A stretch of DNA of 48,872 nt from Clostridia bacterium (GTDB lineage Bacteria; Bacillota; Clostridia; Oscillospirales; Acutalibacteraceae), in NCBI GenBank assembly GCA_017465505.1, contig JAFTWB010000010.1, forward strand, positions 1 through 48,872, written 5' to 3'. Positions 1 to 48,872 of the stretch are shown one piece after another; position 1 is the first letter of the stretch; the number at the start of each line of letters is the position of its first letter. The notes under the pieces were generated by a model, which was given only the letters and a program-made list of their open reading frames with translations, did no database searches and was not told where the DNA came from. The translations under genes were made by a program, and so were the position numbers.

Positions 1-168
1 GTACCCATCCGGAAAGGTTTAGTTTAGCAGAAAGTTTGCTCGGACGATTCTTGAATCGTCCCTACAATAGACGTTGATTAAATTTTTAATCCCGCCGTTA
101 ATCATAGGTTCAATTTATATCTAACCTGTCAGAAGGCGGAATCGCCCTGCCGTGGCAAACCCGTGGCG
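1..168. repeat. Dispersed intergenic repeat, copy 1
   Basis: The first ~110 bases match 9964-10073 with a single mismatch, and similarity continues, less exactly, to about 160. The copy contains the mini-palindrome GATTCTTGAATC, the segment CCCGCCGTTAATCATAGG, and AAGGCGGAATCGCCC followed by CGTGGC. Shorter relatives occur at 264-355, 18195-18262, 29161-29275, 33433-33515 and 39594-39625. No coding ORF is supported. It could be a MITE-like or REP-like element; no transposase is nearby. Confidence 0.85.
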
Positions 169-173
169 AGGGG

Positions 174-252
174 TAGTGATATTCGCCTGCGGCGAGTGGT
201 ATTGGCATTTGCCAGTGGTATTGCTTCGCAGTGGTATTGTCCTTACGGACAG
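174..252 (+). repeat. Mini-hairpin array, AGTGGTAT linker family
   Basis: Four short stem-loops are separated by AGTGGTAT or a close variant. The stems are TCGCC/GGCGA, TGGCA/TGCCA, TGC/GCA and TGTCC/GGACA, with 3-4 base loops. Linkers are constant while stems differ, and pairing is kept in each. A related but longer array lies at 24331-24490. The array sits between two dispersed-repeat segments, downstream of the minus-strand tetR gene. Confidence 0.8.
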
Positions 253-263
253 TTTTTGCATTT

Positions 264-355
264 AACCCCACCGTTGATGACTGGTCAAAGTTACATCAAA
301 CCTTTCCAAAGGTGGAGTTGCCCCGTCGTGGCTAACGACTGGCAAACGGTTAGTA
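264..355. repeat. Dispersed repeat fragment ending at the tetR stop codon
   Basis: This is a second, diverged copy of the CACCGTTGATGA / AAAGGTGGAGTTGCCCC / CGTGGCTAACG element. Read on the minus strand, the tetR stop codon TAA is followed immediately by CCGTTTGCC and then CGTTAGCCACG, so the element starts directly after the stop. The same arrangement is seen after nrdD, trxB and greA. Confidence 0.75.
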
Positions 356-895
356 GCCTTCGATTGTGCGTTTGAGGCTTTCACGGATTGAGCTCATAGA
401 CTCTTCATTTGCCTCCAGCTCGCCTGATTCCAGCATAACCGCCGAGCCGTAAAGGAGAGAGCGGATTAAAAGCTCACGCCTTTTGATTTCCGCAGGGCTG
501 ATGTGAGGCAGATACTGCTCAAGCAAGGGCTTTACAATATTTTTAAGGGGCAGGGTTTCTTCAGAAAGGGTGATGATGGCACGGAAGTGAGGGTTTGCCA
601 GACAGAAATTTATGTAGGAAATTCCGCTTTCCACCAGTCTTTTCTGAGGGTCATCTATGAAAATCTGAGCCACCTGCTCCAAAAGCAAATCCAGCTGGGA
701 TTTTATATACTTGAAGATTTCCTCAATAAGCTCCTCCTTGCTGTGAAAATGCTTATAGGGAGCGGTACAGGAAATGTTGCAGGAAGAGGCCACACGCCTG
801 AGGGAAAAGTCAGCGATTCCGTGAGCCTCAAGCTCTTCTATACCTGCGATAATAAGCTGTTCTCTCACAGAGTAGGTTGTGATTTCGTTTTCCAT
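350..895 (-). CDS. TetR/AcrR-family transcriptional regulator
   Basis: The 181-residue protein has the usual TetR length. An N-terminal helix-turn-helix spans roughly residues 10-55 (SLRRVASSCNISCTAPYKHF then HSKEELIEEIF), and a helical ligand-binding domain follows. The start is ATG at 895 with an AGAGGTT-like ribosome site. It lies 21 bases downstream of mntP on the same strand, so the two are probably co-transcribed and the regulator may control its own operon. MntP is usually governed by MntR or the yybP-ykoY riboswitch, so a TetR partner is less expected. The ligand cannot be inferred. The 3' end abuts a dispersed repeat. Confidence 0.9.
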   Translation of the reverse strand: MENEITTYSVREQLIIAGIEELEAHGIADFSLRRVASSCNISCTAPYKHFHSKEELIEEIFKYIKSQLDLLLEQVAQIFIDDPQKRLVESGISYINFCLANPHFRAIITLSEETLPLKNIVKPLLEQYLPHISPAEIKRRELLIRSLLYGSAVMLESGELEANEESMSSIRESLKRTIEGY

Positions 896-916
896 AATAA
901 TAACCTCTTAAACCTC

Positions 917-1501
917 TTAAAATAAGCCGGTAACAAAAATTTCCAGACCGATAAAAATAAGAATACTGCCGCCAAGGACAGAGGCCTTGTTCTTAAGCTT
1001 TGTGCCGAATTTTTTGCCCAAGAGAAGGCCCAGCATACATATAATAAAGGTGGTAAGGGCAATAATCAGGCAGGAAAGGAAGGCACCGAAGGGAGTGTAC
1101 TCTGAAATAGTAAAGCCCACGGAGAGAGCGTCGATGGAAGTTGCCACGCCCTGAAGCATAAGTGCACCAATGGTAAGGGCGGTGGGGGTGTCCTCTTCGT
1201 CCTTTTTGCGGATACCCTCAACGAGCATTTTGCCGCCGATAAAGCCCAGAAGCCCGAGAGCGATAAAGGGTATGAACTTTTCAAAAACAGAGAAAAAGCT
1301 TGCCACCGTATGTACGCAGAAAAAGCCTGCAAGGGGCATAATAAACTGGAAAAAAGCAAAAACACCTGCAATAAGGCACTGACGCCTTTTTTTCATTTTG
1401 GGCTCGTTGAGGCCGTTTGCCAGAGAAACAGAGAAAGCGTCCATAGCAAGACCCACGCCCAGAAGCAGGCTGTTGAAGAAAAACATAAAGTTAAAAATCA
1501 T
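917..1501 (-). CDS. mntP: Manganese efflux pump MntP
   Basis: The 194-residue membrane protein has six predicted hydrophobic segments and the duplicated acidic motif of the MntP family. The first copy is GLAMDAFSVSLANGL (Asp21) and the second GVATSIDALSVGF (Asp124), each inside a helix. MntP proteins export Mn2+ across the cytoplasmic membrane. Start ATG 1501 has AAGGTGA upstream. A sigma-A-like promoter lies at 1531-1559. The short leader shows no yybP-ykoY riboswitch. The gene is divergent from pheA and is followed by tetR. Confidence 0.92.
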   Translation of the reverse strand: MIFNFMFFFNSLLLGVGLAMDAFSVSLANGLNEPKMKKRRQCLIAGVFAFFQFIMPLAGFFCVHTVASFFSVFEKFIPFIALGLLGFIGGKMLVEGIRKKDEEDTPTALTIGALMLQGVATSIDALSVGFTISEYTPFGAFLSCLIIALTTFIICMLGLLLGKKFGTKLKNKASVLGGSILIFIGLEIFVTGLF

Positions 1502-1530
1502 AGTTTCACCTTTTACTATTTATAAAATAT

Positions 1531-1559
1531 ATGATACAACGGCCTCTGTGGTCTGTCAA
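1531..1559 (-). promoter_or_regulatory. Sigma-A-type promoter of mntP-tetR
   Basis: On the minus strand TTGACA (1554-1559) and TATCAT (1531-1536) are separated by 17 bases, 30 bases upstream of the mntP start codon. Confidence 0.75.
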
Positions 1560-1580
1560 CGAAAAAAGAGGAGAAAAACC

Positions 1581-1608
1581 TTGACTTTTCCTGTGGGTGT
1601 AGTATAAT
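1581..1608 (+). promoter_or_regulatory. Sigma-A-type promoter of the aromatic operon
   Basis: TTGACT (1581-1586) and TATAAT (1603-1608) are separated by 16 bases. Transcription would start near 1615 and give a leader of about 48 bases. No T-box or leader peptide is visible. Confidence 0.8.
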
Positions 1609-1625
1609 AAGTAGCATAATTTGTT

Positions 1626-1642
1626 GGTTAACAGTGTTAACC
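1626..1642 (+). promoter_or_regulatory. Perfect palindrome in the pheA leader
   Basis: GGTTAAC and GTTAACC flank a three-base AGT centre, about 11-27 bases after the predicted transcription start and ahead of the ribosome site. It could be a repressor operator or a small leader hairpin. No poly-T follows, so it is not a terminator. Confidence 0.55.
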
Positions 1643-1662
1643 GTTTGGAAAGAGGTCGTATT

Positions 1663-2760
1663 ATGGACAAATTGCAGACTGCCCGAAAGGCTATAAATGA
1701 AATCGACAAACAAATGGCTGAGCTCTTTGTTAAGAGGATGGAGGCGTCCTCTCAGGTTGGTCAGTACAAAATCAGCCGCGGCCTGCCTGTGTTTGACCCT
1801 GAGCGTGAGGCAGAGGTTATCCGCAGAAACTCTTCTCTTGTAGAGGACGAGGCCTTAAGAAGCTATTACGTTAACTTTTTGCAGACCTGTATGGACCTTT
1901 CCAAAAGCTATCAGAGCCAGCTTCAGAGCGGCTTAAGGGTAGCGTACAGCGGCGTTGAGGGTGCTTTTGCATTTATTGCCGCCAAGAGGATTTTCCCCGA
2001 GGGAAATCTTAACTCCTACGGCGATTTCAAATCAGCCTACAAAGCGGTGGTAGACGGTGAGTGCGACTGTTGCGTTCTTCCCATTGAAAACAGCTACGCA
2101 GGCGAGGTTTCTCAGGTTATTGACTTGCTTTTCAAGGGCACACTTTACATAAACGGCGTTTACGACTTGGAGATTACCCAGAACCTTATTGGTGTTAAGG
2201 GTGCAAGCCGAACGGACGTAAAAAAGGTAATCAGCCATCCTCAGGCACTTATGCAGTGTGCAGGATATATAAAGAGCAGAGGCCTCTTAAAGCAGGAAGC
2301 AAACAACACTGCTCTTGCGGCAAAGGCGGTGGCGGACTTAAACGACAAAAGCGTTGCGGCAATTGCCAGCGAGGATACCGCCGCTCTTTACGGCCTTGAC
2401 ATTCTGGAGAAAAACATCAACGAAAACAACAACAACACCACCCGTTTTGCGGTTTTCTCAAGGGTTGAGAAAAAGACAGAGGCAGACGACAAGAGTATGC
2501 AGTCTATTCTTGTTTTCACAGTTAAGAACGAGGCAGGTGCTCTGGCTAAGGCGGTTACAATTATCGGTAACAGCGGCTTTAATATGAGAACACTTCGCAG
2601 CCGCTCTATGAAAAAGCTTTTGTGGCAGTATTACTTCTATGTAGAGGTGGACGGCAACGCCCACAGCGAGAAGGGTCAGAAAATGCTAAAGTCCCTTTCT
2701 TCCTGTTGCGACAGGCTGAGAATTGTGGGAACTTTCGCCCACGAAACCGATTTGAAGTGA
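1663..2760 (+). CDS. pheA: Bifunctional chorismate mutase / prephenate dehydratase
   Basis: The 365-residue protein converts chorismate to prephenate and then to phenylpyruvate. An AroQ-type chorismate mutase domain covers about residues 1-85. Prephenate dehydratase covers about 92-270, with YSGVEGAFAF (95-104), the ISHPQALMQC segment and the catalytic TRF triplet (260-262). An ACT domain covers about 278-355. The Phe-binding ESRP motif of typical dehydratases reads RSRS at 312-315, so feedback control may differ. ATG 1663 is chosen over an upstream TTG because GGAAAGAGG precedes it. It is the first operon gene; its mutase presumably also feeds TyrA, since no separate mutase is present. Confidence 0.95.
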   Translation: MDKLQTARKAINEIDKQMAELFVKRMEASSQVGQYKISRGLPVFDPEREAEVIRRNSSLVEDEALRSYYVNFLQTCMDLSKSYQSQLQSGLRVAYSGVEGAFAFIAAKRIFPEGNLNSYGDFKSAYKAVVDGECDCCVLPIENSYAGEVSQVIDLLFKGTLYINGVYDLEITQNLIGVKGASRTDVKKVISHPQALMQCAGYIKSRGLLKQEANNTALAAKAVADLNDKSVAAIASEDTAALYGLDILEKNINENNNNTTRFAVFSRVEKKTEADDKSMQSILVFTVKNEAGALAKAVTIIGNSGFNMRTLRSRSMKKLLWQYYFYVEVDGNAHSEKGQKMLKSLSSCCDRLRIVGTFAHETDLK

Positions 2761-2768
2761 GTGATATT

Positions 2769-3779
2769 ATGATTATAAATGTGGATTTAAAGCACACGGA
2801 CTATAACATTTATATAGAAAGAGGCGTCTTAAAAAAAGCAGGTGAGCTTATAAACCTTAACCGAAAGGTGCTTATTGTCACCGACGAGGGTGTGCCCGAA
2901 ATTTATGCTCAGTGCATTAAAGAGCAGTGCAAAGAGGGCTATATAGCCACTGTTAAGCAGGGAGAAGAGAGCAAGAGCATAGAGGTTTTTGAAGAGCTTC
3001 TCTTAAAAATGCTTTCTCTTGGCTTTACCAGAAAGGATTGCGTTGTGGCGGTTGGCGGCGGTGTCTGCGGCGATTTGGCAGGCTTTGTGGCGGCTTCCTT
3101 TATGAGAGGCGTCAGCTTTTATAACGTACCAACCACGGTGCTTTCTCAGGTGGACTCTTCCATTGGCGGCAAGGTTGCCGTAAACCTCGGCAAAATCAAG
3201 AACATCGTGGGTGCTTTCTATCAGCCTCAGGCGGTTATTATCGACCCCGAAACCCTTGCTACCTTACCGAGCCGTCAGATTTCCGCAGGACTTGCAGAAG
3301 CGGTAAAAATGGCAGTTAACTTTGACAGAGAGCTTTTTGAGAAAATCGAGAAAAGCGAAAACCCAATGGACATTATCGACGAGATTATAGCAGGCTCTCT
3401 TCTTATTAAAAAGAGGGTTGTTGAAGAGGACGAGAAGGAGTCGGGGCTGAGAAAGGTGCTTAACTTCGGCCACACCGTGGGTCACGCCATTGAAAGCGTG
3501 GCAAATGGAGAGCTTTATCACGGAGAGTGTGTTGCTCTGGGACTTCTGGCAGTTTGTGAAAATGGCACTTTGGAAAGAGTGAAAAAGGTGCTTTCAAGCC
3601 TTAACCTTCCCACCACCTTCAAGGCTGAGAAAGAGGCACTTCTTTCTGCCGCTTCTCACGACAAAAAGGCAGGAGAGGCGTCAATCTCCGTAATTATTTG
3701 CGAAGAAATCGGAACTTTTAAAATCAAAGAGGAAACCTTAAGCGAGCTTTCACAGAGAATGGAGCAGTTTTACTTATGA
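2769..3779 (+). CDS. aroB: 3-dehydroquinate synthase
   Basis: The 336-residue protein cyclises DAHP to 3-dehydroquinate, using NAD+ and a divalent metal. Family motifs are the NAD-binding AVGGGVCGDLAGFVA segment, then PTTVLSQVDSSIGGK and the metal-site stretch LNFGHTVGHAIE. ATG 2769 follows pheA by 8 bases, and a longer in-frame ORF extending back into pheA is rejected because it would lack family similarity. The 3' end overlaps aroC by 4 bases (ATGA), indicating translational coupling. Length is normal for a compact AroB. Confidence 0.96.
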   Translation: MIINVDLKHTDYNIYIERGVLKKAGELINLNRKVLIVTDEGVPEIYAQCIKEQCKEGYIATVKQGEESKSIEVFEELLLKMLSLGFTRKDCVVAVGGGVCGDLAGFVAASFMRGVSFYNVPTTVLSQVDSSIGGKVAVNLGKIKNIVGAFYQPQAVIIDPETLATLPSRQISAGLAEAVKMAVNFDRELFEKIEKSENPMDIIDEIIAGSLLIKKRVVEEDEKESGLRKVLNFGHTVGHAIESVANGELYHGECVALGLLAVCENGTLERVKKVLSSLNLPTTFKAEKEALLSAASHDKKAGEASISVIICEEIGTFKIKEETLSELSQRMEQFYL

Positions 3780-4876
3780 AATCATCCTTCGGACAAAGCG
3801 TTAACATAACAATTACGGGAGAGAGCCACGGACAAGCTTTGGTGGCGGTGCTCTCGGGCCTTACTCCCGGTATTGAGATAGATAATGAATACATCAGAAA
3901 ATGCCTTTCTCAACGTGCTCCCGTGGGGGAAATCTCCACACCCCGTAAGGAAGCCGACGAGTTTGAGATTTTAAGCGGTGTTTTTAATGGGAAAACCACA
4001 GGTACTCCCATCACAGTTTTAATCAGAAACACCAACACAAAAAGCAAGGACTATAATGAGATGGCTCTCGTTGCCCGTCCCGGTCACGCAGACTTTACCG
4101 CCGAGAGTAAATATCACGGCTTTCAGGACTTTCGAGGCGGCGGACATTTCAGCGGAAGAATCACCTCATCCCTTGTTGCCGCAGGCTCAATCGCCCGTCT
4201 TGCTTTAAAGAAAAAAGGCATTGAAATCGGCACACACGTTGCAAAATGTGCAGGAGTAGCTGACAGAGATTTTGAAAACGTAAATGAAGACATAAAGAGT
4301 CTTAACGATACATATTTCGCAGTTCTGGACTCAGCTCAGGGCGAGAAAATGCAGGCTGAGATTTTAAAGGCAAGGGAAAATGGCGACAGCGTAGGCGGTG
4401 TGCTTGAAACTGCCGTTGTGGGACTTCCCGCAGGTCTTGGTGAGCCTTGGTTTGACAGTATGGAAAGCGTGATTTCTCATCTTTTGTTTTCCATTCCCGG
4501 CGTTAAGGGTGTGGAATTTGGCACCGGCTTTGGGCTTTGCGATATGTTTGGCAGTGAGGTAAACGGCTCTCTCAGAGTCGAAGGTGGAAAAATCACCCCC
4601 GTAAAGGACTTAAGCGGCGGCATTAACGGCGGAATCACCAACGGCGATGTGCTTAAATTTAGATGTGCGGTAAGACCTACTCCCACAATTTTTAAGGAGC
4701 AGGACACGGTAAATATGAAGAGTTTTGAAAACACAACTCTCTCTGCCAAGGGCAGACACGACCCTGCAATTGTGCACAGGGTAAGAGCGGTGGTTGACGC
4801 CGCCGTGGCAATTGTTCTTTGCGATATGCTTGCTCAGCGTTTTGGTACGGACTGGGCATTGGAGCAATGTGGTTAA
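3776..4876 (+). CDS. aroC: Chorismate synthase
   Basis: The 366-residue protein catalyses the last shikimate step, EPSP to chorismate, with reduced FMN. It shows the family segments TITGESHGQALVAVLSG near the N-terminus, RPGHADFT, DFRGGGHFSGR, GDSVGGVLE and the C-terminal GRHDPAIVHRV. It starts inside the aroB stop (4-base overlap). A 32-base gap with an AGGAGG site separates it from aroE/K. Confidence 0.96.
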   Translation: MKSSFGQSVNITITGESHGQALVAVLSGLTPGIEIDNEYIRKCLSQRAPVGEISTPRKEADEFEILSGVFNGKTTGTPITVLIRNTNTKSKDYNEMALVARPGHADFTAESKYHGFQDFRGGGHFSGRITSSLVAAGSIARLALKKKGIEIGTHVAKCAGVADRDFENVNEDIKSLNDTYFAVLDSAQGEKMQAEILKARENGDSVGGVLETAVVGLPAGLGEPWFDSMESVISHLLFSIPGVKGVEFGTGFGLCDMFGSEVNGSLRVEGGKITPVKDLSGGINGGITNGDVLKFRCAVRPTPTIFKEQDTVNMKSFENTTLSAKGRHDPAIVHRVRAVVDAAVAIVLCDMLAQRFGTDWALEQCG

Positions 4877-4908
4877 ATTAACGACATTGGCACAGGAGGA
4901 TAAATAAT

Positions 4909-6150
4909 ATGCAGTATGGACTTCTGGGCAAGGTGCTTGCCCACTCATTTTCTCCCGAAATTCACGCCTTAATCGGCGATTATGACTATAAGCTTGTGGA
5001 GCTTACAGAGGACAGGGTAGAGCCCTTCTTAAAAGAAAGAGACTTTAAGGCAATTAACGTCACCATTCCTTACAAGCAGAAGGTTATCCCTCTTCTGGAC
5101 GAGGTAAGCGACAGTGCAAAGGCAATCGGTGCGGTTAATACCGTTGTAAACCGTGACGGCAAGCTTTACGGATATAACACAGACTTTGACGGCCTTAAGG
5201 CTTTGGTTGAAAGCTTAATCCCCACCTTAGAAGGTTTAAAGGTGCTTATTCTCGGCTCAGGCGGTACAAGCCACACTGCTCAGGCAGTGGCAAAAAGTAT
5301 GGGTGCTGAAAAGATTATTGTTGCCAGCATTGAGGGTGAAGAGGGCACGGTTTCTTACGAAGAGGCAAAGACTCTTCACTGTGACACAGATTTTCTTATT
5401 AACACAACTCCCTGCGGAATGTACCCGAATATCCACACAGTGGCAGTTGACCTTGATATCTTCAAGAATCTTAAGGCATTGGCAGATGTTGTGTATAACC
5501 CTCTCAGGACAGAGCTTGTTATGAGGGCTTTGGAGAAGGGTATCCCTGCAAAGGGCGGCCTTTATATGTTGGTTATGCAGGGCATAAAGGCGGCAGAGCA
5601 TTTCTTCTGTCGTGAAATTGAAAAGTCAAAGGCCGACGAAATTTTCAACACCATAATAAAGAGAAGAGAAAACATTGTTCTTTCGGGTATGCCTTCCTGC
5701 GGAAAAACCACTGTAGGCACTTTTCTTGCAGAAGAGCTTGGCAGACCCCTTTATGATATAGACGCTTTAATCGTAAAGAGAGCAGGGTGCGAAATCAGCG
5801 AGATTTTCGAGAAAAAAGGCGAGGAGTATTTCAGAGATCTGGAAAGTGCGGTAATTGCTGAAGAGGTCGCTCCTCTTACAGGTGCTATTATCGCCACAGG
5901 CGGCGGTGCAGTCTTAAGGGATGAAAACGTAAAGAACCTTAAGAAAAACGGCAAGGTGATTTTCCTTGACAGAGAGCTTTCTCTTCTTACTCCTACCGCC
6001 TCAAGACCTACGGCTTCTGATTATGAAGCTATGAAAAAGCGTTTTGAGCAGAGATACGAAAGATACATTTCAAGTGCAGATGTAAGGGTAAACGCCTCGC
6101 TTTCTGTACCTGAAGTGGCAGAGAATGTTAAAAAGGAATTTTTAAAATGA
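4909..6150 (+). CDS. aroEK: Fused shikimate dehydrogenase - shikimate kinase
   Basis: One 413-residue chain carries two consecutive enzymes. Residues 1-245 are AroE (dehydroshikimate to shikimate, NADPH), with TIPYKQK (catalytic Lys56), YNTDFDG (Asp92) and dinucleotide loop GSGGTSHT (117-124). Residues 255-413 are AroK, with Walker A GMPSCGKT (260-267), shikimate-binding DID (283-285), FRDLE and GGG (331-333), and lid Arg in ASRPT. The usual order in bacteria is two separate genes. Continuous reading frame and intact motifs in both halves argue for a true fusion rather than an assembly error. The fusion would allow direct shikimate transfer; this is inference. It overlaps aroQ by 4 bases. Confidence 0.95.
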   Translation: MQYGLLGKVLAHSFSPEIHALIGDYDYKLVELTEDRVEPFLKERDFKAINVTIPYKQKVIPLLDEVSDSAKAIGAVNTVVNRDGKLYGYNTDFDGLKALVESLIPTLEGLKVLILGSGGTSHTAQAVAKSMGAEKIIVASIEGEEGTVSYEEAKTLHCDTDFLINTTPCGMYPNIHTVAVDLDIFKNLKALADVVYNPLRTELVMRALEKGIPAKGGLYMLVMQGIKAAEHFFCREIEKSKADEIFNTIIKRRENIVLSGMPSCGKTTVGTFLAEELGRPLYDIDALIVKRAGCEISEIFEKKGEEYFRDLESAVIAEEVAPLTGAIIATGGGAVLRDENVKNLKKNGKVIFLDRELSLLTPTASRPTASDYEAMKKRFEQRYERYISSADVRVNASLSVPEVAENVKKEFLK

Positions 6151-6581
6151 AAATTTTAGTTATAAACGGCCCTAACCTTAATCTTCTGGGTGTTCGTGAG
6201 CCTTCTGTTTACGGCAAAGAAAGCTACAATGCTCTTATTGAAAAAATTGAGAATTATGCAGAGAAAACGGGCTTTGACGTTGAGTGCAAGCAGTCAAATC
6301 ACGAGGGAGATTTGGTGGATTTTATCCATCAGGCGTTCTTTAATAAATTTGACGGTATCGTTATAAACCCCGGTGCTTACACCCACACAAGCATTGCACT
6401 TTTAGACGCAGTGAAGGCGGTGGGGATTCCCACTGTTGAGGTGCATATTTCCGACTTAAGCAAGCGTGAGGACTTCAGACAGATAAGCTACATTCGTCAG
6501 GCCTGCGTCAAGACTATTTCGGGCAAGGGCCTTGAGGGTTATATTGAGGCAATTGACTTTCTCAGGGAGTATGTGAAATGA
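6147..6581 (+). CDS. aroQ: 3-dehydroquinate dehydratase, type II
   Basis: The 144-residue protein dehydrates 3-dehydroquinate to 3-dehydroshikimate. It has the type II pattern: INGPNLNLLGVREPSVYG with the catalytic Tyr, QSNHEGDLVDFIH, INPGAYTHTS, and VEVHISD with the catalytic His followed by the FRQ loop. The type II fold forms dodecamers in characterised members. It overlaps neighbours by 4 bases on both sides, consistent with coupled translation. Confidence 0.96.
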   Translation: MKILVINGPNLNLLGVREPSVYGKESYNALIEKIENYAEKTGFDVECKQSNHEGDLVDFIHQAFFNKFDGIVINPGAYTHTSIALLDAVKAVGIPTVEVHISDLSKREDFRQISYIRQACVKTISGKGLEGYIEAIDFLREYVK

Positions 6582-7792
6582 GAGCAGTTATAAAAAAATC
6601 TGTGGCAAAAGGCAGAATTTCGGCTCCGCCTTCCAAGAGTATGGCTCACAGAATGTTAATCGGAGCAGGGCTTTCAAAAGGCGAAAGCGTTATTAAGGGA
6701 ATTTCCCACTCCGAGGATATGAAGGCAACCCTTGACTGCCTTACTGCCTTGGGTGCAAAGTGGGAAATGACTGGGGACACTGTAAAAGTGCAGGGGACAG
6801 ACCTTAAAAATCTGCCCGAGGCTCCTCATTTAAAGTGCAGAGAGTCAGGCAGTACCCTGAGATTTTTCATTCCTCTTTGTCTTATGGCAGACAAGGAAGT
6901 TACCCTTTCGGGCAGTGAGTATCTTTTTTCACGTCCTTTGGGAATTTACGAGGAAATCTGCCGCAAGCAGGGGATTCTTTATAAGCTCAGCGGCTCAAGC
7001 CTTACCCTTAAGGGCGAGCTTAAAAGCGATAATTTTCGCATAAAGGGAAACATCAGCAGCCAGTTTATCACAGGGCTTTTGTTTGTCCTTCCTCTTTTAA
7101 CGAGCGACAGTACAATTACCCTTATTCCACCTGTTGAGAGCCTTTCTTATATAAACCTTACCATTGAGGCACTGAAGATTTTCGGTGTAGTGATTAAATG
7201 GCAGGACGACAAAACCCTCTACATCAGGGGAAATCAGACCTATACACCTGTAAACACCTGTGTGGAAGGGGATTACTCCAACGCCGCCTTTTTCGAGGCT
7301 CTTAACGCTTTAGGCGGAGAGGTAGAGGTTGAAAACCTCAGAAGCGACAGCTTACAGGGTGATAAGGTGTATAAAAAGCACTTTCCTGCTCTTTTAAAGG
7401 GCACACCCACTATAAACATCAGCGATTGTCCTGATTTGGGGCCTGTGCTTTTTGCCGTTGCAGGTGCAAAGCAGGGAGCGGTTTTCACAGGGACAAAAAG
7501 ACTTCGCCTTAAGGAGTGCGACAGAGCAAGTGCTATGGCAGAAGAGCTTGCAAAATTCGGCATTGCCGCCACTGTAAAGGAAGATTCCGTGGTGATTTAT
7601 CCTCACGATTTTCACTCTCCCACTGAGGTGCTTCAGGGGCATAACGACCACAGAATCGTAATGGCACTTACAGTGCTTGCTACCTTAACAGGTGCAGAGA
7701 TTGAGGGTGCACAGGCAGTACGCAAAAGTATGCCTGACTTTTTTGATAAAATAAAAACAGTAGGGGCAGAGGTGACTTGCTATGATGCTTAA
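6578..7792 (+). CDS. aroA: EPSP synthase (3-phosphoshikimate 1-carboxyvinyltransferase)
   Basis: The 404-residue protein joins shikimate-3-phosphate and PEP. Visible motifs are SAPPSKSMAHRML with the PEP-binding Lys, RESGSTLRFFIPL (the GSTLRF variant instead of NAGTAMR), GNISSQFITGLL, LRLKECDRASAMAEEL and GHNDHRIVMAL. It is slightly shorter than the ~425 residues of E. coli AroA. The GSTLRF variant is, from memory, common in Clostridia. The 3' end overlaps tyrA by 11 bases. Confidence 0.95.
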   Translation: MRAVIKKSVAKGRISAPPSKSMAHRMLIGAGLSKGESVIKGISHSEDMKATLDCLTALGAKWEMTGDTVKVQGTDLKNLPEAPHLKCRESGSTLRFFIPLCLMADKEVTLSGSEYLFSRPLGIYEEICRKQGILYKLSGSSLTLKGELKSDNFRIKGNISSQFITGLLFVLPLLTSDSTITLIPPVESLSYINLTIEALKIFGVVIKWQDDKTLYIRGNQTYTPVNTCVEGDYSNAAFFEALNALGGEVEVENLRSDSLQGDKVYKKHFPALLKGTPTINISDCPDLGPVLFAVAGAKQGAVFTGTKRLRLKECDRASAMAEELAKFGIAATVKEDSVVIYPHDFHSPTEVLQGHNDHRIVMALTVLATLTGAEIEGAQAVRKSMPDFFDKIKTVGAEVTCYDA

Positions 7793-8639
7793 TACCAATA
7801 AAAATATACTTATCGTAGGCCTTGGACTTATGGGCGGCAGCTATGCTCTGGGCTTTAAAAAGCTGGGCTTTAAGATTTCGGCAATTTCAAGGCGACAGGA
7901 AACCATCGACTACGCTATTGAAAACAACATCATCGACGAGGGCTTTACTACTCCTGACCCCGAGGTTATAGGCAAAGCGGATGTTATTGTTTTCGGTCTT
8001 TATCCTCAGATTTTTATTCAGTGGATTAAGGACAACCAGCAGCATTTTAAAAGCGGAGCTCTCCTTACAGATGTAACAGGTGTTAAGGGCTCTGTGGTTT
8101 ACGAGGTGCAGGCAGCTTTAAGGGATGACGTGGAGTTTATTGCAGCTCACCCAATGGCAGGTAAAGAGGTTTACGGCGTGGAAAACGCCGACGAGCGGAT
8201 TTTCTATGGTGCTAACTACATCGTTACCCCTACAGAGAAAAACACCCCCGAGGCTATTGAGGACTGCCTCGAAATCGGCAGACTTCTGGGCTTTGGCCAC
8301 GTCAGTGTGCTCACACCGGAAAAACACGACAGTATGATAGGCTTTGTTTCTCAGCTTACTCACTGCATTGCAGTGACATTGATGAACTGCTGTGACGACG
8401 AAAACCTTAAGAATTATACAGGCGACTCTTTCAGGGATTTAACAAGAATCGCAAGAATCAACGACAAAATGTGGAGCGAGCTTTTCATTATGAACAAGCC
8501 TGCCCTGCTTCACCAGATGCACCGCTTTGAGGACCAGTTTGACCGACTTAAGGCGGCCCTCTTAAACGGCGACGAGGACACAATGCGTGAGATGATGAGA
8601 ATTTCCACCACCCGTCGAGCATTATTTGACAAGAAATAA
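7782..8639 (+). CDS. tyrA: Prephenate dehydrogenase
   Basis: The 285-residue protein oxidatively decarboxylates prephenate to 4-hydroxyphenylpyruvate. A Rossmann domain starts with GLGLMGGSYALGFKKLG, the catalytic His is in AAHPMAGKE, and a helical dimerisation domain follows (LTPEKHD, FRDLTRIA). No ACT domain is present, so tyrosine regulation through one is unlikely. ATG 7782 is 7 bases after GAGGTG; ATG 7785 is an alternative. Its substrate would come from the PheA mutase domain. Confidence 0.93.
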   Translation: MMLNTNKNILIVGLGLMGGSYALGFKKLGFKISAISRRQETIDYAIENNIIDEGFTTPDPEVIGKADVIVFGLYPQIFIQWIKDNQQHFKSGALLTDVTGVKGSVVYEVQAALRDDVEFIAAHPMAGKEVYGVENADERIFYGANYIVTPTEKNTPEAIEDCLEIGRLLGFGHVSVLTPEKHDSMIGFVSQLTHCIAVTLMNCCDDENLKNYTGDSFRDLTRIARINDKMWSELFIMNKPALLHQMHRFEDQFDRLKAALLNGDEDTMREMMRISTTRRALFDKK

Positions 8640-8653
8640 GGAGTGTTTTCACT

Positions 8654-9682
8654 ATGAATATGAATTTTATCCGCAAACTGCCCATTCCAAAGGATGTTAA
8701 GGAGCAGTTTCCTCTATCTGCCGATTTAGCAAAAATCAAAAAGGACAGAGATATTGAAATCAAGAAAATCTTCACAGGGGAAAGCAACAAGTTTTTGCTT
8801 GTTATCGGCCCTTGCTCTGCTGACCGAGAGGACGCCGTTATGGAGTATATCTCCAGACTGAGAGGTTTGCAGGAAAAGGTAGAGGACAAAATCTTTATCA
8901 TACCCCGAATTTATACAGGTAAGCCTCGTACAACAGGTGCAGGCTACAAGGGCCTTTTGCACCAGCCCGACCCTAATGAGAAGCCCGACCTTTTCAAAGG
9001 AATTGTGGCAATCCGTGAGCTTCATATGAGAGCTTTGAGAGAAACAGGCTTTACCTGTGCCGACGAAATGCTTTACCCTGAAAATCACCGTTATCTTTCG
9101 GATATTATTGCTTATGTTGCAGTTGGTGCAAGAAGTGTTGAGAATCAGCAGCACCGCCTTACCGCTTCGGGCCTTGAGGTGCCTGTGGGTATGAAAAACC
9201 CCACATCAGGCGACCTTACGGTTATGATGAACTCCATTACTGCGGCTCAGAGTGCTCACACCTTTATTTACCGCGGCTGGGAAGCTCAGTCTGAGGGCAA
9301 TCCCCTTGCTCACGCAATCCTCAGAGGCTATGTAAACAAGCACGGTCAGTGCCAGCCTAATTACCATTACGAGGATTTGATTCTCACTTCCGAAATGTAT
9401 CAGAAGCACGGACTTAAGAATCCTGCGGTTATTGTGGACACAAACCACGCCAACTCCAACAAGCAGTACCTTGAGCAGATAAGAATCGCCAAAGAGGTGC
9501 TTTACAGCAAGCGTCACAACGCAGACATCGGCAAAATGGTAAAGGGTCTGATGATTGAAAGCTACCTTGAGGACGGCACTCAGAAAATCGGCGACTGCAT
9601 TTACGGCAAGTCTATTACTGACCCCTGTCTGGGCTGGGAAAAGACAGAGCGTCTTGTGCTGGATATTGCAGAGTATCTGTGA
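8654..9682 (+). CDS. aroF: DAHP synthase, class I (AroG/AroF/AroH type)
   Basis: The 342-residue protein condenses PEP and erythrose-4-phosphate in the first shikimate step. It carries VIGPCSADRED, PRIYTGKPRTTGAGYKG, the SVENQQHR segment, GMKNPTSGDL and VDTNHANSNKQ, matching the E. coli-type class I enzymes. The letter F, G or H cannot be decided from sequence. A weak terminator follows at 9709-9742. Placing the entry enzyme last in the operon is unremarkable but means its expression depends on full-length transcription. Confidence 0.93.
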   Translation: MNMNFIRKLPIPKDVKEQFPLSADLAKIKKDRDIEIKKIFTGESNKFLLVIGPCSADREDAVMEYISRLRGLQEKVEDKIFIIPRIYTGKPRTTGAGYKGLLHQPDPNEKPDLFKGIVAIRELHMRALRETGFTCADEMLYPENHRYLSDIIAYVAVGARSVENQQHRLTASGLEVPVGMKNPTSGDLTVMMNSITAAQSAHTFIYRGWEAQSEGNPLAHAILRGYVNKHGQCQPNYHYEDLILTSEMYQKHGLKNPAVIVDTNHANSNKQYLEQIRIAKEVLYSKRHNADIGKMVKGLMIESYLEDGTQKIGDCIYGKSITDPCLGWEKTERLVLDIAEYL

Positions 9683-9708
9683 AAAGTGAAAAGGTGTTTT
9701 TTGAAATC

Positions 9709-9742
9709 AAAGCCTCGCTGTTTATTAACGGCGAGGCTTTTG
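9709..9742 (+). terminator. Terminator of the aromatic operon
   Basis: AAAGCCTCGC (9709-9718) pairs with GCGAGGCTTT (9731-9740) across a 12-base loop, but only four T residues end the hairpin. It looks intrinsic but weak. Confidence 0.65.
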
Positions 9743-9765
9743 TCGTTAGCCACAGTGGAGCGGTA

Positions 9766-9924
9766 TTGTGCCTTGCACAAAGTGAATAGATGGAATATCC
9801 GACCTTTGGTCGGAGCGATATATTGACTTCGTCAATTCGATATATTTGCTATGCAAATGCGATATACTGCAAGCAGTGCGATATGTTTGCTTACGCAAAC
9901 GTTAATGTGGCACGCTTTGCGTGC
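9766..9924 (+). repeat. Mini-hairpin array, GCGATAT linker family
   Basis: Stem-loops in order are TTGTG/CACAA, CCGACC/GGTCGG, TTGAC/GTCAA, ATTTGC/GCAAAT, CTGC/GCAG, GTTTGC/GCAAAC, separated by CGATAT or GCGATAT. The cap hairpin GCACGC-TTT-GCGTGC ends the array (9910-9924). A near-copy lies at 28971-29137 and differs mainly in loops, for example GCTATGC against GCTCACGC. The ORF readable through it (9790-9990) is not a gene. Confidence 0.85.
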
Positions 9925-9963
9925 GATTATAATAAATATTATTGTAGCATTGTAGGGGAAGGT

Positions 9964-10140
9964 GTACCCATCCGGAAAGGTTTAGTTTAGCAGAAAGTTT
10001 GCTCGGACGATTCTTGAATCGTCCCTACAATAGACGTTGATTAAATTTTTAACCCCGCCGTTAATCATAGGTTTAATTTATATCAAACCTTTCCAAAGGC
10101 GGAATCGCCCTCGGGTGGCTAACCCGTGGCTAACGACTGG
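9964..10140 (+). repeat. Dispersed intergenic repeat, copy 2
   Basis: This is a near-identical direct copy of 1-168, following the hairpin array and an AT-rich spacer. The right end (GTGGCTAACGACTGG) lies about 20 bases before the asnB -35 box. With copy 1 it brackets the mntP-tetR and aromatic genes. Confidence 0.85.
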
Positions 10141-10159
10141 ATAACGGGAAAATTTTTCG

Positions 10160-10188
10160 TTGCAAAACTGTATTGATTGTGGTATATT
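10160..10188 (+). promoter_or_regulatory. Promoter of asnB
   Basis: TTGCAA (10160-10165) and TATATT (10183-10188) are separated by 17 bases. The asnB start is 70 bases downstream. Confidence 0.65.
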
Positions 10189-10258
10189 TATACTGAATAA
10201 GTTTAATAATTAAAAGCAAAAGTGCTTTCCAAATTTTTTCAGGAAAGGAATTGATATT

Positions 10259-12307
10259 ATGTGCGGTATTTGCGGCTTTACAGGCGAAGTAAAAGACAGA
10301 AGCAAAACCCTTAAGAATATGACAGACGTTATCACTCACAGAGGCCCCGACTCTGAGGGCTTTTTCAGTGATGATTTTATAAATATGGGCTTTCGCCGTC
10401 TTTCTATTATTGACGTAGAAGAGGGCCACCAGCCTATTTATAACGAGGACAAAACCTTAGTCCTCACCTTTAACGGCGAGATTTACAACTACCGTGATTT
10501 GCGTACTGAGCTTAAAGAGCTGGGCCACACCTTCTATACCGAAACAGACAGTGAAGTTTTAATCCACGCCTTTGAAGAGTGGAAAGAAGATATGCTTATG
10601 CGTCTTCGCGGTATGTTTGGCTTTGCTATTTACAACACCAAGGACAAGTCCGTTTTTATTGCCCGTGACTTTTTCGGCATTAAGCCTATGCACTACACTC
10701 TTATTGACGGGGATTTGGTTTACGCCTCTGAAATCAAGAGTATCTTAAAGCACCCGAAATTCAAGAAGGAATTTAACGAGCGAGCTCTGGACAGCTACCT
10801 GTCTTTCCAGTATGCCGTTCCCCCCGAAACCTTCTTCAAGGGCGTTTACTGCCTTATGCCCGGTCACTTTATGTGGTTTAAAAACGGCGAGATTATGACA
10901 GAGAGATATTTTGAGCCTACCTTCAAGCCCGACGAGAATATGAGCGAGGAAGACGCAGTAAACAAAATCGACAAGGTTTTCGAAAACTCCGTTAACGCTC
11001 ACAAAATCGCCGACGTTGAGGTGGGATGTTTCCTCTCCAGCGGTGTTGACTCAAGCTACGTTTCCACCTATTTTGCCGACCAGAAGACCTTTACAGTAGG
11101 CTTTGACTTCGGCGAAAAATATAACGAAATCAGCTGGGCAAGCAGACTTAGTGAGAAAATCGGCGTTGACCACTACACCAAGCTTATTACAAGCGAGGAG
11201 TTCTGGGGTGCAGTGCCCGAGGTTCAGTATTTCTGCGACCAGCCTCTGGCAGACCCAAGTTGCATTGCTCTTTACTTTGTTTCTCAGCTTGCCAGCAAGT
11301 ACGTTAAGGTTGTGCTTTCAGGCGAGGGTGCTGACGAGCTTTTCGGCGGTTATCAGGTTTACAGAAGCCCTATGCACAGTAGAGTGTATCAGGCAATTGT
11401 GCCTTATCCTGTTCGTAAGCTTCTTTGCAAAATCGCTCAGAAGCTGCCTGACATCAAAGGCAGAGACTACATCATCCGCAGTACTCATCCTCTTGAGGAG
11501 CGTTTCATCGGCAACGCCTATATGTATGAGTATCAGGAGAAAAAAGAGCTCCTGAAAGACCCCTCTATCGCTACCAGACCTCAGGAGTACACCAAAAAGT
11601 TCTACCATCGTGCCAGAAAGTACGACGATGTTACCAAAATGCAGTATCTGGACATTAACCTCTGGATGGTGGGTGACATTCTCTTAAAGGCTGACAGAAT
11701 GAGTATGGCAAACTCTCTTGAGCTTCGTGTGCCTTTCCTTGACAAAGAAGTGTTTAATGTGGCTCGTACAATTCCCACAAGACTCAGAGTTAACAAGCAT
11801 AACACAAAGTACGCTCTTCGCCAGAGTGCTATGCGTCATATGCCCGAGGACAGTGCTCAGAAGGAAAAGCTGGGCTTCCCTGTGCCCACCCGTGTGTGGC
11901 TCAAGGACGAGAAGTACTACAATATCGTAAAGAAGGAGTTTACCTCTCCCACTGCCCAGAAATTCTTCAACATCGACGTGCTGACTCAGTGGCTTGATAC
12001 TCACTTTGAGGGCAAGGCTGACACTTCCCGTCAGGTGTGGACAGTTTACGTTTTCCTTCTGTGGTACAAGATGTATTTCGGCGAGGTAGACAATCAGGAG
12101 ATTACAGACGAAGCTGTTGCCGAGGTACAGCAGGCTATAGACAGCGTTGAGGAAACCTCAACCAACATCGGCGAAATGATTAACACCGATGAGTTTGACG
12201 CTTTCTTCGGTATGGCAGGAGAGGCTTCAGAAGAAAACACAGAGAGTGCAGAGAGCACAGAGAATACAGAAATTAAGGAAAAAACAGAATCTTCTTCTGA
12301 AAATTAA
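10259..12307 (+). CDS. asnB: Asparagine synthase (glutamine-hydrolysing)
   Basis: The 682-residue protein amidates aspartate with ATP and glutamine. Cys2 (MCGICGF) is the class II glutaminase nucleophile, so the initiator Met must be removed. The glutaminase domain covers about residues 1-200. The synthetase domain begins with the PP-loop SSGVDSS near residue 262 and includes LSGEGADELFGGY and RVPFLDKEV. After about residue 610 a low-complexity tail rich in Glu, Ser, Thr and Asn is added, making it longer than most AsnB. The start has AGGAAAGGA upstream. It precedes ribF by 49 bases. Confidence 0.94.
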   Translation: MCGICGFTGEVKDRSKTLKNMTDVITHRGPDSEGFFSDDFINMGFRRLSIIDVEEGHQPIYNEDKTLVLTFNGEIYNYRDLRTELKELGHTFYTETDSEVLIHAFEEWKEDMLMRLRGMFGFAIYNTKDKSVFIARDFFGIKPMHYTLIDGDLVYASEIKSILKHPKFKKEFNERALDSYLSFQYAVPPETFFKGVYCLMPGHFMWFKNGEIMTERYFEPTFKPDENMSEEDAVNKIDKVFENSVNAHKIADVEVGCFLSSGVDSSYVSTYFADQKTFTVGFDFGEKYNEISWASRLSEKIGVDHYTKLITSEEFWGAVPEVQYFCDQPLADPSCIALYFVSQLASKYVKVVLSGEGADELFGGYQVYRSPMHSRVYQAIVPYPVRKLLCKIAQKLPDIKGRDYIIRSTHPLEERFIGNAYMYEYQEKKELLKDPSIATRPQEYTKKFYHRARKYDDVTKMQYLDINLWMVGDILLKADRMSMANSLELRVPFLDKEVFNVARTIPTRLRVNKHNTKYALRQSAMRHMPEDSAQKEKLGFPVPTRVWLKDEKYYNIVKKEFTSPTAQKFFNIDVLTQWLDTHFEGKADTSRQVWTVYVFLLWYKMYFGEVDNQEITDEAVAEVQQAIDSVEETSTNIGEMINTDEFDAFFGMAGEASEENTESAESTENTEIKEKTESSSEN

Positions 12308-12356
12308 ATTAAGGATTATTTGGATTTTTTGAAAAAATGAAAAGGAGGTAAGAAGT

Positions 12357-13256
12357 ATGATTCATTTTGACAAAATTGTTCCCACAACAGCCCAAACTGC
12401 TGTTGCACTGGGCTGTTTTGACGGAATACATCTTGCTCACCGCAAGGTTATTGATGAGGTTTTAAAGTGCAGAGCCGAGGGGCTTGTTCCCTCAATGTTC
12501 ACCTTTGCAGACTACGCCAACAAGGGCGTTTCCAAGCGTATCTACACTCAGCAGGAAAAGCTTAACGAGCTGGAAGCCCTTGGTATTGAGCTGGTTTATT
12601 GTGTGCCTTTTCCCGAGGTTTGCCTGATGTCGGCGTCGGTTTTCGTTACCGACGTGCTCAGGGACAGCCTTAACGCCAAAAAGGTTTTCTGCGGCTTTAA
12701 CTATAAATTCGGCAGAGGCGGTACTTCTGACGTTTCTGTTCTTAAGTACCTCTGTGAAAAAGAAGGTATCGAGGTTGTGGTTGTGGATGAAATCCAACTT
12801 GACGGCGTGACGGTTTCTTCTTCTGAAATCAGACGTCTGCTTGACGAGGGTGACATTGCCACCGCTTCCAAAATGCTCAACAAGCCCTTTGCTTTGTTTG
12901 GCGAGGTTGTCCACGGCAACGCTCTGGGCAGAAAAATGGGTATCCCCACCATAAACGTAGGCACAGACGCCACAAAGCTTCTGCCCAAGTACGGTGTTTA
13001 CGGTGCCGTTGTTTACATAGACGGCGACCCTACACCCCTTAAGGCGGCTCTTAACATCGGTATGCGTCCTACTGTTGGCGGTGAAGAGCCCACTGTTGAG
13101 GCTTTTATTATTGACGAATGCGGCGACTTCTACGGCAAGCACGTTAAGGTTGAGCTGGTGGAGTATATCCGCGAGGAAAAGAAATTTGCCACCCTGCAGG
13201 ATTTGCAGTACGCTATTGAAAGCGATATCGAAGCTATCCGCAAGGTTCTGGCTTAA
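12357..13256 (+). CDS. ribF: Bifunctional riboflavin kinase / FAD synthetase
   Basis: The 299-residue protein makes FMN and FAD. An N-terminal nucleotidyltransferase (FAD synthetase) domain carries ALGCFDGIHLAHRKVI and VSSSEIRRLL; a C-terminal riboflavin kinase domain begins near residue 180 with GNALGRKMGIPTIN and includes the catalytic-region PTVEAFI. A strong AAAGGAGGT site precedes ATG 12357. It is followed by a terminator. FAD from this enzyme would serve thioredoxin reductase downstream, and FMN serves AroC, but that is general housekeeping. Confidence 0.95.
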   Translation: MIHFDKIVPTTAQTAVALGCFDGIHLAHRKVIDEVLKCRAEGLVPSMFTFADYANKGVSKRIYTQQEKLNELEALGIELVYCVPFPEVCLMSASVFVTDVLRDSLNAKKVFCGFNYKFGRGGTSDVSVLKYLCEKEGIEVVVVDEIQLDGVTVSSSEIRRLLDEGDIATASKMLNKPFALFGEVVHGNALGRKMGIPTINVGTDATKLLPKYGVYGAVVYIDGDPTPLKAALNIGMRPTVGGEEPTVEAFIIDECGDFYGKHVKVELVEYIREEKKFATLQDLQYAIESDIEAIRKVLA

Positions 13257-13267
13257 ACTTAACATCA

Positions 13268-13303
13268 CAGCCTGACTTCTCATAAGGAGTCAGGCTGTTT
13301 TAT
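13268..13303 (+). terminator. Terminator of asnB-ribF
   Basis: CAGCCTGACT (13268-13277) pairs perfectly with AGTCAGGCTG (13288-13297), followed by a T-rich tract. Confidence 0.85.
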
Positions 13304-13399
13304 TTGGTGGATTATAATATTATTGGTGCAGTATGCAAAAGATAATATAATTTATATAGAGAACAGGGTATGGCGAAACGAAGCTTCAACAATAAACTA

Positions 13400-13428
13400 T
13401 TGCGAAGTGATTAGATGGCGTGTATAAT
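13400..13428 (+). promoter_or_regulatory. Promoter of the DUF3990 cassette
   Basis: TTGCGA (13400-13405) and TATAAT (13423-13428) are separated by 17 bases, 36 bases ahead of the first start codon. The stretch is AT-rich and unlike the flanking genes. Confidence 0.65.
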
Positions 13429-13464
13429 ATAAATAGAATTACGATAGTACCGGAGGAAAGAAGT

Positions 13465-13956
13465 ATGATTTTGTATCACGGAAGTAACCTGACAGTATCA
13501 GAACCAAAACTGATTGCACAAAACCGCTTTCTTGACTTTGGATATGGCTTTTATACCACTACAAACAGGACTCAGGCAATCGGATTTGCTGACAAAGTAA
13601 CCAAACGACGCAAAGAGGGAAGCCCTACTGTCAGCATTTATGAAATTAACGAAGAAAAGGCTTTTGCAGAATGTTCTGTGTTAAGATTTGACGCACCCGA
13701 TGAGGCGTGGCTGGATTTCGTATCTGAAAACAGAGCCGGAAATTATAACGGTAAGTCCTATGATTTCGTATATGGACCTGTTGCAAATGATGATGTTTAC
13801 ACAACCTTTACACTTTATATAGCAGGTGTTTTTACCAAAGAGCAAACTATTGAAGCTCTGAAGGTCAAAAAACTATATAATCAGTTGGTACTTTCCTCGG
13901 AAAAGGCACTTTCTTTTTTGAAGTTTATTGGTACATTGTCGGAGGAGGAACTTTAA
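13465..13956 (+). CDS. DUF3990 protein, ADP-ribosyltransferase-like
   Basis: The 163-residue protein begins [10 protein letters not shown] and contains [19 protein letters not shown], which is the DUF3990 signature. I believe the family belongs to the ADP-ribosyltransferase superfamily, where the HG and the aromatic GFYTT strand would help hold NAD. No signal peptide or membrane segment is seen. ATG 13465 follows GGAGGAAAG, so the longer in-frame reading from 13420 is rejected. It overlaps the next gene by one base. The three genes form a compact AT-rich cassette between housekeeping genes, which suggests a toxin-antitoxin-like or defence role; this is inference. Confidence 0.82.
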
Positions 13957-14192
13957 TGGAACAGAAAAAGTTTGAGGCTATGCTTGTGTTGATTGTTCCC
14001 AAAGTAATTGGTTTGATTACTGAAAACTTTAAGATGGATGAAGTGACAGCAACAAAAACTTTTTATGAATCTAAAGTGTATTCTCTGTTAGAACAGGAGG
14101 ATACAAAGCTATGGCATCTTAGTCCGCTGACTCTTTTCAATATGTATGATGAAGAACGAAAGACAGGCAACATCACATTTCCGGAGGGATGA
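13956..14192 (+). CDS. Small cassette protein, function unknown
   Basis: This is a 78-residue, soluble-looking protein starting [10 protein letters not shown] and containing a region TKLWHLSPLTLFNMYDEE. Its start overlaps the DUF3990 stop by one base. I do not recognise a characterised family, though small proteins with a similar TKLWHLS stretch accompany DUF3791/DUF3990 genes as I recall. Its position between a candidate toxin and a DUF3791 protein makes it a candidate regulator or antitoxin. There is no DNA-binding motif that I can point to. Confidence 0.75.
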   Translation: MEQKKFEAMLVLIVPKVIGLITENFKMDEVTATKTFYESKVYSLLEQEDTKLWHLSPLTLFNMYDEERKTGNITFPEG

Positions 14193-14194
14193 AA

Positions 14195-14407
14195 ATGAGC
14201 CGACAAGGCGATTTTTTAATTTATTGCATAGAGCAGTATAAATCAGCAAAACAAATGACAGGTAAACAGGTGTCTGAATTATTCAGCCAATATAGTGTGT
14301 GGGAGTATATCTACTCCTGTTTTGAAGCCTTGCATACAACCGGTATAAACTATATTATTGATGATATTGACCGATATGTAGAAACAAGAAAACTTGCTAA
14401 GGTATAA
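14195..14407 (+). CDS. DUF3791 protein
   Basis: The 70-residue protein reads DFLIYCIEQYKSAKQMTGK then SELFSQYSVWEYIYSCFEAL and HTTGINYIIDDIDRY, a good match to the DUF3791 pattern (small helical protein with a tG-K and LHT..G motif). ATG 14195 is preferred over 14189 because GGAGGG (14183-14188) leaves 6 bases to it and none to the earlier ATG. DUF3791 genes commonly neighbour DUF3990 genes (recalled, not checked here). It may neutralise the DUF3990 protein. Confidence 0.8.
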   Translation: MSRQGDFLIYCIEQYKSAKQMTGKQVSELFSQYSVWEYIYSCFEALHTTGINYIIDDIDRYVETRKLAKV

Positions 14408-14495
14408 TTGAATATTTTAAATACCGTAATTTTTTTAATCATTCTCGCCACTATATCTTGTGGTAGAGGGCAGACCGACCACAAGAGCCTAAAAC

Positions 14496-14547
14496 TCCCT
14501 CAAACCCCGATTAGAGCAGGGTTTGGGGGATTTCTGCGTCTTTTTTT
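14496..14547 (+). terminator. Probable terminator after the DUF3990 cassette
   Basis: TCCCTCAAACCC (14496-14507) pairs with GGGTTTGGGGGA (14519-14530) with one mismatch. A run of seven T follows after a 10-base gap, so the spacing is not ideal. Confidence 0.6.
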
Positions 14548-14591
14548 AAGGCTTTTTAATTCTTATTTATCATTAAAGATTAACAAAATTG

Positions 14592-14639
14592 TCACAATAT
14601 ATTGTGGTTTTCCTCTTGACAAACCACAAAGATTTGTGC
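14592..14639 (+). promoter_or_regulatory. Paired NrdR-type boxes
   Basis: Box 1 (14592-14607) is TCACAATATATTGTGG and box 2 (14624-14639) is CCACAAAGATTTGTGC. Each is a 16-base imperfect palindrome of the ACAnnATATnnTGT type. Their starts are 32 bases apart, the three-helical-turn spacing known for NrdR sites. They bracket the -35 box of the nrdD promoter, so bound NrdR would block transcription when dATP is high. Confidence 0.85.
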
Positions 14640-14645
14640 TAATAT
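14616..14645 (+). promoter_or_regulatory. Promoter of nrdD
   Basis: TTGACA (14616-14621) and TAATAT (14640-14645) have an 18-base spacer occupied by NrdR box 2. The start codon is 46 bases further. Confidence 0.75.
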
Positions 14646-14691
14646 CATCTCAGACGCAAATTTCAGAAAATTATAAGAAAGGATTTTGATT

Positions 14692-17079
14692 ATGTATAAG
14701 GTTATTAAAAGAGATGACTCCGTTGTAGAATTTGACCTTGCTAAAATCTCAAATGCCATTCAGCAGGCTTTTGAGGGTATCAATAAGGAATACCACCCCT
14801 CTGTTGTAGATTTTCTTGCTCTTAAGGTTACAGCCGATTTCGAGCCCAAGATTTCTAACAATATGATTGCAGTTGAGGACATTCAGGATTCTGTTGAGGA
14901 CGTTCTGATTCAGGCAGGCTACGCAGACGTTGCCAAGGCTTACATTGTTTACCGTCGTCAGAGAGAAAAGGTGAGAAAGATTAAGTCCACCATCCTTGAC
15001 TACAAGGAAATCGTTGACAACTACGTTAAAATCAACGACTGGCGTGTTAAGGAAAACTCCACCGTTACATATTCCGTAGGCGGTCTTATTCTCTCTAACT
15101 CAGGTGCGATTACCGCTAACTACTGGCTTTCTGAAATCTACGACAAAGAAATTGCCAACGCTCACAGAAACGCAGATATCCACATCCACGACCTTTCTAT
15201 GCTCACAGGCTACTGTGCAGGCTGGTCTTTAAGACAGCTTATTGAGCAGGGTCTTGGCGGTATCACAGGCAAGGTTACTTCTTCTCCTGCAAGCCACCTT
15301 GCAACACTGTGCAATCAGATGGTTAACTTCCTCGGCATTATGCAGAACGAGTGGGCAGGTGCTCAGGCTTTCTCTTCCTTCGACACTTACCTTGCTCCCT
15401 TTGTTAAGGCTGATAACCTCAGTTATGATCAGGTTAAGAAGGCTCTTGAGTCCTTTATCTTCGGTGTAAATACTCCTTCCCGTTGGGGTACTCAGGCACC
15501 TTTCTCCAATATTACTCTTGACTGGGTAGTTCCACCCGATCTTTCCGAGCAGCCTGCAATCGTAGGCGGCAAGCCCCAGCCCTTTAAGTACAAGGACTGC
15601 AAAAAGGAAATGGATATGATAAACAAGGCGTTTATCGAGATTATGATTGAAGGCGACGCCAACGGCAGAGGCTTCCAGTATCCCATTCCCACATACTCTA
15701 TCACAAGAGATTTTGACTGGTCCGACACAGAGAACAACCGTCTTCTTTTCGAGATGGCTTCCAAATACGGCACACCTTACTTCTCAAACTACATCAACTC
15801 CGATATGGAGCCCAACGATGTTCGTTCTATGTGCTGCAGACTTCGCCTTGACCTCAGAGAGCTGAGAAAGAAGTCCGGCGGTTTCTTCGGCTCAGGCGAG
15901 AGCACAGGCTCTATCGGCGTTGTTACTATCAACATTCCCCGTATCGCTTACCTTGCTGAGAACGAGGCAGACTTTATGAAGCGTCTTGACTTTATGATGG
16001 ACGTTTCTGCACGTTCCCTTAAGATTAAGCGTGACGTTATCACAAAGCTTATGAACGAGGGTCTTTACCCCTACACAAGACACTACCTCGGCACATTCAA
16101 CAACCACTTCTCCACCATCGGCCTTGTTGGTATGAACGAGGCAGGCCTTAACGCCAAGTGGATAGGTAAGGATATGACTCACAAGGAGTGTCAGGACTTT
16201 ACAGAGAGAGTCTTAAATCATATGAGAGAGCGTCTTTCCGACTATCAGGAGAGATACGGCGACCTCTATAACCTTGAGGCTACTCCTGCCGAGAGTACCG
16301 CTTTCCGTCTTGCAAAGCACGACAAAAAGCGTTACCCCGATATCATCACCGCTAACGAAGAGAGCGGCACACCCTACTACACCAACAGCTCTCACTTGCC
16401 TGTTGGCTACACAGAGGATATTTTCTCTGCTCTTGATGTTCAGGATAAGCTTCAGGTGCTTTACACTTCAGGTACAGTATTCCACGCATTCTTAGGCGAG
16501 AAGCTCCCTGACTGGCAGTCTGCTGCAAAGCTTGTTCGCACAATTGCAGAAAACTACAAGCTTCCTTACTACACTCTTTCTCCCACATATTCCGTTTGTA
16601 AGAACCACGGCTACCTTCAGGGTGAGCAGTTCACCTGTCCTCACTGCGGTGAAAAGGCAGAGGTTTACAGCCGTATTACAGGCTACTACCGTCCCGTTGC
16701 CAACTGGAACGACGGCAAGAGCCAGGAATACAAGGACAGACTTGTGTATAACATTGCAAACAGCAAGCTGAATAAAAAGGGTGCAGCCGCAGAGAATAAT
16801 GACAATGTAACCGAGCTCACTTCTGCAAAGCTTGCAGACGGTCTTTACCTCTTTGCTACCCAGACTTGCCCCAACTGCAAGGCTATGGCTACACTTCTGG
16901 ATAAAGCAGGTATCGGCTTTGAGAAAATCTTTGTTGAGGACAACAAGGAGCTGGCTACCGATTTAGGTCTGCGTCAGGCTCCCACTCTGGTTGAGGTTAA
17001 GGGCAACGAAGTTACAAAGTACGAAAACGTAGTTCCCATCAAGACCTTTATCGCTAACAAGATTAAAGGCATTTGCTGA
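14692..17079 (+). CDS. nrdD: Class III ribonucleotide reductase fused to a redoxin domain
   Basis: The 795-residue protein reduces ribonucleotides anaerobically by glycyl-radical chemistry. An N-terminal ATP-cone (about 1-95) senses dATP/ATP. Active-site cysteines are in YCAGWSLRQL and SMCCRLRLD. A zinc site uses C636, H639, C649 and C652, and the glycyl radical is Gly664 in SRITGYYRP. Unlike standard NrdD, the chain continues about 130 residues to a glutaredoxin/thioredoxin-like domain from residue 714, with CPNC (726-729) and the cis-Pro motif APTLV. ATG 14692 follows AGAAAGGA. The activase NrdG is not in the window. Redoxin fusion plus downstream trxB suggests thioredoxin-type rather than formate reduction; this is inference. 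Confidence 0.93.
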   Translation: MYKVIKRDDSVVEFDLAKISNAIQQAFEGINKEYHPSVVDFLALKVTADFEPKISNNMIAVEDIQDSVEDVLIQAGYADVAKAYIVYRRQREKVRKIKSTILDYKEIVDNYVKINDWRVKENSTVTYSVGGLILSNSGAITANYWLSEIYDKEIANAHRNADIHIHDLSMLTGYCAGWSLRQLIEQGLGGITGKVTSSPASHLATLCNQMVNFLGIMQNEWAGAQAFSSFDTYLAPFVKADNLSYDQVKKALESFIFGVNTPSRWGTQAPFSNITLDWVVPPDLSEQPAIVGGKPQPFKYKDCKKEMDMINKAFIEIMIEGDANGRGFQYPIPTYSITRDFDWSDTENNRLLFEMASKYGTPYFSNYINSDMEPNDVRSMCCRLRLDLRELRKKSGGFFGSGESTGSIGVVTINIPRIAYLAENEADFMKRLDFMMDVSARSLKIKRDVITKLMNEGLYPYTRHYLGTFNNHFSTIGLVGMNEAGLNAKWIGKDMTHKECQDFTERVLNHMRERLSDYQERYGDLYNLEATPAESTAFRLAKHDKKRYPDIITANEESGTPYYTNSSHLPVGYTEDIFSALDVQDKLQVLYTSGTVFHAFLGEKLPDWQSAAKLVRTIAENYKLPYYTLSPTYSVCKNHGYLQGEQFTCPHCGEKAEVYSRITGYYRPVANWNDGKSQEYKDRLVYNIANSKLNKKGAAAENNDNVTELTSAKLADGLYLFATQTCPNCKAMATLLDKAGIGFEKIFVEDNKELATDLGLRQAPTLVEVKGNEVTKYENVVPIKTFIANKIKGIC

Positions 17080-17098
17080 CCGTTAGCCACGGCAGGCG
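17080..17098 (-). repeat. Dispersed repeat end fragment at the nrdD stop
   Basis: CCGTTAGCCACGGCAGGCG begins at the base after the nrdD TGA. It is the end of the dispersed repeat in the same orientation as after greA (39594). The remainder of the 215-base gap to trxB holds a stem (AGAGGG 17122-17127 with CCCTCT 17142-17147), a CACAC/GTGTG mini-hairpin and CACTTTT-like repeats, with no clear terminator. Confidence 0.7.
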
Positions 17099-17294
17099 AA
17101 AATAGTAAATAATCAATACATAGAGGGGTCTCGTCAGAGGTCCCTCTTGGAAATTTAAGAGAAAAGAACAGATAAGAAAAGTTAAAAGTAAAGGGTCGCT
17201 ATCCTTAGGATTTTTATTTTATTACAAAGACACACGAAGTGTGCTACACTTTTCACTTTTCGTTTTTCACTGTTCACTCCTGAAAGGTGTTCTT

Positions 17295-18197
17295 ATGTAC
17301 GACATTATCATCATCGGCGGCGGCCCTGCAGGGCTTACCGCTGCTATTTACGCAAGGCGTGGGGGTAAATCCGCTTTGGTGCTTGAGAAAGCTTCATTTG
17401 GCGGTCAGATTACCTATTCGCCTAAAATCGAAAATTTCCCTTCCCTTGTTTCTGTAAGCGGCACAGAGCTTGCCGACAAAATGATGGAGCAGGCACTCTT
17501 TCAGGGTGCAGACGTTGAGCTTGAAGAGGCTATTTCAGTAGAAAAAGCAGGGGACGTTTTCAAGGTTACTACCGATTTTTCAGAGTACGAGGCTAAAGCC
17601 GTTATCATTGCCACAGGTGCAAAGCACCGCCTTTTAGGTGCTGAGGGCGAGGAAAATTTGGTGGGCAAGGGCATTTCTTTCTGTGCCGTTTGCGACGGTG
17701 CCTTTTACAAGGACAAAGAGGTTATGGTTATCGGCGGCGGCAACTCTGCTGTTGTTGAGGCTACTCTTCTGGCCGAAATCTGCAAAAAGGTAACAGTTGT
17801 GCAGAATCTCTCTTATCTCACCGCTGAGAAAACCACCGCAGACGCCCTTATTCAGAGAGAAAACGTTGAGGTTATTTACTCCACAGTTGTGAAAGAGTTT
17901 GTAGGCGAAAATGACCTTGAGGCAGTTGTGCTTAAGAATGACAACGGCGAGGAAATCACCCTTAAGCCCGAGGGTGTTTTTGTAGCTATCGGGCTTGCTC
18001 CCGAAAACTCTGCCTTTGAAAACCTTGCTCAGCTTAACGAGCAGGGCTACATTGTGGCTGACGAGAGCTGCCTCACAAAGACCGAGGGTGTTTTTGTAGC
18101 AGGGGACTGCCGCACAAAGCAGGTGCGTCAGATTGCTACTGCTACTGCTGACGGTGCCGTTGCTGCCTTAAAAGCCATTGAATTTATAGACCGCTAA
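17295..18197 (+). CDS. trxB: Thioredoxin reductase
   Basis: The 300-residue flavoprotein passes electrons from NAD(P)H to thioredoxin-like proteins. It has an N-terminal FAD site IIIGGGPAGLTAAIYARRGG, the redox pair CAVC in SFCAVCDGAFY, a second nucleotide site MVIGGGNSAVVE, and the C-terminal VFVAGDCRTKQVRQ. Length is normal. ATG 17295 follows TGAAAGG; a longer in-frame reading from 17241 enters repeat DNA. Its position after nrdD suggests it recycles the fused redoxin. The stop codon TAA is the start of the dispersed repeat. Confidence 0.95.
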   Translation: MYDIIIIGGGPAGLTAAIYARRGGKSALVLEKASFGGQITYSPKIENFPSLVSVSGTELADKMMEQALFQGADVELEEAISVEKAGDVFKVTTDFSEYEAKAVIIATGAKHRLLGAEGEENLVGKGISFCAVCDGAFYKDKEVMVIGGGNSAVVEATLLAEICKKVTVVQNLSYLTAEKTTADALIQRENVEVIYSTVVKEFVGENDLEAVVLKNDNGEEITLKPEGVFVAIGLAPENSAFENLAQLNEQGYIVADESCLTKTEGVFVAGDCRTKQVRQIATATADGAVAALKAIEFIDR

Positions 18198-18262
18198 CCG
18201 CGGTGGGTAGTTCCGCCTTTTGAAAGGAAAGATAAAACTTTTAAGCTTCATAAACGGCGGTA
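18195..18262 (-). repeat. Dispersed repeat, inverted copy at the trxB stop
   Basis: Reading rightward: trxB TAA, then CCGCGGTGGGTAGTTCCGCC, then TTTTGAAAGG and AACGGCGG. This is the reverse complement of the element at 29161-29275. Confidence 0.75.
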
Positions 18263-18283
18263 TCAAAAGTAAAAAACTATAAT

Positions 18284-18407
18284 TGCACGCACAGCGTGCC
18301 ACCGCAATGTTTGCAAAGCAAACACATCATTTTGCGTCAGCAAAACATCATTAGCCGTGCTACATCATTTCGCCAAAGGCGAAACATCATTCCCACCATC
18401 GGTGAAA
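18284..18407 (-). repeat. Mini-hairpin array, ATGATGT linker family (inverted)
   Basis: Linkers read ACATCAT on the plus strand. Stems include GCACGC/GCGTGC (the cap), GTTTGC/GCAAAC, TTTTGC/GCAAAA, TTTCGCC/GGCGAAA and ACC/GGT-type arms. The array is the reverse orientation of 33245-33375. The rest of the gap up to 18686 has the terminator at 18435, then about 150 bases with a weak promoter and no supported ORF. Confidence 0.85.
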
Positions 18408-18434
18408 TTAAAAGTAAATATTAAACTGACAGCA

Positions 18435-18465
18435 AAACCGTCGTTTGATTAGCGACGGTTTTTTT
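18435..18465 (+). terminator. Terminator of nrdD-trxB
   Basis: AAACCGTCG (18435-18443) pairs with CGACGGTTT (18453-18461) and runs into seven T residues. Confidence 0.85.
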
Positions 18466-18618
18466 ATGTATTTATAAATTAAACAGGTCTATTTTGCAAA
18501 AGTTGTCATATATTTTATTCCCTGTTTTTGGTATTATAATCTTGCAGACGGCGGTTTCCGTTTTTGGAAGGTTATTTGGGAATAGGATTTGTTTTGGAAG
18601 CCGTCGCCTGCTTTGTTA

Positions 18619-18648
18619 TTGCTTTTCGGGGTGTATCTGTGATAAAAT
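18619..18648 (+). promoter_or_regulatory. Possible promoter of the SNF2 helicase gene
   Basis: TTGCTT (18619-18624) and TAAAAT (18643-18648) with an 18-base spacer, 38 bases before the start codon. The match is moderate. Confidence 0.45.
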
Positions 18649-18686
18649 AAACATATATGGTTATTTATTTCAGGGAGGAGGAGAAA

Positions 18687-20828
18687 ATGGCGAAGATTGA
18701 ACGTCCTGAGGCAAAAGAGCTTATACGTCTTGCTCAGGCTCAGCTTAATGCTTTCAGGCTTATTGCAGACAGCGAACCCACCCAGTCGGACTCTGTGAGA
18801 GCCTGTGCCAACAACCTGTATAACGCAAAGCTCAAGGCTTCTCTTGAGGCTATGGAGGTTGAGCACCTTTCCAGAGGCAGGCAGGGTATAAGGGTTTCTC
18901 TTTTGCGTGACAAGGGCTACACCAATATGTATCAGGTAAGCAACCTGAGTTTTTCTCAGATTTGTGCTATAGACGGCCTTGGAGAGCAAAGTGCTCAGAA
19001 GATTATGGATATCACCCGTCAGGTGGTTGAAAACACCAAGGAAAACCTTAAGGTGAGGATTAACCCCGACTGTCCTGCGGCGGAAGACGAGGCTCTTGTA
19101 AAGGCTTTGTATGTGTTTCTTAAGAATAAGCCCTTAAGAAGCCGTGCTTCGGGTATTCTTGAAAGCAACGAAAATGAAGCTCTGGCAGAGATAAATGCTC
19201 TTAAAAAAGCACAGAATGGCTTAAGCTGGCTTTTTGCTTCCAAAGCTAAAAAGCAGGCGGCACAAGGAGCTTCTCAGAGCCTTTCTGCAAGGCTTTCTTC
19301 TGATTTCGGAAACAGTGAAATCACAAGCACCTTTACTGCCAACAACAACGCAAACGCCTCAGCTTGCTTTGCTGATTTCATCCAAAACCCCGTTAGTTAT
19401 TACACCGAGCTCGAGAGGATTTCCACTGCTTTTCAGAAAGGAAGTTTGGAAGATACAGGGCTCTCAAGTCAGCTTCTGGCTGAGATTCAGGCTCACAACT
19501 TAAATCTTCAGGGCCTGAGAGCTACCTTGAGAAGCTATCAGGAGTTTGGCGTTAAGTACATAGTCCACCAAGGTAAAACCCTCTTGGGAGATGAAATGGG
19601 CCTTGGCAAAACTATGCAGGCCATTGCCTCTATGATTGCTTTAAGAAACGAAGGCAAGCACCATTTTATGGTGGTTTGTCCTGCCAGTGTGCTTATTAAC
19701 TGGTGCAGAGAAATAAGCAAATTTTCCGACTTTGAGGTTACGAAGGTTCACGGAGAAGACGAAGAAGCACTTCTTCACTGGCGAAAAAACGGCGGTGTGG
19801 CGGTGACTACTTACGAGTCTGTCAGCCGTTTTGATTTGCCTGAGAAGTTTAAGTTTGCTTTTCTTGTGGCAGACGAGGCTCACTATGTGAAAAACCCCGA
19901 AACCAGAAGGACAAAGGCTCTTGTTTCCTTACTGCAAAAGGCTGAGGGTGCTCTCTTTATGTCGGGCACACCCTTGGAGAACAAGGTAGAGGAAATGTGC
20001 TTTCTGGTAAGCCTTCTTAACAAAGAAATCTCACGGGAAATCGAAGAGGTGAAGTACATCTCCACCGCAGAGCAGTTCAGAGCTCAGCTTGCTCCCGTTT
20101 ATTTAAGGCGAACACGAGAGGATGTGCTCAAGGAGCTTCCTGAGCTTACGGAAAAAGAGCAGTGGTGCGAGATGAACGCTTCTGAAAGCCTTGCTTACCG
20201 TAAGGCGGTAGACAGCGAAAACTTTATGGCAATCCGTCAGGTAAGCTGGAACGTAGATGACCTTTCTCAGTCCTCTAAGGCTCAGAGGCTTTTAGAGCTT
20301 TGTGACAAGGCGAAGGAAGAAAACCGCAAGGTTATTGTTTTCTCGTTCTTCCGTGAAACTCTTAAAAAGGTGCAGGCTCTTCTTAATGAACGTGCTATGG
20401 AGGTTATCACAGGCGAGGTTTCTCCTCAGAGGCGTCAGGAAATTGTGGATGAGTTCACAAAGGCTGAGGCAGGCAGTGTGCTTATCAGTCAGGTACAGGC
20501 AGGCGGCACAGGGCTTAACATTCAGAGTGCCAGTGTGATTATTTTCTGCGAGCCTCAGATTAAGCCCAGTATTGAAAATCAGGCAATAAGCAGGGCGTAC
20601 CGAATGGGTCAGGTGAGAGATGTTCTGGTTTACAGGCTCTTAAGTGACGAAACCATTGACGAGCGTATGCTTGAGATTTTAAGGAACAAGCAGGTTGCCT
20701 TTGATAATTTTGCCGACAAGTCTGTTGTGGGCGAAGAGGCTCTTGAGCTTGAGGAAAGCTCAAAGACTCAGGCAAGCTGGATAAAGGAAATGGTAAAAGC
20801 CGAGAAAGAAAGGCTTTCCAAAGTATAA
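18687..20828 (+). CDS. SNF2-family DEAD/DEAH-box ATPase
   Basis: The 713-residue protein has a Swi2/Snf2 ATPase core: Walker A in LLGDEMGLGKTMQA, DEAH box in VADEAHYVKN, motif III LFMSGTPLEN, and a C-terminal helicase lobe with VQAGGTGLNIQSA and AISRAYRMGQ. The ~290-residue N-terminal part is not a known SWIM zinc finger; it includes a helix-hairpin-helix-like stretch ICAIDGLGEQSAQKI. Such proteins translocate on duplex DNA and remodel bound proteins. ATG 18687 follows GGGAGGAGG. It is a stand-alone gene with no methylase or restriction partner, so a defence role is not indicated. Confidence 0.9.
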   Translation: MAKIERPEAKELIRLAQAQLNAFRLIADSEPTQSDSVRACANNLYNAKLKASLEAMEVEHLSRGRQGIRVSLLRDKGYTNMYQVSNLSFSQICAIDGLGEQSAQKIMDITRQVVENTKENLKVRINPDCPAAEDEALVKALYVFLKNKPLRSRASGILESNENEALAEINALKKAQNGLSWLFASKAKKQAAQGASQSLSARLSSDFGNSEITSTFTANNNANASACFADFIQNPVSYYTELERISTAFQKGSLEDTGLSSQLLAEIQAHNLNLQGLRATLRSYQEFGVKYIVHQGKTLLGDEMGLGKTMQAIASMIALRNEGKHHFMVVCPASVLINWCREISKFSDFEVTKVHGEDEEALLHWRKNGGVAVTTYESVSRFDLPEKFKFAFLVADEAHYVKNPETRRTKALVSLLQKAEGALFMSGTPLENKVEEMCFLVSLLNKEISREIEEVKYISTAEQFRAQLAPVYLRRTREDVLKELPELTEKEQWCEMNASESLAYRKAVDSENFMAIRQVSWNVDDLSQSSKAQRLLELCDKAKEENRKVIVFSFFRETLKKVQALLNERAMEVITGEVSPQRRQEIVDEFTKAEAGSVLISQVQAGGTGLNIQSASVIIFCEPQIKPSIENQAISRAYRMGQVRDVLVYRLLSDETIDERMLEILRNKQVAFDNFADKSVVGEEALELEESSKTQASWIKEMVKAEKERLSKV

Positions 20829-20849
20829 ATAAACAAATAAATTAAATGT

Positions 20850-20878
20850 TTGACACCTGTTATATATAGGTGTAAAAT
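20850..20878 (+). promoter_or_regulatory. Strong promoter with embedded palindrome
   Basis: TTGACA (20850-20855) and TAAAAT (20873-20878) are 17 bases apart. The spacer carries ACACCT (20853-20858) and AGGTGT (20868-20873), an inverted repeat overlapping both boxes. That placement is typical of a repressor operator for the SPFH/zinc-ribbon/TPM operon. Confidence 0.7.
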
Positions 20879-20927
20879 ATAATTGACTTTAAGATGAAAT
20901 TTTTCAAACTTGAAAGGAGTTTTTACA

Positions 20928-22349
20928 ATGGGACTTATTAAAGCAGGCGTAGGCGCCGTAGGTTCAGTAATGGCTGACCAGTGGAAAGAATATTTCTACT
21001 GTGACGCTATGGGTTTTGACGTTCTCGTCAAAAAGGCTGACAAACGTGTCAGCGGACGTTCTTCAAACACAAAGGGCAGTGATAACATTATCTCCAACGG
21101 CTCTGTTATTGCTGTTGCAGACAAACAGTGTATGATTATCGTTGACCAGGGTAAGGTTGTTGAGATTTGTGCAGAGCCCGGCGAGTTTGTATGGGATGCT
21201 TCCACAGAGCCCTCTCTTTTTACAGGTAAGCTGAGCAAGAGTATTCTTGATACCTTCAAGGCTATCGGCAAGCGTTTCACCTTTGGCGGCGACACAGGTA
21301 AGGACCAGAGAGTTTACTACATAAACACAAGAGAGATTCAGGACAACAAGTTCGGTACTCCCAACCCCATTCCCTTCAGGGTTGTTGACTCCAAGATTGA
21401 CCTTGATGTAGACGTAAGCCTTCGCTGCTCAGGTATTTATTCTTATCAGATTGAAGACCCCATTCTCTTCTACACAAACGTAAGCGGTAACGTTACTGAT
21501 GAATTTACAAGAGCTGAGATTGACCATCAGCTCAAGACAGAGTTCTTAAGTGCTCTTGCACCTTCTTTCTCAAGAATTTCTGCTCTTGAAATCAGACCTA
21601 ACGAAATCCCTGCTCATATGCCCGAAATGGAAGCAGCAGTAAACGACGCTCTTAAGGCAAAGTGGCTTGAGCTCAGAGGCTTAAAGGTTGTTTCTGTTGC
21701 TATGAACGTTCCCATTATGCCCGAGGAAGACCAGCAGATGCTCAAAGACGCTCAGCGTGAAGCTCGTCTTCGCAATCCCGGTCTTGCCGCTGCTCATATG
21801 GTTGAGGCTCAGGCAGAGGCTATGAAGACTGCTGCAGGTAATCAGGGCGGTGCTATGATGGGCTTTATGGGTATGAATATGGCTCAGGCTGCAGGCGGTA
21901 TGAACGCAGGTAACCTCTTTGCTATGGACCAGCAGAACAGGGCTGCTCAGGCTCAGGCTCAGGCACAGGCTGCTCAGACACAGGCTAATGCAAACGCCTG
22001 GACTTGCGCTTGCGGTGCTACTGCAACAGGTAACTTCTGTCCTCAGTGCGGTGCCAAGAAGCCCGAGGCAAAGCCCGCTTCTTCGTGGACTTGTGCTTGC
22101 GGAGCTACTGCAACAGGCAAATTCTGTCCCGAGTGCGGTGCTAAAAAGCCCGAAGAGCAGAAGGGTTGGACTTGTGCTTGCGGCGAAGTAAACCTTGGCA
22201 AGTTCTGTGCAGAGTGCGGTGCCAAAAAGCCCGAGGGTGCACCCCTTTACAAGTGCGACAAGTGCGGCTGGGAGCCCGAAGACCCCAAGAATCCTCCCAA
22301 GTTCTGCCCTGAGTGCGGCGACATCTTCGACGACTCTGACAAGCAGTAA
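20928..22349 (+). CDS. SPFH-domain protein with tandem C-terminal zinc ribbons (YdjI-like)
   Basis: The 473-residue protein begins MGLIKAGVGAVGSVMADQWK and resembles B. subtilis YdjI (SPFH/flotillin-like, also annotated virion core protein). The SPFH region covers about residues 20-280, followed by a Met/Ala/Gln-rich linker to about 350. Then come three near-identical CxC/CxxC zinc ribbons (WTCACGA...FCPQCGAKKPE type) and a fourth, different one (YKCDKCGW...KFCPECG). It lacks an obvious membrane span and may associate with membrane through partners. ATG 20928 has TGAAAGGAG upstream. First gene of a three-gene operon. Confidence 0.88.
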   Translation: MGLIKAGVGAVGSVMADQWKEYFYCDAMGFDVLVKKADKRVSGRSSNTKGSDNIISNGSVIAVADKQCMIIVDQGKVVEICAEPGEFVWDASTEPSLFTGKLSKSILDTFKAIGKRFTFGGDTGKDQRVYYINTREIQDNKFGTPNPIPFRVVDSKIDLDVDVSLRCSGIYSYQIEDPILFYTNVSGNVTDEFTRAEIDHQLKTEFLSALAPSFSRISALEIRPNEIPAHMPEMEAAVNDALKAKWLELRGLKVVSVAMNVPIMPEEDQQMLKDAQREARLRNPGLAAAHMVEAQAEAMKTAAGNQGGAMMGFMGMNMAQAAGGMNAGNLFAMDQQNRAAQAQAQAQAAQTQANANAWTCACGATATGNFCPQCGAKKPEAKPASSWTCACGATATGKFCPECGAKKPEEQKGWTCACGEVNLGKFCAECGAKKPEGAPLYKCDKCGWEPEDPKNPPKFCPECGDIFDDSDKQ

Positions 22350-22368
22350 TTTAACATAAAACCTATAT

Positions 22369-22392
22369 CGGCTCCTCATTTCCGAGGAGCCG
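22369..22392 (+). other. Stem-loop between the SPFH and zinc-ribbon genes
   Basis: CGGCTCCTC pairs perfectly with GAGGAGCCG around ATTTCC. It is followed by A residues and not T, so it is not a plus-strand terminator. It may stabilise or process the upstream mRNA. Confidence 0.65.
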
Positions 22393-22417
22393 AAAAAACA
22401 GTAAAGGAGAGGGTAAA

Positions 22418-23503
22418 ATGTCAACACTTCTTGACTATAAATGTCCTTGTTGCGGCGGTGCTATTGAGTTTAACACCACTGCCCAGAAAATGAAGTGTCC
22501 TTATTGTGACACCGAGTTTGAAATGGACGCCTTAAGAGAATATGACCAGGAGATTCAGAATGATACTCAGGACGAAATGAACTGGGACACCGAGGCAGGT
22601 GCACAGTGGCAGGGTGAGGACGAAAACTTCGCAACCTACGTTTGCCAGTCCTGTGCAGGTGAGATTATCTGCGACAAGACTACTTCTGCTACAACCTGTC
22701 CCTATTGCGGCAACCCTGTTGTTATGAAGGGCAATATCTCAGGCACTCTCAAGCCTGACTACATCATCCCCTTTAAGCTGGACAAAAAGGCGGCAAAGGA
22801 CGGTTACTTCAACCACATCAAGGGCAAAAAGCTTCTGCCCAGAATTTTCAAGGACAATAACCACATTGACGAAATCAAGGGTATGTATGTTCCTGTGTGG
22901 CTTTTTGACGCAGGGGCTGACGCAAACATCCGCTACAAGGCTACCCGTGTAAGACACTGGAGCGACAGCAGATACGAGTACACCGAAACCAAGTATTTCG
23001 CAATTTTAAGAGCAGGTAACATTGCTTTTGAGCGTGTGCCTGTTGACGGAAGCGAAAAAATGGACGACGCTCTTATGGAGTCTATCGAGCCCTATAACTT
23101 CAACGAGGCAGTGGATTTTAGGACTGCTTATATGGCAGGATACCTTGCCGACAAGTACGACGTTACTGCCGAGCAGAGCATAGACAGAGCAAATCAGCGT
23201 ATCAAAAACTCCACAGAGGAAGCCTTCCGCTCCACTGTGCAGGGTTATACCACAGTTATGCCCGAGTACAGTAACATCCGCCTCAATAACGGTAAGGCAA
23301 AGTACGCCCTTTATCCCGTGTGGATTCTTAACACCACCTACGAGGGTCAGAAATACACCTTTGCTATGAACGGTCAGACAGGTAAGTTTGTAGGCGATTT
23401 GCCCTGCGACAAGAGCCTTTTCAAAAAGTACCTCTTCTCAATTGCAGGTATCGCTTCAGCGGCGGCTTTTGCTTTAAGCTGGCTTATTTATCTTATTTTT
23501 TAA
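22418..23503 (+). CDS. Zinc-ribbon membrane protein (YdjG-like)
   Basis: The 361-residue protein starts with zinc ribbon YKCPCCGGAI/MKCPYCDTEF, has a second one near residue 70 (YVCQSCAGEI then TCPYCGNPV), a ~220-residue middle region and one C-terminal hydrophobic span (about 337-360). The arrangement matches the B. subtilis YdjG/TFIIB-zinc-ribbon family of the ydjFGHI envelope-stress operon. The start has AAAGGAGAGG. The C-terminal anchor places it at the cytoplasmic membrane, with ribbons inside by inference. Confidence 0.85.
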   Translation: MSTLLDYKCPCCGGAIEFNTTAQKMKCPYCDTEFEMDALREYDQEIQNDTQDEMNWDTEAGAQWQGEDENFATYVCQSCAGEIICDKTTSATTCPYCGNPVVMKGNISGTLKPDYIIPFKLDKKAAKDGYFNHIKGKKLLPRIFKDNNHIDEIKGMYVPVWLFDAGADANIRYKATRVRHWSDSRYEYTETKYFAILRAGNIAFERVPVDGSEKMDDALMESIEPYNFNEAVDFRTAYMAGYLADKYDVTAEQSIDRANQRIKNSTEEAFRSTVQGYTTVMPEYSNIRLNNGKAKYALYPVWILNTTYEGQKYTFAMNGQTGKFVGDLPCDKSLFKKYLFSIAGIASAAAFALSWLIYLIF

Positions 23504-23517
23504 GGGGGTAGAGTGAA

Positions 23518-24327
23518 ATGAAAAAGATTATTGCAGTTTTATTCTGCCTTATGCTCACACTTTCAGTGTGCTTTACGGCTCACGCCGACACCATCCCCTC
23601 AGAAAGACTTCAGCCCAGACTGGTTGACGGTGCAGACATCCTTTCTTCCGGCGAAGAGGCTGACCTTCTGGCTCAGCTTGATTCTGTAAGCGAGAGCTTG
23701 CAGTTTGATGTTGTAATTGCCACAACCTACGGCCTTGGCGGAGATTACATCCGTGATGTTGCCGACGATTATTACGATTACAACGGCTTCGGTTTTGGTG
23801 CAAACCGTGACGGCTGTGTTCTTCTTGTGGATATGGAGGGCAGAGATTGGTGGATTTCCACCTGCGGCTACGGTATCACCGCCTTGACAGACGCAGGCAT
23901 TGATTATATCGGCGAGCAGTTTACAGAGGATTTGTCCGACGGCAACTACTACGACGCCTTCGAAATCTATGTAGAGCAGGTTGAGGATTTTGTAAAACAG
24001 GCAGAAAGCGGCAGCCCCTACGACACAGGCAATATGCCTAAAGAGGGCTACAACTGGTTCTGGGGTATTGTGATTTCTGTTGGCGTAGGTTTTGTGATTG
24101 CTCTTATTTCTGTTCTTGTTATGAAGGGTCAGCTCAAGAGCGTAAGACGTCAGCCTGCCGCAAAGGATTATATGGTTGCAGGCAGTATGAACGTTACCGC
24201 AAGCAGAGATATGTTCCTTTACAGAAATGTTCGCAGACGTGAGAAGCCTCAGAACTCCTCAGGCGGCTCAAGCACACACCGCTCATCTTCAGGCTCAAGC
24301 CACGGCGGTGGCGGCGGTAGTTTCTAG
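23518..24327 (+). CDS. TPM-domain membrane protein (YdjH/YgcG-like)
   Basis: The 269-residue protein has a signal peptide (MKKIIAVLFCLMLTLSVCFTAH cleaved near 25), an extracellular TPM domain (about 35-165, with LVDGADILSSGEEADLL and WWISTCGYGI), one membrane span (about 183-205) and a Ser/Gly-rich tail ending GGGGGSF. The family includes B. subtilis YdjH and E. coli YgcG. It lies 14 bases after the zinc-ribbon gene with AAGGGGG. The Gly-rich tail is a family trait. A hairpin array starts 3 bases after the stop. Confidence 0.88.
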   Translation: MKKIIAVLFCLMLTLSVCFTAHADTIPSERLQPRLVDGADILSSGEEADLLAQLDSVSESLQFDVVIATTYGLGGDYIRDVADDYYDYNGFGFGANRDGCVLLVDMEGRDWWISTCGYGITALTDAGIDYIGEQFTEDLSDGNYYDAFEIYVEQVEDFVKQAESGSPYDTGNMPKEGYNWFWGIVISVGVGFVIALISVLVMKGQLKSVRRQPAAKDYMVAGSMNVTASRDMFLYRNVRRREKPQNSSGGSSTHRSSSGSSHGGGGGSF

Positions 24328-24330
24328 TTT

Positions 24331-24490
24331 TATTCGCCTTGCGGCGAGTTATATTGCTACGCAGTGTTATTCGGCTAATGCCGAGTGGTATTGCCTGCGG
24401 CAGTTATAGTGCGAATAAAATACCACTAAAACCAAAGGTTTTAATACCACTTTTGCGAAGCAAAAATACCACTCTGCACAGGGTGCAGAA
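24331..24490. repeat. Two-way mini-hairpin array, AGTGGTAT family
   Basis: The left half reads stems with GTTAT/GTGGTAT linkers; after about 24410 the linkers switch to ATACCAC, the reverse complement, so the two halves face each other. Stems include TTCGCC/GGCGA, CGGC/GCCG, TGCC/GGCA, AACC/GGTT, TTTTGC/GCAAAA and CTGCAC/GTGCAG. The array occupies the TPM gene to the S23-like gene interval. Confidence 0.8.
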
Positions 24491-24525
24491 TAAAACTCAA
24501 AACTAAAAAGACGGTGGTGATAGCT

Positions 24526-24876
24526 ATGGCAGAAAGTCTTTTGAGGGACAAATCAAAGCAATTTGCAAAAGATATTGTATATTTGTGCCGAAATATGAAA
24601 GCAAACCGCAAAGAAGCGGTTTTGGTCAATCAGCTATTACGCTCTGCAACATCAATCGGTGCTAATATTCACGAAGCTCAATACGCTCAGAGTAAAAATG
24701 ATTTCATTTCAAAACTGGAAATCGCACAGAAAGAATGTTACGAAACAGAGTATTGGTTGGAATTGTTGTATGAAACAGAGTGTTTTGAGGAAGCGGAATA
24801 TACCACACTTCAGAATAATTGCGGTTCTATCCGCAGAATGTTAATTTCATCTTTGAAAACAATTAAATCAAAGTAA
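24526..24876 (+). CDS. Four-helix-bundle protein (S23 / 23S IVS type)
   Basis: The 116-residue protein has the four-helix-bundle pattern (LLRSATSIGANIHEAQYAQSK then DFISKLEIAQKECYETEYWL). The family was named for ORFs inside 23S rRNA intervening sequences, but stand-alone copies are common and their function is unknown. ATG 24526 is chosen over GTG 24514, with only a weak GGTGGTGA site. It follows a hairpin array and ends at a bidirectional terminator. Confidence 0.88.
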   Translation: MAESLLRDKSKQFAKDIVYLCRNMKANRKEAVLVNQLLRSATSIGANIHEAQYAQSKNDFISKLEIAQKECYETEYWLELLYETECFEEAEYTTLQNNCGSIRRMLISSLKTIKSK

Positions 24877-24879
24877 ATA

Positions 24880-24914
24880 AAAAGAGAAGGCTCAATCTGA
24901 GCCTTCTCTTTTTT
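24880..24914. terminator. Bidirectional terminator
   Basis: AAAGAGAAGGCTCA pairs with TGAGCCTTCTCTTT around a three-base loop, flanked by A and T runs on the correct sides for both strands. It ends the four-helix-bundle gene and plsX. Confidence 0.85.
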
Positions 24915-25902
24915 ATATACCAAACTCTTCTTTGATTTTGTCTACAATGTTGTTTTTGGCGAGGGTGTAGGCTATGCGGATAATGCTCAGCACTGTGTCC
25001 CCTGTGGCAGAGCCGTGGCCTTTGATTACAGGCTTTTTAACGCCTAAAAGCACCGCACCGCCCTGAGTATTGTAGTCGTATTTCTTGGTAAGGCTTGAGG
25101 CGAAAGCTTCAAGCTTTTCTTTTTCTTCACCCTCAAGAGTCTGTGCGTAATCGGAAATTTCCTTAATCACGGTGGTTGTGCCGCTTTCTAAGGTTTTCAG
25201 GAGCACATTGCCCGAGTAGCCGTCTGTGGCGATAACGTCGGCGTCTGTGGTGAGCACAGTGCTGCCCTCGATATTTCCCAGAAAGTTAAGGCTTGATTCT
25301 CTCAAAAGCTTGTTGGTTTCCTTAATGAGAGTCGTGCCCTTGGAGTCCTCGGCACCATTTGAGAGAAGTCGCACTTTGGGGTTTTCTACGCCCTTTGCCT
25401 TCATATAGGCACTGCCCATTTTTGCAAAGCTGAGGATTTTGTCCGCAGGACAGTCAAGGTTTGCTCCGCAGTCACTAAGGCAGATGTATTCACCATTTTT
25501 CTTTAAAAGCTCGCAGAGGAGCACAGGAGTAAGTGTAGGACAGAGAGGACGGAGAATCATCATAGAAGAAACCATAAGAGCACCTGTTGAACCGCAGGAA
25601 ACAAAAGCCTCGATATCCTCAGTTTTACTGCAAAGGCTTATACCCTTAATCATAGAAGAATCTGCCTTTGTGCGAAAAACTTCCATAGGGTTGTCTGTGT
25701 TATTAACAACATCGGAGCAGTTTATAACCTCGTATTGGTCAGGGTTTACGTTCTCTTCCTTAAGAATGGGACTAAGCACCTCTTCTGTGCCCAGAATGTA
25801 AACAAAAAGCTCTTTGTTTTCTTTTATGGCGTCAATAACGCCGGAGAGAAGCAGACTTTCGTTTTTGTCTGCTCCCATTAAATCAACTGCAATTTTTATC
25901 AT
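24913..25902 (-). CDS. plsX: Phosphate acyltransferase PlsX
   Basis: The 329-residue protein makes acyl-phosphate from acyl-ACP for phospholipid synthesis. It starts MIKIAVDLMGADK, matching the usual PlsX MGGD-type opening, and carries SCGSTGALM, GNIEGSTVLTTDADVIATDGYSGN and HGSATGD. The gene normally sits beside fab genes and acpP; here it stands alone downstream of galE, separated by a hairpin array of about 95 bases. No separate promoter was seen. Confidence 0.93.
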   Translation of the reverse strand: MIKIAVDLMGADKNESLLLSGVIDAIKENKELFVYILGTEEVLSPILKEENVNPDQYEVINCSDVVNNTDNPMEVFRTKADSSMIKGISLCSKTEDIEAFVSCGSTGALMVSSMMILRPLCPTLTPVLLCELLKKNGEYICLSDCGANLDCPADKILSFAKMGSAYMKAKGVENPKVRLLSNGAEDSKGTTLIKETNKLLRESSLNFLGNIEGSTVLTTDADVIATDGYSGNVLLKTLESGTTTVIKEISDYAQTLEGEEKEKLEAFASSLTKKYDYNTQGGAVLLGVKKPVIKGHGSATGDTVLSIIRIAYTLAKNNIVDKIKEEFGI

Positions 25903-25923
25903 CTATAATCTTAACCTCTTTCT

Positions 25924-26020
25924 CGTTGACGAAGTCAACATATCGTGCCTTGGCATATGGGGTGCAAAGCACATATCGCAATTTCAAATGAATTTATATC
26001 GCTGACAATTTATTGTCAGT
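25924..26020 (-). repeat. Mini-hairpin array, GCGATAT family, starting at the galE stop
   Basis: Read on the minus strand: CTGACAAT/ATTGTCAG (the galE stop TGA lies in its first arm), linker CGATAT, AATTCATTTGAAATT, GCGATAT, GTGC/GCAC, CATAT, GCC/GGC, CGATAT, GTTGAC/GTCAAC. The linker sequence matches 9766-9924 and 28971-29137. Confidence 0.85.
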
Positions 26021-27032
26021 CCTCATATCCTTTGGGATTATTTTTCTGCCAGTTCCAGGAGTCCTTACACATATCAAAAAGTGTAAGCTCTGCTTTCCAG
26101 CCTAAAAGCTTCTTTGCCTTGTCTGCAAGAGCAAAGCTTGTGGCAATGTCGCCGGGACGGCGAGGCAGAAGCTTAACGGGGATTTTAAGGTCGTTGGCCT
26201 TTTCAAAGGTGCTTACAACCTCAAGAACGCTGTTGCCTTTTCCTGTACCCAGATTTATAGCCTCAACACCCTGAGTCTTGAGAGCGTAGTTAATGGCGGC
26301 AACGTGGCCTCTTGCAAGGTCCACAACGTGGATGAAATCCCTCACGCCTGTGCCGTCGGGGGTGTCGTAGTCTGTGCCGAAAACGCCTAAGTATTCTCTT
26401 ACGCCAACGGCTGTCTGGGTGATGTAAGGCATAAGGTTGTTGGGGATTCCGTCGGGAGCTTCGCCAATAAGACCACTGGGGTGAGCACCGATGGGGTTAA
26501 AGTATCTTAAAAGAATTGCAGAGAGCTCTTCCCAGGAAGCGGCGAAATCTCTGACAATCTGCTCAATCATAAGCTTTGTGTTGCCGTAGGCATTGGTAGA
26601 AGTTGAGGTGGGCATTTCCTCGTTAAAGGGAGCTTTGTTTTTGTCGCCGTAAACTGTGGCAGAGGAGCTGAAAACAAAGGTTTTGCAGTTCTTTTCTTTC
26701 ATAACCTCAAGAACAGAGAGAGCGGTGTCAAGGTTGTTGCGATAATAGGCAAGGGGAATACGGGTGGACTCGGGCACACTTTTATATCCTGCAAAATGCA
26801 CCACGCCCTGAACCTCGTTTTCTTCAAAAACCTTCATAACGTCTTCTTTTACTGCAACGTCGATTTCATAGAAAAGAGGCTTGACCCCTGTGATGGTTTC
26901 GATTCTCTCAAGAACCTTTTTGCTGGAGTTTGAGAGGTTGTCGGCAATAATAACCTCGTAACCCTCTTTAATCAGCTCAACGGCTGTGTGAGAGCCGATA
27001 AAGCCCATTCCGCCTGTAAGTAAAATAGCCAT
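26016..27032 (-). CDS. galE: UDP-glucose 4-epimerase
   Basis: The 338-residue short-chain dehydrogenase interconverts UDP-glucose and UDP-galactose with bound NAD. It has GGMGFIGSHTAVELI at the N-terminus, VHFAGYKSVPES, the catalytic FSSSATVYG and YGNTKLMIE (YxxxK) motifs, and YFNPIGAHPSG. Start ATG 27032 follows GGGTGAC. A promoter lies at 27067-27095. No other galactose genes adjoin it. The stop lies in a hairpin array. Confidence 0.93.
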   Translation of the reverse strand: MAILLTGGMGFIGSHTAVELIKEGYEVIIADNLSNSSKKVLERIETITGVKPLFYEIDVAVKEDVMKVFEENEVQGVVHFAGYKSVPESTRIPLAYYRNNLDTALSVLEVMKEKNCKTFVFSSSATVYGDKNKAPFNEEMPTSTSTNAYGNTKLMIEQIVRDFAASWEELSAILLRYFNPIGAHPSGLIGEAPDGIPNNLMPYITQTAVGVREYLGVFGTDYDTPDGTGVRDFIHVVDLARGHVAAINYALKTQGVEAINLGTGKGNSVLEVVSTFEKANDLKIPVKLLPRRPGDIATSFALADKAKKLLGWKAELTLFDMCKDSWNWQKNNPKGYED

Positions 27033-27066
27033 AATGTCACCCCGAAAAATGTAGATTTATACACTA

Positions 27067-27095
27067 AGTTTATATTAAAACAGGACTCTTGTCAA
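27067..27095 (-). promoter_or_regulatory. Promoter of galE
   Basis: Minus strand TTGACA (27090-27095) and TAAACT (27067-27072), spacer 17 bases. The -35 box abuts the T-run of the DUF6465 terminator. Confidence 0.7.
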
Positions 27096-27129
27096 TAATA
27101 AAAGGCAGGTGACGCTTGTCACCTGCCTT
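27095..27129 (-). terminator. Terminator of the DUF6465 gene
   Basis: AAGGCAGGTGAC (27102-27113) and GTCACCTGCCTT (27118-27129) form a perfect 12-base stem with GCTT loop, followed on the minus strand by TTTTATTATT. Confidence 0.85.
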
Positions 27130-27156
27130 AATGCTAAAAAGTAATATTCAGCTTAA

Positions 27157-27615
27157 TCAGCCTACGAAGTAAACGTCCATTTCCTTCTCTGCACCGTCAG
27201 CTACGAAGTAAGCCTTGCTCTCTTCGGGCTTGAGGTAGATGGAGATGTTCTTTGCAGCCTCGCCGTTAGCCTTAACTACGTTAGCGATAACGTCGTTGAT
27301 AGCTACCTGAGCGCCTGCGAACTCAACGAAAACTTCTACCTTAGGCTCAGCCTTCTTTGTTGTCTTCTTTGCAGCAGCCTTCTTAGCAGGCTTTTCTGCC
27401 TTAACCTCAGCCTCAGCAGCCTTAGTTTCAACCTTAGCCTCAACCTTTGTTTCAGCCTTAACTTCTGCCTTGGGCTCAGCCTTCTTAGTAGCTGTCTTCT
27501 TTGTTGCAGCCTTCTTAGCAGGAGCCTTTACCTCTGCCTCTGCCTTAACTGTCTTCTTCTCTTCTGTCTTTGCAGCCTCAGTAGCCTTAGCTGCTGTTGT
27601 CTTCTTTGTTGCCAT
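27157..27615 (-). CDS. Lys/Ala-rich DUF6465 protein
   Basis: The 152-residue protein has a repetitive N-terminal part (about 1-92) of Lys, Ala, Thr and Glu with repeated AKKAATKK-like and EVKAE-like units, resembling histone H1 tails. The folded C-terminal part (about 93-152: VEVFVEFAGAQVAINDVI...) matches DUF6465 of Clostridia as I recall it. The AAKK repeats suggest nucleic-acid binding, unproven. The promoter is near consensus and the leader has an AGAGG/CCTCT hairpin, so it is probably abundant. It is flanked by its own terminator. Confidence 0.85.
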   Translation of the reverse strand: MATKKTTAAKATEAAKTEEKKTVKAEAEVKAPAKKAATKKTATKKAEPKAEVKAETKVEAKVETKAAEAEVKAEKPAKKAAAKKTTKKAEPKVEVFVEFAGAQVAINDVIANVVKANGEAAKNISIYLKPEESKAYFVADGAEKEMDVYFVG

Positions 27616-27685
27616 AATAAAATATCCTTTCTAAACTTAAAGTAGTATGCGCGATATATCTTAAAGAGGTATTTCCTCTATGGGT

Positions 27686-27714
27686 ATTATATATTTATGT
27701 TTTTTCAATGTCAA
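27686..27714 (-). promoter_or_regulatory. Consensus sigma-A promoter of the DUF6465 gene
   Basis: TTGACA (27709-27714) and TATAAT (27686-27691) on the minus strand with a 17-base spacer: both boxes are perfect. The leader contains the stem AGAGG/CCTCT (27666-27680). Confidence 0.85.
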
Positions 27715-27743
27715 AGGAGTTAGGCGAATTTCTACTTTTGCCA

Positions 27744-27866
27744 TAAAAAAACCGCTCTACAGAGCCGTTATATGGTCATACCCAACATAAGAAATGCAGG
27801 TTTTTTGTGTATTTTACAGGCTTTTTTGTGAGCTTTACTATATTTTCCTGCCTTGCATTGTAGCAA
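27744..27866 (-). ncRNA. Candidate small RNA with own promoter and terminator
   Basis: Minus strand shows TTGCTA (27861-27866), an 18-base spacer and TATAGT (27837-27842). About 65 bases later AACGGCTC pairs with GAGCGGTT (one mismatch) and runs into seven T residues (27745-27751). No protein lies in this interval, so a transcript of about 85 bases is possible. Together with the DUF6465 promoter this explains most of the 347-base gap. Alternatively the hairpin is an incidental terminator. Confidence 0.35.
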
Positions 27867-27908
27867 TATACAAAATCCTCGGTTTTTCTTTTACCTTTCT
27901 TTTCAAGG

Positions 27909-27937
27909 TTGAAAAAACTCTTGTGAAAAGGTATACT
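27909..27937 (+). promoter_or_regulatory. Promoter of the WYL regulator
   Basis: TTGAAA (27909-27914) and TATACT (27932-27937), spacer 17 bases, 25 bases before the start codon with AAGGGGTG. Confidence 0.7.
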
Positions 27938-27962
27938 TTAAAAAGAACAAAGGGGTGAGCTT

Positions 27963-28970
27963 ATGGCTAAAAAACCTAATCAGAAATTAAAGCTTCTTGT
28001 CCTCAAGGACATACTTATGAAGCACAGCGACGAAAGCCACGGCCTGACCATAAACGAGATTATCGAAAGGCTCTCGGCTTATGATATTTCTGCAGAGAGA
28101 AAGAGCATTTACGACGATTTGCATTTGCTGGAAAGCTACGGGGTGGACATTAACAGCACCAAGGACAAAACCACCCGTTACTACATAGGAAGCAGAGATT
28201 TTGAGCTTCCTGAGCTGAAGCTCTTGGTGGACGCAGTACAAAGCTCAAAGTTTATTACGGAGAAGAAATCCCGTGAGCTTATTAAAAAGGTGGGCTCCCT
28301 TGCCTCTGATTATGATTCGGGCAAGCTTCAGAGGCAGGTTTTTGTTTCAAACCGTGTGAAAAATCCCAACGAGAAAATCTACTATACTGTGGACGCAATT
28401 CACGAGGCTATTTCTTTGCACAGGCAGATTACCTTCTGTTATTACGAGTGGGTCTTAAGCTCTGACAGAGGTGAGAAAATCGTGAAAAGAGCAAGGCACG
28501 GCGGCAAGGTTTATAAGGTTTCGCCTTTTTCTCTTGCCTGGGATGACGAGAATTATTACCTCATCGCCTTTGAAAACGAGAGCCAGAGTATCCGCCATTA
28601 CAGGGTGGACAAAATGGATAAGGTCAAAATCACCGAGGATAAGGTGGAGGGCAAAAAGGCCTTTAAGGGGCTGGATATGGCGACTTATTCCAAAAGCGTT
28701 TTCGGTATGTTCGGCGGTGAGCTGACGGATATTAAAGTCAGGGTGGATAATTCCCTTGTGGGGGTTGTTGCCGACAGATTCGGCAAGGACGTTTTTGTTA
28801 CCAAAGACGGAGAGGAGCACTTTATCTTTACCGCAAAGGTAGTGCCCAGTCCTCAGTTTTACGGCTGGCTCTTTGCTCTCGGCAAAGGTGCAAAGCTTGT
28901 TTCTCCTCAGAGTGCGGTAGAAGAGTTTAAAAGCTATCTTGATGAAGTGTGCAGGATGAATGAGGAGTAA
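27963..28970 (+). CDS. WYL-domain transcriptional regulator
   Basis: The 335-residue protein has an N-terminal winged helix (about 8-65: LKDILMKHSDESHGLTINEI, ERKSIYDDLHLL), a WYL domain (about 150-225, with VSPFSLAWDDENYYLIAF and IRHYRVDKM) and a WCX-like C-terminus. WYL proteins respond to nucleic-acid or nucleotide ligands. No defence or CRISPR genes lie nearby, so its target is unclear. A hairpin array starts at the base after the stop. Confidence 0.9.
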   Translation: MAKKPNQKLKLLVLKDILMKHSDESHGLTINEIIERLSAYDISAERKSIYDDLHLLESYGVDINSTKDKTTRYYIGSRDFELPELKLLVDAVQSSKFITEKKSRELIKKVGSLASDYDSGKLQRQVFVSNRVKNPNEKIYYTVDAIHEAISLHRQITFCYYEWVLSSDRGEKIVKRARHGGKVYKVSPFSLAWDDENYYLIAFENESQSIRHYRVDKMDKVKITEDKVEGKKAFKGLDMATYSKSVFGMFGGELTDIKVRVDNSLVGVVADRFGKDVFVTKDGEEHFIFTAKVVPSPQFYGWLFALGKGAKLVSPQSAVEEFKSYLDEVCRMNEE

Positions 28971-29137
28971 TTGTGCTTCGCACAAAGTGAATAGTGAAGA
29001 AGTGGAACATCCGACCTTTGGTCGGAGCGATATATTGACTTCGTCAATTCGATATATTTGCTCACGCAAATGCGATATACTGCAAGCAGTGCGATATGTT
29101 TGCTTACGCAAACGTTTTGGTGGCACGCTTTGCGTGC
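28971..29137 (+). repeat. Mini-hairpin array, GCGATAT family
   Basis: It begins at the base after the WYL gene stop with TTGTG/CACAA, then CCGACC/GGTCGG, TTGAC/GTCAA, ATTTGC/GCAAAT, CTGC/GCAG, GTTTGC/GCAAAC and cap GCACGC-TTT-GCGTGC. It is almost the same as 9766-9924 except in loops and the first linker. Confidence 0.87.
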
Positions 29138-29160
29138 GATTATAGTTTTTTACCTTTGAC

Positions 29161-29275
29161 ACCGCCGTTGATGAAGGTTTAAAGTTTTATCTTACCTTTC
29201 AAAAGGCGGAACTGCCCACCGTGGCTAACGGTCAAAAGGTGGAATCGCCCTGCCGTGGCTAACGGCTGTACTGAT
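29161..29275 (+). repeat. Dispersed intergenic repeat
   Basis: ACCGCCGTTGATGAAGG is followed by ACCTTTCAAAAGGCGGAACTG and CGTGGCTAACGG, then a second AAAAGGTGGAATCGCCC with CGTGGCTAACGG. Only a short spacer separates it from the hairpin array, and the next gene's promoter region begins just after it. It has no ORF. Confidence 0.8.
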
Positions 29276-29331
29276 TATTGGACAGGTTCTTCTTTATAAT
29301 GAGAGTATCAGAATAAAGGAGGACGCAAAAT

Positions 29332-29433
29332 ATGCTTAATTTATGTTTTTTTGTTTTTACTTTTTATGCTCTGGGAGGCATTACATCTATGCTTGCGAAA
29401 ACTCCCTATACAAAGGGCAGACGTAAAAAGTAA
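29332..29433 (+). CDS. 33-residue membrane peptide
   Basis: A short ORF starts at ATG 29332, preceded by AAAGGAGG with 9 bases spacing, and ends at TAA 29431. The peptide has one hydrophobic segment (LNLCFFVFTFYALGGI, residues 2-17) and a basic tail GRRKK. A good ribosome site, a stop 16 bases before maf and a hydrophobic/basic layout support expression. I do not recognise it. It may be a leader or a membrane microprotein. TATAAT (29295-29300) upstream may be its -10 box. Confidence 0.6.
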   Translation: MLNLCFFVFTFYALGGITSMLAKTPYTKGRRKK

Positions 29434-29449
29434 ACTGAAAGGAGCCACT

Positions 29450-30013
29450 GTGAAAATCATTCTTGCGTCGGCATCCCCTCGCCGACAGGAGCTTATATCC
29501 CTTATATCTCAGGATGTTGTGTGCCATCCGTCGGGAGTTGAAGAGGTTATCCCTCAGGGGCTTGAGGCAGAGGAGATTCCTCTCTGCCTTGCTTTTCAGA
29601 AAGCGGAAGAGGTGGCAAAGCTTTATCCCGATACTCTTGTTATCGGCAGTGACACAGGAGTTATTTTAGGCGAAGAAATCCTCGGCAAGCCTGCCGATAA
29701 AGACGAGGCAAGGCGGATGATAACAGAGCTTTCGGGCAGGACTCATAAGGTGGTGACAGGCTGTGCGCTTTTTCAAAAAGGCAGAAGTATGGGCTTTAAA
29801 GCCGTTACCGAGGTGGAGTTTTACCCTCTTACGGAAAAGGAAATCGAGGACTATATAAACACCTCTGAGCCTTACGATAAGGCAGGAGCTTATGGTATTC
29901 AGGGCAGAGCGAGCCTTTTCGTGAAGGGAATCAAAGGAGATTACTTCAACGTGGTGGGCTTGCCTGTGGCTGAGCTTAAACGGAAAATAGAAAAGTTTCT
30001 GGAGGAAGCTTAA
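29450..30013 (+). CDS. maf: Maf-type nucleoside triphosphate pyrophosphatase
   Basis: The 187-residue protein hydrolyses non-standard or bulk nucleotides (family members act on dTTP/UTP or m7GTP). Motifs: IILASASPRRQELI at the N-terminus, VIGSDTGV, LGKPADKDEARRM, and QGRASLFVKGIKGDYFNVVG. GTG 29450 follows GAAAGGAG; the longer frame reading upstream overlaps the 33-residue ORF and is rejected. It overlaps the lipid kinase by one base. Confidence 0.93.
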   Translation: MKIILASASPRRQELISLISQDVVCHPSGVEEVIPQGLEAEEIPLCLAFQKAEEVAKLYPDTLVIGSDTGVILGEEILGKPADKDEARRMITELSGRTHKVVTGCALFQKGRSMGFKAVTEVEFYPLTEKEIEDYINTSEPYDKAGAYGIQGRASLFVKGIKGDYFNVVGLPVAELKRKIEKFLEEA

Positions 30014-30951
30014 TGGAGCATTTGTTTATAATTAACCCCAAAGCAGGCAAGAGTGATAGAAGCAAGGAGCTTCTTGAGAAAATAAAAAGTCTGGATACCG
30101 ATGATAAAATCACGGTGAAAATCACAACCGAGCAGGGAGAAGCGGTTTCGCTTGTGAAGAATCATCTGGAAAATACCGCTGACTTTACCAGAATTTACGC
30201 CTGCGGAGGAGATGGCACCGCCAACGAGGTGCTCACAGGTATGGTAGGCTTTGAGAACTGTGCCGTGGGGGTTGTGCCTCTGGGCACAGGTAACGACTTT
30301 GTCCGCTCCTTTGAGGAGTTTTCCAAGGAAGATTTTCTGGATATTGAGAAGATGATAAGGGGTGACGACACCCTTGTGGACGTTATGGAGTGCTCAGGCA
30401 GATATTCTATGAATATTATGTCCGCAGGCTTTGACTCTGCCATAGCCAAGAATGTTGACAAATTCAAGCGTCTGCCTTTTGTTTCAGGCAGCTTTGCTTA
30501 TAAGCTTTCCATAATATACTGCATTTTTACAAAACGCAAGCACAGATACAGGGTTATTGTGGACGGCAAAAAGTTCACCGATACGGATATGAGCACACTT
30601 CTGGTGGTTGCAGGCAAGGGCAAATACTACGGCGGCGGTATGAAGGCGGCTCCCAAAGCAAGCCTCAGTGACGGCAAAATCGACTTTATGCACGTTGAAA
30701 CCGTGTCTGTGCCCAAGGTGATTTTTCTGCTGAGCACCTACATAAAGGGCGGCCACGTGGATAACCCCAAGTTTTCCTTTGTGAAAACTATGAAGTGCGA
30801 CAGCGTCACCTTTGAAAGGGACGACGGAGATATCGACATCGGCTTTGACGGCGAGATTATCTCAATGCATAACCCCACAATCCGCGTTATCCCCAAAGCA
30901 GTGAGAGTAATCCTGCCGAAAGTGAAAAAATGTAAAGCCGTTACGGTATAA
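30013..30951 (+). CDS. Diacylglycerol/lipid kinase (YegS/DagK family)
   Basis: The 312-residue protein starts FIINPKAGKSDRS and has the kinase motifs CGGDGTANEVLTGM and VPLGTGNDFVRSF, then a C-terminal beta-rich part with KYYGGGMKAAPKAS and FDGE. Such kinases phosphorylate diacylglycerol or sphingosine-like lipids at the membrane. Start overlaps maf by one base (TAATG). A bidirectional terminator follows. Confidence 0.92.
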   Translation: MEHLFIINPKAGKSDRSKELLEKIKSLDTDDKITVKITTEQGEAVSLVKNHLENTADFTRIYACGGDGTANEVLTGMVGFENCAVGVVPLGTGNDFVRSFEEFSKEDFLDIEKMIRGDDTLVDVMECSGRYSMNIMSAGFDSAIAKNVDKFKRLPFVSGSFAYKLSIIYCIFTKRKHRYRVIVDGKKFTDTDMSTLLVVAGKGKYYGGGMKAAPKASLSDGKIDFMHVETVSVPKVIFLLSTYIKGGHVDNPKFSFVKTMKCDSVTFERDDGDIDIGFDGEIISMHNPTIRVIPKAVRVILPKVKKCKAVTV

Positions 30952-30955
30952 AAAA

Positions 30956-30990
30956 CAGGCGTTGAGTTTTGCTCAACGCCTGAGTTTTTT
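30956..30990. terminator. Bidirectional terminator
   Basis: CAGGCGTTGAG (30956-30966) pairs with CTCAACGCCTG (30972-30982), with T run to the right and A run to the left. It ends the lipid kinase gene and the GH13 gene. Confidence 0.85.
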
Positions 30991-31005
30991 GTTTTATTTT
31001 CAGGT

Positions 31006-32553
31006 TTATTTTGTCTTGATGATTGCAAAGGAGGAAGCACCGATTTTTGCGGTTTTGCCGTCAAATGAAGCTTTGCCGATGGTGTAAACTATCTCAAGCT
31101 CTGGCTCACTAAAGGGGATTTCGGTATCCTTGCCGCTGGGGTTTACGAAAACTGCGTAATCGCCTCTGCGGTAGGCAAAGGGGTACTTTTCTTTTTCGCC
31201 GTAGATAAGCTCAAATTCGCTTTCGTTTCCAAGCTGAGGGATTTCGTGGCGGAGCTTTATGATATTTGTAACGTTCTCATAGATACCGCCTTTTTTGTCC
31301 TTCTGATTCTCTACTGTGGGTGCGTTTTCGCTACTGTCAACAGGCAGGTAGAGCTTGTCTTTGCTTGCCTTGGAGAAGCCCAGGTTTTCGCTATGGTCCC
31401 ACTGCATAGGAGTACGGGAGCCTGTTCTTGAGAAGCCGCCTTCTTTGCTTGTGAGCTCAGTCTGGTAACGCATACCAAGCTCGTCGCCGTAGTAGAGGAA
31501 AGGCACACCGGGAAGGGTGAAAATCATAGCGTGGCTGAGCTTGATGGTGTCCTCGTCCATATAGAAGGTGCCTCGGGGCATATCGTGGTTGTTGGTCATA
31601 ATGGAGATATAGCCCAAGTCCTTGGTACGCTCGTAGTTAACAAGGTACTCGTCAAGGAAGGTGGAGATATCGCCCTTGCCCTCTTTGCAGAAGTAGCTCT
31701 TGTTTTCGCCGTCTACAAGGTAACGGAAGAGGGTAGAGTAGCCGTTGCCGAAATGGTCAAGGTAGAAGTCCATATGAAAGCCGCCGTTTTTAATGGAACG
31801 CTGAGGATTGCACCATTCGCTTACTAAAGCGGCATTGGGATAATCCTTGTCCATCATCTCTCGGATGTCACGCCAGATAGCGGCTGTGGCGATTTTCTCG
31901 TCGTCGTTTTTAACCAGAGAGTCTGCCATATCAACTCTGAAGCCGTCTACGCCAAAGTCAAGCCAGTGACGCATAACGTCCTTAAGTGCCTCGGCAGTAG
32001 CCTTTGCAGCCTCACTGTCGTGAGGAAGCTGCCACTGGGGGTGGGTTACATTGTAAAAGCCGTAGTTAAGAGCAGGCTGAGAGGAGAAATAGTTAACAAG
32101 ATAGTTGCCGTCTCGCTCGCAGATACCGCACATCAGTCTGTACTCACTTGGAGCTTCCCAAACGCAGTTTGTGAAAATATAGCGGTCTGAGAGGTCGCTC
32201 TTCTTCGCTTTTTTTGCTTCCTGAAACCAAGGGTGAGTGTCGGAAGTGTGGCCGGGTACAAGGTCAAGAAGAATGTGCATATCCATAGAATGGGCCTTGT
32301 CTAAAAGCTCCTTAAGGTCAGCGTCGTTACCGTAACGCTCAGCGATTTTCTTGTGGTCCCTTACGTCGTAGCCTGCGTCCATAAAGGGAGAATCATAAAT
32401 AGGGTTGAGCCAGATGGCGTTACAGCCGAGGCCCTTTACATAATCGAGCTTTTCTGTGATACCCTTAAGGTCACCGATACCGTCACCGTTTGTATCGTAA
32501 AAGCTCTGAGGATAAATTTCATAAAAAACAGCATTTTTAAGCCAGTTTGGCAT
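31006..32553 (-). CDS. GH13 family alpha-glucosidase / oligo-1,6-glucosidase-like
   Basis: The 515-residue cytoplasmic protein (no signal peptide) shows the GH13 regions: WLNPIYDSPFMDAGYDV, DLVPGHTSDTHPWF, GFRVDMADSL (nucleophile Asp208), LVSEWCNP (acid/base Glu246) and NNHDMPR (Asp324). It probably cleaves imported alpha-glucosides. Exact substrate (isomaltose, maltose, trehalose derivatives) is not resolved. The promoter is at 32583-32611 and no transporter genes are adjacent. Confidence 0.9.
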   Translation of the reverse strand: MPNWLKNAVFYEIYPQSFYDTNGDGIGDLKGITEKLDYVKGLGCNAIWLNPIYDSPFMDAGYDVRDHKKIAERYGNDADLKELLDKAHSMDMHILLDLVPGHTSDTHPWFQEAKKAKKSDLSDRYIFTNCVWEAPSEYRLMCGICERDGNYLVNYFSSQPALNYGFYNVTHPQWQLPHDSEAAKATAEALKDVMRHWLDFGVDGFRVDMADSLVKNDDEKIATAAIWRDIREMMDKDYPNAALVSEWCNPQRSIKNGGFHMDFYLDHFGNGYSTLFRYLVDGENKSYFCKEGKGDISTFLDEYLVNYERTKDLGYISIMTNNHDMPRGTFYMDEDTIKLSHAMIFTLPGVPFLYYGDELGMRYQTELTSKEGGFSRTGSRTPMQWDHSENLGFSKASKDKLYLPVDSSENAPTVENQKDKKGGIYENVTNIIKLRHEIPQLGNESEFELIYGEKEKYPFAYRRGDYAVFVNPSGKDTEIPFSEPELEIVYTIGKASFDGKTAKIGASSFAIIKTK

Positions 32554-32582
32554 AAAGTTACCTCCTTAAAATTTATACATCC

Positions 32583-32611
32583 AATATACCATTTTTATTA
32601 TGGGTTTGCAA
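32583..32611 (-). promoter_or_regulatory. Promoter of the GH13 gene
   Basis: Minus strand TTGCAA (32606-32611) and TATATT (32583-32588), spacer 17 bases; AAGGAGGT precedes the start. Confidence 0.7.
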
Positions 32612-32656
32612 TAGCTTTTTTTAGTTTAGAATTATTTTACATCCAAAAACATTCAC

Positions 32657-32685
32657 TTGCAAAAGAGGCTTTCTTTTCATAATAT
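32657..32685 (+). promoter_or_regulatory. Promoter of the MecA-like gene
   Basis: TTGCAA (32657-32662) and TAATAT (32680-32685), spacer 17 bases. The in-frame ATG at 32684 lies within the -10 box, so translation must begin downstream, at 32708. Confidence 0.65.
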
Positions 32686-32707
32686 GGAGTGGAAAGGATT
32701 GAACCCT

Positions 32708-33274
32708 ATGATAATTGAACAGCTTGACTCCTCAAGGGTGCTCATAAGCCTGAATCTTTCGGATATGGACACCTTTGAGATGAGTGTGGATAAACTGAAT
32801 ATGCGTGAAAACAAGTGCAAGGAAAAGCTCAAGGAGCTTCTGACTCTTGCCTTTGACAAATTTTCCATAAGCACGGAGAAAAAGGCGGTGCTTGTGGAGG
32901 CTATGCCTCATAAAGAGGGGCTGCTGATAATGGCACAGGTGGATGTTATGAGGGCGTTTCGCAAGGTTTACCGAATTAAAAAGCCGCCTATGCTGCCTTG
33001 TTGCAGATTTTCAGGTGCGGAGAATCTGCTTGCCTGTATGCAGAGGCTGAAGAGCTTTTGCAAAGCAATGGGTGCAAATTCGTTGTGGCTTTATAAAGGG
33101 CAGTACTACCTGATTTTTGAGCAAGGGCTTATGCCAAAGGGTGCACTGGAGGTGCTGGGGGAGTACTCGAATTGCAGTAGTGTGGGACTGATAAAAATCG
33201 CAAGAATAAAAGAAGCAGGCAAGGAGCTGGCAAAGGGAAACGCGGCGATGTGCATTTGCAAGCAAATGCAATGA
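32708..33274 (+). CDS. MecA-like adaptor protein
   Basis: The 188-residue protein opens MIIEQLDSSRVLISLNLSDM, resembling the N-terminal domain of MecA adaptors, which feed substrates to ClpC; the middle is a linker and the C-terminal half could be the ClpC-binding domain. Similarity is moderate, so the call is tentative. ATG 32708 is preceded by AAAGGA and fits the promoter. The last residues (MCICKQMQ) are encoded by the first hairpin of the repeat array (33251-33270), so the natural C-terminus has been replaced or extended by repeat DNA. Confidence 0.65.
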   Translation: MIIEQLDSSRVLISLNLSDMDTFEMSVDKLNMRENKCKEKLKELLTLAFDKFSISTEKKAVLVEAMPHKEGLLIMAQVDVMRAFRKVYRIKKPPMLPCCRFSGAENLLACMQRLKSFCKAMGANSLWLYKGQYYLIFEQGLMPKGALEVLGEYSNCSSVGLIKIARIKEAGKELAKGNAAMCICKQMQ

Positions 33275-33375
33275 TGTTTTGCGTTGCAAAATGATGTCGC
33301 ACGGCTAATGATGTATGCTACGCAAATGATGTGTTTGTGTAAACACAAACATTGCGGTGGCACGCTTTGCGTGCA
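33245..33375 (+). repeat. Mini-hairpin array, ATGATGT linker family
   Basis: It begins in the MecA-like coding end with a perfect 9-base stem TGCATTTGC/GCAAATGCA (33251-33270), then linkers AATGATGT, stems TTTTGC/GCAAAA, GC/GC-type arms, TTTGC/GCAAA, GTTTGTG/CACAAAC, and the cap GCACGC-TTT-GCGTGC (33360-33374). Confidence 0.85.
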
Positions 33376-33432
33376 ATCCTATTTTATTTAATATAAATCG
33401 GAGCGACCCGAAATTTTCAACTTTGTTATTTT

Positions 33433-33515
33433 CCCGCCGTTAATCATAGGTTCTATTTATATCTAACCTTTCAAAAGGCGGAACTGCCCTCGGGTGGCTA
33501 ATGGTTGGTCATTTT
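33433..33515 (+). repeat. Dispersed intergenic repeat
   Basis: CCCGCCGTTAATCATAGG, AACCTTTCAAAAGGCGGAACTG and GGGTGGCTAATGG in the same order as other copies. The right end stops about 35 bases before the promoter of the PucR-type gene. Confidence 0.8.
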
Positions 33516-33548
33516 TTATAAAAATTTTAGATTTTTTTCCGAAAAAGC

Positions 33549-33577
33549 TTGCAATCTTTTTTATTTTTGTGTAAAAT
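33549..33577 (+). promoter_or_regulatory. Promoter of the PucR-type regulator
   Basis: TTGCAA (33549-33554) and TAAAAT (33572-33577), spacer 17 bases. Confidence 0.6.
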
Positions 33578-33665
33578 GTATATGAACATACTCGGTTTTT
33601 GGTGTTATTTTTCCAAATCATTCAGGATTTTAACCATAAGATAAAGATTGCGGAGGCGATTTATA

Positions 33666-34751
33666 ATGTCTAACAGATTATTTCAAGGTATAATTCACCA
33701 GATGAAGGACGCAATTGACAGGACTATCGGCGTTGTGGACGAAACTTCAGTTGTTATTGCCTGCTCTGAGCTTGGCAGAATCGGCGAGGTTAACGAAAAC
33801 ATTACTTCCGAAACCCTCAGTGCAACTGTTCCTTTCGTTATTAACGGCTACACCTACAAGGCTTTCGGCAACTCTGCCCGTGCTGAGTACGCCGTGTTTG
33901 TTTCCGGCTCTGACGAGCTGGCTCAGAAGTACGTTCAGCTTCTTTCTGTTTCTCTTGCAAGTATCAAGCAGTACTACGACGAGAAGTACGACAGAAGCAA
34001 CTTTATCAAGAACGTTATTCTCGACAACATTCTTCCCGGTGATATCTACTTAAAGGCAAGAGAGCTTCGCTTTAACAACGAGGTTCAACGTGTGTGCCTG
34101 TTAATTAAAATCACCTCAAAAACCGATATCTCCGCATACGACATCGTTCAGAATCTTTTCCCCGACAAAAACAAGGATTTTGTTATCAATATAAACGAAA
34201 CCGACATTGTGCTTGTTAAGGAGCTTAAGGCAGGCATTGAAAGCCGTGACCTTGAAAAGCTTGCAAGCTCTATTGTTGACACACTCTCCAGCGAGTTCTA
34301 CACCCATTGTCTGGTGGGTATCGGTACTCCTGTTATGGGTATCAAGGACCTTGCCCTTTCCTTTAAGGAAGCTCAGGTTGCCCTTGACGTCGGTAAGGTG
34401 TTCGACACCGAGAAAACTATTGTCAGCTACGACAATCTGGGTATCGCAAGACTTGTTTATCAGCTTCCCACAACTCTTTGCGATATGTTCTTAAAGGAAG
34501 TTTTCAAGCGTGGCTCTATTGAATCTCTGGACCAGGAAACTCTCTTTACAATCCAGAAGTTCTTTGAGAACAACCTCAACGTTTCCGAAACTTCCAGAAA
34601 GCTTTTCGTTCACAGAAATACTCTGGTATACAGACTTGAAAAAATCAAGAAGCTCACAGGCCTTGATTTAAGAGAGTTTGAGGACGCTATCGTGTTCAAG
34701 GTAGCTCTTATGGTTAAGAAGTACCTGTCCTCTTCTCCCGCAAAATTCTGA
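33666..34751 (+). CDS. PucR-type helix-turn-helix regulator
   Basis: The 361-residue protein ends in a PucR C-terminal HTH (about 300-355): FFENNLNVSETSRKLFVHRN then TLVYRLEKIKKLTGLDLR. A GGDEF-like/CdaR middle region (about 110-270) precedes it. The N-terminal domain (about 1-105) is unassigned. PucR/CdaR relatives control purine or sugar-diacid catabolism, but such genes are not here. ATG 33666 follows GGAGG. It lies upstream of ftsE without a visible terminator. Confidence 0.85.
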   Translation: MSNRLFQGIIHQMKDAIDRTIGVVDETSVVIACSELGRIGEVNENITSETLSATVPFVINGYTYKAFGNSARAEYAVFVSGSDELAQKYVQLLSVSLASIKQYYDEKYDRSNFIKNVILDNILPGDIYLKARELRFNNEVQRVCLLIKITSKTDISAYDIVQNLFPDKNKDFVININETDIVLVKELKAGIESRDLEKLASSIVDTLSSEFYTHCLVGIGTPVMGIKDLALSFKEAQVALDVGKVFDTEKTIVSYDNLGIARLVYQLPTTLCDMFLKEVFKRGSIESLDQETLFTIQKFFENNLNVSETSRKLFVHRNTLVYRLEKIKKLTGLDLREFEDAIVFKVALMVKKYLSSSPAKF

Positions 34752-34864
34752 TTATATTAAGTCGCTTTGTACGCGGTAATTTTGCGGCGTGCAAGGCGAT
34801 TTGCGGTTTTATTGAAATTATTTCCAAATTATGGATTTTATATAGATAGAAAGTGAAGGCTATT

Positions 34865-35566
34865 ATGATTGAATTTCGAAATGTTTCCAAGGTTTACCCC
34901 TCGGGGACTCACGCCCTGAACAAAGCCAGCCTTACCATAGAAAAAGGCGAGTTTGTGTTTATTGTGGGCTCTTCGGGTGCAGGTAAAAGTACATTCTTAA
35001 AGCTTATTATGCACGAGGAAACCCCTTCCTCGGGTACGATTTTTGTCAACGGTATGCGTGTGGATAAAATGAAGCACCGCCACGTGCCTATGCTCAGGCG
35101 TACTATGGGCATTGTGTTTCAGGACTTCCGCCTGATTGACAAAATGACTGTTTACGACAACGTGGCTTTTGCTATGCGAGCTATCGGTGCACGTCCCAGA
35201 GCGATTAAAAAACGTGTGCCTTACATACTTGAGCTGGTAGGACTTGAGAATAAGGCAGACCGCTATCCCTCTCAGCTTTCAGGCGGTGAGCAGCAGCGTG
35301 TGGGCCTTGCAAGAGCACTGGTAAATAACCCGATGATGATTATTGCCGACGAGCCCACAGGTAACATCGACCCCGAGATGAGCTACGAGATTATGGAGCT
35401 TCTCTCGGAGATTAACAAAAGAGGTACAACCATCCTCATTGTTACCCACGAGCACGACCTTGTGCACAGCTTCGGCAGACGTGTAATCACCATTGACAAG
35501 GGTGTTGTGGTGGAGGATACCGTCAACCTTCCCGAAGCAGTTTTGGAAGGAGGGGATGAGGCGTGA
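34865..35566 (+). CDS. ftsE: Cell division ATP-binding protein FtsE
   Basis: The 233-residue ABC ATPase has Walker A GSSGAGKST, signature LSGGEQQRVGLARAL, Walker B MIIADEPTGNID and the H-loop TH in IVTHEHD. It pairs with FtsX to gate cell-wall hydrolases at the septum. ATG 34865 is chosen over GTG 34853. It overlaps ftsX by 4 bases (GTGA). Confidence 0.95.
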   Translation: MIEFRNVSKVYPSGTHALNKASLTIEKGEFVFIVGSSGAGKSTFLKLIMHEETPSSGTIFVNGMRVDKMKHRHVPMLRRTMGIVFQDFRLIDKMTVYDNVAFAMRAIGARPRAIKKRVPYILELVGLENKADRYPSQLSGGEQQRVGLARALVNNPMMIIADEPTGNIDPEMSYEIMELLSEINKRGTTILIVTHEHDLVHSFGRRVITIDKGVVVEDTVNLPEAVLEGGDEA

Positions 35567-36468
35567 GAATCAGCGGTTTGGGATATCTTCTTAAGGAAGG
35601 TATCAAAAGTATCTGGCTTAACCGAATGATGAGCATTGCTTCCATCGGTGTGCTGGTTTCCTGCTTGCTCCTTACAGGCTCTGCGGAGCTTGTGACCCTT
35701 AACGTTGCCGCGGTTGTTGAGGATATCGGCGGCGAAAACGTCACCAGAGTATTCCTGGACCAAGAGGTAACTGACCTTGAGGGCGTTTATATTATGGACG
35801 AAATCAGCAAGGTTTCCAACGTTACCGACACAAAGTTCGTTTCCAAGGACGAGGCGATTATGGAGTATCAGGATACACTCAGAGAAGACATCTTTGAGCA
35901 GATGAGAGGCGAGGGTAACCCCCTGCCCAATGCTGTGGACGTCACCCTTGAGGACCTTTCTCTTTACGACGAAACAATGGCAAAAATCACTGCTGTTGAG
36001 GGTGTTGACGAGGTGCGTGACACCCGTGAAATTGCCCAGAAGCTCACTTCTCTGAGCACTCTGGTTTCTTCTGTGAGCCTGTGGATTGTGCTGGCACTTT
36101 CACTTATTTCAATTTTCATTATCTCCAACACCATCAGAATGACAATGTACTCCCGTCGTTTTGAGATAAGCATTATGAAGTCTGTTGGTGCAACCGACAC
36201 CTTTATCCGAATCCCCTTTGTTTTCGAGGGTATGATTATCGGCCTGATTTCGGGCGTGTTGGGCTCTCTTTTGCTTACCTTTGTCTACGACGCAGTTATG
36301 CAGGGTATGCAGAACATTTTACAGTTCAAATTCATCCCCTATGATGAGCTCGCTCCCTTTGTGTGGATTGCGTTCATTCTGGCAGGTATGGTTATCGGTA
36401 TGCTGGGAAGCCTTCTCTCCATCGGCAGATACTTAAGAAAAGAAGGCAACGAGCTTTTAGGATGGTAA
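35563..36468 (+). CDS. ftsX: Cell division permease-like protein FtsX
   Basis: The 301-residue protein has four membrane spans (about 20-42, 165-190, 220-245, 265-288) and a large extracellular domain between the first two, the part that binds the secreted hydrolase. GTG 35563 follows GGAAGGAGGGG within ftsE. Length and topology match Gram-positive FtsX. The M23 hydrolase gene downstream is its probable partner. Confidence 0.94.
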   Translation: MRISGLGYLLKEGIKSIWLNRMMSIASIGVLVSCLLLTGSAELVTLNVAAVVEDIGGENVTRVFLDQEVTDLEGVYIMDEISKVSNVTDTKFVSKDEAIMEYQDTLREDIFEQMRGEGNPLPNAVDVTLEDLSLYDETMAKITAVEGVDEVRDTREIAQKLTSLSTLVSSVSLWIVLALSLISIFIISNTIRMTMYSRRFEISIMKSVGATDTFIRIPFVFEGMIIGLISGVLGSLLLTFVYDAVMQGMQNILQFKFIPYDELAPFVWIAFILAGMVIGMLGSLLSIGRYLRKEGNELLGW

Positions 36469-36487
36469 AAAATTTAGGATGGTAAAT

Positions 36488-37747
36488 ATGAAAATATTCA
36501 AGCAGATTTTCTCTCTTGCTCTTTCTCTGTGCATTGTCTTTTCTGCTGTGCTTGTAACAAGTGCCGACACCATTTCGGACCTTGAGGACCAGCAGGCGGC
36601 TTTACAGCAGGAAGCTCAGGAATATCAGGCAATTATCGAAGAAAAACAGGGTGAGATTGAAGAGCAGGAAGAGTACGTAAACGCTCTTACCGCAAATATC
36701 GCCACTGTTAACGACGAGATGTCTGTTATCAGGTCAAAGATTGACCTTTATAACTCTCAGATTGCTGAGAAAACCGAAAACGTCAACTCCCTCAGAGTTC
36801 AGTCTGAGGACAATATGAACCTTTTAAGACAGAGGCTTAACTCTATCTACAAAGCAGGCAACGCTTCCACTCTTGAAATTGTCCTTGGTGCAAAGGACTT
36901 TACGGATTTCGTGGACAAGGTTCAGCTTGTGGAAAGCCTCTCAAACTACGACGCAAACCTTATGGACGAAATCGAAAGCCAGATGGATGTTATCGGCGAA
37001 GAGGTGGACTCTCTCAACAAGGACAAAGCCTCTCTTGAAGAGGACACCGAGGCTCTTTCTCTAAAGCAGGAGGAGCTCAATGACCTTCTGGCCGAGAATG
37101 AGAGCTTGCTGAAAAACCTCTACACCGAAAAGGACGAGCTGGGTGCTATTATGGACTCCAACGAAGCCGCTCAGAATGAGGTAGAGCAGCAGATTCAGGC
37201 CTACTACGAAGAGCTTAAGCGTCAGGAAGAAGAACGCCTTGAGCAAGAAAAGCAGGAGCAGGAGGAGCAGGGCGGCGAGTACTCTCCCGGCGAAATTATT
37301 ACTCCCGGCGATGGCTCAGGCAGTTGGGTTTGGCCTACACCGGGCTTTACCTGGCTTTCTTCCGACTGGGCTGAGGACAGAGGCTATGCCCACGGCGGTA
37401 TTGACATTGCAGACGCAGGCATTATGGGCACTCCCATTGTAGCGGCGGCTGACGGTGTTGTTATTGACGTTTGCAACGAGTGTGTTCACAACTGGGGCAA
37501 ATACGGAAGCTGCGGCTGTGGCGGCGGTTACGGCAACTATGTGTGGATTGACCACGGCGACGGCAAAGCTACCATTTACGCCCATATGACCGAGGCGGTG
37601 GCTTATGTAGGTCAGTCTGTCAGTGCAGGCGAGCTTATCGGCTATGTAGGCTCCACAGGCCACTCCACAGGCCCTCACCTTCATTTTGAGGCAAGATATT
37701 ACGGTGAAAGGTACAACCCCAAAACCGAATATCCCGGTATGTTTTAA
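36488..37747 (+). CDS. Secreted M23 murein hydrolase with coiled coil (EnvC/PcsB-like)
   Basis: The 419-residue protein has a signal peptide (cleaved near TSA, residue 26), a long coiled coil (about 30-115 and 150-255, Glu/Gln rich), a Gly/Pro linker and an M23 peptidase domain (about 290-415) with metal ligands in HGGIDIAD and HLHFE. The domain contains an inserted Cys-rich loop (CNECVHNW then GSCGCGGG), unusual for M23. FtsEX-activated hydrolases (PcsB, EnvC) have this plan. ATG 36488 is preferred; 36479 is possible. The stretch AGGATGGTAAA occurs twice around the ftsX stop. Confidence 0.92.
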   Translation: MKIFKQIFSLALSLCIVFSAVLVTSADTISDLEDQQAALQQEAQEYQAIIEEKQGEIEEQEEYVNALTANIATVNDEMSVIRSKIDLYNSQIAEKTENVNSLRVQSEDNMNLLRQRLNSIYKAGNASTLEIVLGAKDFTDFVDKVQLVESLSNYDANLMDEIESQMDVIGEEVDSLNKDKASLEEDTEALSLKQEELNDLLAENESLLKNLYTEKDELGAIMDSNEAAQNEVEQQIQAYYEELKRQEEERLEQEKQEQEEQGGEYSPGEIITPGDGSGSWVWPTPGFTWLSSDWAEDRGYAHGGIDIADAGIMGTPIVAAADGVVIDVCNECVHNWGKYGSCGCGGGYGNYVWIDHGDGKATIYAHMTEAVAYVGQSVSAGELIGYVGSTGHSTGPHLHFEARYYGERYNPKTEYPGMF

Positions 37748-37768
37748 TTTTCTGAAAGGAGCGGTTTT

Positions 37769-38176
37769 ATGAACAAAAAGGTTTCATTGGGAATCACCCT
37801 TGCGGCAGTTCTTGTGTCAATGGCTCTTGCTTTTTCCGCAGGCTTTATAATTTCACGCTCTATTTTTAACTCAAAGCTTAAGGATTTGAGCCAGAAGCAG
37901 GATGTTTTCTCTCAGCTTTCCGACATTGACAACTTCCTGCGTCAGAACTATGATGGCGATATTGACGAAACAAAGCTTAAGGAAGCTTTAAAAAACGCTT
38001 ACTCCGTTGCTTTGGATGGTGAGGTTATCTTTGTTTCTGCACAGGATTTCAAGGGTAGCGTTTACGAGGAGCAGGGGTGCAGCTACCAGCTTCTTGCCGA
38101 CGGCTCTTATATGGTTATTGTAAAGGGCGTTGAGCCCTCAACCCCTTTGGCTGCTTCGACTGCCTCGGGCGAGTAA
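37769..38176 (+). CDS. CtpA-like (S41) N-terminal stub protein
   Basis: The 135-residue protein has an N-terminal membrane span (about 8-30) and a helical region with DIDNFLRQNYDGDIDETKLK that resembles the start of S41 carboxy-terminal proteases, up to the position where the PDZ domain normally begins. PDZ and protease domains are absent and the chain ends with a short Ser/Thr/Ala tail. A ctpA gene commonly follows ftsEX-PcsB in Firmicutes (recalled). It may be a truncated relic or an anchored regulator. Start ATG 37769 has GAAAGGAG. Confidence 0.75.
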   Translation: MNKKVSLGITLAAVLVSMALAFSAGFIISRSIFNSKLKDLSQKQDVFSQLSDIDNFLRQNYDGDIDETKLKEALKNAYSVALDGEVIFVSAQDFKGSVYEEQGCSYQLLADGSYMVIVKGVEPSTPLAASTASGE

Positions 38177-38190
38177 TTTAATAATCTCAA

Positions 38191-38225
38191 AGCCTCTTGC
38201 ATAAATTTGTGCAGGAGGTTTTTTT
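38191..38225 (+). terminator. Terminator-like hairpin that sequesters the next ribosome site
   Basis: CCTCTTGCA (38193-38201) pairs with TGCAGGAGG (38210-38218; one G-U), followed by seven T. The next start codon ATG is at 38226, straight after the T run, and its AGGAGG site (38213-38218) is inside the 3' arm. Confidence 0.75.
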
Positions 38226-39047
38226 ATGCTGACATTTCTGACTATAAAGGAAAAGCAGGGCAAGGCTCTTTTTCCTTTGAAAAATAAGATTATCTGTGAA
38301 GAAAAAGCCCTTGGCTCACTGGCGGTGAGGCACATTGCCTGCCTGCATAACCGAGGTAAAATCCCCTATGAAAAAATCCGCAGGCTGGCACTTGAAGAAG
38401 CACACAGGCTTTTAACGGACGAGAGCCTTGTTTTTCCGAAAGATGTGCCTCTGAGGCGATTTGAGAGCAGTGAGCTCAGGTGCAGGCTGTGCCTTAATAT
38501 GGCTCTTGAGGTGCTGAAAGCCCTGAGCAAAAGGCAAAAGGACATAAAGGTAGGGATTTTCGACCCTCGAGGCAGAATTGCAGACGGGGCAGGCTCGCTT
38601 TTGCACTACACCAAAAGTATCCGTGTAGTTACTGCCTGCACAGAGCTTTACTCTGCTGAGGCGAGCAGGCTTATGGAAGAGTCGGGTGCGGTTATGAATG
38701 TAAGCCGTCGGCTCAAAGCTCTTTCAGAGCTTAATCTGATTTTAGCTCCCATACCTCTTGTTGTTAACTTACCTGTGAGAAATGACGCCCTTATCCTTAC
38801 TGTTGCAAGGCCCAAGCTTTCTCAGAGCTGTGCCTGTTTTTACCGCTACGACGTTTCTCTTGATGAGGAGCTTAAAGGTCTTATGCCCCAAGGCTTTGAA
38901 AGCGAGTATTTTGCCTCTGCTCTTTATGAGCTTCTGGGCAGGTTTGACCTGGGCTCATACATTCCCCAAGCGGTAAGGGGCGAAAGCGGAGTGCACACCT
39001 TGGTTTCTCTTACAAAGTATCTTATGAATATTGGCTCAAACTCTTGA
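38226..39047 (+). CDS. Conserved-looking protein, function unknown
   Basis: The 273-residue protein has no signal peptide. A segment near residues 118-160 (VGIFDPRGRIADGAG, SIRVVTACTELYSAEA) looks like a Rossmann-type nucleotide/redox fold, and the C-terminal part (GLMPQGFESEYFASALYEL) is unassigned. I do not recognise the family. Start ATG 38226 has AGGAGG with 7 bases spacing, though this site lies in a hairpin. The greA promoter overlaps its stop codon region. Confidence 0.75.
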   Translation: MLTFLTIKEKQGKALFPLKNKIICEEKALGSLAVRHIACLHNRGKIPYEKIRRLALEEAHRLLTDESLVFPKDVPLRRFESSELRCRLCLNMALEVLKALSKRQKDIKVGIFDPRGRIADGAGSLLHYTKSIRVVTACTELYSAEASRLMEESGAVMNVSRRLKALSELNLILAPIPLVVNLPVRNDALILTVARPKLSQSCACFYRYDVSLDEELKGLMPQGFESEYFASALYELLGRFDLGSYIPQAVRGESGVHTLVSLTKYLMNIGSNS

Positions 39048-39072
39048 CATTCACGCACTAAAATTCTATAAT
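39044..39072 (+). promoter_or_regulatory. Consensus promoter of greA
   Basis: TTGACA (39044-39049) and TATAAT (39067-39072), perfect boxes with 17-base spacer. The -35 box overlaps the last codons of the upstream gene. Confidence 0.9.
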
Positions 39073-39116
39073 AAACTATTGGTAATATCTAAAAAATCCG
39101 AAAGGACAGAGATAAA

Positions 39117-39590
39117 ATGGCTAAAACAGTATTGCTTACTGCCGAGGGTCTTAAACAGCTCGAGGAAGAGCTCGACCTCTTAAAAGGCGAAAAAAGAAAA
39201 GAAATTGCAGAAAAAATCAAGGTTGCACGTTCTTACGGTGACCTTTCCGAAAACAGTGAGTACGACGACGCCAAAAACGAGCAGGCTATCTTAGAGGCAA
39301 GAATTGCTACTATTGAGGCTACTCTGAAGGTTGCCGTTGTTATTGACGAAAACGAGATTACTGACCAGACTGTTCACGTTGGTTCTCTCGTTAAGGTTGA
39401 AAATGTAAGTATGGGCAGAGAGTTTGAGTACCGCATTATCGGCTCTAACGAGTCCAATCCCAAAGAGAACAAAATCTCCGACGAGTCCCCCGTTGGCAGG
39501 GCTTTACTTGGCAAAAAGGTTGGCGATATGGTAGAGGTTGAGGTTCCTGCAGGTCTTATGACATTCAAGGTTCTCAGCGTTTCCAAATAA
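39117..39590 (+). CDS. greA: Transcription elongation factor GreA
   Basis: The 157-residue protein has an N-terminal coiled coil with [16 protein letters not shown], whose acidic tip enters the RNA polymerase channel to cleave backtracked RNA, and a C-terminal FKBP-like domain. Length is normal. ATG 39117 follows GAAAGGA. It precedes lysS, though separated by over 400 bases of repeat DNA. The dispersed repeat starts one base after the stop. Confidence 0.96.
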
Positions 39591-39593
39591 ACC

Positions 39594-39625
39594 GTTAGCC
39601 ACGGCAGGGCGATTCCGCCTATTGA
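39594..39625 (-). repeat. Dispersed repeat fragment after greA
   Basis: CCGTTAGCCACGGCAGGGCG and ATTCCGCC, in inverted orientation, follow the greA stop by one base. It is the same junction as after nrdD. Confidence 0.75.
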
Positions 39626-39642
39626 TAACGTGTATTTATCCG

Positions 39643-39674
39643 AAACCTCGCTTAACGGCGGGGTTTGGTGTTTA
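39643..39674 (+). terminator. Terminator of greA
   Basis: AAACCTCGC (39643-39651) pairs with GCGGGGTTT (39658-39666; one G-U), followed by a T-rich tract. The rest of the gap holds GGGACG/CGTCCC and AAATCAAA/TTTGATTT stem-loops and a hairpin array, with no supported ORF. Confidence 0.65.
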
Positions 39675-39906
39675 TTTTGTAGGGGACGGCGCCCACGACG
39701 TCCCGAGTAAGCTTTTAAAATATATCGTGGTTTTTACATTGTAATGAAACGTAAAATTTAAATCAAAAGTTTGATTTAATCTTGAAGTGCTACCCTGCGG
39801 ACAGTCGGGGGTACGGCTTTGCCCAGACCCCTTTGTCCTTCGGACATTTCCCCTATCAGGGGAATCCCACCTGTCCCTACAATCACTCATCACACTTGCT
39901 ATCAAT

Positions 39907-40002
39907 CCCACGCAAAGCGTGGCACCACAATGTTTGTGTTTACACAAACACATCATTTGCCCACAGGCAAACATCATTGCAATATCGCCAAAACGATATT
40001 GC
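39907..40002 (-). repeat. Mini-hairpin array, ATGATGT family, in the lysS leader
   Basis: Linkers read ACATCAT. Stems in order: CACGC/GCGTG (the cap), GTTTGTG/CACAAAC, TTTGCC/GGCAAA and the 9-base stem GCAATATCG/CGATATTGC (39979-40002). The last stem ends 2 bases before the lysS ribosome site GGGAGGA. Confidence 0.8.
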
Positions 40003-40018
40003 CCAGGGAGGAATAAAA

Positions 40019-41503
40019 ATGAGCCAGCAGAATAATGTTAACAGCTCCAGCGAGGTTCAGGTCAGACGTGAAAAGCTTGCCAATATGCAGTCAAGCGGCA
40101 GAGACCCCTTTATGGTGAACACCTCTGACAGAAACACCTACGCTAAGGATATTACAGATAATTTTGAAAGTTTTGACGGCAAAGAGGTAATCATCGCAGG
40201 CAGAATCAAGTCCAAGCGAGGCAAGGGCAAGGTTATGTTTATGGACCTGTGGGACGTTACAGGTAAAATCCAGATTTTTGCCAAGTTTGACGACTTGGGC
40301 GAGGAAGTTTACTCCGACCTTAAAAAGTGGGACGTAGGCGATATCGCAGAGGTTAAGGGCTTTGTTTTCAAAACCCAGATGGGTGAAACAAGTATCCACG
40401 CCACAGGCATTAAAATGCTTGCAAAGTCCCTGCTTCCTTTACCCGAGAAGTTCCACGGCCTTAAAGACCCTGACCTGAGATACCGTCAGCGTTATGTTGA
40501 TATGATTATGAACCCCGAGGTTATGGAAACTTTCAAAAAGCGTACACGCATTGTTTCTGAAATCAGACGTTATCTTGACGACGCAGGCTACTTTGAGGTA
40601 GAAACCCCTGTGCTTTCCACCATTGCAGGCGGTGCAAATGCTCGTCCTTTTATCACTCACCACAACACCCTCGACCTTGATATGTACCTTCGTATCGCTA
40701 CCGAGCTTTACCTTAAGCGTCTTATTGTAGGCGGTATGGAAAAGGTTTACGAAATCGGCAGACTTTTCAGAAACGAGGGTATGGACGTTAAGCATAACCC
40801 CGAGTTTACCACCATCGAGCTTTACGAGGCTTACACAGACCTTCGAGGTATGATGGACAGAACAGAGCAGATTGTTAACCGCTGCTGTATGGCTGCCAAC
40901 GGCACCGACGAGATTGAGTATCAGGGCGAGAAAATCAGCCTTAAGCTTCCCTTTGCCAGAATGACAATGATGGACGCTGTTAAGCAGTACGCAGGGGTTG
41001 ATTTCAGCTCCTTTATGGGCGACACAGAAAAGGCAAAGGAAGTTGCCAAAGAGCTTAACCTTGAGGTTAAACCCACCGACACCTGGGGCAACATCCTCAA
41101 CACTGCTTTCGAAGAGTTCGTTGAAGAAAACCTTGTTCAGCCCACCTTTATTACAGAATATCCCATTGAGGTTTCTCCTCTTACTAAAAAGCTTGAGGGC
41201 AATCCCCTTTTAGTTGACCGTTTCGAGCTTTTCGTAACTCGCCGTGAGCTTGCCAACGCTTACACAGAGCTCAACGACCCCATTGATCAGAGAGCTCGTT
41301 TTGAGCACCAGATGATGCTCAGAGAAGCAGGCGACGACGAGGCAAACGAGATTGATGAGGACTTCCTCACCGCTCTCAACTACGGTATGGCTCCCACAGG
41401 CGGTATGGGTATGGGCATTGACAGACTTGTTATGCTCCTTACAGACTCCGCTTCCATCCGTGACGTTATCATCTTCCCAACAATGAAACCTATTGAGAAG
41501 TAA
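40019..41503 (+). CDS. lysS: Lysyl-tRNA synthetase (class II)
   Basis: The 494-residue protein has an N-terminal OB-fold anticodon-binding domain (about 50-160: IIAGRIKSKRGKGKVMF) and a class II catalytic core with motif 2 FRNEGMDVKHNPEFTTIE and motif 3 GMGIDRLVMLL. The start ATG 40019 follows GGGAGGA; upstream in-frame codons are repeat DNA and are rejected. A terminator follows at 41652. Confidence 0.95.
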   Translation: MSQQNNVNSSSEVQVRREKLANMQSSGRDPFMVNTSDRNTYAKDITDNFESFDGKEVIIAGRIKSKRGKGKVMFMDLWDVTGKIQIFAKFDDLGEEVYSDLKKWDVGDIAEVKGFVFKTQMGETSIHATGIKMLAKSLLPLPEKFHGLKDPDLRYRQRYVDMIMNPEVMETFKKRTRIVSEIRRYLDDAGYFEVETPVLSTIAGGANARPFITHHNTLDLDMYLRIATELYLKRLIVGGMEKVYEIGRLFRNEGMDVKHNPEFTTIELYEAYTDLRGMMDRTEQIVNRCCMAANGTDEIEYQGEKISLKLPFARMTMMDAVKQYAGVDFSSFMGDTEKAKEVAKELNLEVKPTDTWGNILNTAFEEFVEENLVQPTFITEYPIEVSPLTKKLEGNPLLVDRFELFVTRRELANAYTELNDPIDQRARFEHQMMLREAGDDEANEIDEDFLTALNYGMAPTGGMGMGIDRLVMLLTDSASIRDVIIFPTMKPIEK

Positions 41504-41651
41504 TTAACTCAAAAATCCAGTGTTTATGCGGGGTTTTGAGGTTATGAAAACCGTAAAAACTTACACCTTACACCAAACTTACACCATTTTGTGCAGAGTT
41601 TCGTGCAAGGGCTTAAAAATCGCATAATTTTTGCATCATCAAACATTCAGA

Positions 41652-41687
41652 CCCTAAGAGAGTCACATCTCTTAGGGCCTTTTTTTA
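41652..41687 (+). terminator. Terminator downstream of lysS
   Basis: CCCTAAGAG (41652-41660) pairs with CTCTTAGGG (41669-41677) around eight bases, followed by CCT and a T run. It lies near the left limit of the AT-rich accessory region. Between 41504 and 41651 there are three direct copies of TTACACC (41561-41585) and no supported ORF. Confidence 0.85.
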
Positions 41688-41760
41688 TACCTATTCGCAA
41701 ACTACAAAGAAATTCATTTACTTACTATAATGTAATTGCACAGGAAGGAGTGGATTTACT

Positions 41761-43152
41761 ATGATGAACAGTTTAGCGAGTGTGCATCCCGAACTTATAT
41801 CGGAATGGTCAGATAAAAACTATCCTATTACACCTGACAACATTACATTTGGTTCAAATAAGAATGTTTGGTGGAAAGGTTCATGTGGTCACGAGTGGCA
41901 AGCCAGTGTGAAAAGTCGATCATCCGGAGAGAAATGTCCTATCTGTTCAGGCAAAAGAGTTGTTAAGGGCATTAATGATTTAGCAACCTTAAAGCCTGAG
42001 CTTGTTAAAGAGTGGTCAGATAAGAATATATTGAAGCCTACAGAGGTATCAATTGGCTCCCATAAGAAGATAATTTGGAAATGTAAGCTTGGTCACGAGT
42101 GGGAGGCTAGTGTTAAAAGCCGAGCTATAAATCATACAGGGTGTCCGTATTGTTCTAACAATAAGGTTCTTATTGGATTTAATGATCTTGCATCACAATT
42201 CCCAAAAGTAGCAGCTGAATGGTCTGAAAGGAACTATCCTTTAAAGCCGACAATGGTTACAGCTTATTCTAATCAGAAAGTTTGGTGGAAGTGTAGTAAA
42301 GGTCATGAATGGTATGCTTTAATACCAACTCGTTCTAATGGAAGTAAATGTCCATATTGCAATGGGCATATATTATTAAAAGGTTTTAATGACCTTGCAA
42401 CTACTCACCCTGAATTAGTAGAAGAATGGTCAGATAGGAATTTGCCATTAACATCAGATATGATAAATGAGAAATCACGCAAAAATGTTTGGTGGAAATG
42501 CAAGGAGTGTGGACACGAGTGGAAATCTGTTGTAGCTTCACGAATAAAAGGCACTACTTGTCCTGTATGTTCGGATAGAAAAGTTCTCACAGGATATAAT
42601 GATTTAGCAACCACAGACAAGTATTTGTTAAGCGAATGGGATTATGAATTGAATAAGGAAGTTTTACCGACAAAAATATCAAGAAACTCAATGAGAAGTG
42701 TATGGTGGAGGTGTTCTAACGGACATTCTTGGAAAGCGAAAATATATGAGCGTACTATTGAGGAGAAAGGCTGTGTTATTTGCGAAGATGAGTATCGAAG
42801 TGTATTTCCGCAGTTAATCATCGGTTTTTATACTCGTATGAAAGGTCTAAACACTTTACTTAATTATGATAAGGTTATCGGTATTCCTCTTGAAACATAT
42901 GTACCTGAAGAAAATTTAGCAATAGAATCTGCTAATGGTACTGATGATATAGAGAGAGTTAAAGAGCATCTGTGTAAGGCAAGGGGTATAAATCTAACAA
43001 AACTCCTATATAAACCTAAAGATACTGAGATAGAGTATGCATTGAGGTTAAAGCAGGTATTTAGGAATAAACATATATTTATATCCTCTGATGTAAATGA
43101 GGATGTAGCTTTTATAAGAAGAAAGTTTTTTGAATGGAGAAAATCACAATAA
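41761..43152 (+). CDS. Zinc-ribbon-repeat protein (DUF4379) with nuclease-like tail
   Basis: The 463-residue protein has five tandem ~65-residue units, each with NDLA...P.L..EWS, then VWWKC..GHEW and a CP.C pair, the pattern of the DUF4379 probable zinc-ribbon family. Residues about 365-420 (IGIPLETYVPEENLAIESAN, then RVKEHLCKARGINLTKLLY) align by eye with the PD-(D/E)xK/Vsr-like core seen in related proteins, with Glu in place of the first Asp. Catalytic activity is therefore uncertain. AT-rich codon use differs from lysS. Start ATG 41761 has AAGGAG. It may act on DNA of mobile elements. Confidence 0.8.
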   Translation: MMNSLASVHPELISEWSDKNYPITPDNITFGSNKNVWWKGSCGHEWQASVKSRSSGEKCPICSGKRVVKGINDLATLKPELVKEWSDKNILKPTEVSIGSHKKIIWKCKLGHEWEASVKSRAINHTGCPYCSNNKVLIGFNDLASQFPKVAAEWSERNYPLKPTMVTAYSNQKVWWKCSKGHEWYALIPTRSNGSKCPYCNGHILLKGFNDLATTHPELVEEWSDRNLPLTSDMINEKSRKNVWWKCKECGHEWKSVVASRIKGTTCPVCSDRKVLTGYNDLATTDKYLLSEWDYELNKEVLPTKISRNSMRSVWWRCSNGHSWKAKIYERTIEEKGCVICEDEYRSVFPQLIIGFYTRMKGLNTLLNYDKVIGIPLETYVPEENLAIESANGTDDIERVKEHLCKARGINLTKLLYKPKDTEIEYALRLKQVFRNKHIFISSDVNEDVAFIRRKFFEWRKSQ

Positions 43153-43164
43153 CGGAGGCACATA

Positions 43165-43338
43165 ATGAGAAGTAAATATTATCACGTTTATTTAACATAT
43201 AAAGAGTATAGTGAATTGATTAAGCAGTTAGTTGAATCAAAGAATAAATTACAAGAACAAGGTAGATATACTGATGCAGTAGATGACCTTATTATAAAAA
43301 TCGGTAAATGTAAGAAGAAAAAACTGAAGAAATTATGA
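43165..43338 (+). CDS. 57-residue basic protein
   Basis: A short ORF (MRSKYYHVYLTYKEYSELIK start, ending in a Lys-rich KKKKLKKL tail) has an excellent GGAGG site 12 bases after the zinc-ribbon gene, and a strong terminator after it. I believe similar small YxxIIxSL..KNKL..QGRYTD proteins are carried by Firmicutes integrative elements, but the function is unknown. It is probably cytoplasmic. Confidence 0.7.
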   Translation: MRSKYYHVYLTYKEYSELIKQLVESKNKLQEQGRYTDAVDDLIIKIGKCKKKKLKKL

Positions 43339-43349
43339 ACAAAAGAGAC

Positions 43350-43390
43350 TCCGTTTATCACATTATTTTTGTGATAAACGGAATTTTTTT
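43350..43390 (+). terminator. Strong terminator
   Basis: TCCGTTTATCACA (43350-43362) pairs with TGTGATAAACGGA (43370-43382), then ATTTTTTT. Confidence 0.9.
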
Positions 43391-43439
43391 GATTTTTTTA
43401 AAAAATTTTCAAAAAACACTTAAAAAAAGTGCTCTCCCA

Positions 43440-43853
43440 TTGGGTATAGGTGAAAGGGTTAATTTCAAAACAAATCGAAAACAATCATTTCACGGACCTT
43501 GAAAATTGAATATCATTTCTTCAAGTACATTACTTGTGTAAGCAGAAATGCAAAGCTACTACAGCGGTACGCCAAGACCAACTAAGTAAGTTGTTAGCGA
43601 TAACTCCGTCTGTGATTATTGGGTTGCTTCCGATATGGCGATGACCTGCACAAGGGATAATGATACTTCTCTACGGAGCTGTCGGAGAACCCGACAGAGG
43701 TTAATGTCCTATGAACCTGATAGCAGACAGGTGCTTGAAGAACTTCCCGTAAAAGCCGAAAGGCTTGCCGCAGGGGTGTCGAGGACAAATATTGCGGAAA
43801 GTTACATAGCCGTTTTACAGTGCGGCTGTGAATAAACTGAAAGGAGGATTTTT
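43440..43853 (+). ncRNA. Probable structured leader RNA upstream of parA
   Basis: No gene is supported in this ~410-base stretch. It holds several well-formed stems: CTGTCGG/CCGACAG, AAGCC-GAAA-GGCTT (a GNRA tetraloop), and CAACT/AGTTG. The 66-codon ORF at 43635 lacks a ribosome site. The density of stems and the position before parA suggest a structured leader or element-encoded RNA. No known family is claimed. Confidence 0.4.
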
Positions 43854-44678
43854 ATGCCTGACTGTAAGACGATTGCTATTTGCAATCAGAAGGGCGGAGT
43901 TGGTAAAACAACGACAACAATGAACTTGGGAATTGGTTTAGCTAAATCAGGAAAGCGAGTTTTACTTGTGGATTGTGACCCACAGGGAGATTTAACCTTG
44001 TGTCTTGGTTTTCAAGAAGCAGATAAGTTGCCTATAACTCTTTCTGATAAGTTAGCTGATGTCATTCGTGACAGCAATACAGATGCTTATGATGGTATTA
44101 TTACTCATCGAGAATGTGTAGACCTTGTACCTGCAAATCTTGATTTAGAGGCTTTGGAAATGTACTTGGTTACAGCAATGAGCAGAGAGAATATCTTAAA
44201 AAACTATTTAAGTAAGGTTAAATCAGACTATGACTATATTCTGATTGATTGCAGACCTTCTCTTGGTATGTTGACACTTAATGCTTTAACAGCAGCAGAC
44301 AGCGTAATCATTCCTGTACAGGCACAGTATTTGCCTGCCAGAGCTATGACACAGCTTTTGCAAACAGTATCTAAAGTTAAAGCACATACCAATCCTGATT
44401 TAAAGGTGGATGGAGTTTTACTCACTCTTGTAGATAACAGAACAAATCTTGCAAGGAGTACGGCAGAAGCTATTAGAAAGAATTTCGGTTCAGTTATAAA
44501 AACATATAAAACAAAAATACCGATAGCAGTTAAAGCCGCAGAGGTAACATCAAAAGGTAAAAGTATTTACGAGTACGAACCTAACAGCAAGGTGTCTGTT
44601 GCCTACGCAAATTTCACTAAGGAGGTGTTAAGCGGTGGCAAAGAAAAAGAGCGACTTCACTCTTCCGACGCTCGATAG
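43854..44678 (+). CDS. parA: ParA-family partition ATPase
   Basis: The 274-residue protein has the deviant Walker A KGGVGKTTTTMN, then VLLVDCDPQGDL and LIDCRPSLG, as in ParA/Soj. It segregates plasmids or elements with ParB. The start follows AAAGGAGG. It overlaps parB by 44 bases. On integrative elements the pair maintains the excised circular form. Confidence 0.93.
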   Translation: MPDCKTIAICNQKGGVGKTTTTMNLGIGLAKSGKRVLLVDCDPQGDLTLCLGFQEADKLPITLSDKLADVIRDSNTDAYDGIITHRECVDLVPANLDLEALEMYLVTAMSRENILKNYLSKVKSDYDYILIDCRPSLGMLTLNALTAADSVIIPVQAQYLPARAMTQLLQTVSKVKAHTNPDLKVDGVLLTLVDNRTNLARSTAEAIRKNFGSVIKTYKTKIPIAVKAAEVTSKGKSIYEYEPNSKVSVAYANFTKEVLSGGKEKERLHSSDAR

Positions 44679-45576
44679 TTTATTCTCAACTCAACAGGAA
44701 CGAGAATATGAAAAGCTCGACAAGATAAGAGATATACCGCTTGAGTTGATTGATGATTTTCCTGACCATCCATATAAAGTAAAAGATGATGAGGATATGA
44801 TGCAACTTGCAGAAAGCATCAAGGAACGAGGAGTATTAACTCCAGCTGTTTTAAGACAAAAGGATGACGGAAGATATGAGCTTGTAAGTGGTCATAGACG
44901 AAAGAGAGCTTGTGAGCTTGCAGGACTAACTACTCTCAGGAGTGAAATTAAGGACTTAACTCGTGATGAAGCCATTATGTATATGGTTGAGAGTAACTTC
45001 CAAAGAACTACTATTTTACCAAGCGAGAAAGCCTTTGCGTATAAAATGCGACTTGAAGCTATGAACAGACAAGGTAAGCGTAGTGATTTAACTTCCGACC
45101 CACTGGGTGGGAAGTATACTGGAAAGGAATCTGCTGAAATAGTAGGTCGAGATAATGGTGATAGCCAAACTCAGGTAAGAAGATATATCCGTTTAACAAA
45201 TCTCATACCTGAACTTCTTGAACTGGTTGATGAAGGCAAAATCAAAATGCGACCTGCTGTTGAATTGTCGTATTTAAGTGAGGCTGAACAGTATGATGTG
45301 CTACATGAAATCGAAGTTAATGATTGCACACCATCGCACGACCAGACAATCAGAATGAGAAAACTGTCCGAAAAGGGTGAATTGGAAACAGAAGCAATTA
45401 CAGCGATTATGACGGAGTTAAAACCTAATCAACAGGAACGAATTGTTTTAAAAGCAGATAGAGTACGCAAGTTGATACCTGACTCCGTTCCGCTTAACAA
45501 GACGGAAGAGTACATTTGTAAAGCCATTGAGCATTACAGCAAGTATCTCAAAAATCGTTCGGAGCGTGGCAGATAA
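44635..45576 (+). CDS. parB: ParB/Spo0J-family protein
   Basis: The 313-residue protein has the ParB CTP-binding region (IPLELIDDFPDHPYKVKDDE; LVSGHRRKRACELAGL) and a helix-turn-helix around residues 155-195 (YTGKESAEIVGRDNG; VRRYIRL). GTG 44635 lies inside the parA end with AAGGAGG upstream. It would bind a centromere-like site; none is recognised here. Confidence 0.92.
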   Translation: MAKKKSDFTLPTLDSLFSTQQEREYEKLDKIRDIPLELIDDFPDHPYKVKDDEDMMQLAESIKERGVLTPAVLRQKDDGRYELVSGHRRKRACELAGLTTLRSEIKDLTRDEAIMYMVESNFQRTTILPSEKAFAYKMRLEAMNRQGKRSDLTSDPLGGKYTGKESAEIVGRDNGDSQTQVRRYIRLTNLIPELLELVDEGKIKMRPAVELSYLSEAEQYDVLHEIEVNDCTPSHDQTIRMRKLSEKGELETEAITAIMTELKPNQQERIVLKADRVRKLIPDSVPLNKTEEYICKAIEHYSKYLKNRSERGR

Positions 45577-45735
45577 TTTTAAAATCCCTTTCCCACACCC
45601 TAACCCTAATTAAACTATCTGTACTTACCGAAAAGAAAGAATATCTCTTAATACTATAACTATCTACTAATATATAACTTTCTATAAGAGTAAGTCAGAA
45701 AACACAACTAAACTAAAAACAATGGAGGTAAAATG

Positions 45736-48700
45736 ATGAAAAAGATTTTTAAAAAGAAAGGTGCAAAAAGAGTAACAGCGATTGCTCTTGCACTTGTTAC
45801 ACTGATTTCTACTATTTTAGCTGTTCCTCTTTCGGTTGGTGCGGCTTCAAAAGAGGTAACAATCACTTATGATTACTGCTATGATACGAGCGGTAATATT
45901 ATCACGTATGTCAAAGAAACAACAAATGACGGCTACTGTGTTGGTGTCGTAGGTGAAGAACTGTGCAGAATTTATGCTGATGGTAAAGATGCGTATTGTA
46001 TTCAGCCCGGTCATTCTCTTTATTCGGGGGATACCTTAACACAGGATGCTTCTGCAGCTTGGAACTCACTTTCTAAAGCTCAGCGAAAAGCAATTAATCT
46101 TGCTCTTCTTTTCGGTAAGTCAGGCAGTTCAAAAGACCTTGTAGGTACAGATGGTCAGAAGTGGATTGCTACACAGCTTATGGTCTGGGACTTTGTATCA
46201 GGCTGTCGTGATGCTTCAACTTTTAAGCTTAACGACAGTAAGTTTATTGATGGTATTACATCAGGCGGTGCAAACCCAAATGTAAAGACTAACTACAACA
46301 AAATTGCCGAAAAGCTGAACAATTACAAGAAAATGCCGAGCTTTGCTTATGACACTTCTGCAAAGGCAAGTAAGAATACAAATGAACTTGTATTCAAAGA
46401 TGGTACATACACACTTACTTTAACAGACAGCAATAAAGTTTTGTCTGAGTACACATTTAAAACTTCTGAGGGTGTTAAGGTTTCTGCTTCGGGCAGTAAG
46501 CTCACATTGACATCAAGTAAGCCTTTAGATGAAGCTGTAGTTATTAGTGCAACAAGAAATATGCCAAAGGTTACTACAACACTTATCGCTTGCGGTTCAA
46601 GTTCTAAGCAGGATGTAGTTACAGGTGTTCAGTCGGATACAGAAACTACAACAGCATACTTAGCAGTTAAAACAAGCACAGGTAGTTTGAAGCTTGTTAA
46701 GACATCTGATGATGGAGAAGTTAGCGATGTAACATTTAACATCTCAGGTCCGAATGGTTACAGTAAGACTGCTAAAACAAATTCAAAGGGCGAGTTTCAG
46801 ATTGATAACCTCGTTCCCGGTACTTACACAGTTACAGAGGTTGTGAAGGATAAGTATGAAACACAGAAATCACAGAGTGTAACCGTTGAAAGCGGAAAAA
46901 CTGCATCTGTCAGTTTTAGTAACGTGCTTAAAAGAGGTTCACTTGAAGTTATTAAATCTTCTGAAGATGGATACAATGAGGGAGTTCGATTTCACCTTTA
47001 CGGAACTTCTTTATCTGGTCAGAAAGTTGACGAATATGCATCCACCAATGCCAAGGGTGTTGCCACGTTCAAGAATATTCTTGTAAGCGGTGATAATGCT
47101 TACATATTAGAGGAAGTTGATACAAATATCCGCTATGTTGTTCCTAAGTCGCAGACAGCAACGATTGAATGGGATAAGGCAACTAAAAGAGAATTTGTAA
47201 ATGTCCTAAAGAAGTTTACTGTGACAGTAAAAAAGACAGATGTTGAAAAAACAGTAGCTCAGGGTGATGGTACTCTTGCAGGTGCAAAGTATGGTATCTA
47301 CAATGGCGAAGAACTTGTGGACACATACACAACAGATAAGAATGGTTCATTTACTACAAAGGAATATGTTTGTGGTGATGATTGGACAATCAGAGAGATT
47401 GAGCCATCCGAAGGTTATCTTCTTGATACTACACCTCATAATGTAGGTGCTGAACCTGTTAAATACACAGTAGAACATAACCCTATTTCTATGGGTGTAA
47501 CTGAACAAGTAATCAAGGGCGATGTTTCTATTATCAAACATACTGATAACGGAGAAACTAAGATTGAAACACCGGAAGTAGGTGCAGAATTTCAGGTCTA
47601 TTTAAAGTCGGCAGGTAGTTTTGAAAATGCTGATGCGGACGAGAAAGATATTATCGTTACAGATGAATATGGCTTTGGTAAAACCAAGCTTCTGCCTTAT
47701 GGTACATATACAGTACATCAGACAAAATCATTACCCGGCAGAGAATATATAAACGACTTTGATGTGTTTGTTTGTGAGGACAGCAAGACTTATAAATACT
47801 TAATTAACGATGCTGTTTTTGAAAGCTATATCAAAGTGGTAAAGGTAGATGCTGAAACAGGTAAAGCTATCAAATACAGCGGTGCAGGATTTGAGATTTA
47901 CAATCCGAAAGGTGAAAAGGTAAGTATGACATTTACATACCCTACTCCTGAAACAGTAGATGTATTCTATACTGATGATGAGGGTTATCTTATTACTCCA
48001 GAAAAGTTAGAATATGGTACAGGTTATCAGCTTGTCGAGGTACAGGCTCCACAGGGTTACATCCTTGACAGTACACCCCTGACATTTGATGTAACTAAGG
48101 AAAACTCAACAGAAGAAAGTGGTGTTACAGTGGTTAAACTCACAAAAGTTAATGTTGCTCAGAAAGGTACAATAACTGTTGAAAAGCACGGCGAAGCCTT
48201 TGTAGGTGTTAATGTAGTGGGCGGTATGGATTCAAATGGAAAGGAACTGCCTGTTATTTATCAGCCTGTTTATGATGTAACAGGACACAAGGGTGCAACC
48301 TTTGTTATTAAAGCAGCTGAGGATATTACCACAGGTGACGGTACAGTACGCTACAAGAAGGGCACTGTAGTTGATACTATAACAACAGATAAGAATGGTG
48401 TAGCCGAAAGTAAGGAACTTTATCTTGGTAAGTATGAAATTACTGAAACTAAAGCTCCTTATGGTATGGTAAACAACAGTAATAAGCAGACAGTAGAGCT
48501 TGTCTATGCAGGTCAGAATGTTTTACTTACAGAAACAGAAACAGTATTTAATAACGACAGACAGAAAATAAAGGTAAGTCTTTTTAAGGACATTGAAAAG
48601 AACGAGCTTTTTGGAATCGGCAACAATGACGAAATTAAAAATATTACCTTTGGTCTTTACACTTGTGAGGAGCTTGTATCAGCAAGTGGCGTAAGTATTC

Positions 48701-48872
48701 CTGCTGATGGTCTTATTGAGATTATCCATCTTGATGAGAATGGTAATGGTATTTTCAACACCGATTTACCTTTTGGTAAGTATTATGTCAAAGAGATTTC
48801 AACTGATGAGCATTACATCTTAGATGATACTAAGTATGAGTTTGAATTTAAGTATCAGGGAGAGAAAGTAGA
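45736..48872 (+). CDS. Thioester-domain Cna_B/SpaA surface adhesin (3' end outside window)
   Basis: The open frame continues past the window end (1045 codons seen). A signal peptide ends near GAA (residues 1-37). Residues about 40-160 look like a thioester domain: Cys88 in DAYCIQPG and Gln147 in WIATQLMVW are in the expected context for a Cys-Gln thioester that bonds covalently to host protein. From residue 316 at least seven SpaA/Cna_B repeats follow (starts near 316, 401, 494, 595, 696, 811 and 945), with isopeptide-type motifs such as TYTVTEV. The sortase signal is not visible. ATG 45736 is chosen over 45733 for ribosome spacing. AT-rich use fits the element cargo. Confidence 0.88.
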   Translation, partial: MKKIFKKKGAKRVTAIALALVTLISTILAVPLSVGAASKEVTITYDYCYDTSGNIITYVKETTNDGYCVGVVGEELCRIYADGKDAYCIQPGHSLYSGDTLTQDASAAWNSLSKAQRKAINLALLFGKSGSSKDLVGTDGQKWIATQLMVWDFVSGCRDASTFKLNDSKFIDGITSGGANPNVKTNYNKIAEKLNNYKKMPSFAYDTSAKASKNTNELVFKDGTYTLTLTDSNKVLSEYTFKTSEGVKVSASGSKLTLTSSKPLDEAVVISATRNMPKVTTTLIACGSSSKQDVVTGVQSDTETTTAYLAVKTSTGSLKLVKTSDDGEVSDVTFNISGPNGYSKTAKTNSKGEFQIDNLVPGTYTVTEVVKDKYETQKSQSVTVESGKTASVSFSNVLKRGSLEVIKSSEDGYNEGVRFHLYGTSLSGQKVDEYASTNAKGVATFKNILVSGDNAYILEEVDTNIRYVVPKSQTATIEWDKATKREFVNVLKKFTVTVKKTDVEKTVAQGDGTLAGAKYGIYNGEELVDTYTTDKNGSFTTKEYVCGDDWTIREIEPSEGYLLDTTPHNVGAEPVKYTVEHNPISMGVTEQVIKGDVSIIKHTDNGETKIETPEVGAEFQVYLKSAGSFENADADEKDIIVTDEYGFGKTKLLPYGTYTVHQTKSLPGREYINDFDVFVCEDSKTYKYLINDAVFESYIKVVKVDAETGKAIKYSGAGFEIYNPKGEKVSMTFTYPTPETVDVFYTDDEGYLITPEKLEYGTGYQLVEVQAPQGYILDSTPLTFDVTKENSTEESGVTVVKLTKVNVAQKGTITVEKHGEAFVGVNVVGGMDSNGKELPVIYQPVYDVTGHKGATFVIKAAEDITTGDGTVRYKKGTVVDTITTDKNGVAESKELYLGKYEITETKAPYGMVNNSNKQTVELVYAGQNVLLTETETVFNNDRQKIKVSLFKDIEKNELFGIGNNDEIKNITFGLYTCEELVSASGVSIPADGLIEIIHLDENGNGIFNTDLPFGKYYVKEISTDEHYILDDTKYEFEFKYQGEKV

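Follow-up and report, generated by a model that had tools for sequence, protein, structure and literature searches.

Arrays of mini-hairpins with a constant seven-nucleotide linker in a Clostridia genome: probable dispersed intergenic repeats related to Gut-1

The stretch of DNA analysed here (the window, 48,872 nucleotides) is contig C5 of a draft genome of 1.9 Mb with a completeness of 84%. The original prediction had named eight intergenic arrays built on one plan, and all eight places were seen to hold oriented strings of short hairpins with a fixed 7-nt linker between them. The arrays at 174, 9766, 28971 and 33245 read on the plus strand and those at 18284, 25924 and 39907 on the minus strand, while 24331 is a plus array followed by a minus array. 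The array at 9766-9924 (plus strand, linker type GCGATAT), downstream of a DAHP synthase gene (8654-9682, PF00793), holds seven hairpins, four of which are bounded or followed by the linkers (9815-9821, 9837-9843, 9859-9865 and 9878-9884). It opens with TTGTGC-CTT-GCACAA (9766-9780) and CCGACC-TTT-GGTCGG (9799-9813), continues with four hairpins split by GCGATAT or TCGATAT, namely ATTGAC-TTC-GTCAAT (9822-9836), ATTTGC-TAT-GCAAAT (9844-9858), ACTGC-AA-GCAGT (9866-9877) and GTTTGC-TTAC-GCAAAC (9885-9900), and its 3' part reads GTTAATGTG before the terminal hairpin GCACGC-TTT-GCGTGC (9910-9924).

A second copy of this GCGATAT array (28971-29137, plus strand), directly after an ORF at 27963-28970, is 90% identical to the first, and stems are alike with differing loops, as had been noted from the sequence; the hairpin at 9844-9858, for example, stands against ATTTGC-TCAC-GCAAAT. 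GCGATAT linkers also separate the hairpins at 25924-26020 (minus strand). Arrays with ATGATGT linkers (type A) and a terminal hairpin lie at 18284-18410 (minus strand) and 33245-33375 (plus strand), and a short, partly degenerate array at 39907-40003 (minus strand), its canonical linkers down to two, both ATGATGT, retains the terminal hairpin. The array cited as 174 spans 134-245 (plus strand) with GTGATAT/GTGGTAT linkers, and the two arrays facing each other at 24331-24500 use GTGGTAT-type linkers and relatives (24420-24471).

These linkers are far more frequent in the window than in dinucleotide shuffles, with GCGATAT found 20 times against 2.6 expected, ATGATGT 16 against 4.6 and AGTGGTAT 8 against 0.9, the observed number being reached in 0 of 100 shuffles. 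An automatic caller (a 6-mer occurring three times or more, every interval containing a hairpin of at least 4 bp) returned seven places against a mean of 0.07 in 60 shuffles; two of the seven (22818 and 26106) lie inside long reading frames without a linker of the array family, and the arrays at 174, 33245 and 39907 were overlooked. Array calls in dinucleotide-shuffled loci numbered 0 (one shuffle each of 116 and of 113 loci). CRISPR arrays have repeats of about 23-47 bp and unrelated, non-palindromic spacers; the present arrays have a constant part of 7 nt and palindromic spacers.

Across loci, the linkers GTGAAAT, ATGAAAT, GTGAAGT, GTGATAT, ATGATAT, ATGATGT, GCGATAT, TCGATAT and GTGGTAT approximate to NYGRWRT, a consensus that is partly built in because the tallying caller requires such a core. 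The repeated-6-mer caller, which requires no core and whose output was filtered by eye for the same cores, also gave a few other linkers, such as ATGAATTG, in other genomes. The three linker families originally distinguished all exceed the shuffles, but they are variants of this one consensus. Linker spacing peaks at 22 bp and mostly falls anywhere in 18-27 bp, which is too broad for helical phasing, an idea that we rejected.

Matching places are numerous in the window's own genome, 28 for the 9766 array and 36 for the 18284 array, many of them partial and some common to both. The ATGATGT-type copies have slot-specific hairpins (TTCGCC..GGCGAA, TTTGC..GCAAA, GTTTG..CAAAC) and share a terminal hairpin, and contigs C21 and C18 show that arrays of the ATGATGT and GCGATAT types can follow one another in a chain. 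Pairing had been said to be maintained despite sequence change, with a test for compensatory changes proposed as a check, and this test bears the statement out. An alignment of 18 of the 21 type-A arrays extracted from the own genome (L040, L041 and L046 were dropped before counting) contains 34 cells changed on both sides, compared with 14.4 +- 3.1 in shuffles, none of 500 reaching the observed number; sliding the partners gave no more than 13. Likewise, in 35 cross-species segments (81 candidates, of which 36 were kept as dissimilar and 35 aligned), both sides have changed in 122 of 350 cells, where shuffles give 28. The terminal hairpin of the own-genome copies is paired in 108 of 108 cells, with none broken, and two of its pairs each occur in two forms (C-G/G-C and C-G/T-A) in all four combinations. 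Unpaired cells make up 10.7% of the 580 in this alignment, a fraction due in part to misalignment, and 13 of 18 copies have one particular pair of the second hairpin broken.

Wobble pairs number 12 cells in the own-genome alignment, by our count, and one in the cross-species alignment. Because the hairpins of the latter were picked by Watson-Crick stems, more weight falls on a pairing-blind set of 475 linker intervals from 113 loci, taken irrespective of pairing. Those intervals with at least 5 bp contain 2282 pairs, of which 17 are G-T and 12 A-C on the linker strand; if the structure were maintained on one strand, G-T should be tolerated more readily than A-C, and no clear excess was seen. 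The 121 intervals with less than 5 bp mostly resemble shorter hairpins in the examples listed (40 shown).

The same pattern is visible at a single site, where two related genomes with flanks 82-91% identical share a six-hairpin array. Its GATAT linker cores are unchanged and its loops differ; both arms have changed in hairpin 1 (T-A to C-G) and hairpin 6 (C-G to T-A), hairpin 5 is a new stem, and one hairpin in G528 has a broken pair by our reading. A second site common to two related genomes gives the same picture. Concerted evolution of the terminal hairpin, considered from two loci each in G528 and G529, was dropped because paired variants are mixed between the two genomes in a wider listing.

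The hairpin tips are strongly asymmetric between strands. On the linker strand the loop-closing pair is C-G in 303 of 354 hairpins, and loops are TNC in 125 of 215 triloops and TNNC in 66 of 86 tetraloops, equivalent to GNA and GNNA on the opposite strand; the mirror form occurs once among triloops and never among tetraloops. When 197 unique hairpins were considered, 164 of them with loops of 3-4 nt, GNA/GNNA tips opposite the linker strand outnumbered the mirror form by 89 to 1, whereas the two forms were balanced, at 83 to 83, in 875 control hairpins from other parts of these loci. For loops of three and four, the count in a second locus set was 85 to 0. C(GNNA)G tips form stable DNA mini-hairpins. 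Their C(GNA)G counterpart is described as unusually stable as a DNA mini-hairpin in a passage of PMC6479982 that cites Yoshizawa 1997. No TTCG/UUCG tetraloop is present among the 197 unique hairpins, and GNRA accounts for 33 of 66 GNNA loops, i.e. no GNRA preference; in a passage on another motif, PMC2864571 states that UUCG tetraloops stabilise RNA but not DNA. Nearest-neighbour energies of the 197 hairpins favour the same strand with RNA parameters (57 vs 13) and with DNA parameters (62 vs 6), so the tips alone cannot separate DNA from RNA; taken together they are suggestive of DNA, not decisive.

The plan of these arrays was at first thought to match no described family, yet Gut-1 (RF01706) has it and occurs in the same genome. 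Gut-1 was published in 2010 (Weinberg et al.) from the human gut only, as most likely a noncoding RNA according to the Gut-1 passages of PMC2864571, which was the sole paper on Gut-1 that we found; its Rfam entry is filed as 'Gene; sRNA', and its consensus has three hairpins with GUGAAAU linkers. A search of published literature by titles and abstract openings found no description of the present arrays. At gathering cut-offs no Rfam family matched the window at the arrays. In a permissive search, two fetched loci and window positions 134-226 matched Gut-1 at 30-34 bits (cut-off 50), with 134-226 the best in the window (34.2 bits, E 0.0054), and 9766-9924 gave no match at E up to 1. At E<=1e-3 the own genome has 35 Gut-1 matches, and nine exceed the cut-off.

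Strict membership of RF01706 thus fails for the window arrays, whose linkers (GCGATAT, ATGATGT, GTGATAT/GTGGTAT) differ from GUGAAAU and whose scores lie under the cut-off. Like Gut-1, they consist of several short hairpins with free stems and a constant, unpaired 7-nt linker, and have C-G-closed tips with TTC-type loops on the linker strand; related loci carry the intermediate linkers GTGATAT, ATGAAAT and GTGAAGT. Arrays with the Gut-1 linker itself have the same tips (37 vs 0) and closing pair (C-G in 59 of 65). Judged by sequence, the window arrays can be placed as linker variants of a Gut-1-type class, since their linkers fit NYGRWRT approximately and Gut-1-linker arrays share their tips and closing pair. 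Whereas Gut-1 was described, in the passages available from its paper, as a human-gut noncoding RNA, here it appears as one of several linker types among intergenic repeats that are multicopy in an order of Clostridia, giving an orphan Rfam entry a home and a probable meaning.

The proposed search of related genomes found such arrays in relatives. A covariance model (R1) built from the 35 cross-species segments, and hence trained within the order, found matches in 53 of the 197 genomes sampled within the order; a phylum-wide sample of 299 yielded two, again members of the order. Gut-1 matched 25 of 59 genomes in the search of relatives, the own genome included, 18 of them over the cut-off and with up to 48 matches per genome; in the phylum draw it matched 3 of 299 genomes, one of them outside the class, and among 14 named controls an E. 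coli match fell below the cut-off. Owing to stricter search filters and the training of R1 within the order, absence outside the order is not proof. The genome outside the class (G272, another class of the phylum, 75% complete) has two Gut-1 matches on one contig (L318), which may reflect transfer or a misplaced contig. In named genomes an exact gapped pattern found at least 113 stretches. The 80 matches listed come from 47 assemblies, by our count of prefixes, under the titles Clostridia, Clostridiales, Ruminococcus, Ruminococcaceae, Oscillospiraceae and Eubacterium, many being goat, sheep or deer samples by title. Three records labelled viral_contigs hold one array each (L210, L211 and L212), and L210 and L212 have 9.3 kb in common at 99.9%.

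Four loci of one relative (G026), out of those that could be aligned, were compared base by base with the own genome. On contig C24, two own-genome arrays lie between two copies of a second repeat, R2, and in G026 the two R2 copies adjoin with no arrays. The own arrays on C11 and C12 lack a counterpart in G026, which carries R2-like sequence there. Both genomes have an array 3' of the DAHP synthase gene, made of different hairpins, the own array following a separate terminator-like hairpin and the G026 array preceding one (by eye). No clean target-site duplication was seen at the four sites.

R2 is a dispersed palindromic repeat of about 90 nt, CCGCCGTT...AAGGCGGAAtyGCCC, with copies in the window at 85-172, 261-348, 10048-10135, 29155-29264 and 33427-33514. 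It is often followed by a small hairpin around GTGGCTAAC, whose stems are 0-3 bp in the window. R2 flanks several arrays, and in relatives it occupies sites of arrays found here. One R2 copy is included in a 167-bp duplication, 94% identical between window positions 1-167 and 9964-10130.

Relative to genes, as called with a simple caller of our own, the arrays lie preferentially at 3' ends and show no strand preference. The first locus set, the window together with 116 loci, yielded 165 arrays, 50 of which had no gene on one side and hence no orientation; of the others, 34 lie between convergent genes and 5 between divergent genes, 36 are sense and 39 antisense where the two neighbours are co-directional, and 1 is inside an ORF, with convergent and divergent intergenic bases about equal (19.6 and 17.4 kb). 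A broader linker applied to the same loci minus the viral ones gave 32 convergent, 6 divergent, 30 sense and 37 antisense (52 of 161 without orientation, 4 of 161 within ORFs), and the second locus set gave 14, 3, 18 and 12, respectively (39 of 88 without orientation, 2 of 88 within ORFs). In the Gut-1-linker set, 26 of 37 arrays had no orientation. Transposons that move as single strands prefer one replication strand, and the absence of strand bias speaks against insertion into one replication strand.

We consider that these Gut-1-type linker variants are intergenic DNA repeats, dispersed and mosaic, with REP/BIME-like behaviour and a folded strand that mobilising machinery reads, a reading to which we give a probability of roughly 0.55. 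Each element is an oriented string of mini-hairpins with the constant linker, approximately NYGRWRT, between them, and a distinct terminal hairpin often closes it. Conservation lies in the foldback, in the unpaired linker and in the tip, which reads C(GNA)G or C(GNNA)G on the strand that does not carry the GATAT/GAAAT linker; the stem sequence is nearly free. A folded single DNA strand, hairpin plus linker, would be read by copying or mobilising machinery, presumably including a mobilising enzyme; copies would spread and replace each other within a genome, mobility being in trans, and would be tolerated chiefly at gene 3' ends. Copy number, the strand-neutral 3'-end location, the lack of wobble excess and the one-strand tips suggest REP/BIME-like DNA repeats rather than an RNA gene. 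Against this stand the lack of a mobilising enzyme (Y1 transposase being the one family tested, by flanks and co-occurrence) and of a clean target-site duplication, the scores of the window arrays below the Gut-1 cut-off, and some wobble pairs. RNA structures, protein sites and a mobile modular repeat had all been offered for the arrays, and the mobile repeat is the best supported.

The arrays share with REP/BIME elements, as described in PMC3733652, their short palindromes in many copies outside genes, their stems of 6-9 bp with short loops and an adjacent unpaired tag, and their occurrence in clusters and facing pairs. REP/BIME palindromes are tagged GTAG or CGTC according to the same source, in whose available parts no passage on Clostridia or Firmicutes was found; unlike these, the arrays have neither tag in the linker tallies, string four to seven different hairpins in one orientation, and show no link to Y1 transposase. 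BOX-like repeats consist of modules of conserved sequence. The arrays resemble them in being modular, structured, intergenic and without coding capacity, and differ in that just the linker and tip are constant.

That the arrays are noncoding RNAs, as Gut-1 is filed and as its authors thought most likely, or hairpins in 3' UTRs with a role in mRNA-end protection or in binding a protein by way of the linker, seems unlikely to us for the class as a whole. Compensated stem changes and location at gene 3' ends are what such RNAs would show, and one array (L127) lies 3' of a promoter-like sequence (by eye) and may be transcribed. However, linker and tips are strand-specific, and sense and antisense placements are nonetheless balanced (36 vs 39 and 18 vs 12); G-T pairs are no commoner than A-C, UUCG loops are lacking among the unique hairpins, GNRA is not preferred among the GNNA loops, and copies are many per genome. 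An RNA role is possible, certainly for single copies, and is not favoured. The case carries a warning that covariation alone does not make an RNA gene, as it is seen here in repeated palindromes with no preference for a gene strand.

Somewhat less likely again is an origin without function, in which one arm is rewritten from its partner by template switching during replication, keeping the palindromes perfect, and the arrays are what remains of ordinary repeats. Simultaneous change of both arms, the intact terminal hairpin despite its two changed pairs, and the lack of wobble excess agree with it, and stable foldback tips would favour switching. It leaves unexplained one linker consensus over many families of the order, tips on one strand only and the spread of copies, and unpaired changes do occur, as in the second hairpin. 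The original prediction took pairing to be selected. Pairing is indeed kept, but template-switch repair of foldbacks would also keep palindromes perfect, and this repair and selection on the folded strand may both act. Here the foldback is kept and the stem is nearly free, a natural case that could separate selection on single-stranded DNA structure from upkeep by template switching.

Transcription terminators or barriers working in both directions are an improbable identity for the arrays. The preference for 3' ends and convergent pairs and the scarcity in divergent intervals fit this, but merely tolerated insertion would likewise avoid promoters, and the DAHP-synthase locus has its separate terminator-like hairpin beside the array in both genomes. 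Moreover, an intrinsic terminator is a hairpin with an immediate T-run, whereas here linkers without a T-run come next after the hairpins, and only some copies have a T-run about 7 nt downstream of the terminal hairpin. The first hairpin reaches into the end of the upstream gene at L059 (G026, about 1440-1475), L120, L131, L178, L195 and the edge of window array 25924-26020. Examination of 360 edges gave 127 edge hairpins of at least 6 bp, of which 6 extended 3 nt or more into a called gene, among them the first G026 hairpin at the DAHP-synthase locus. Such overlaps may hint at how edge hairpins form or may be old terminators, and copying of a host-gene end is a lead only, as at least two of the six resemble ordinary terminators by eye.

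Least probable of all, and unsupported by flanks or co-occurrence, is that the arrays are true REP sequences mobilised by a Y1 (IS200/RAYT) transposase: short hairpins with a constant unpaired tag, many copies, 3'-end location, head-to-head pairs and two Y1 genes in the own genome would suit it, but Y1 occurs in 25 of 53 array genomes against 48 of 144 others (Fisher p 0.10), is absent from 28 of the 53, including the array-rich G038, and from the relative G026, no GATAT-type array (the type sought there, to the exclusion of Gut-1-type linkers) lies within the fetched flanks of eight Y1 genes in nine loci, and the linkers differ from the GTAG tag of REPs.

Returning to mobile DNA repeats, a broader version is more tentative: Gut-1 and its linker variants together would be an order-wide class of mobile DNA recognised by structure, with free stems and with just the linker and one-strand tip read by a novel enzyme, and the sRNA entry would then represent a single linker type within a DNA repeat, not an RNA gene.

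Elsewhere in the window, a pemK RNA (RF02913) was detected at 43657-43714 (55.6 bits, over the cut-off), and an ORF at 41761-43152 contains five treble-clef zinc-finger stretches (DUF4379, PF14311). Three 68-nt tandem repeats at 21999-22234, cysteine-rich by reading, form part of the 3' portion of a Band-7/SPFH ORF (20910-22349).
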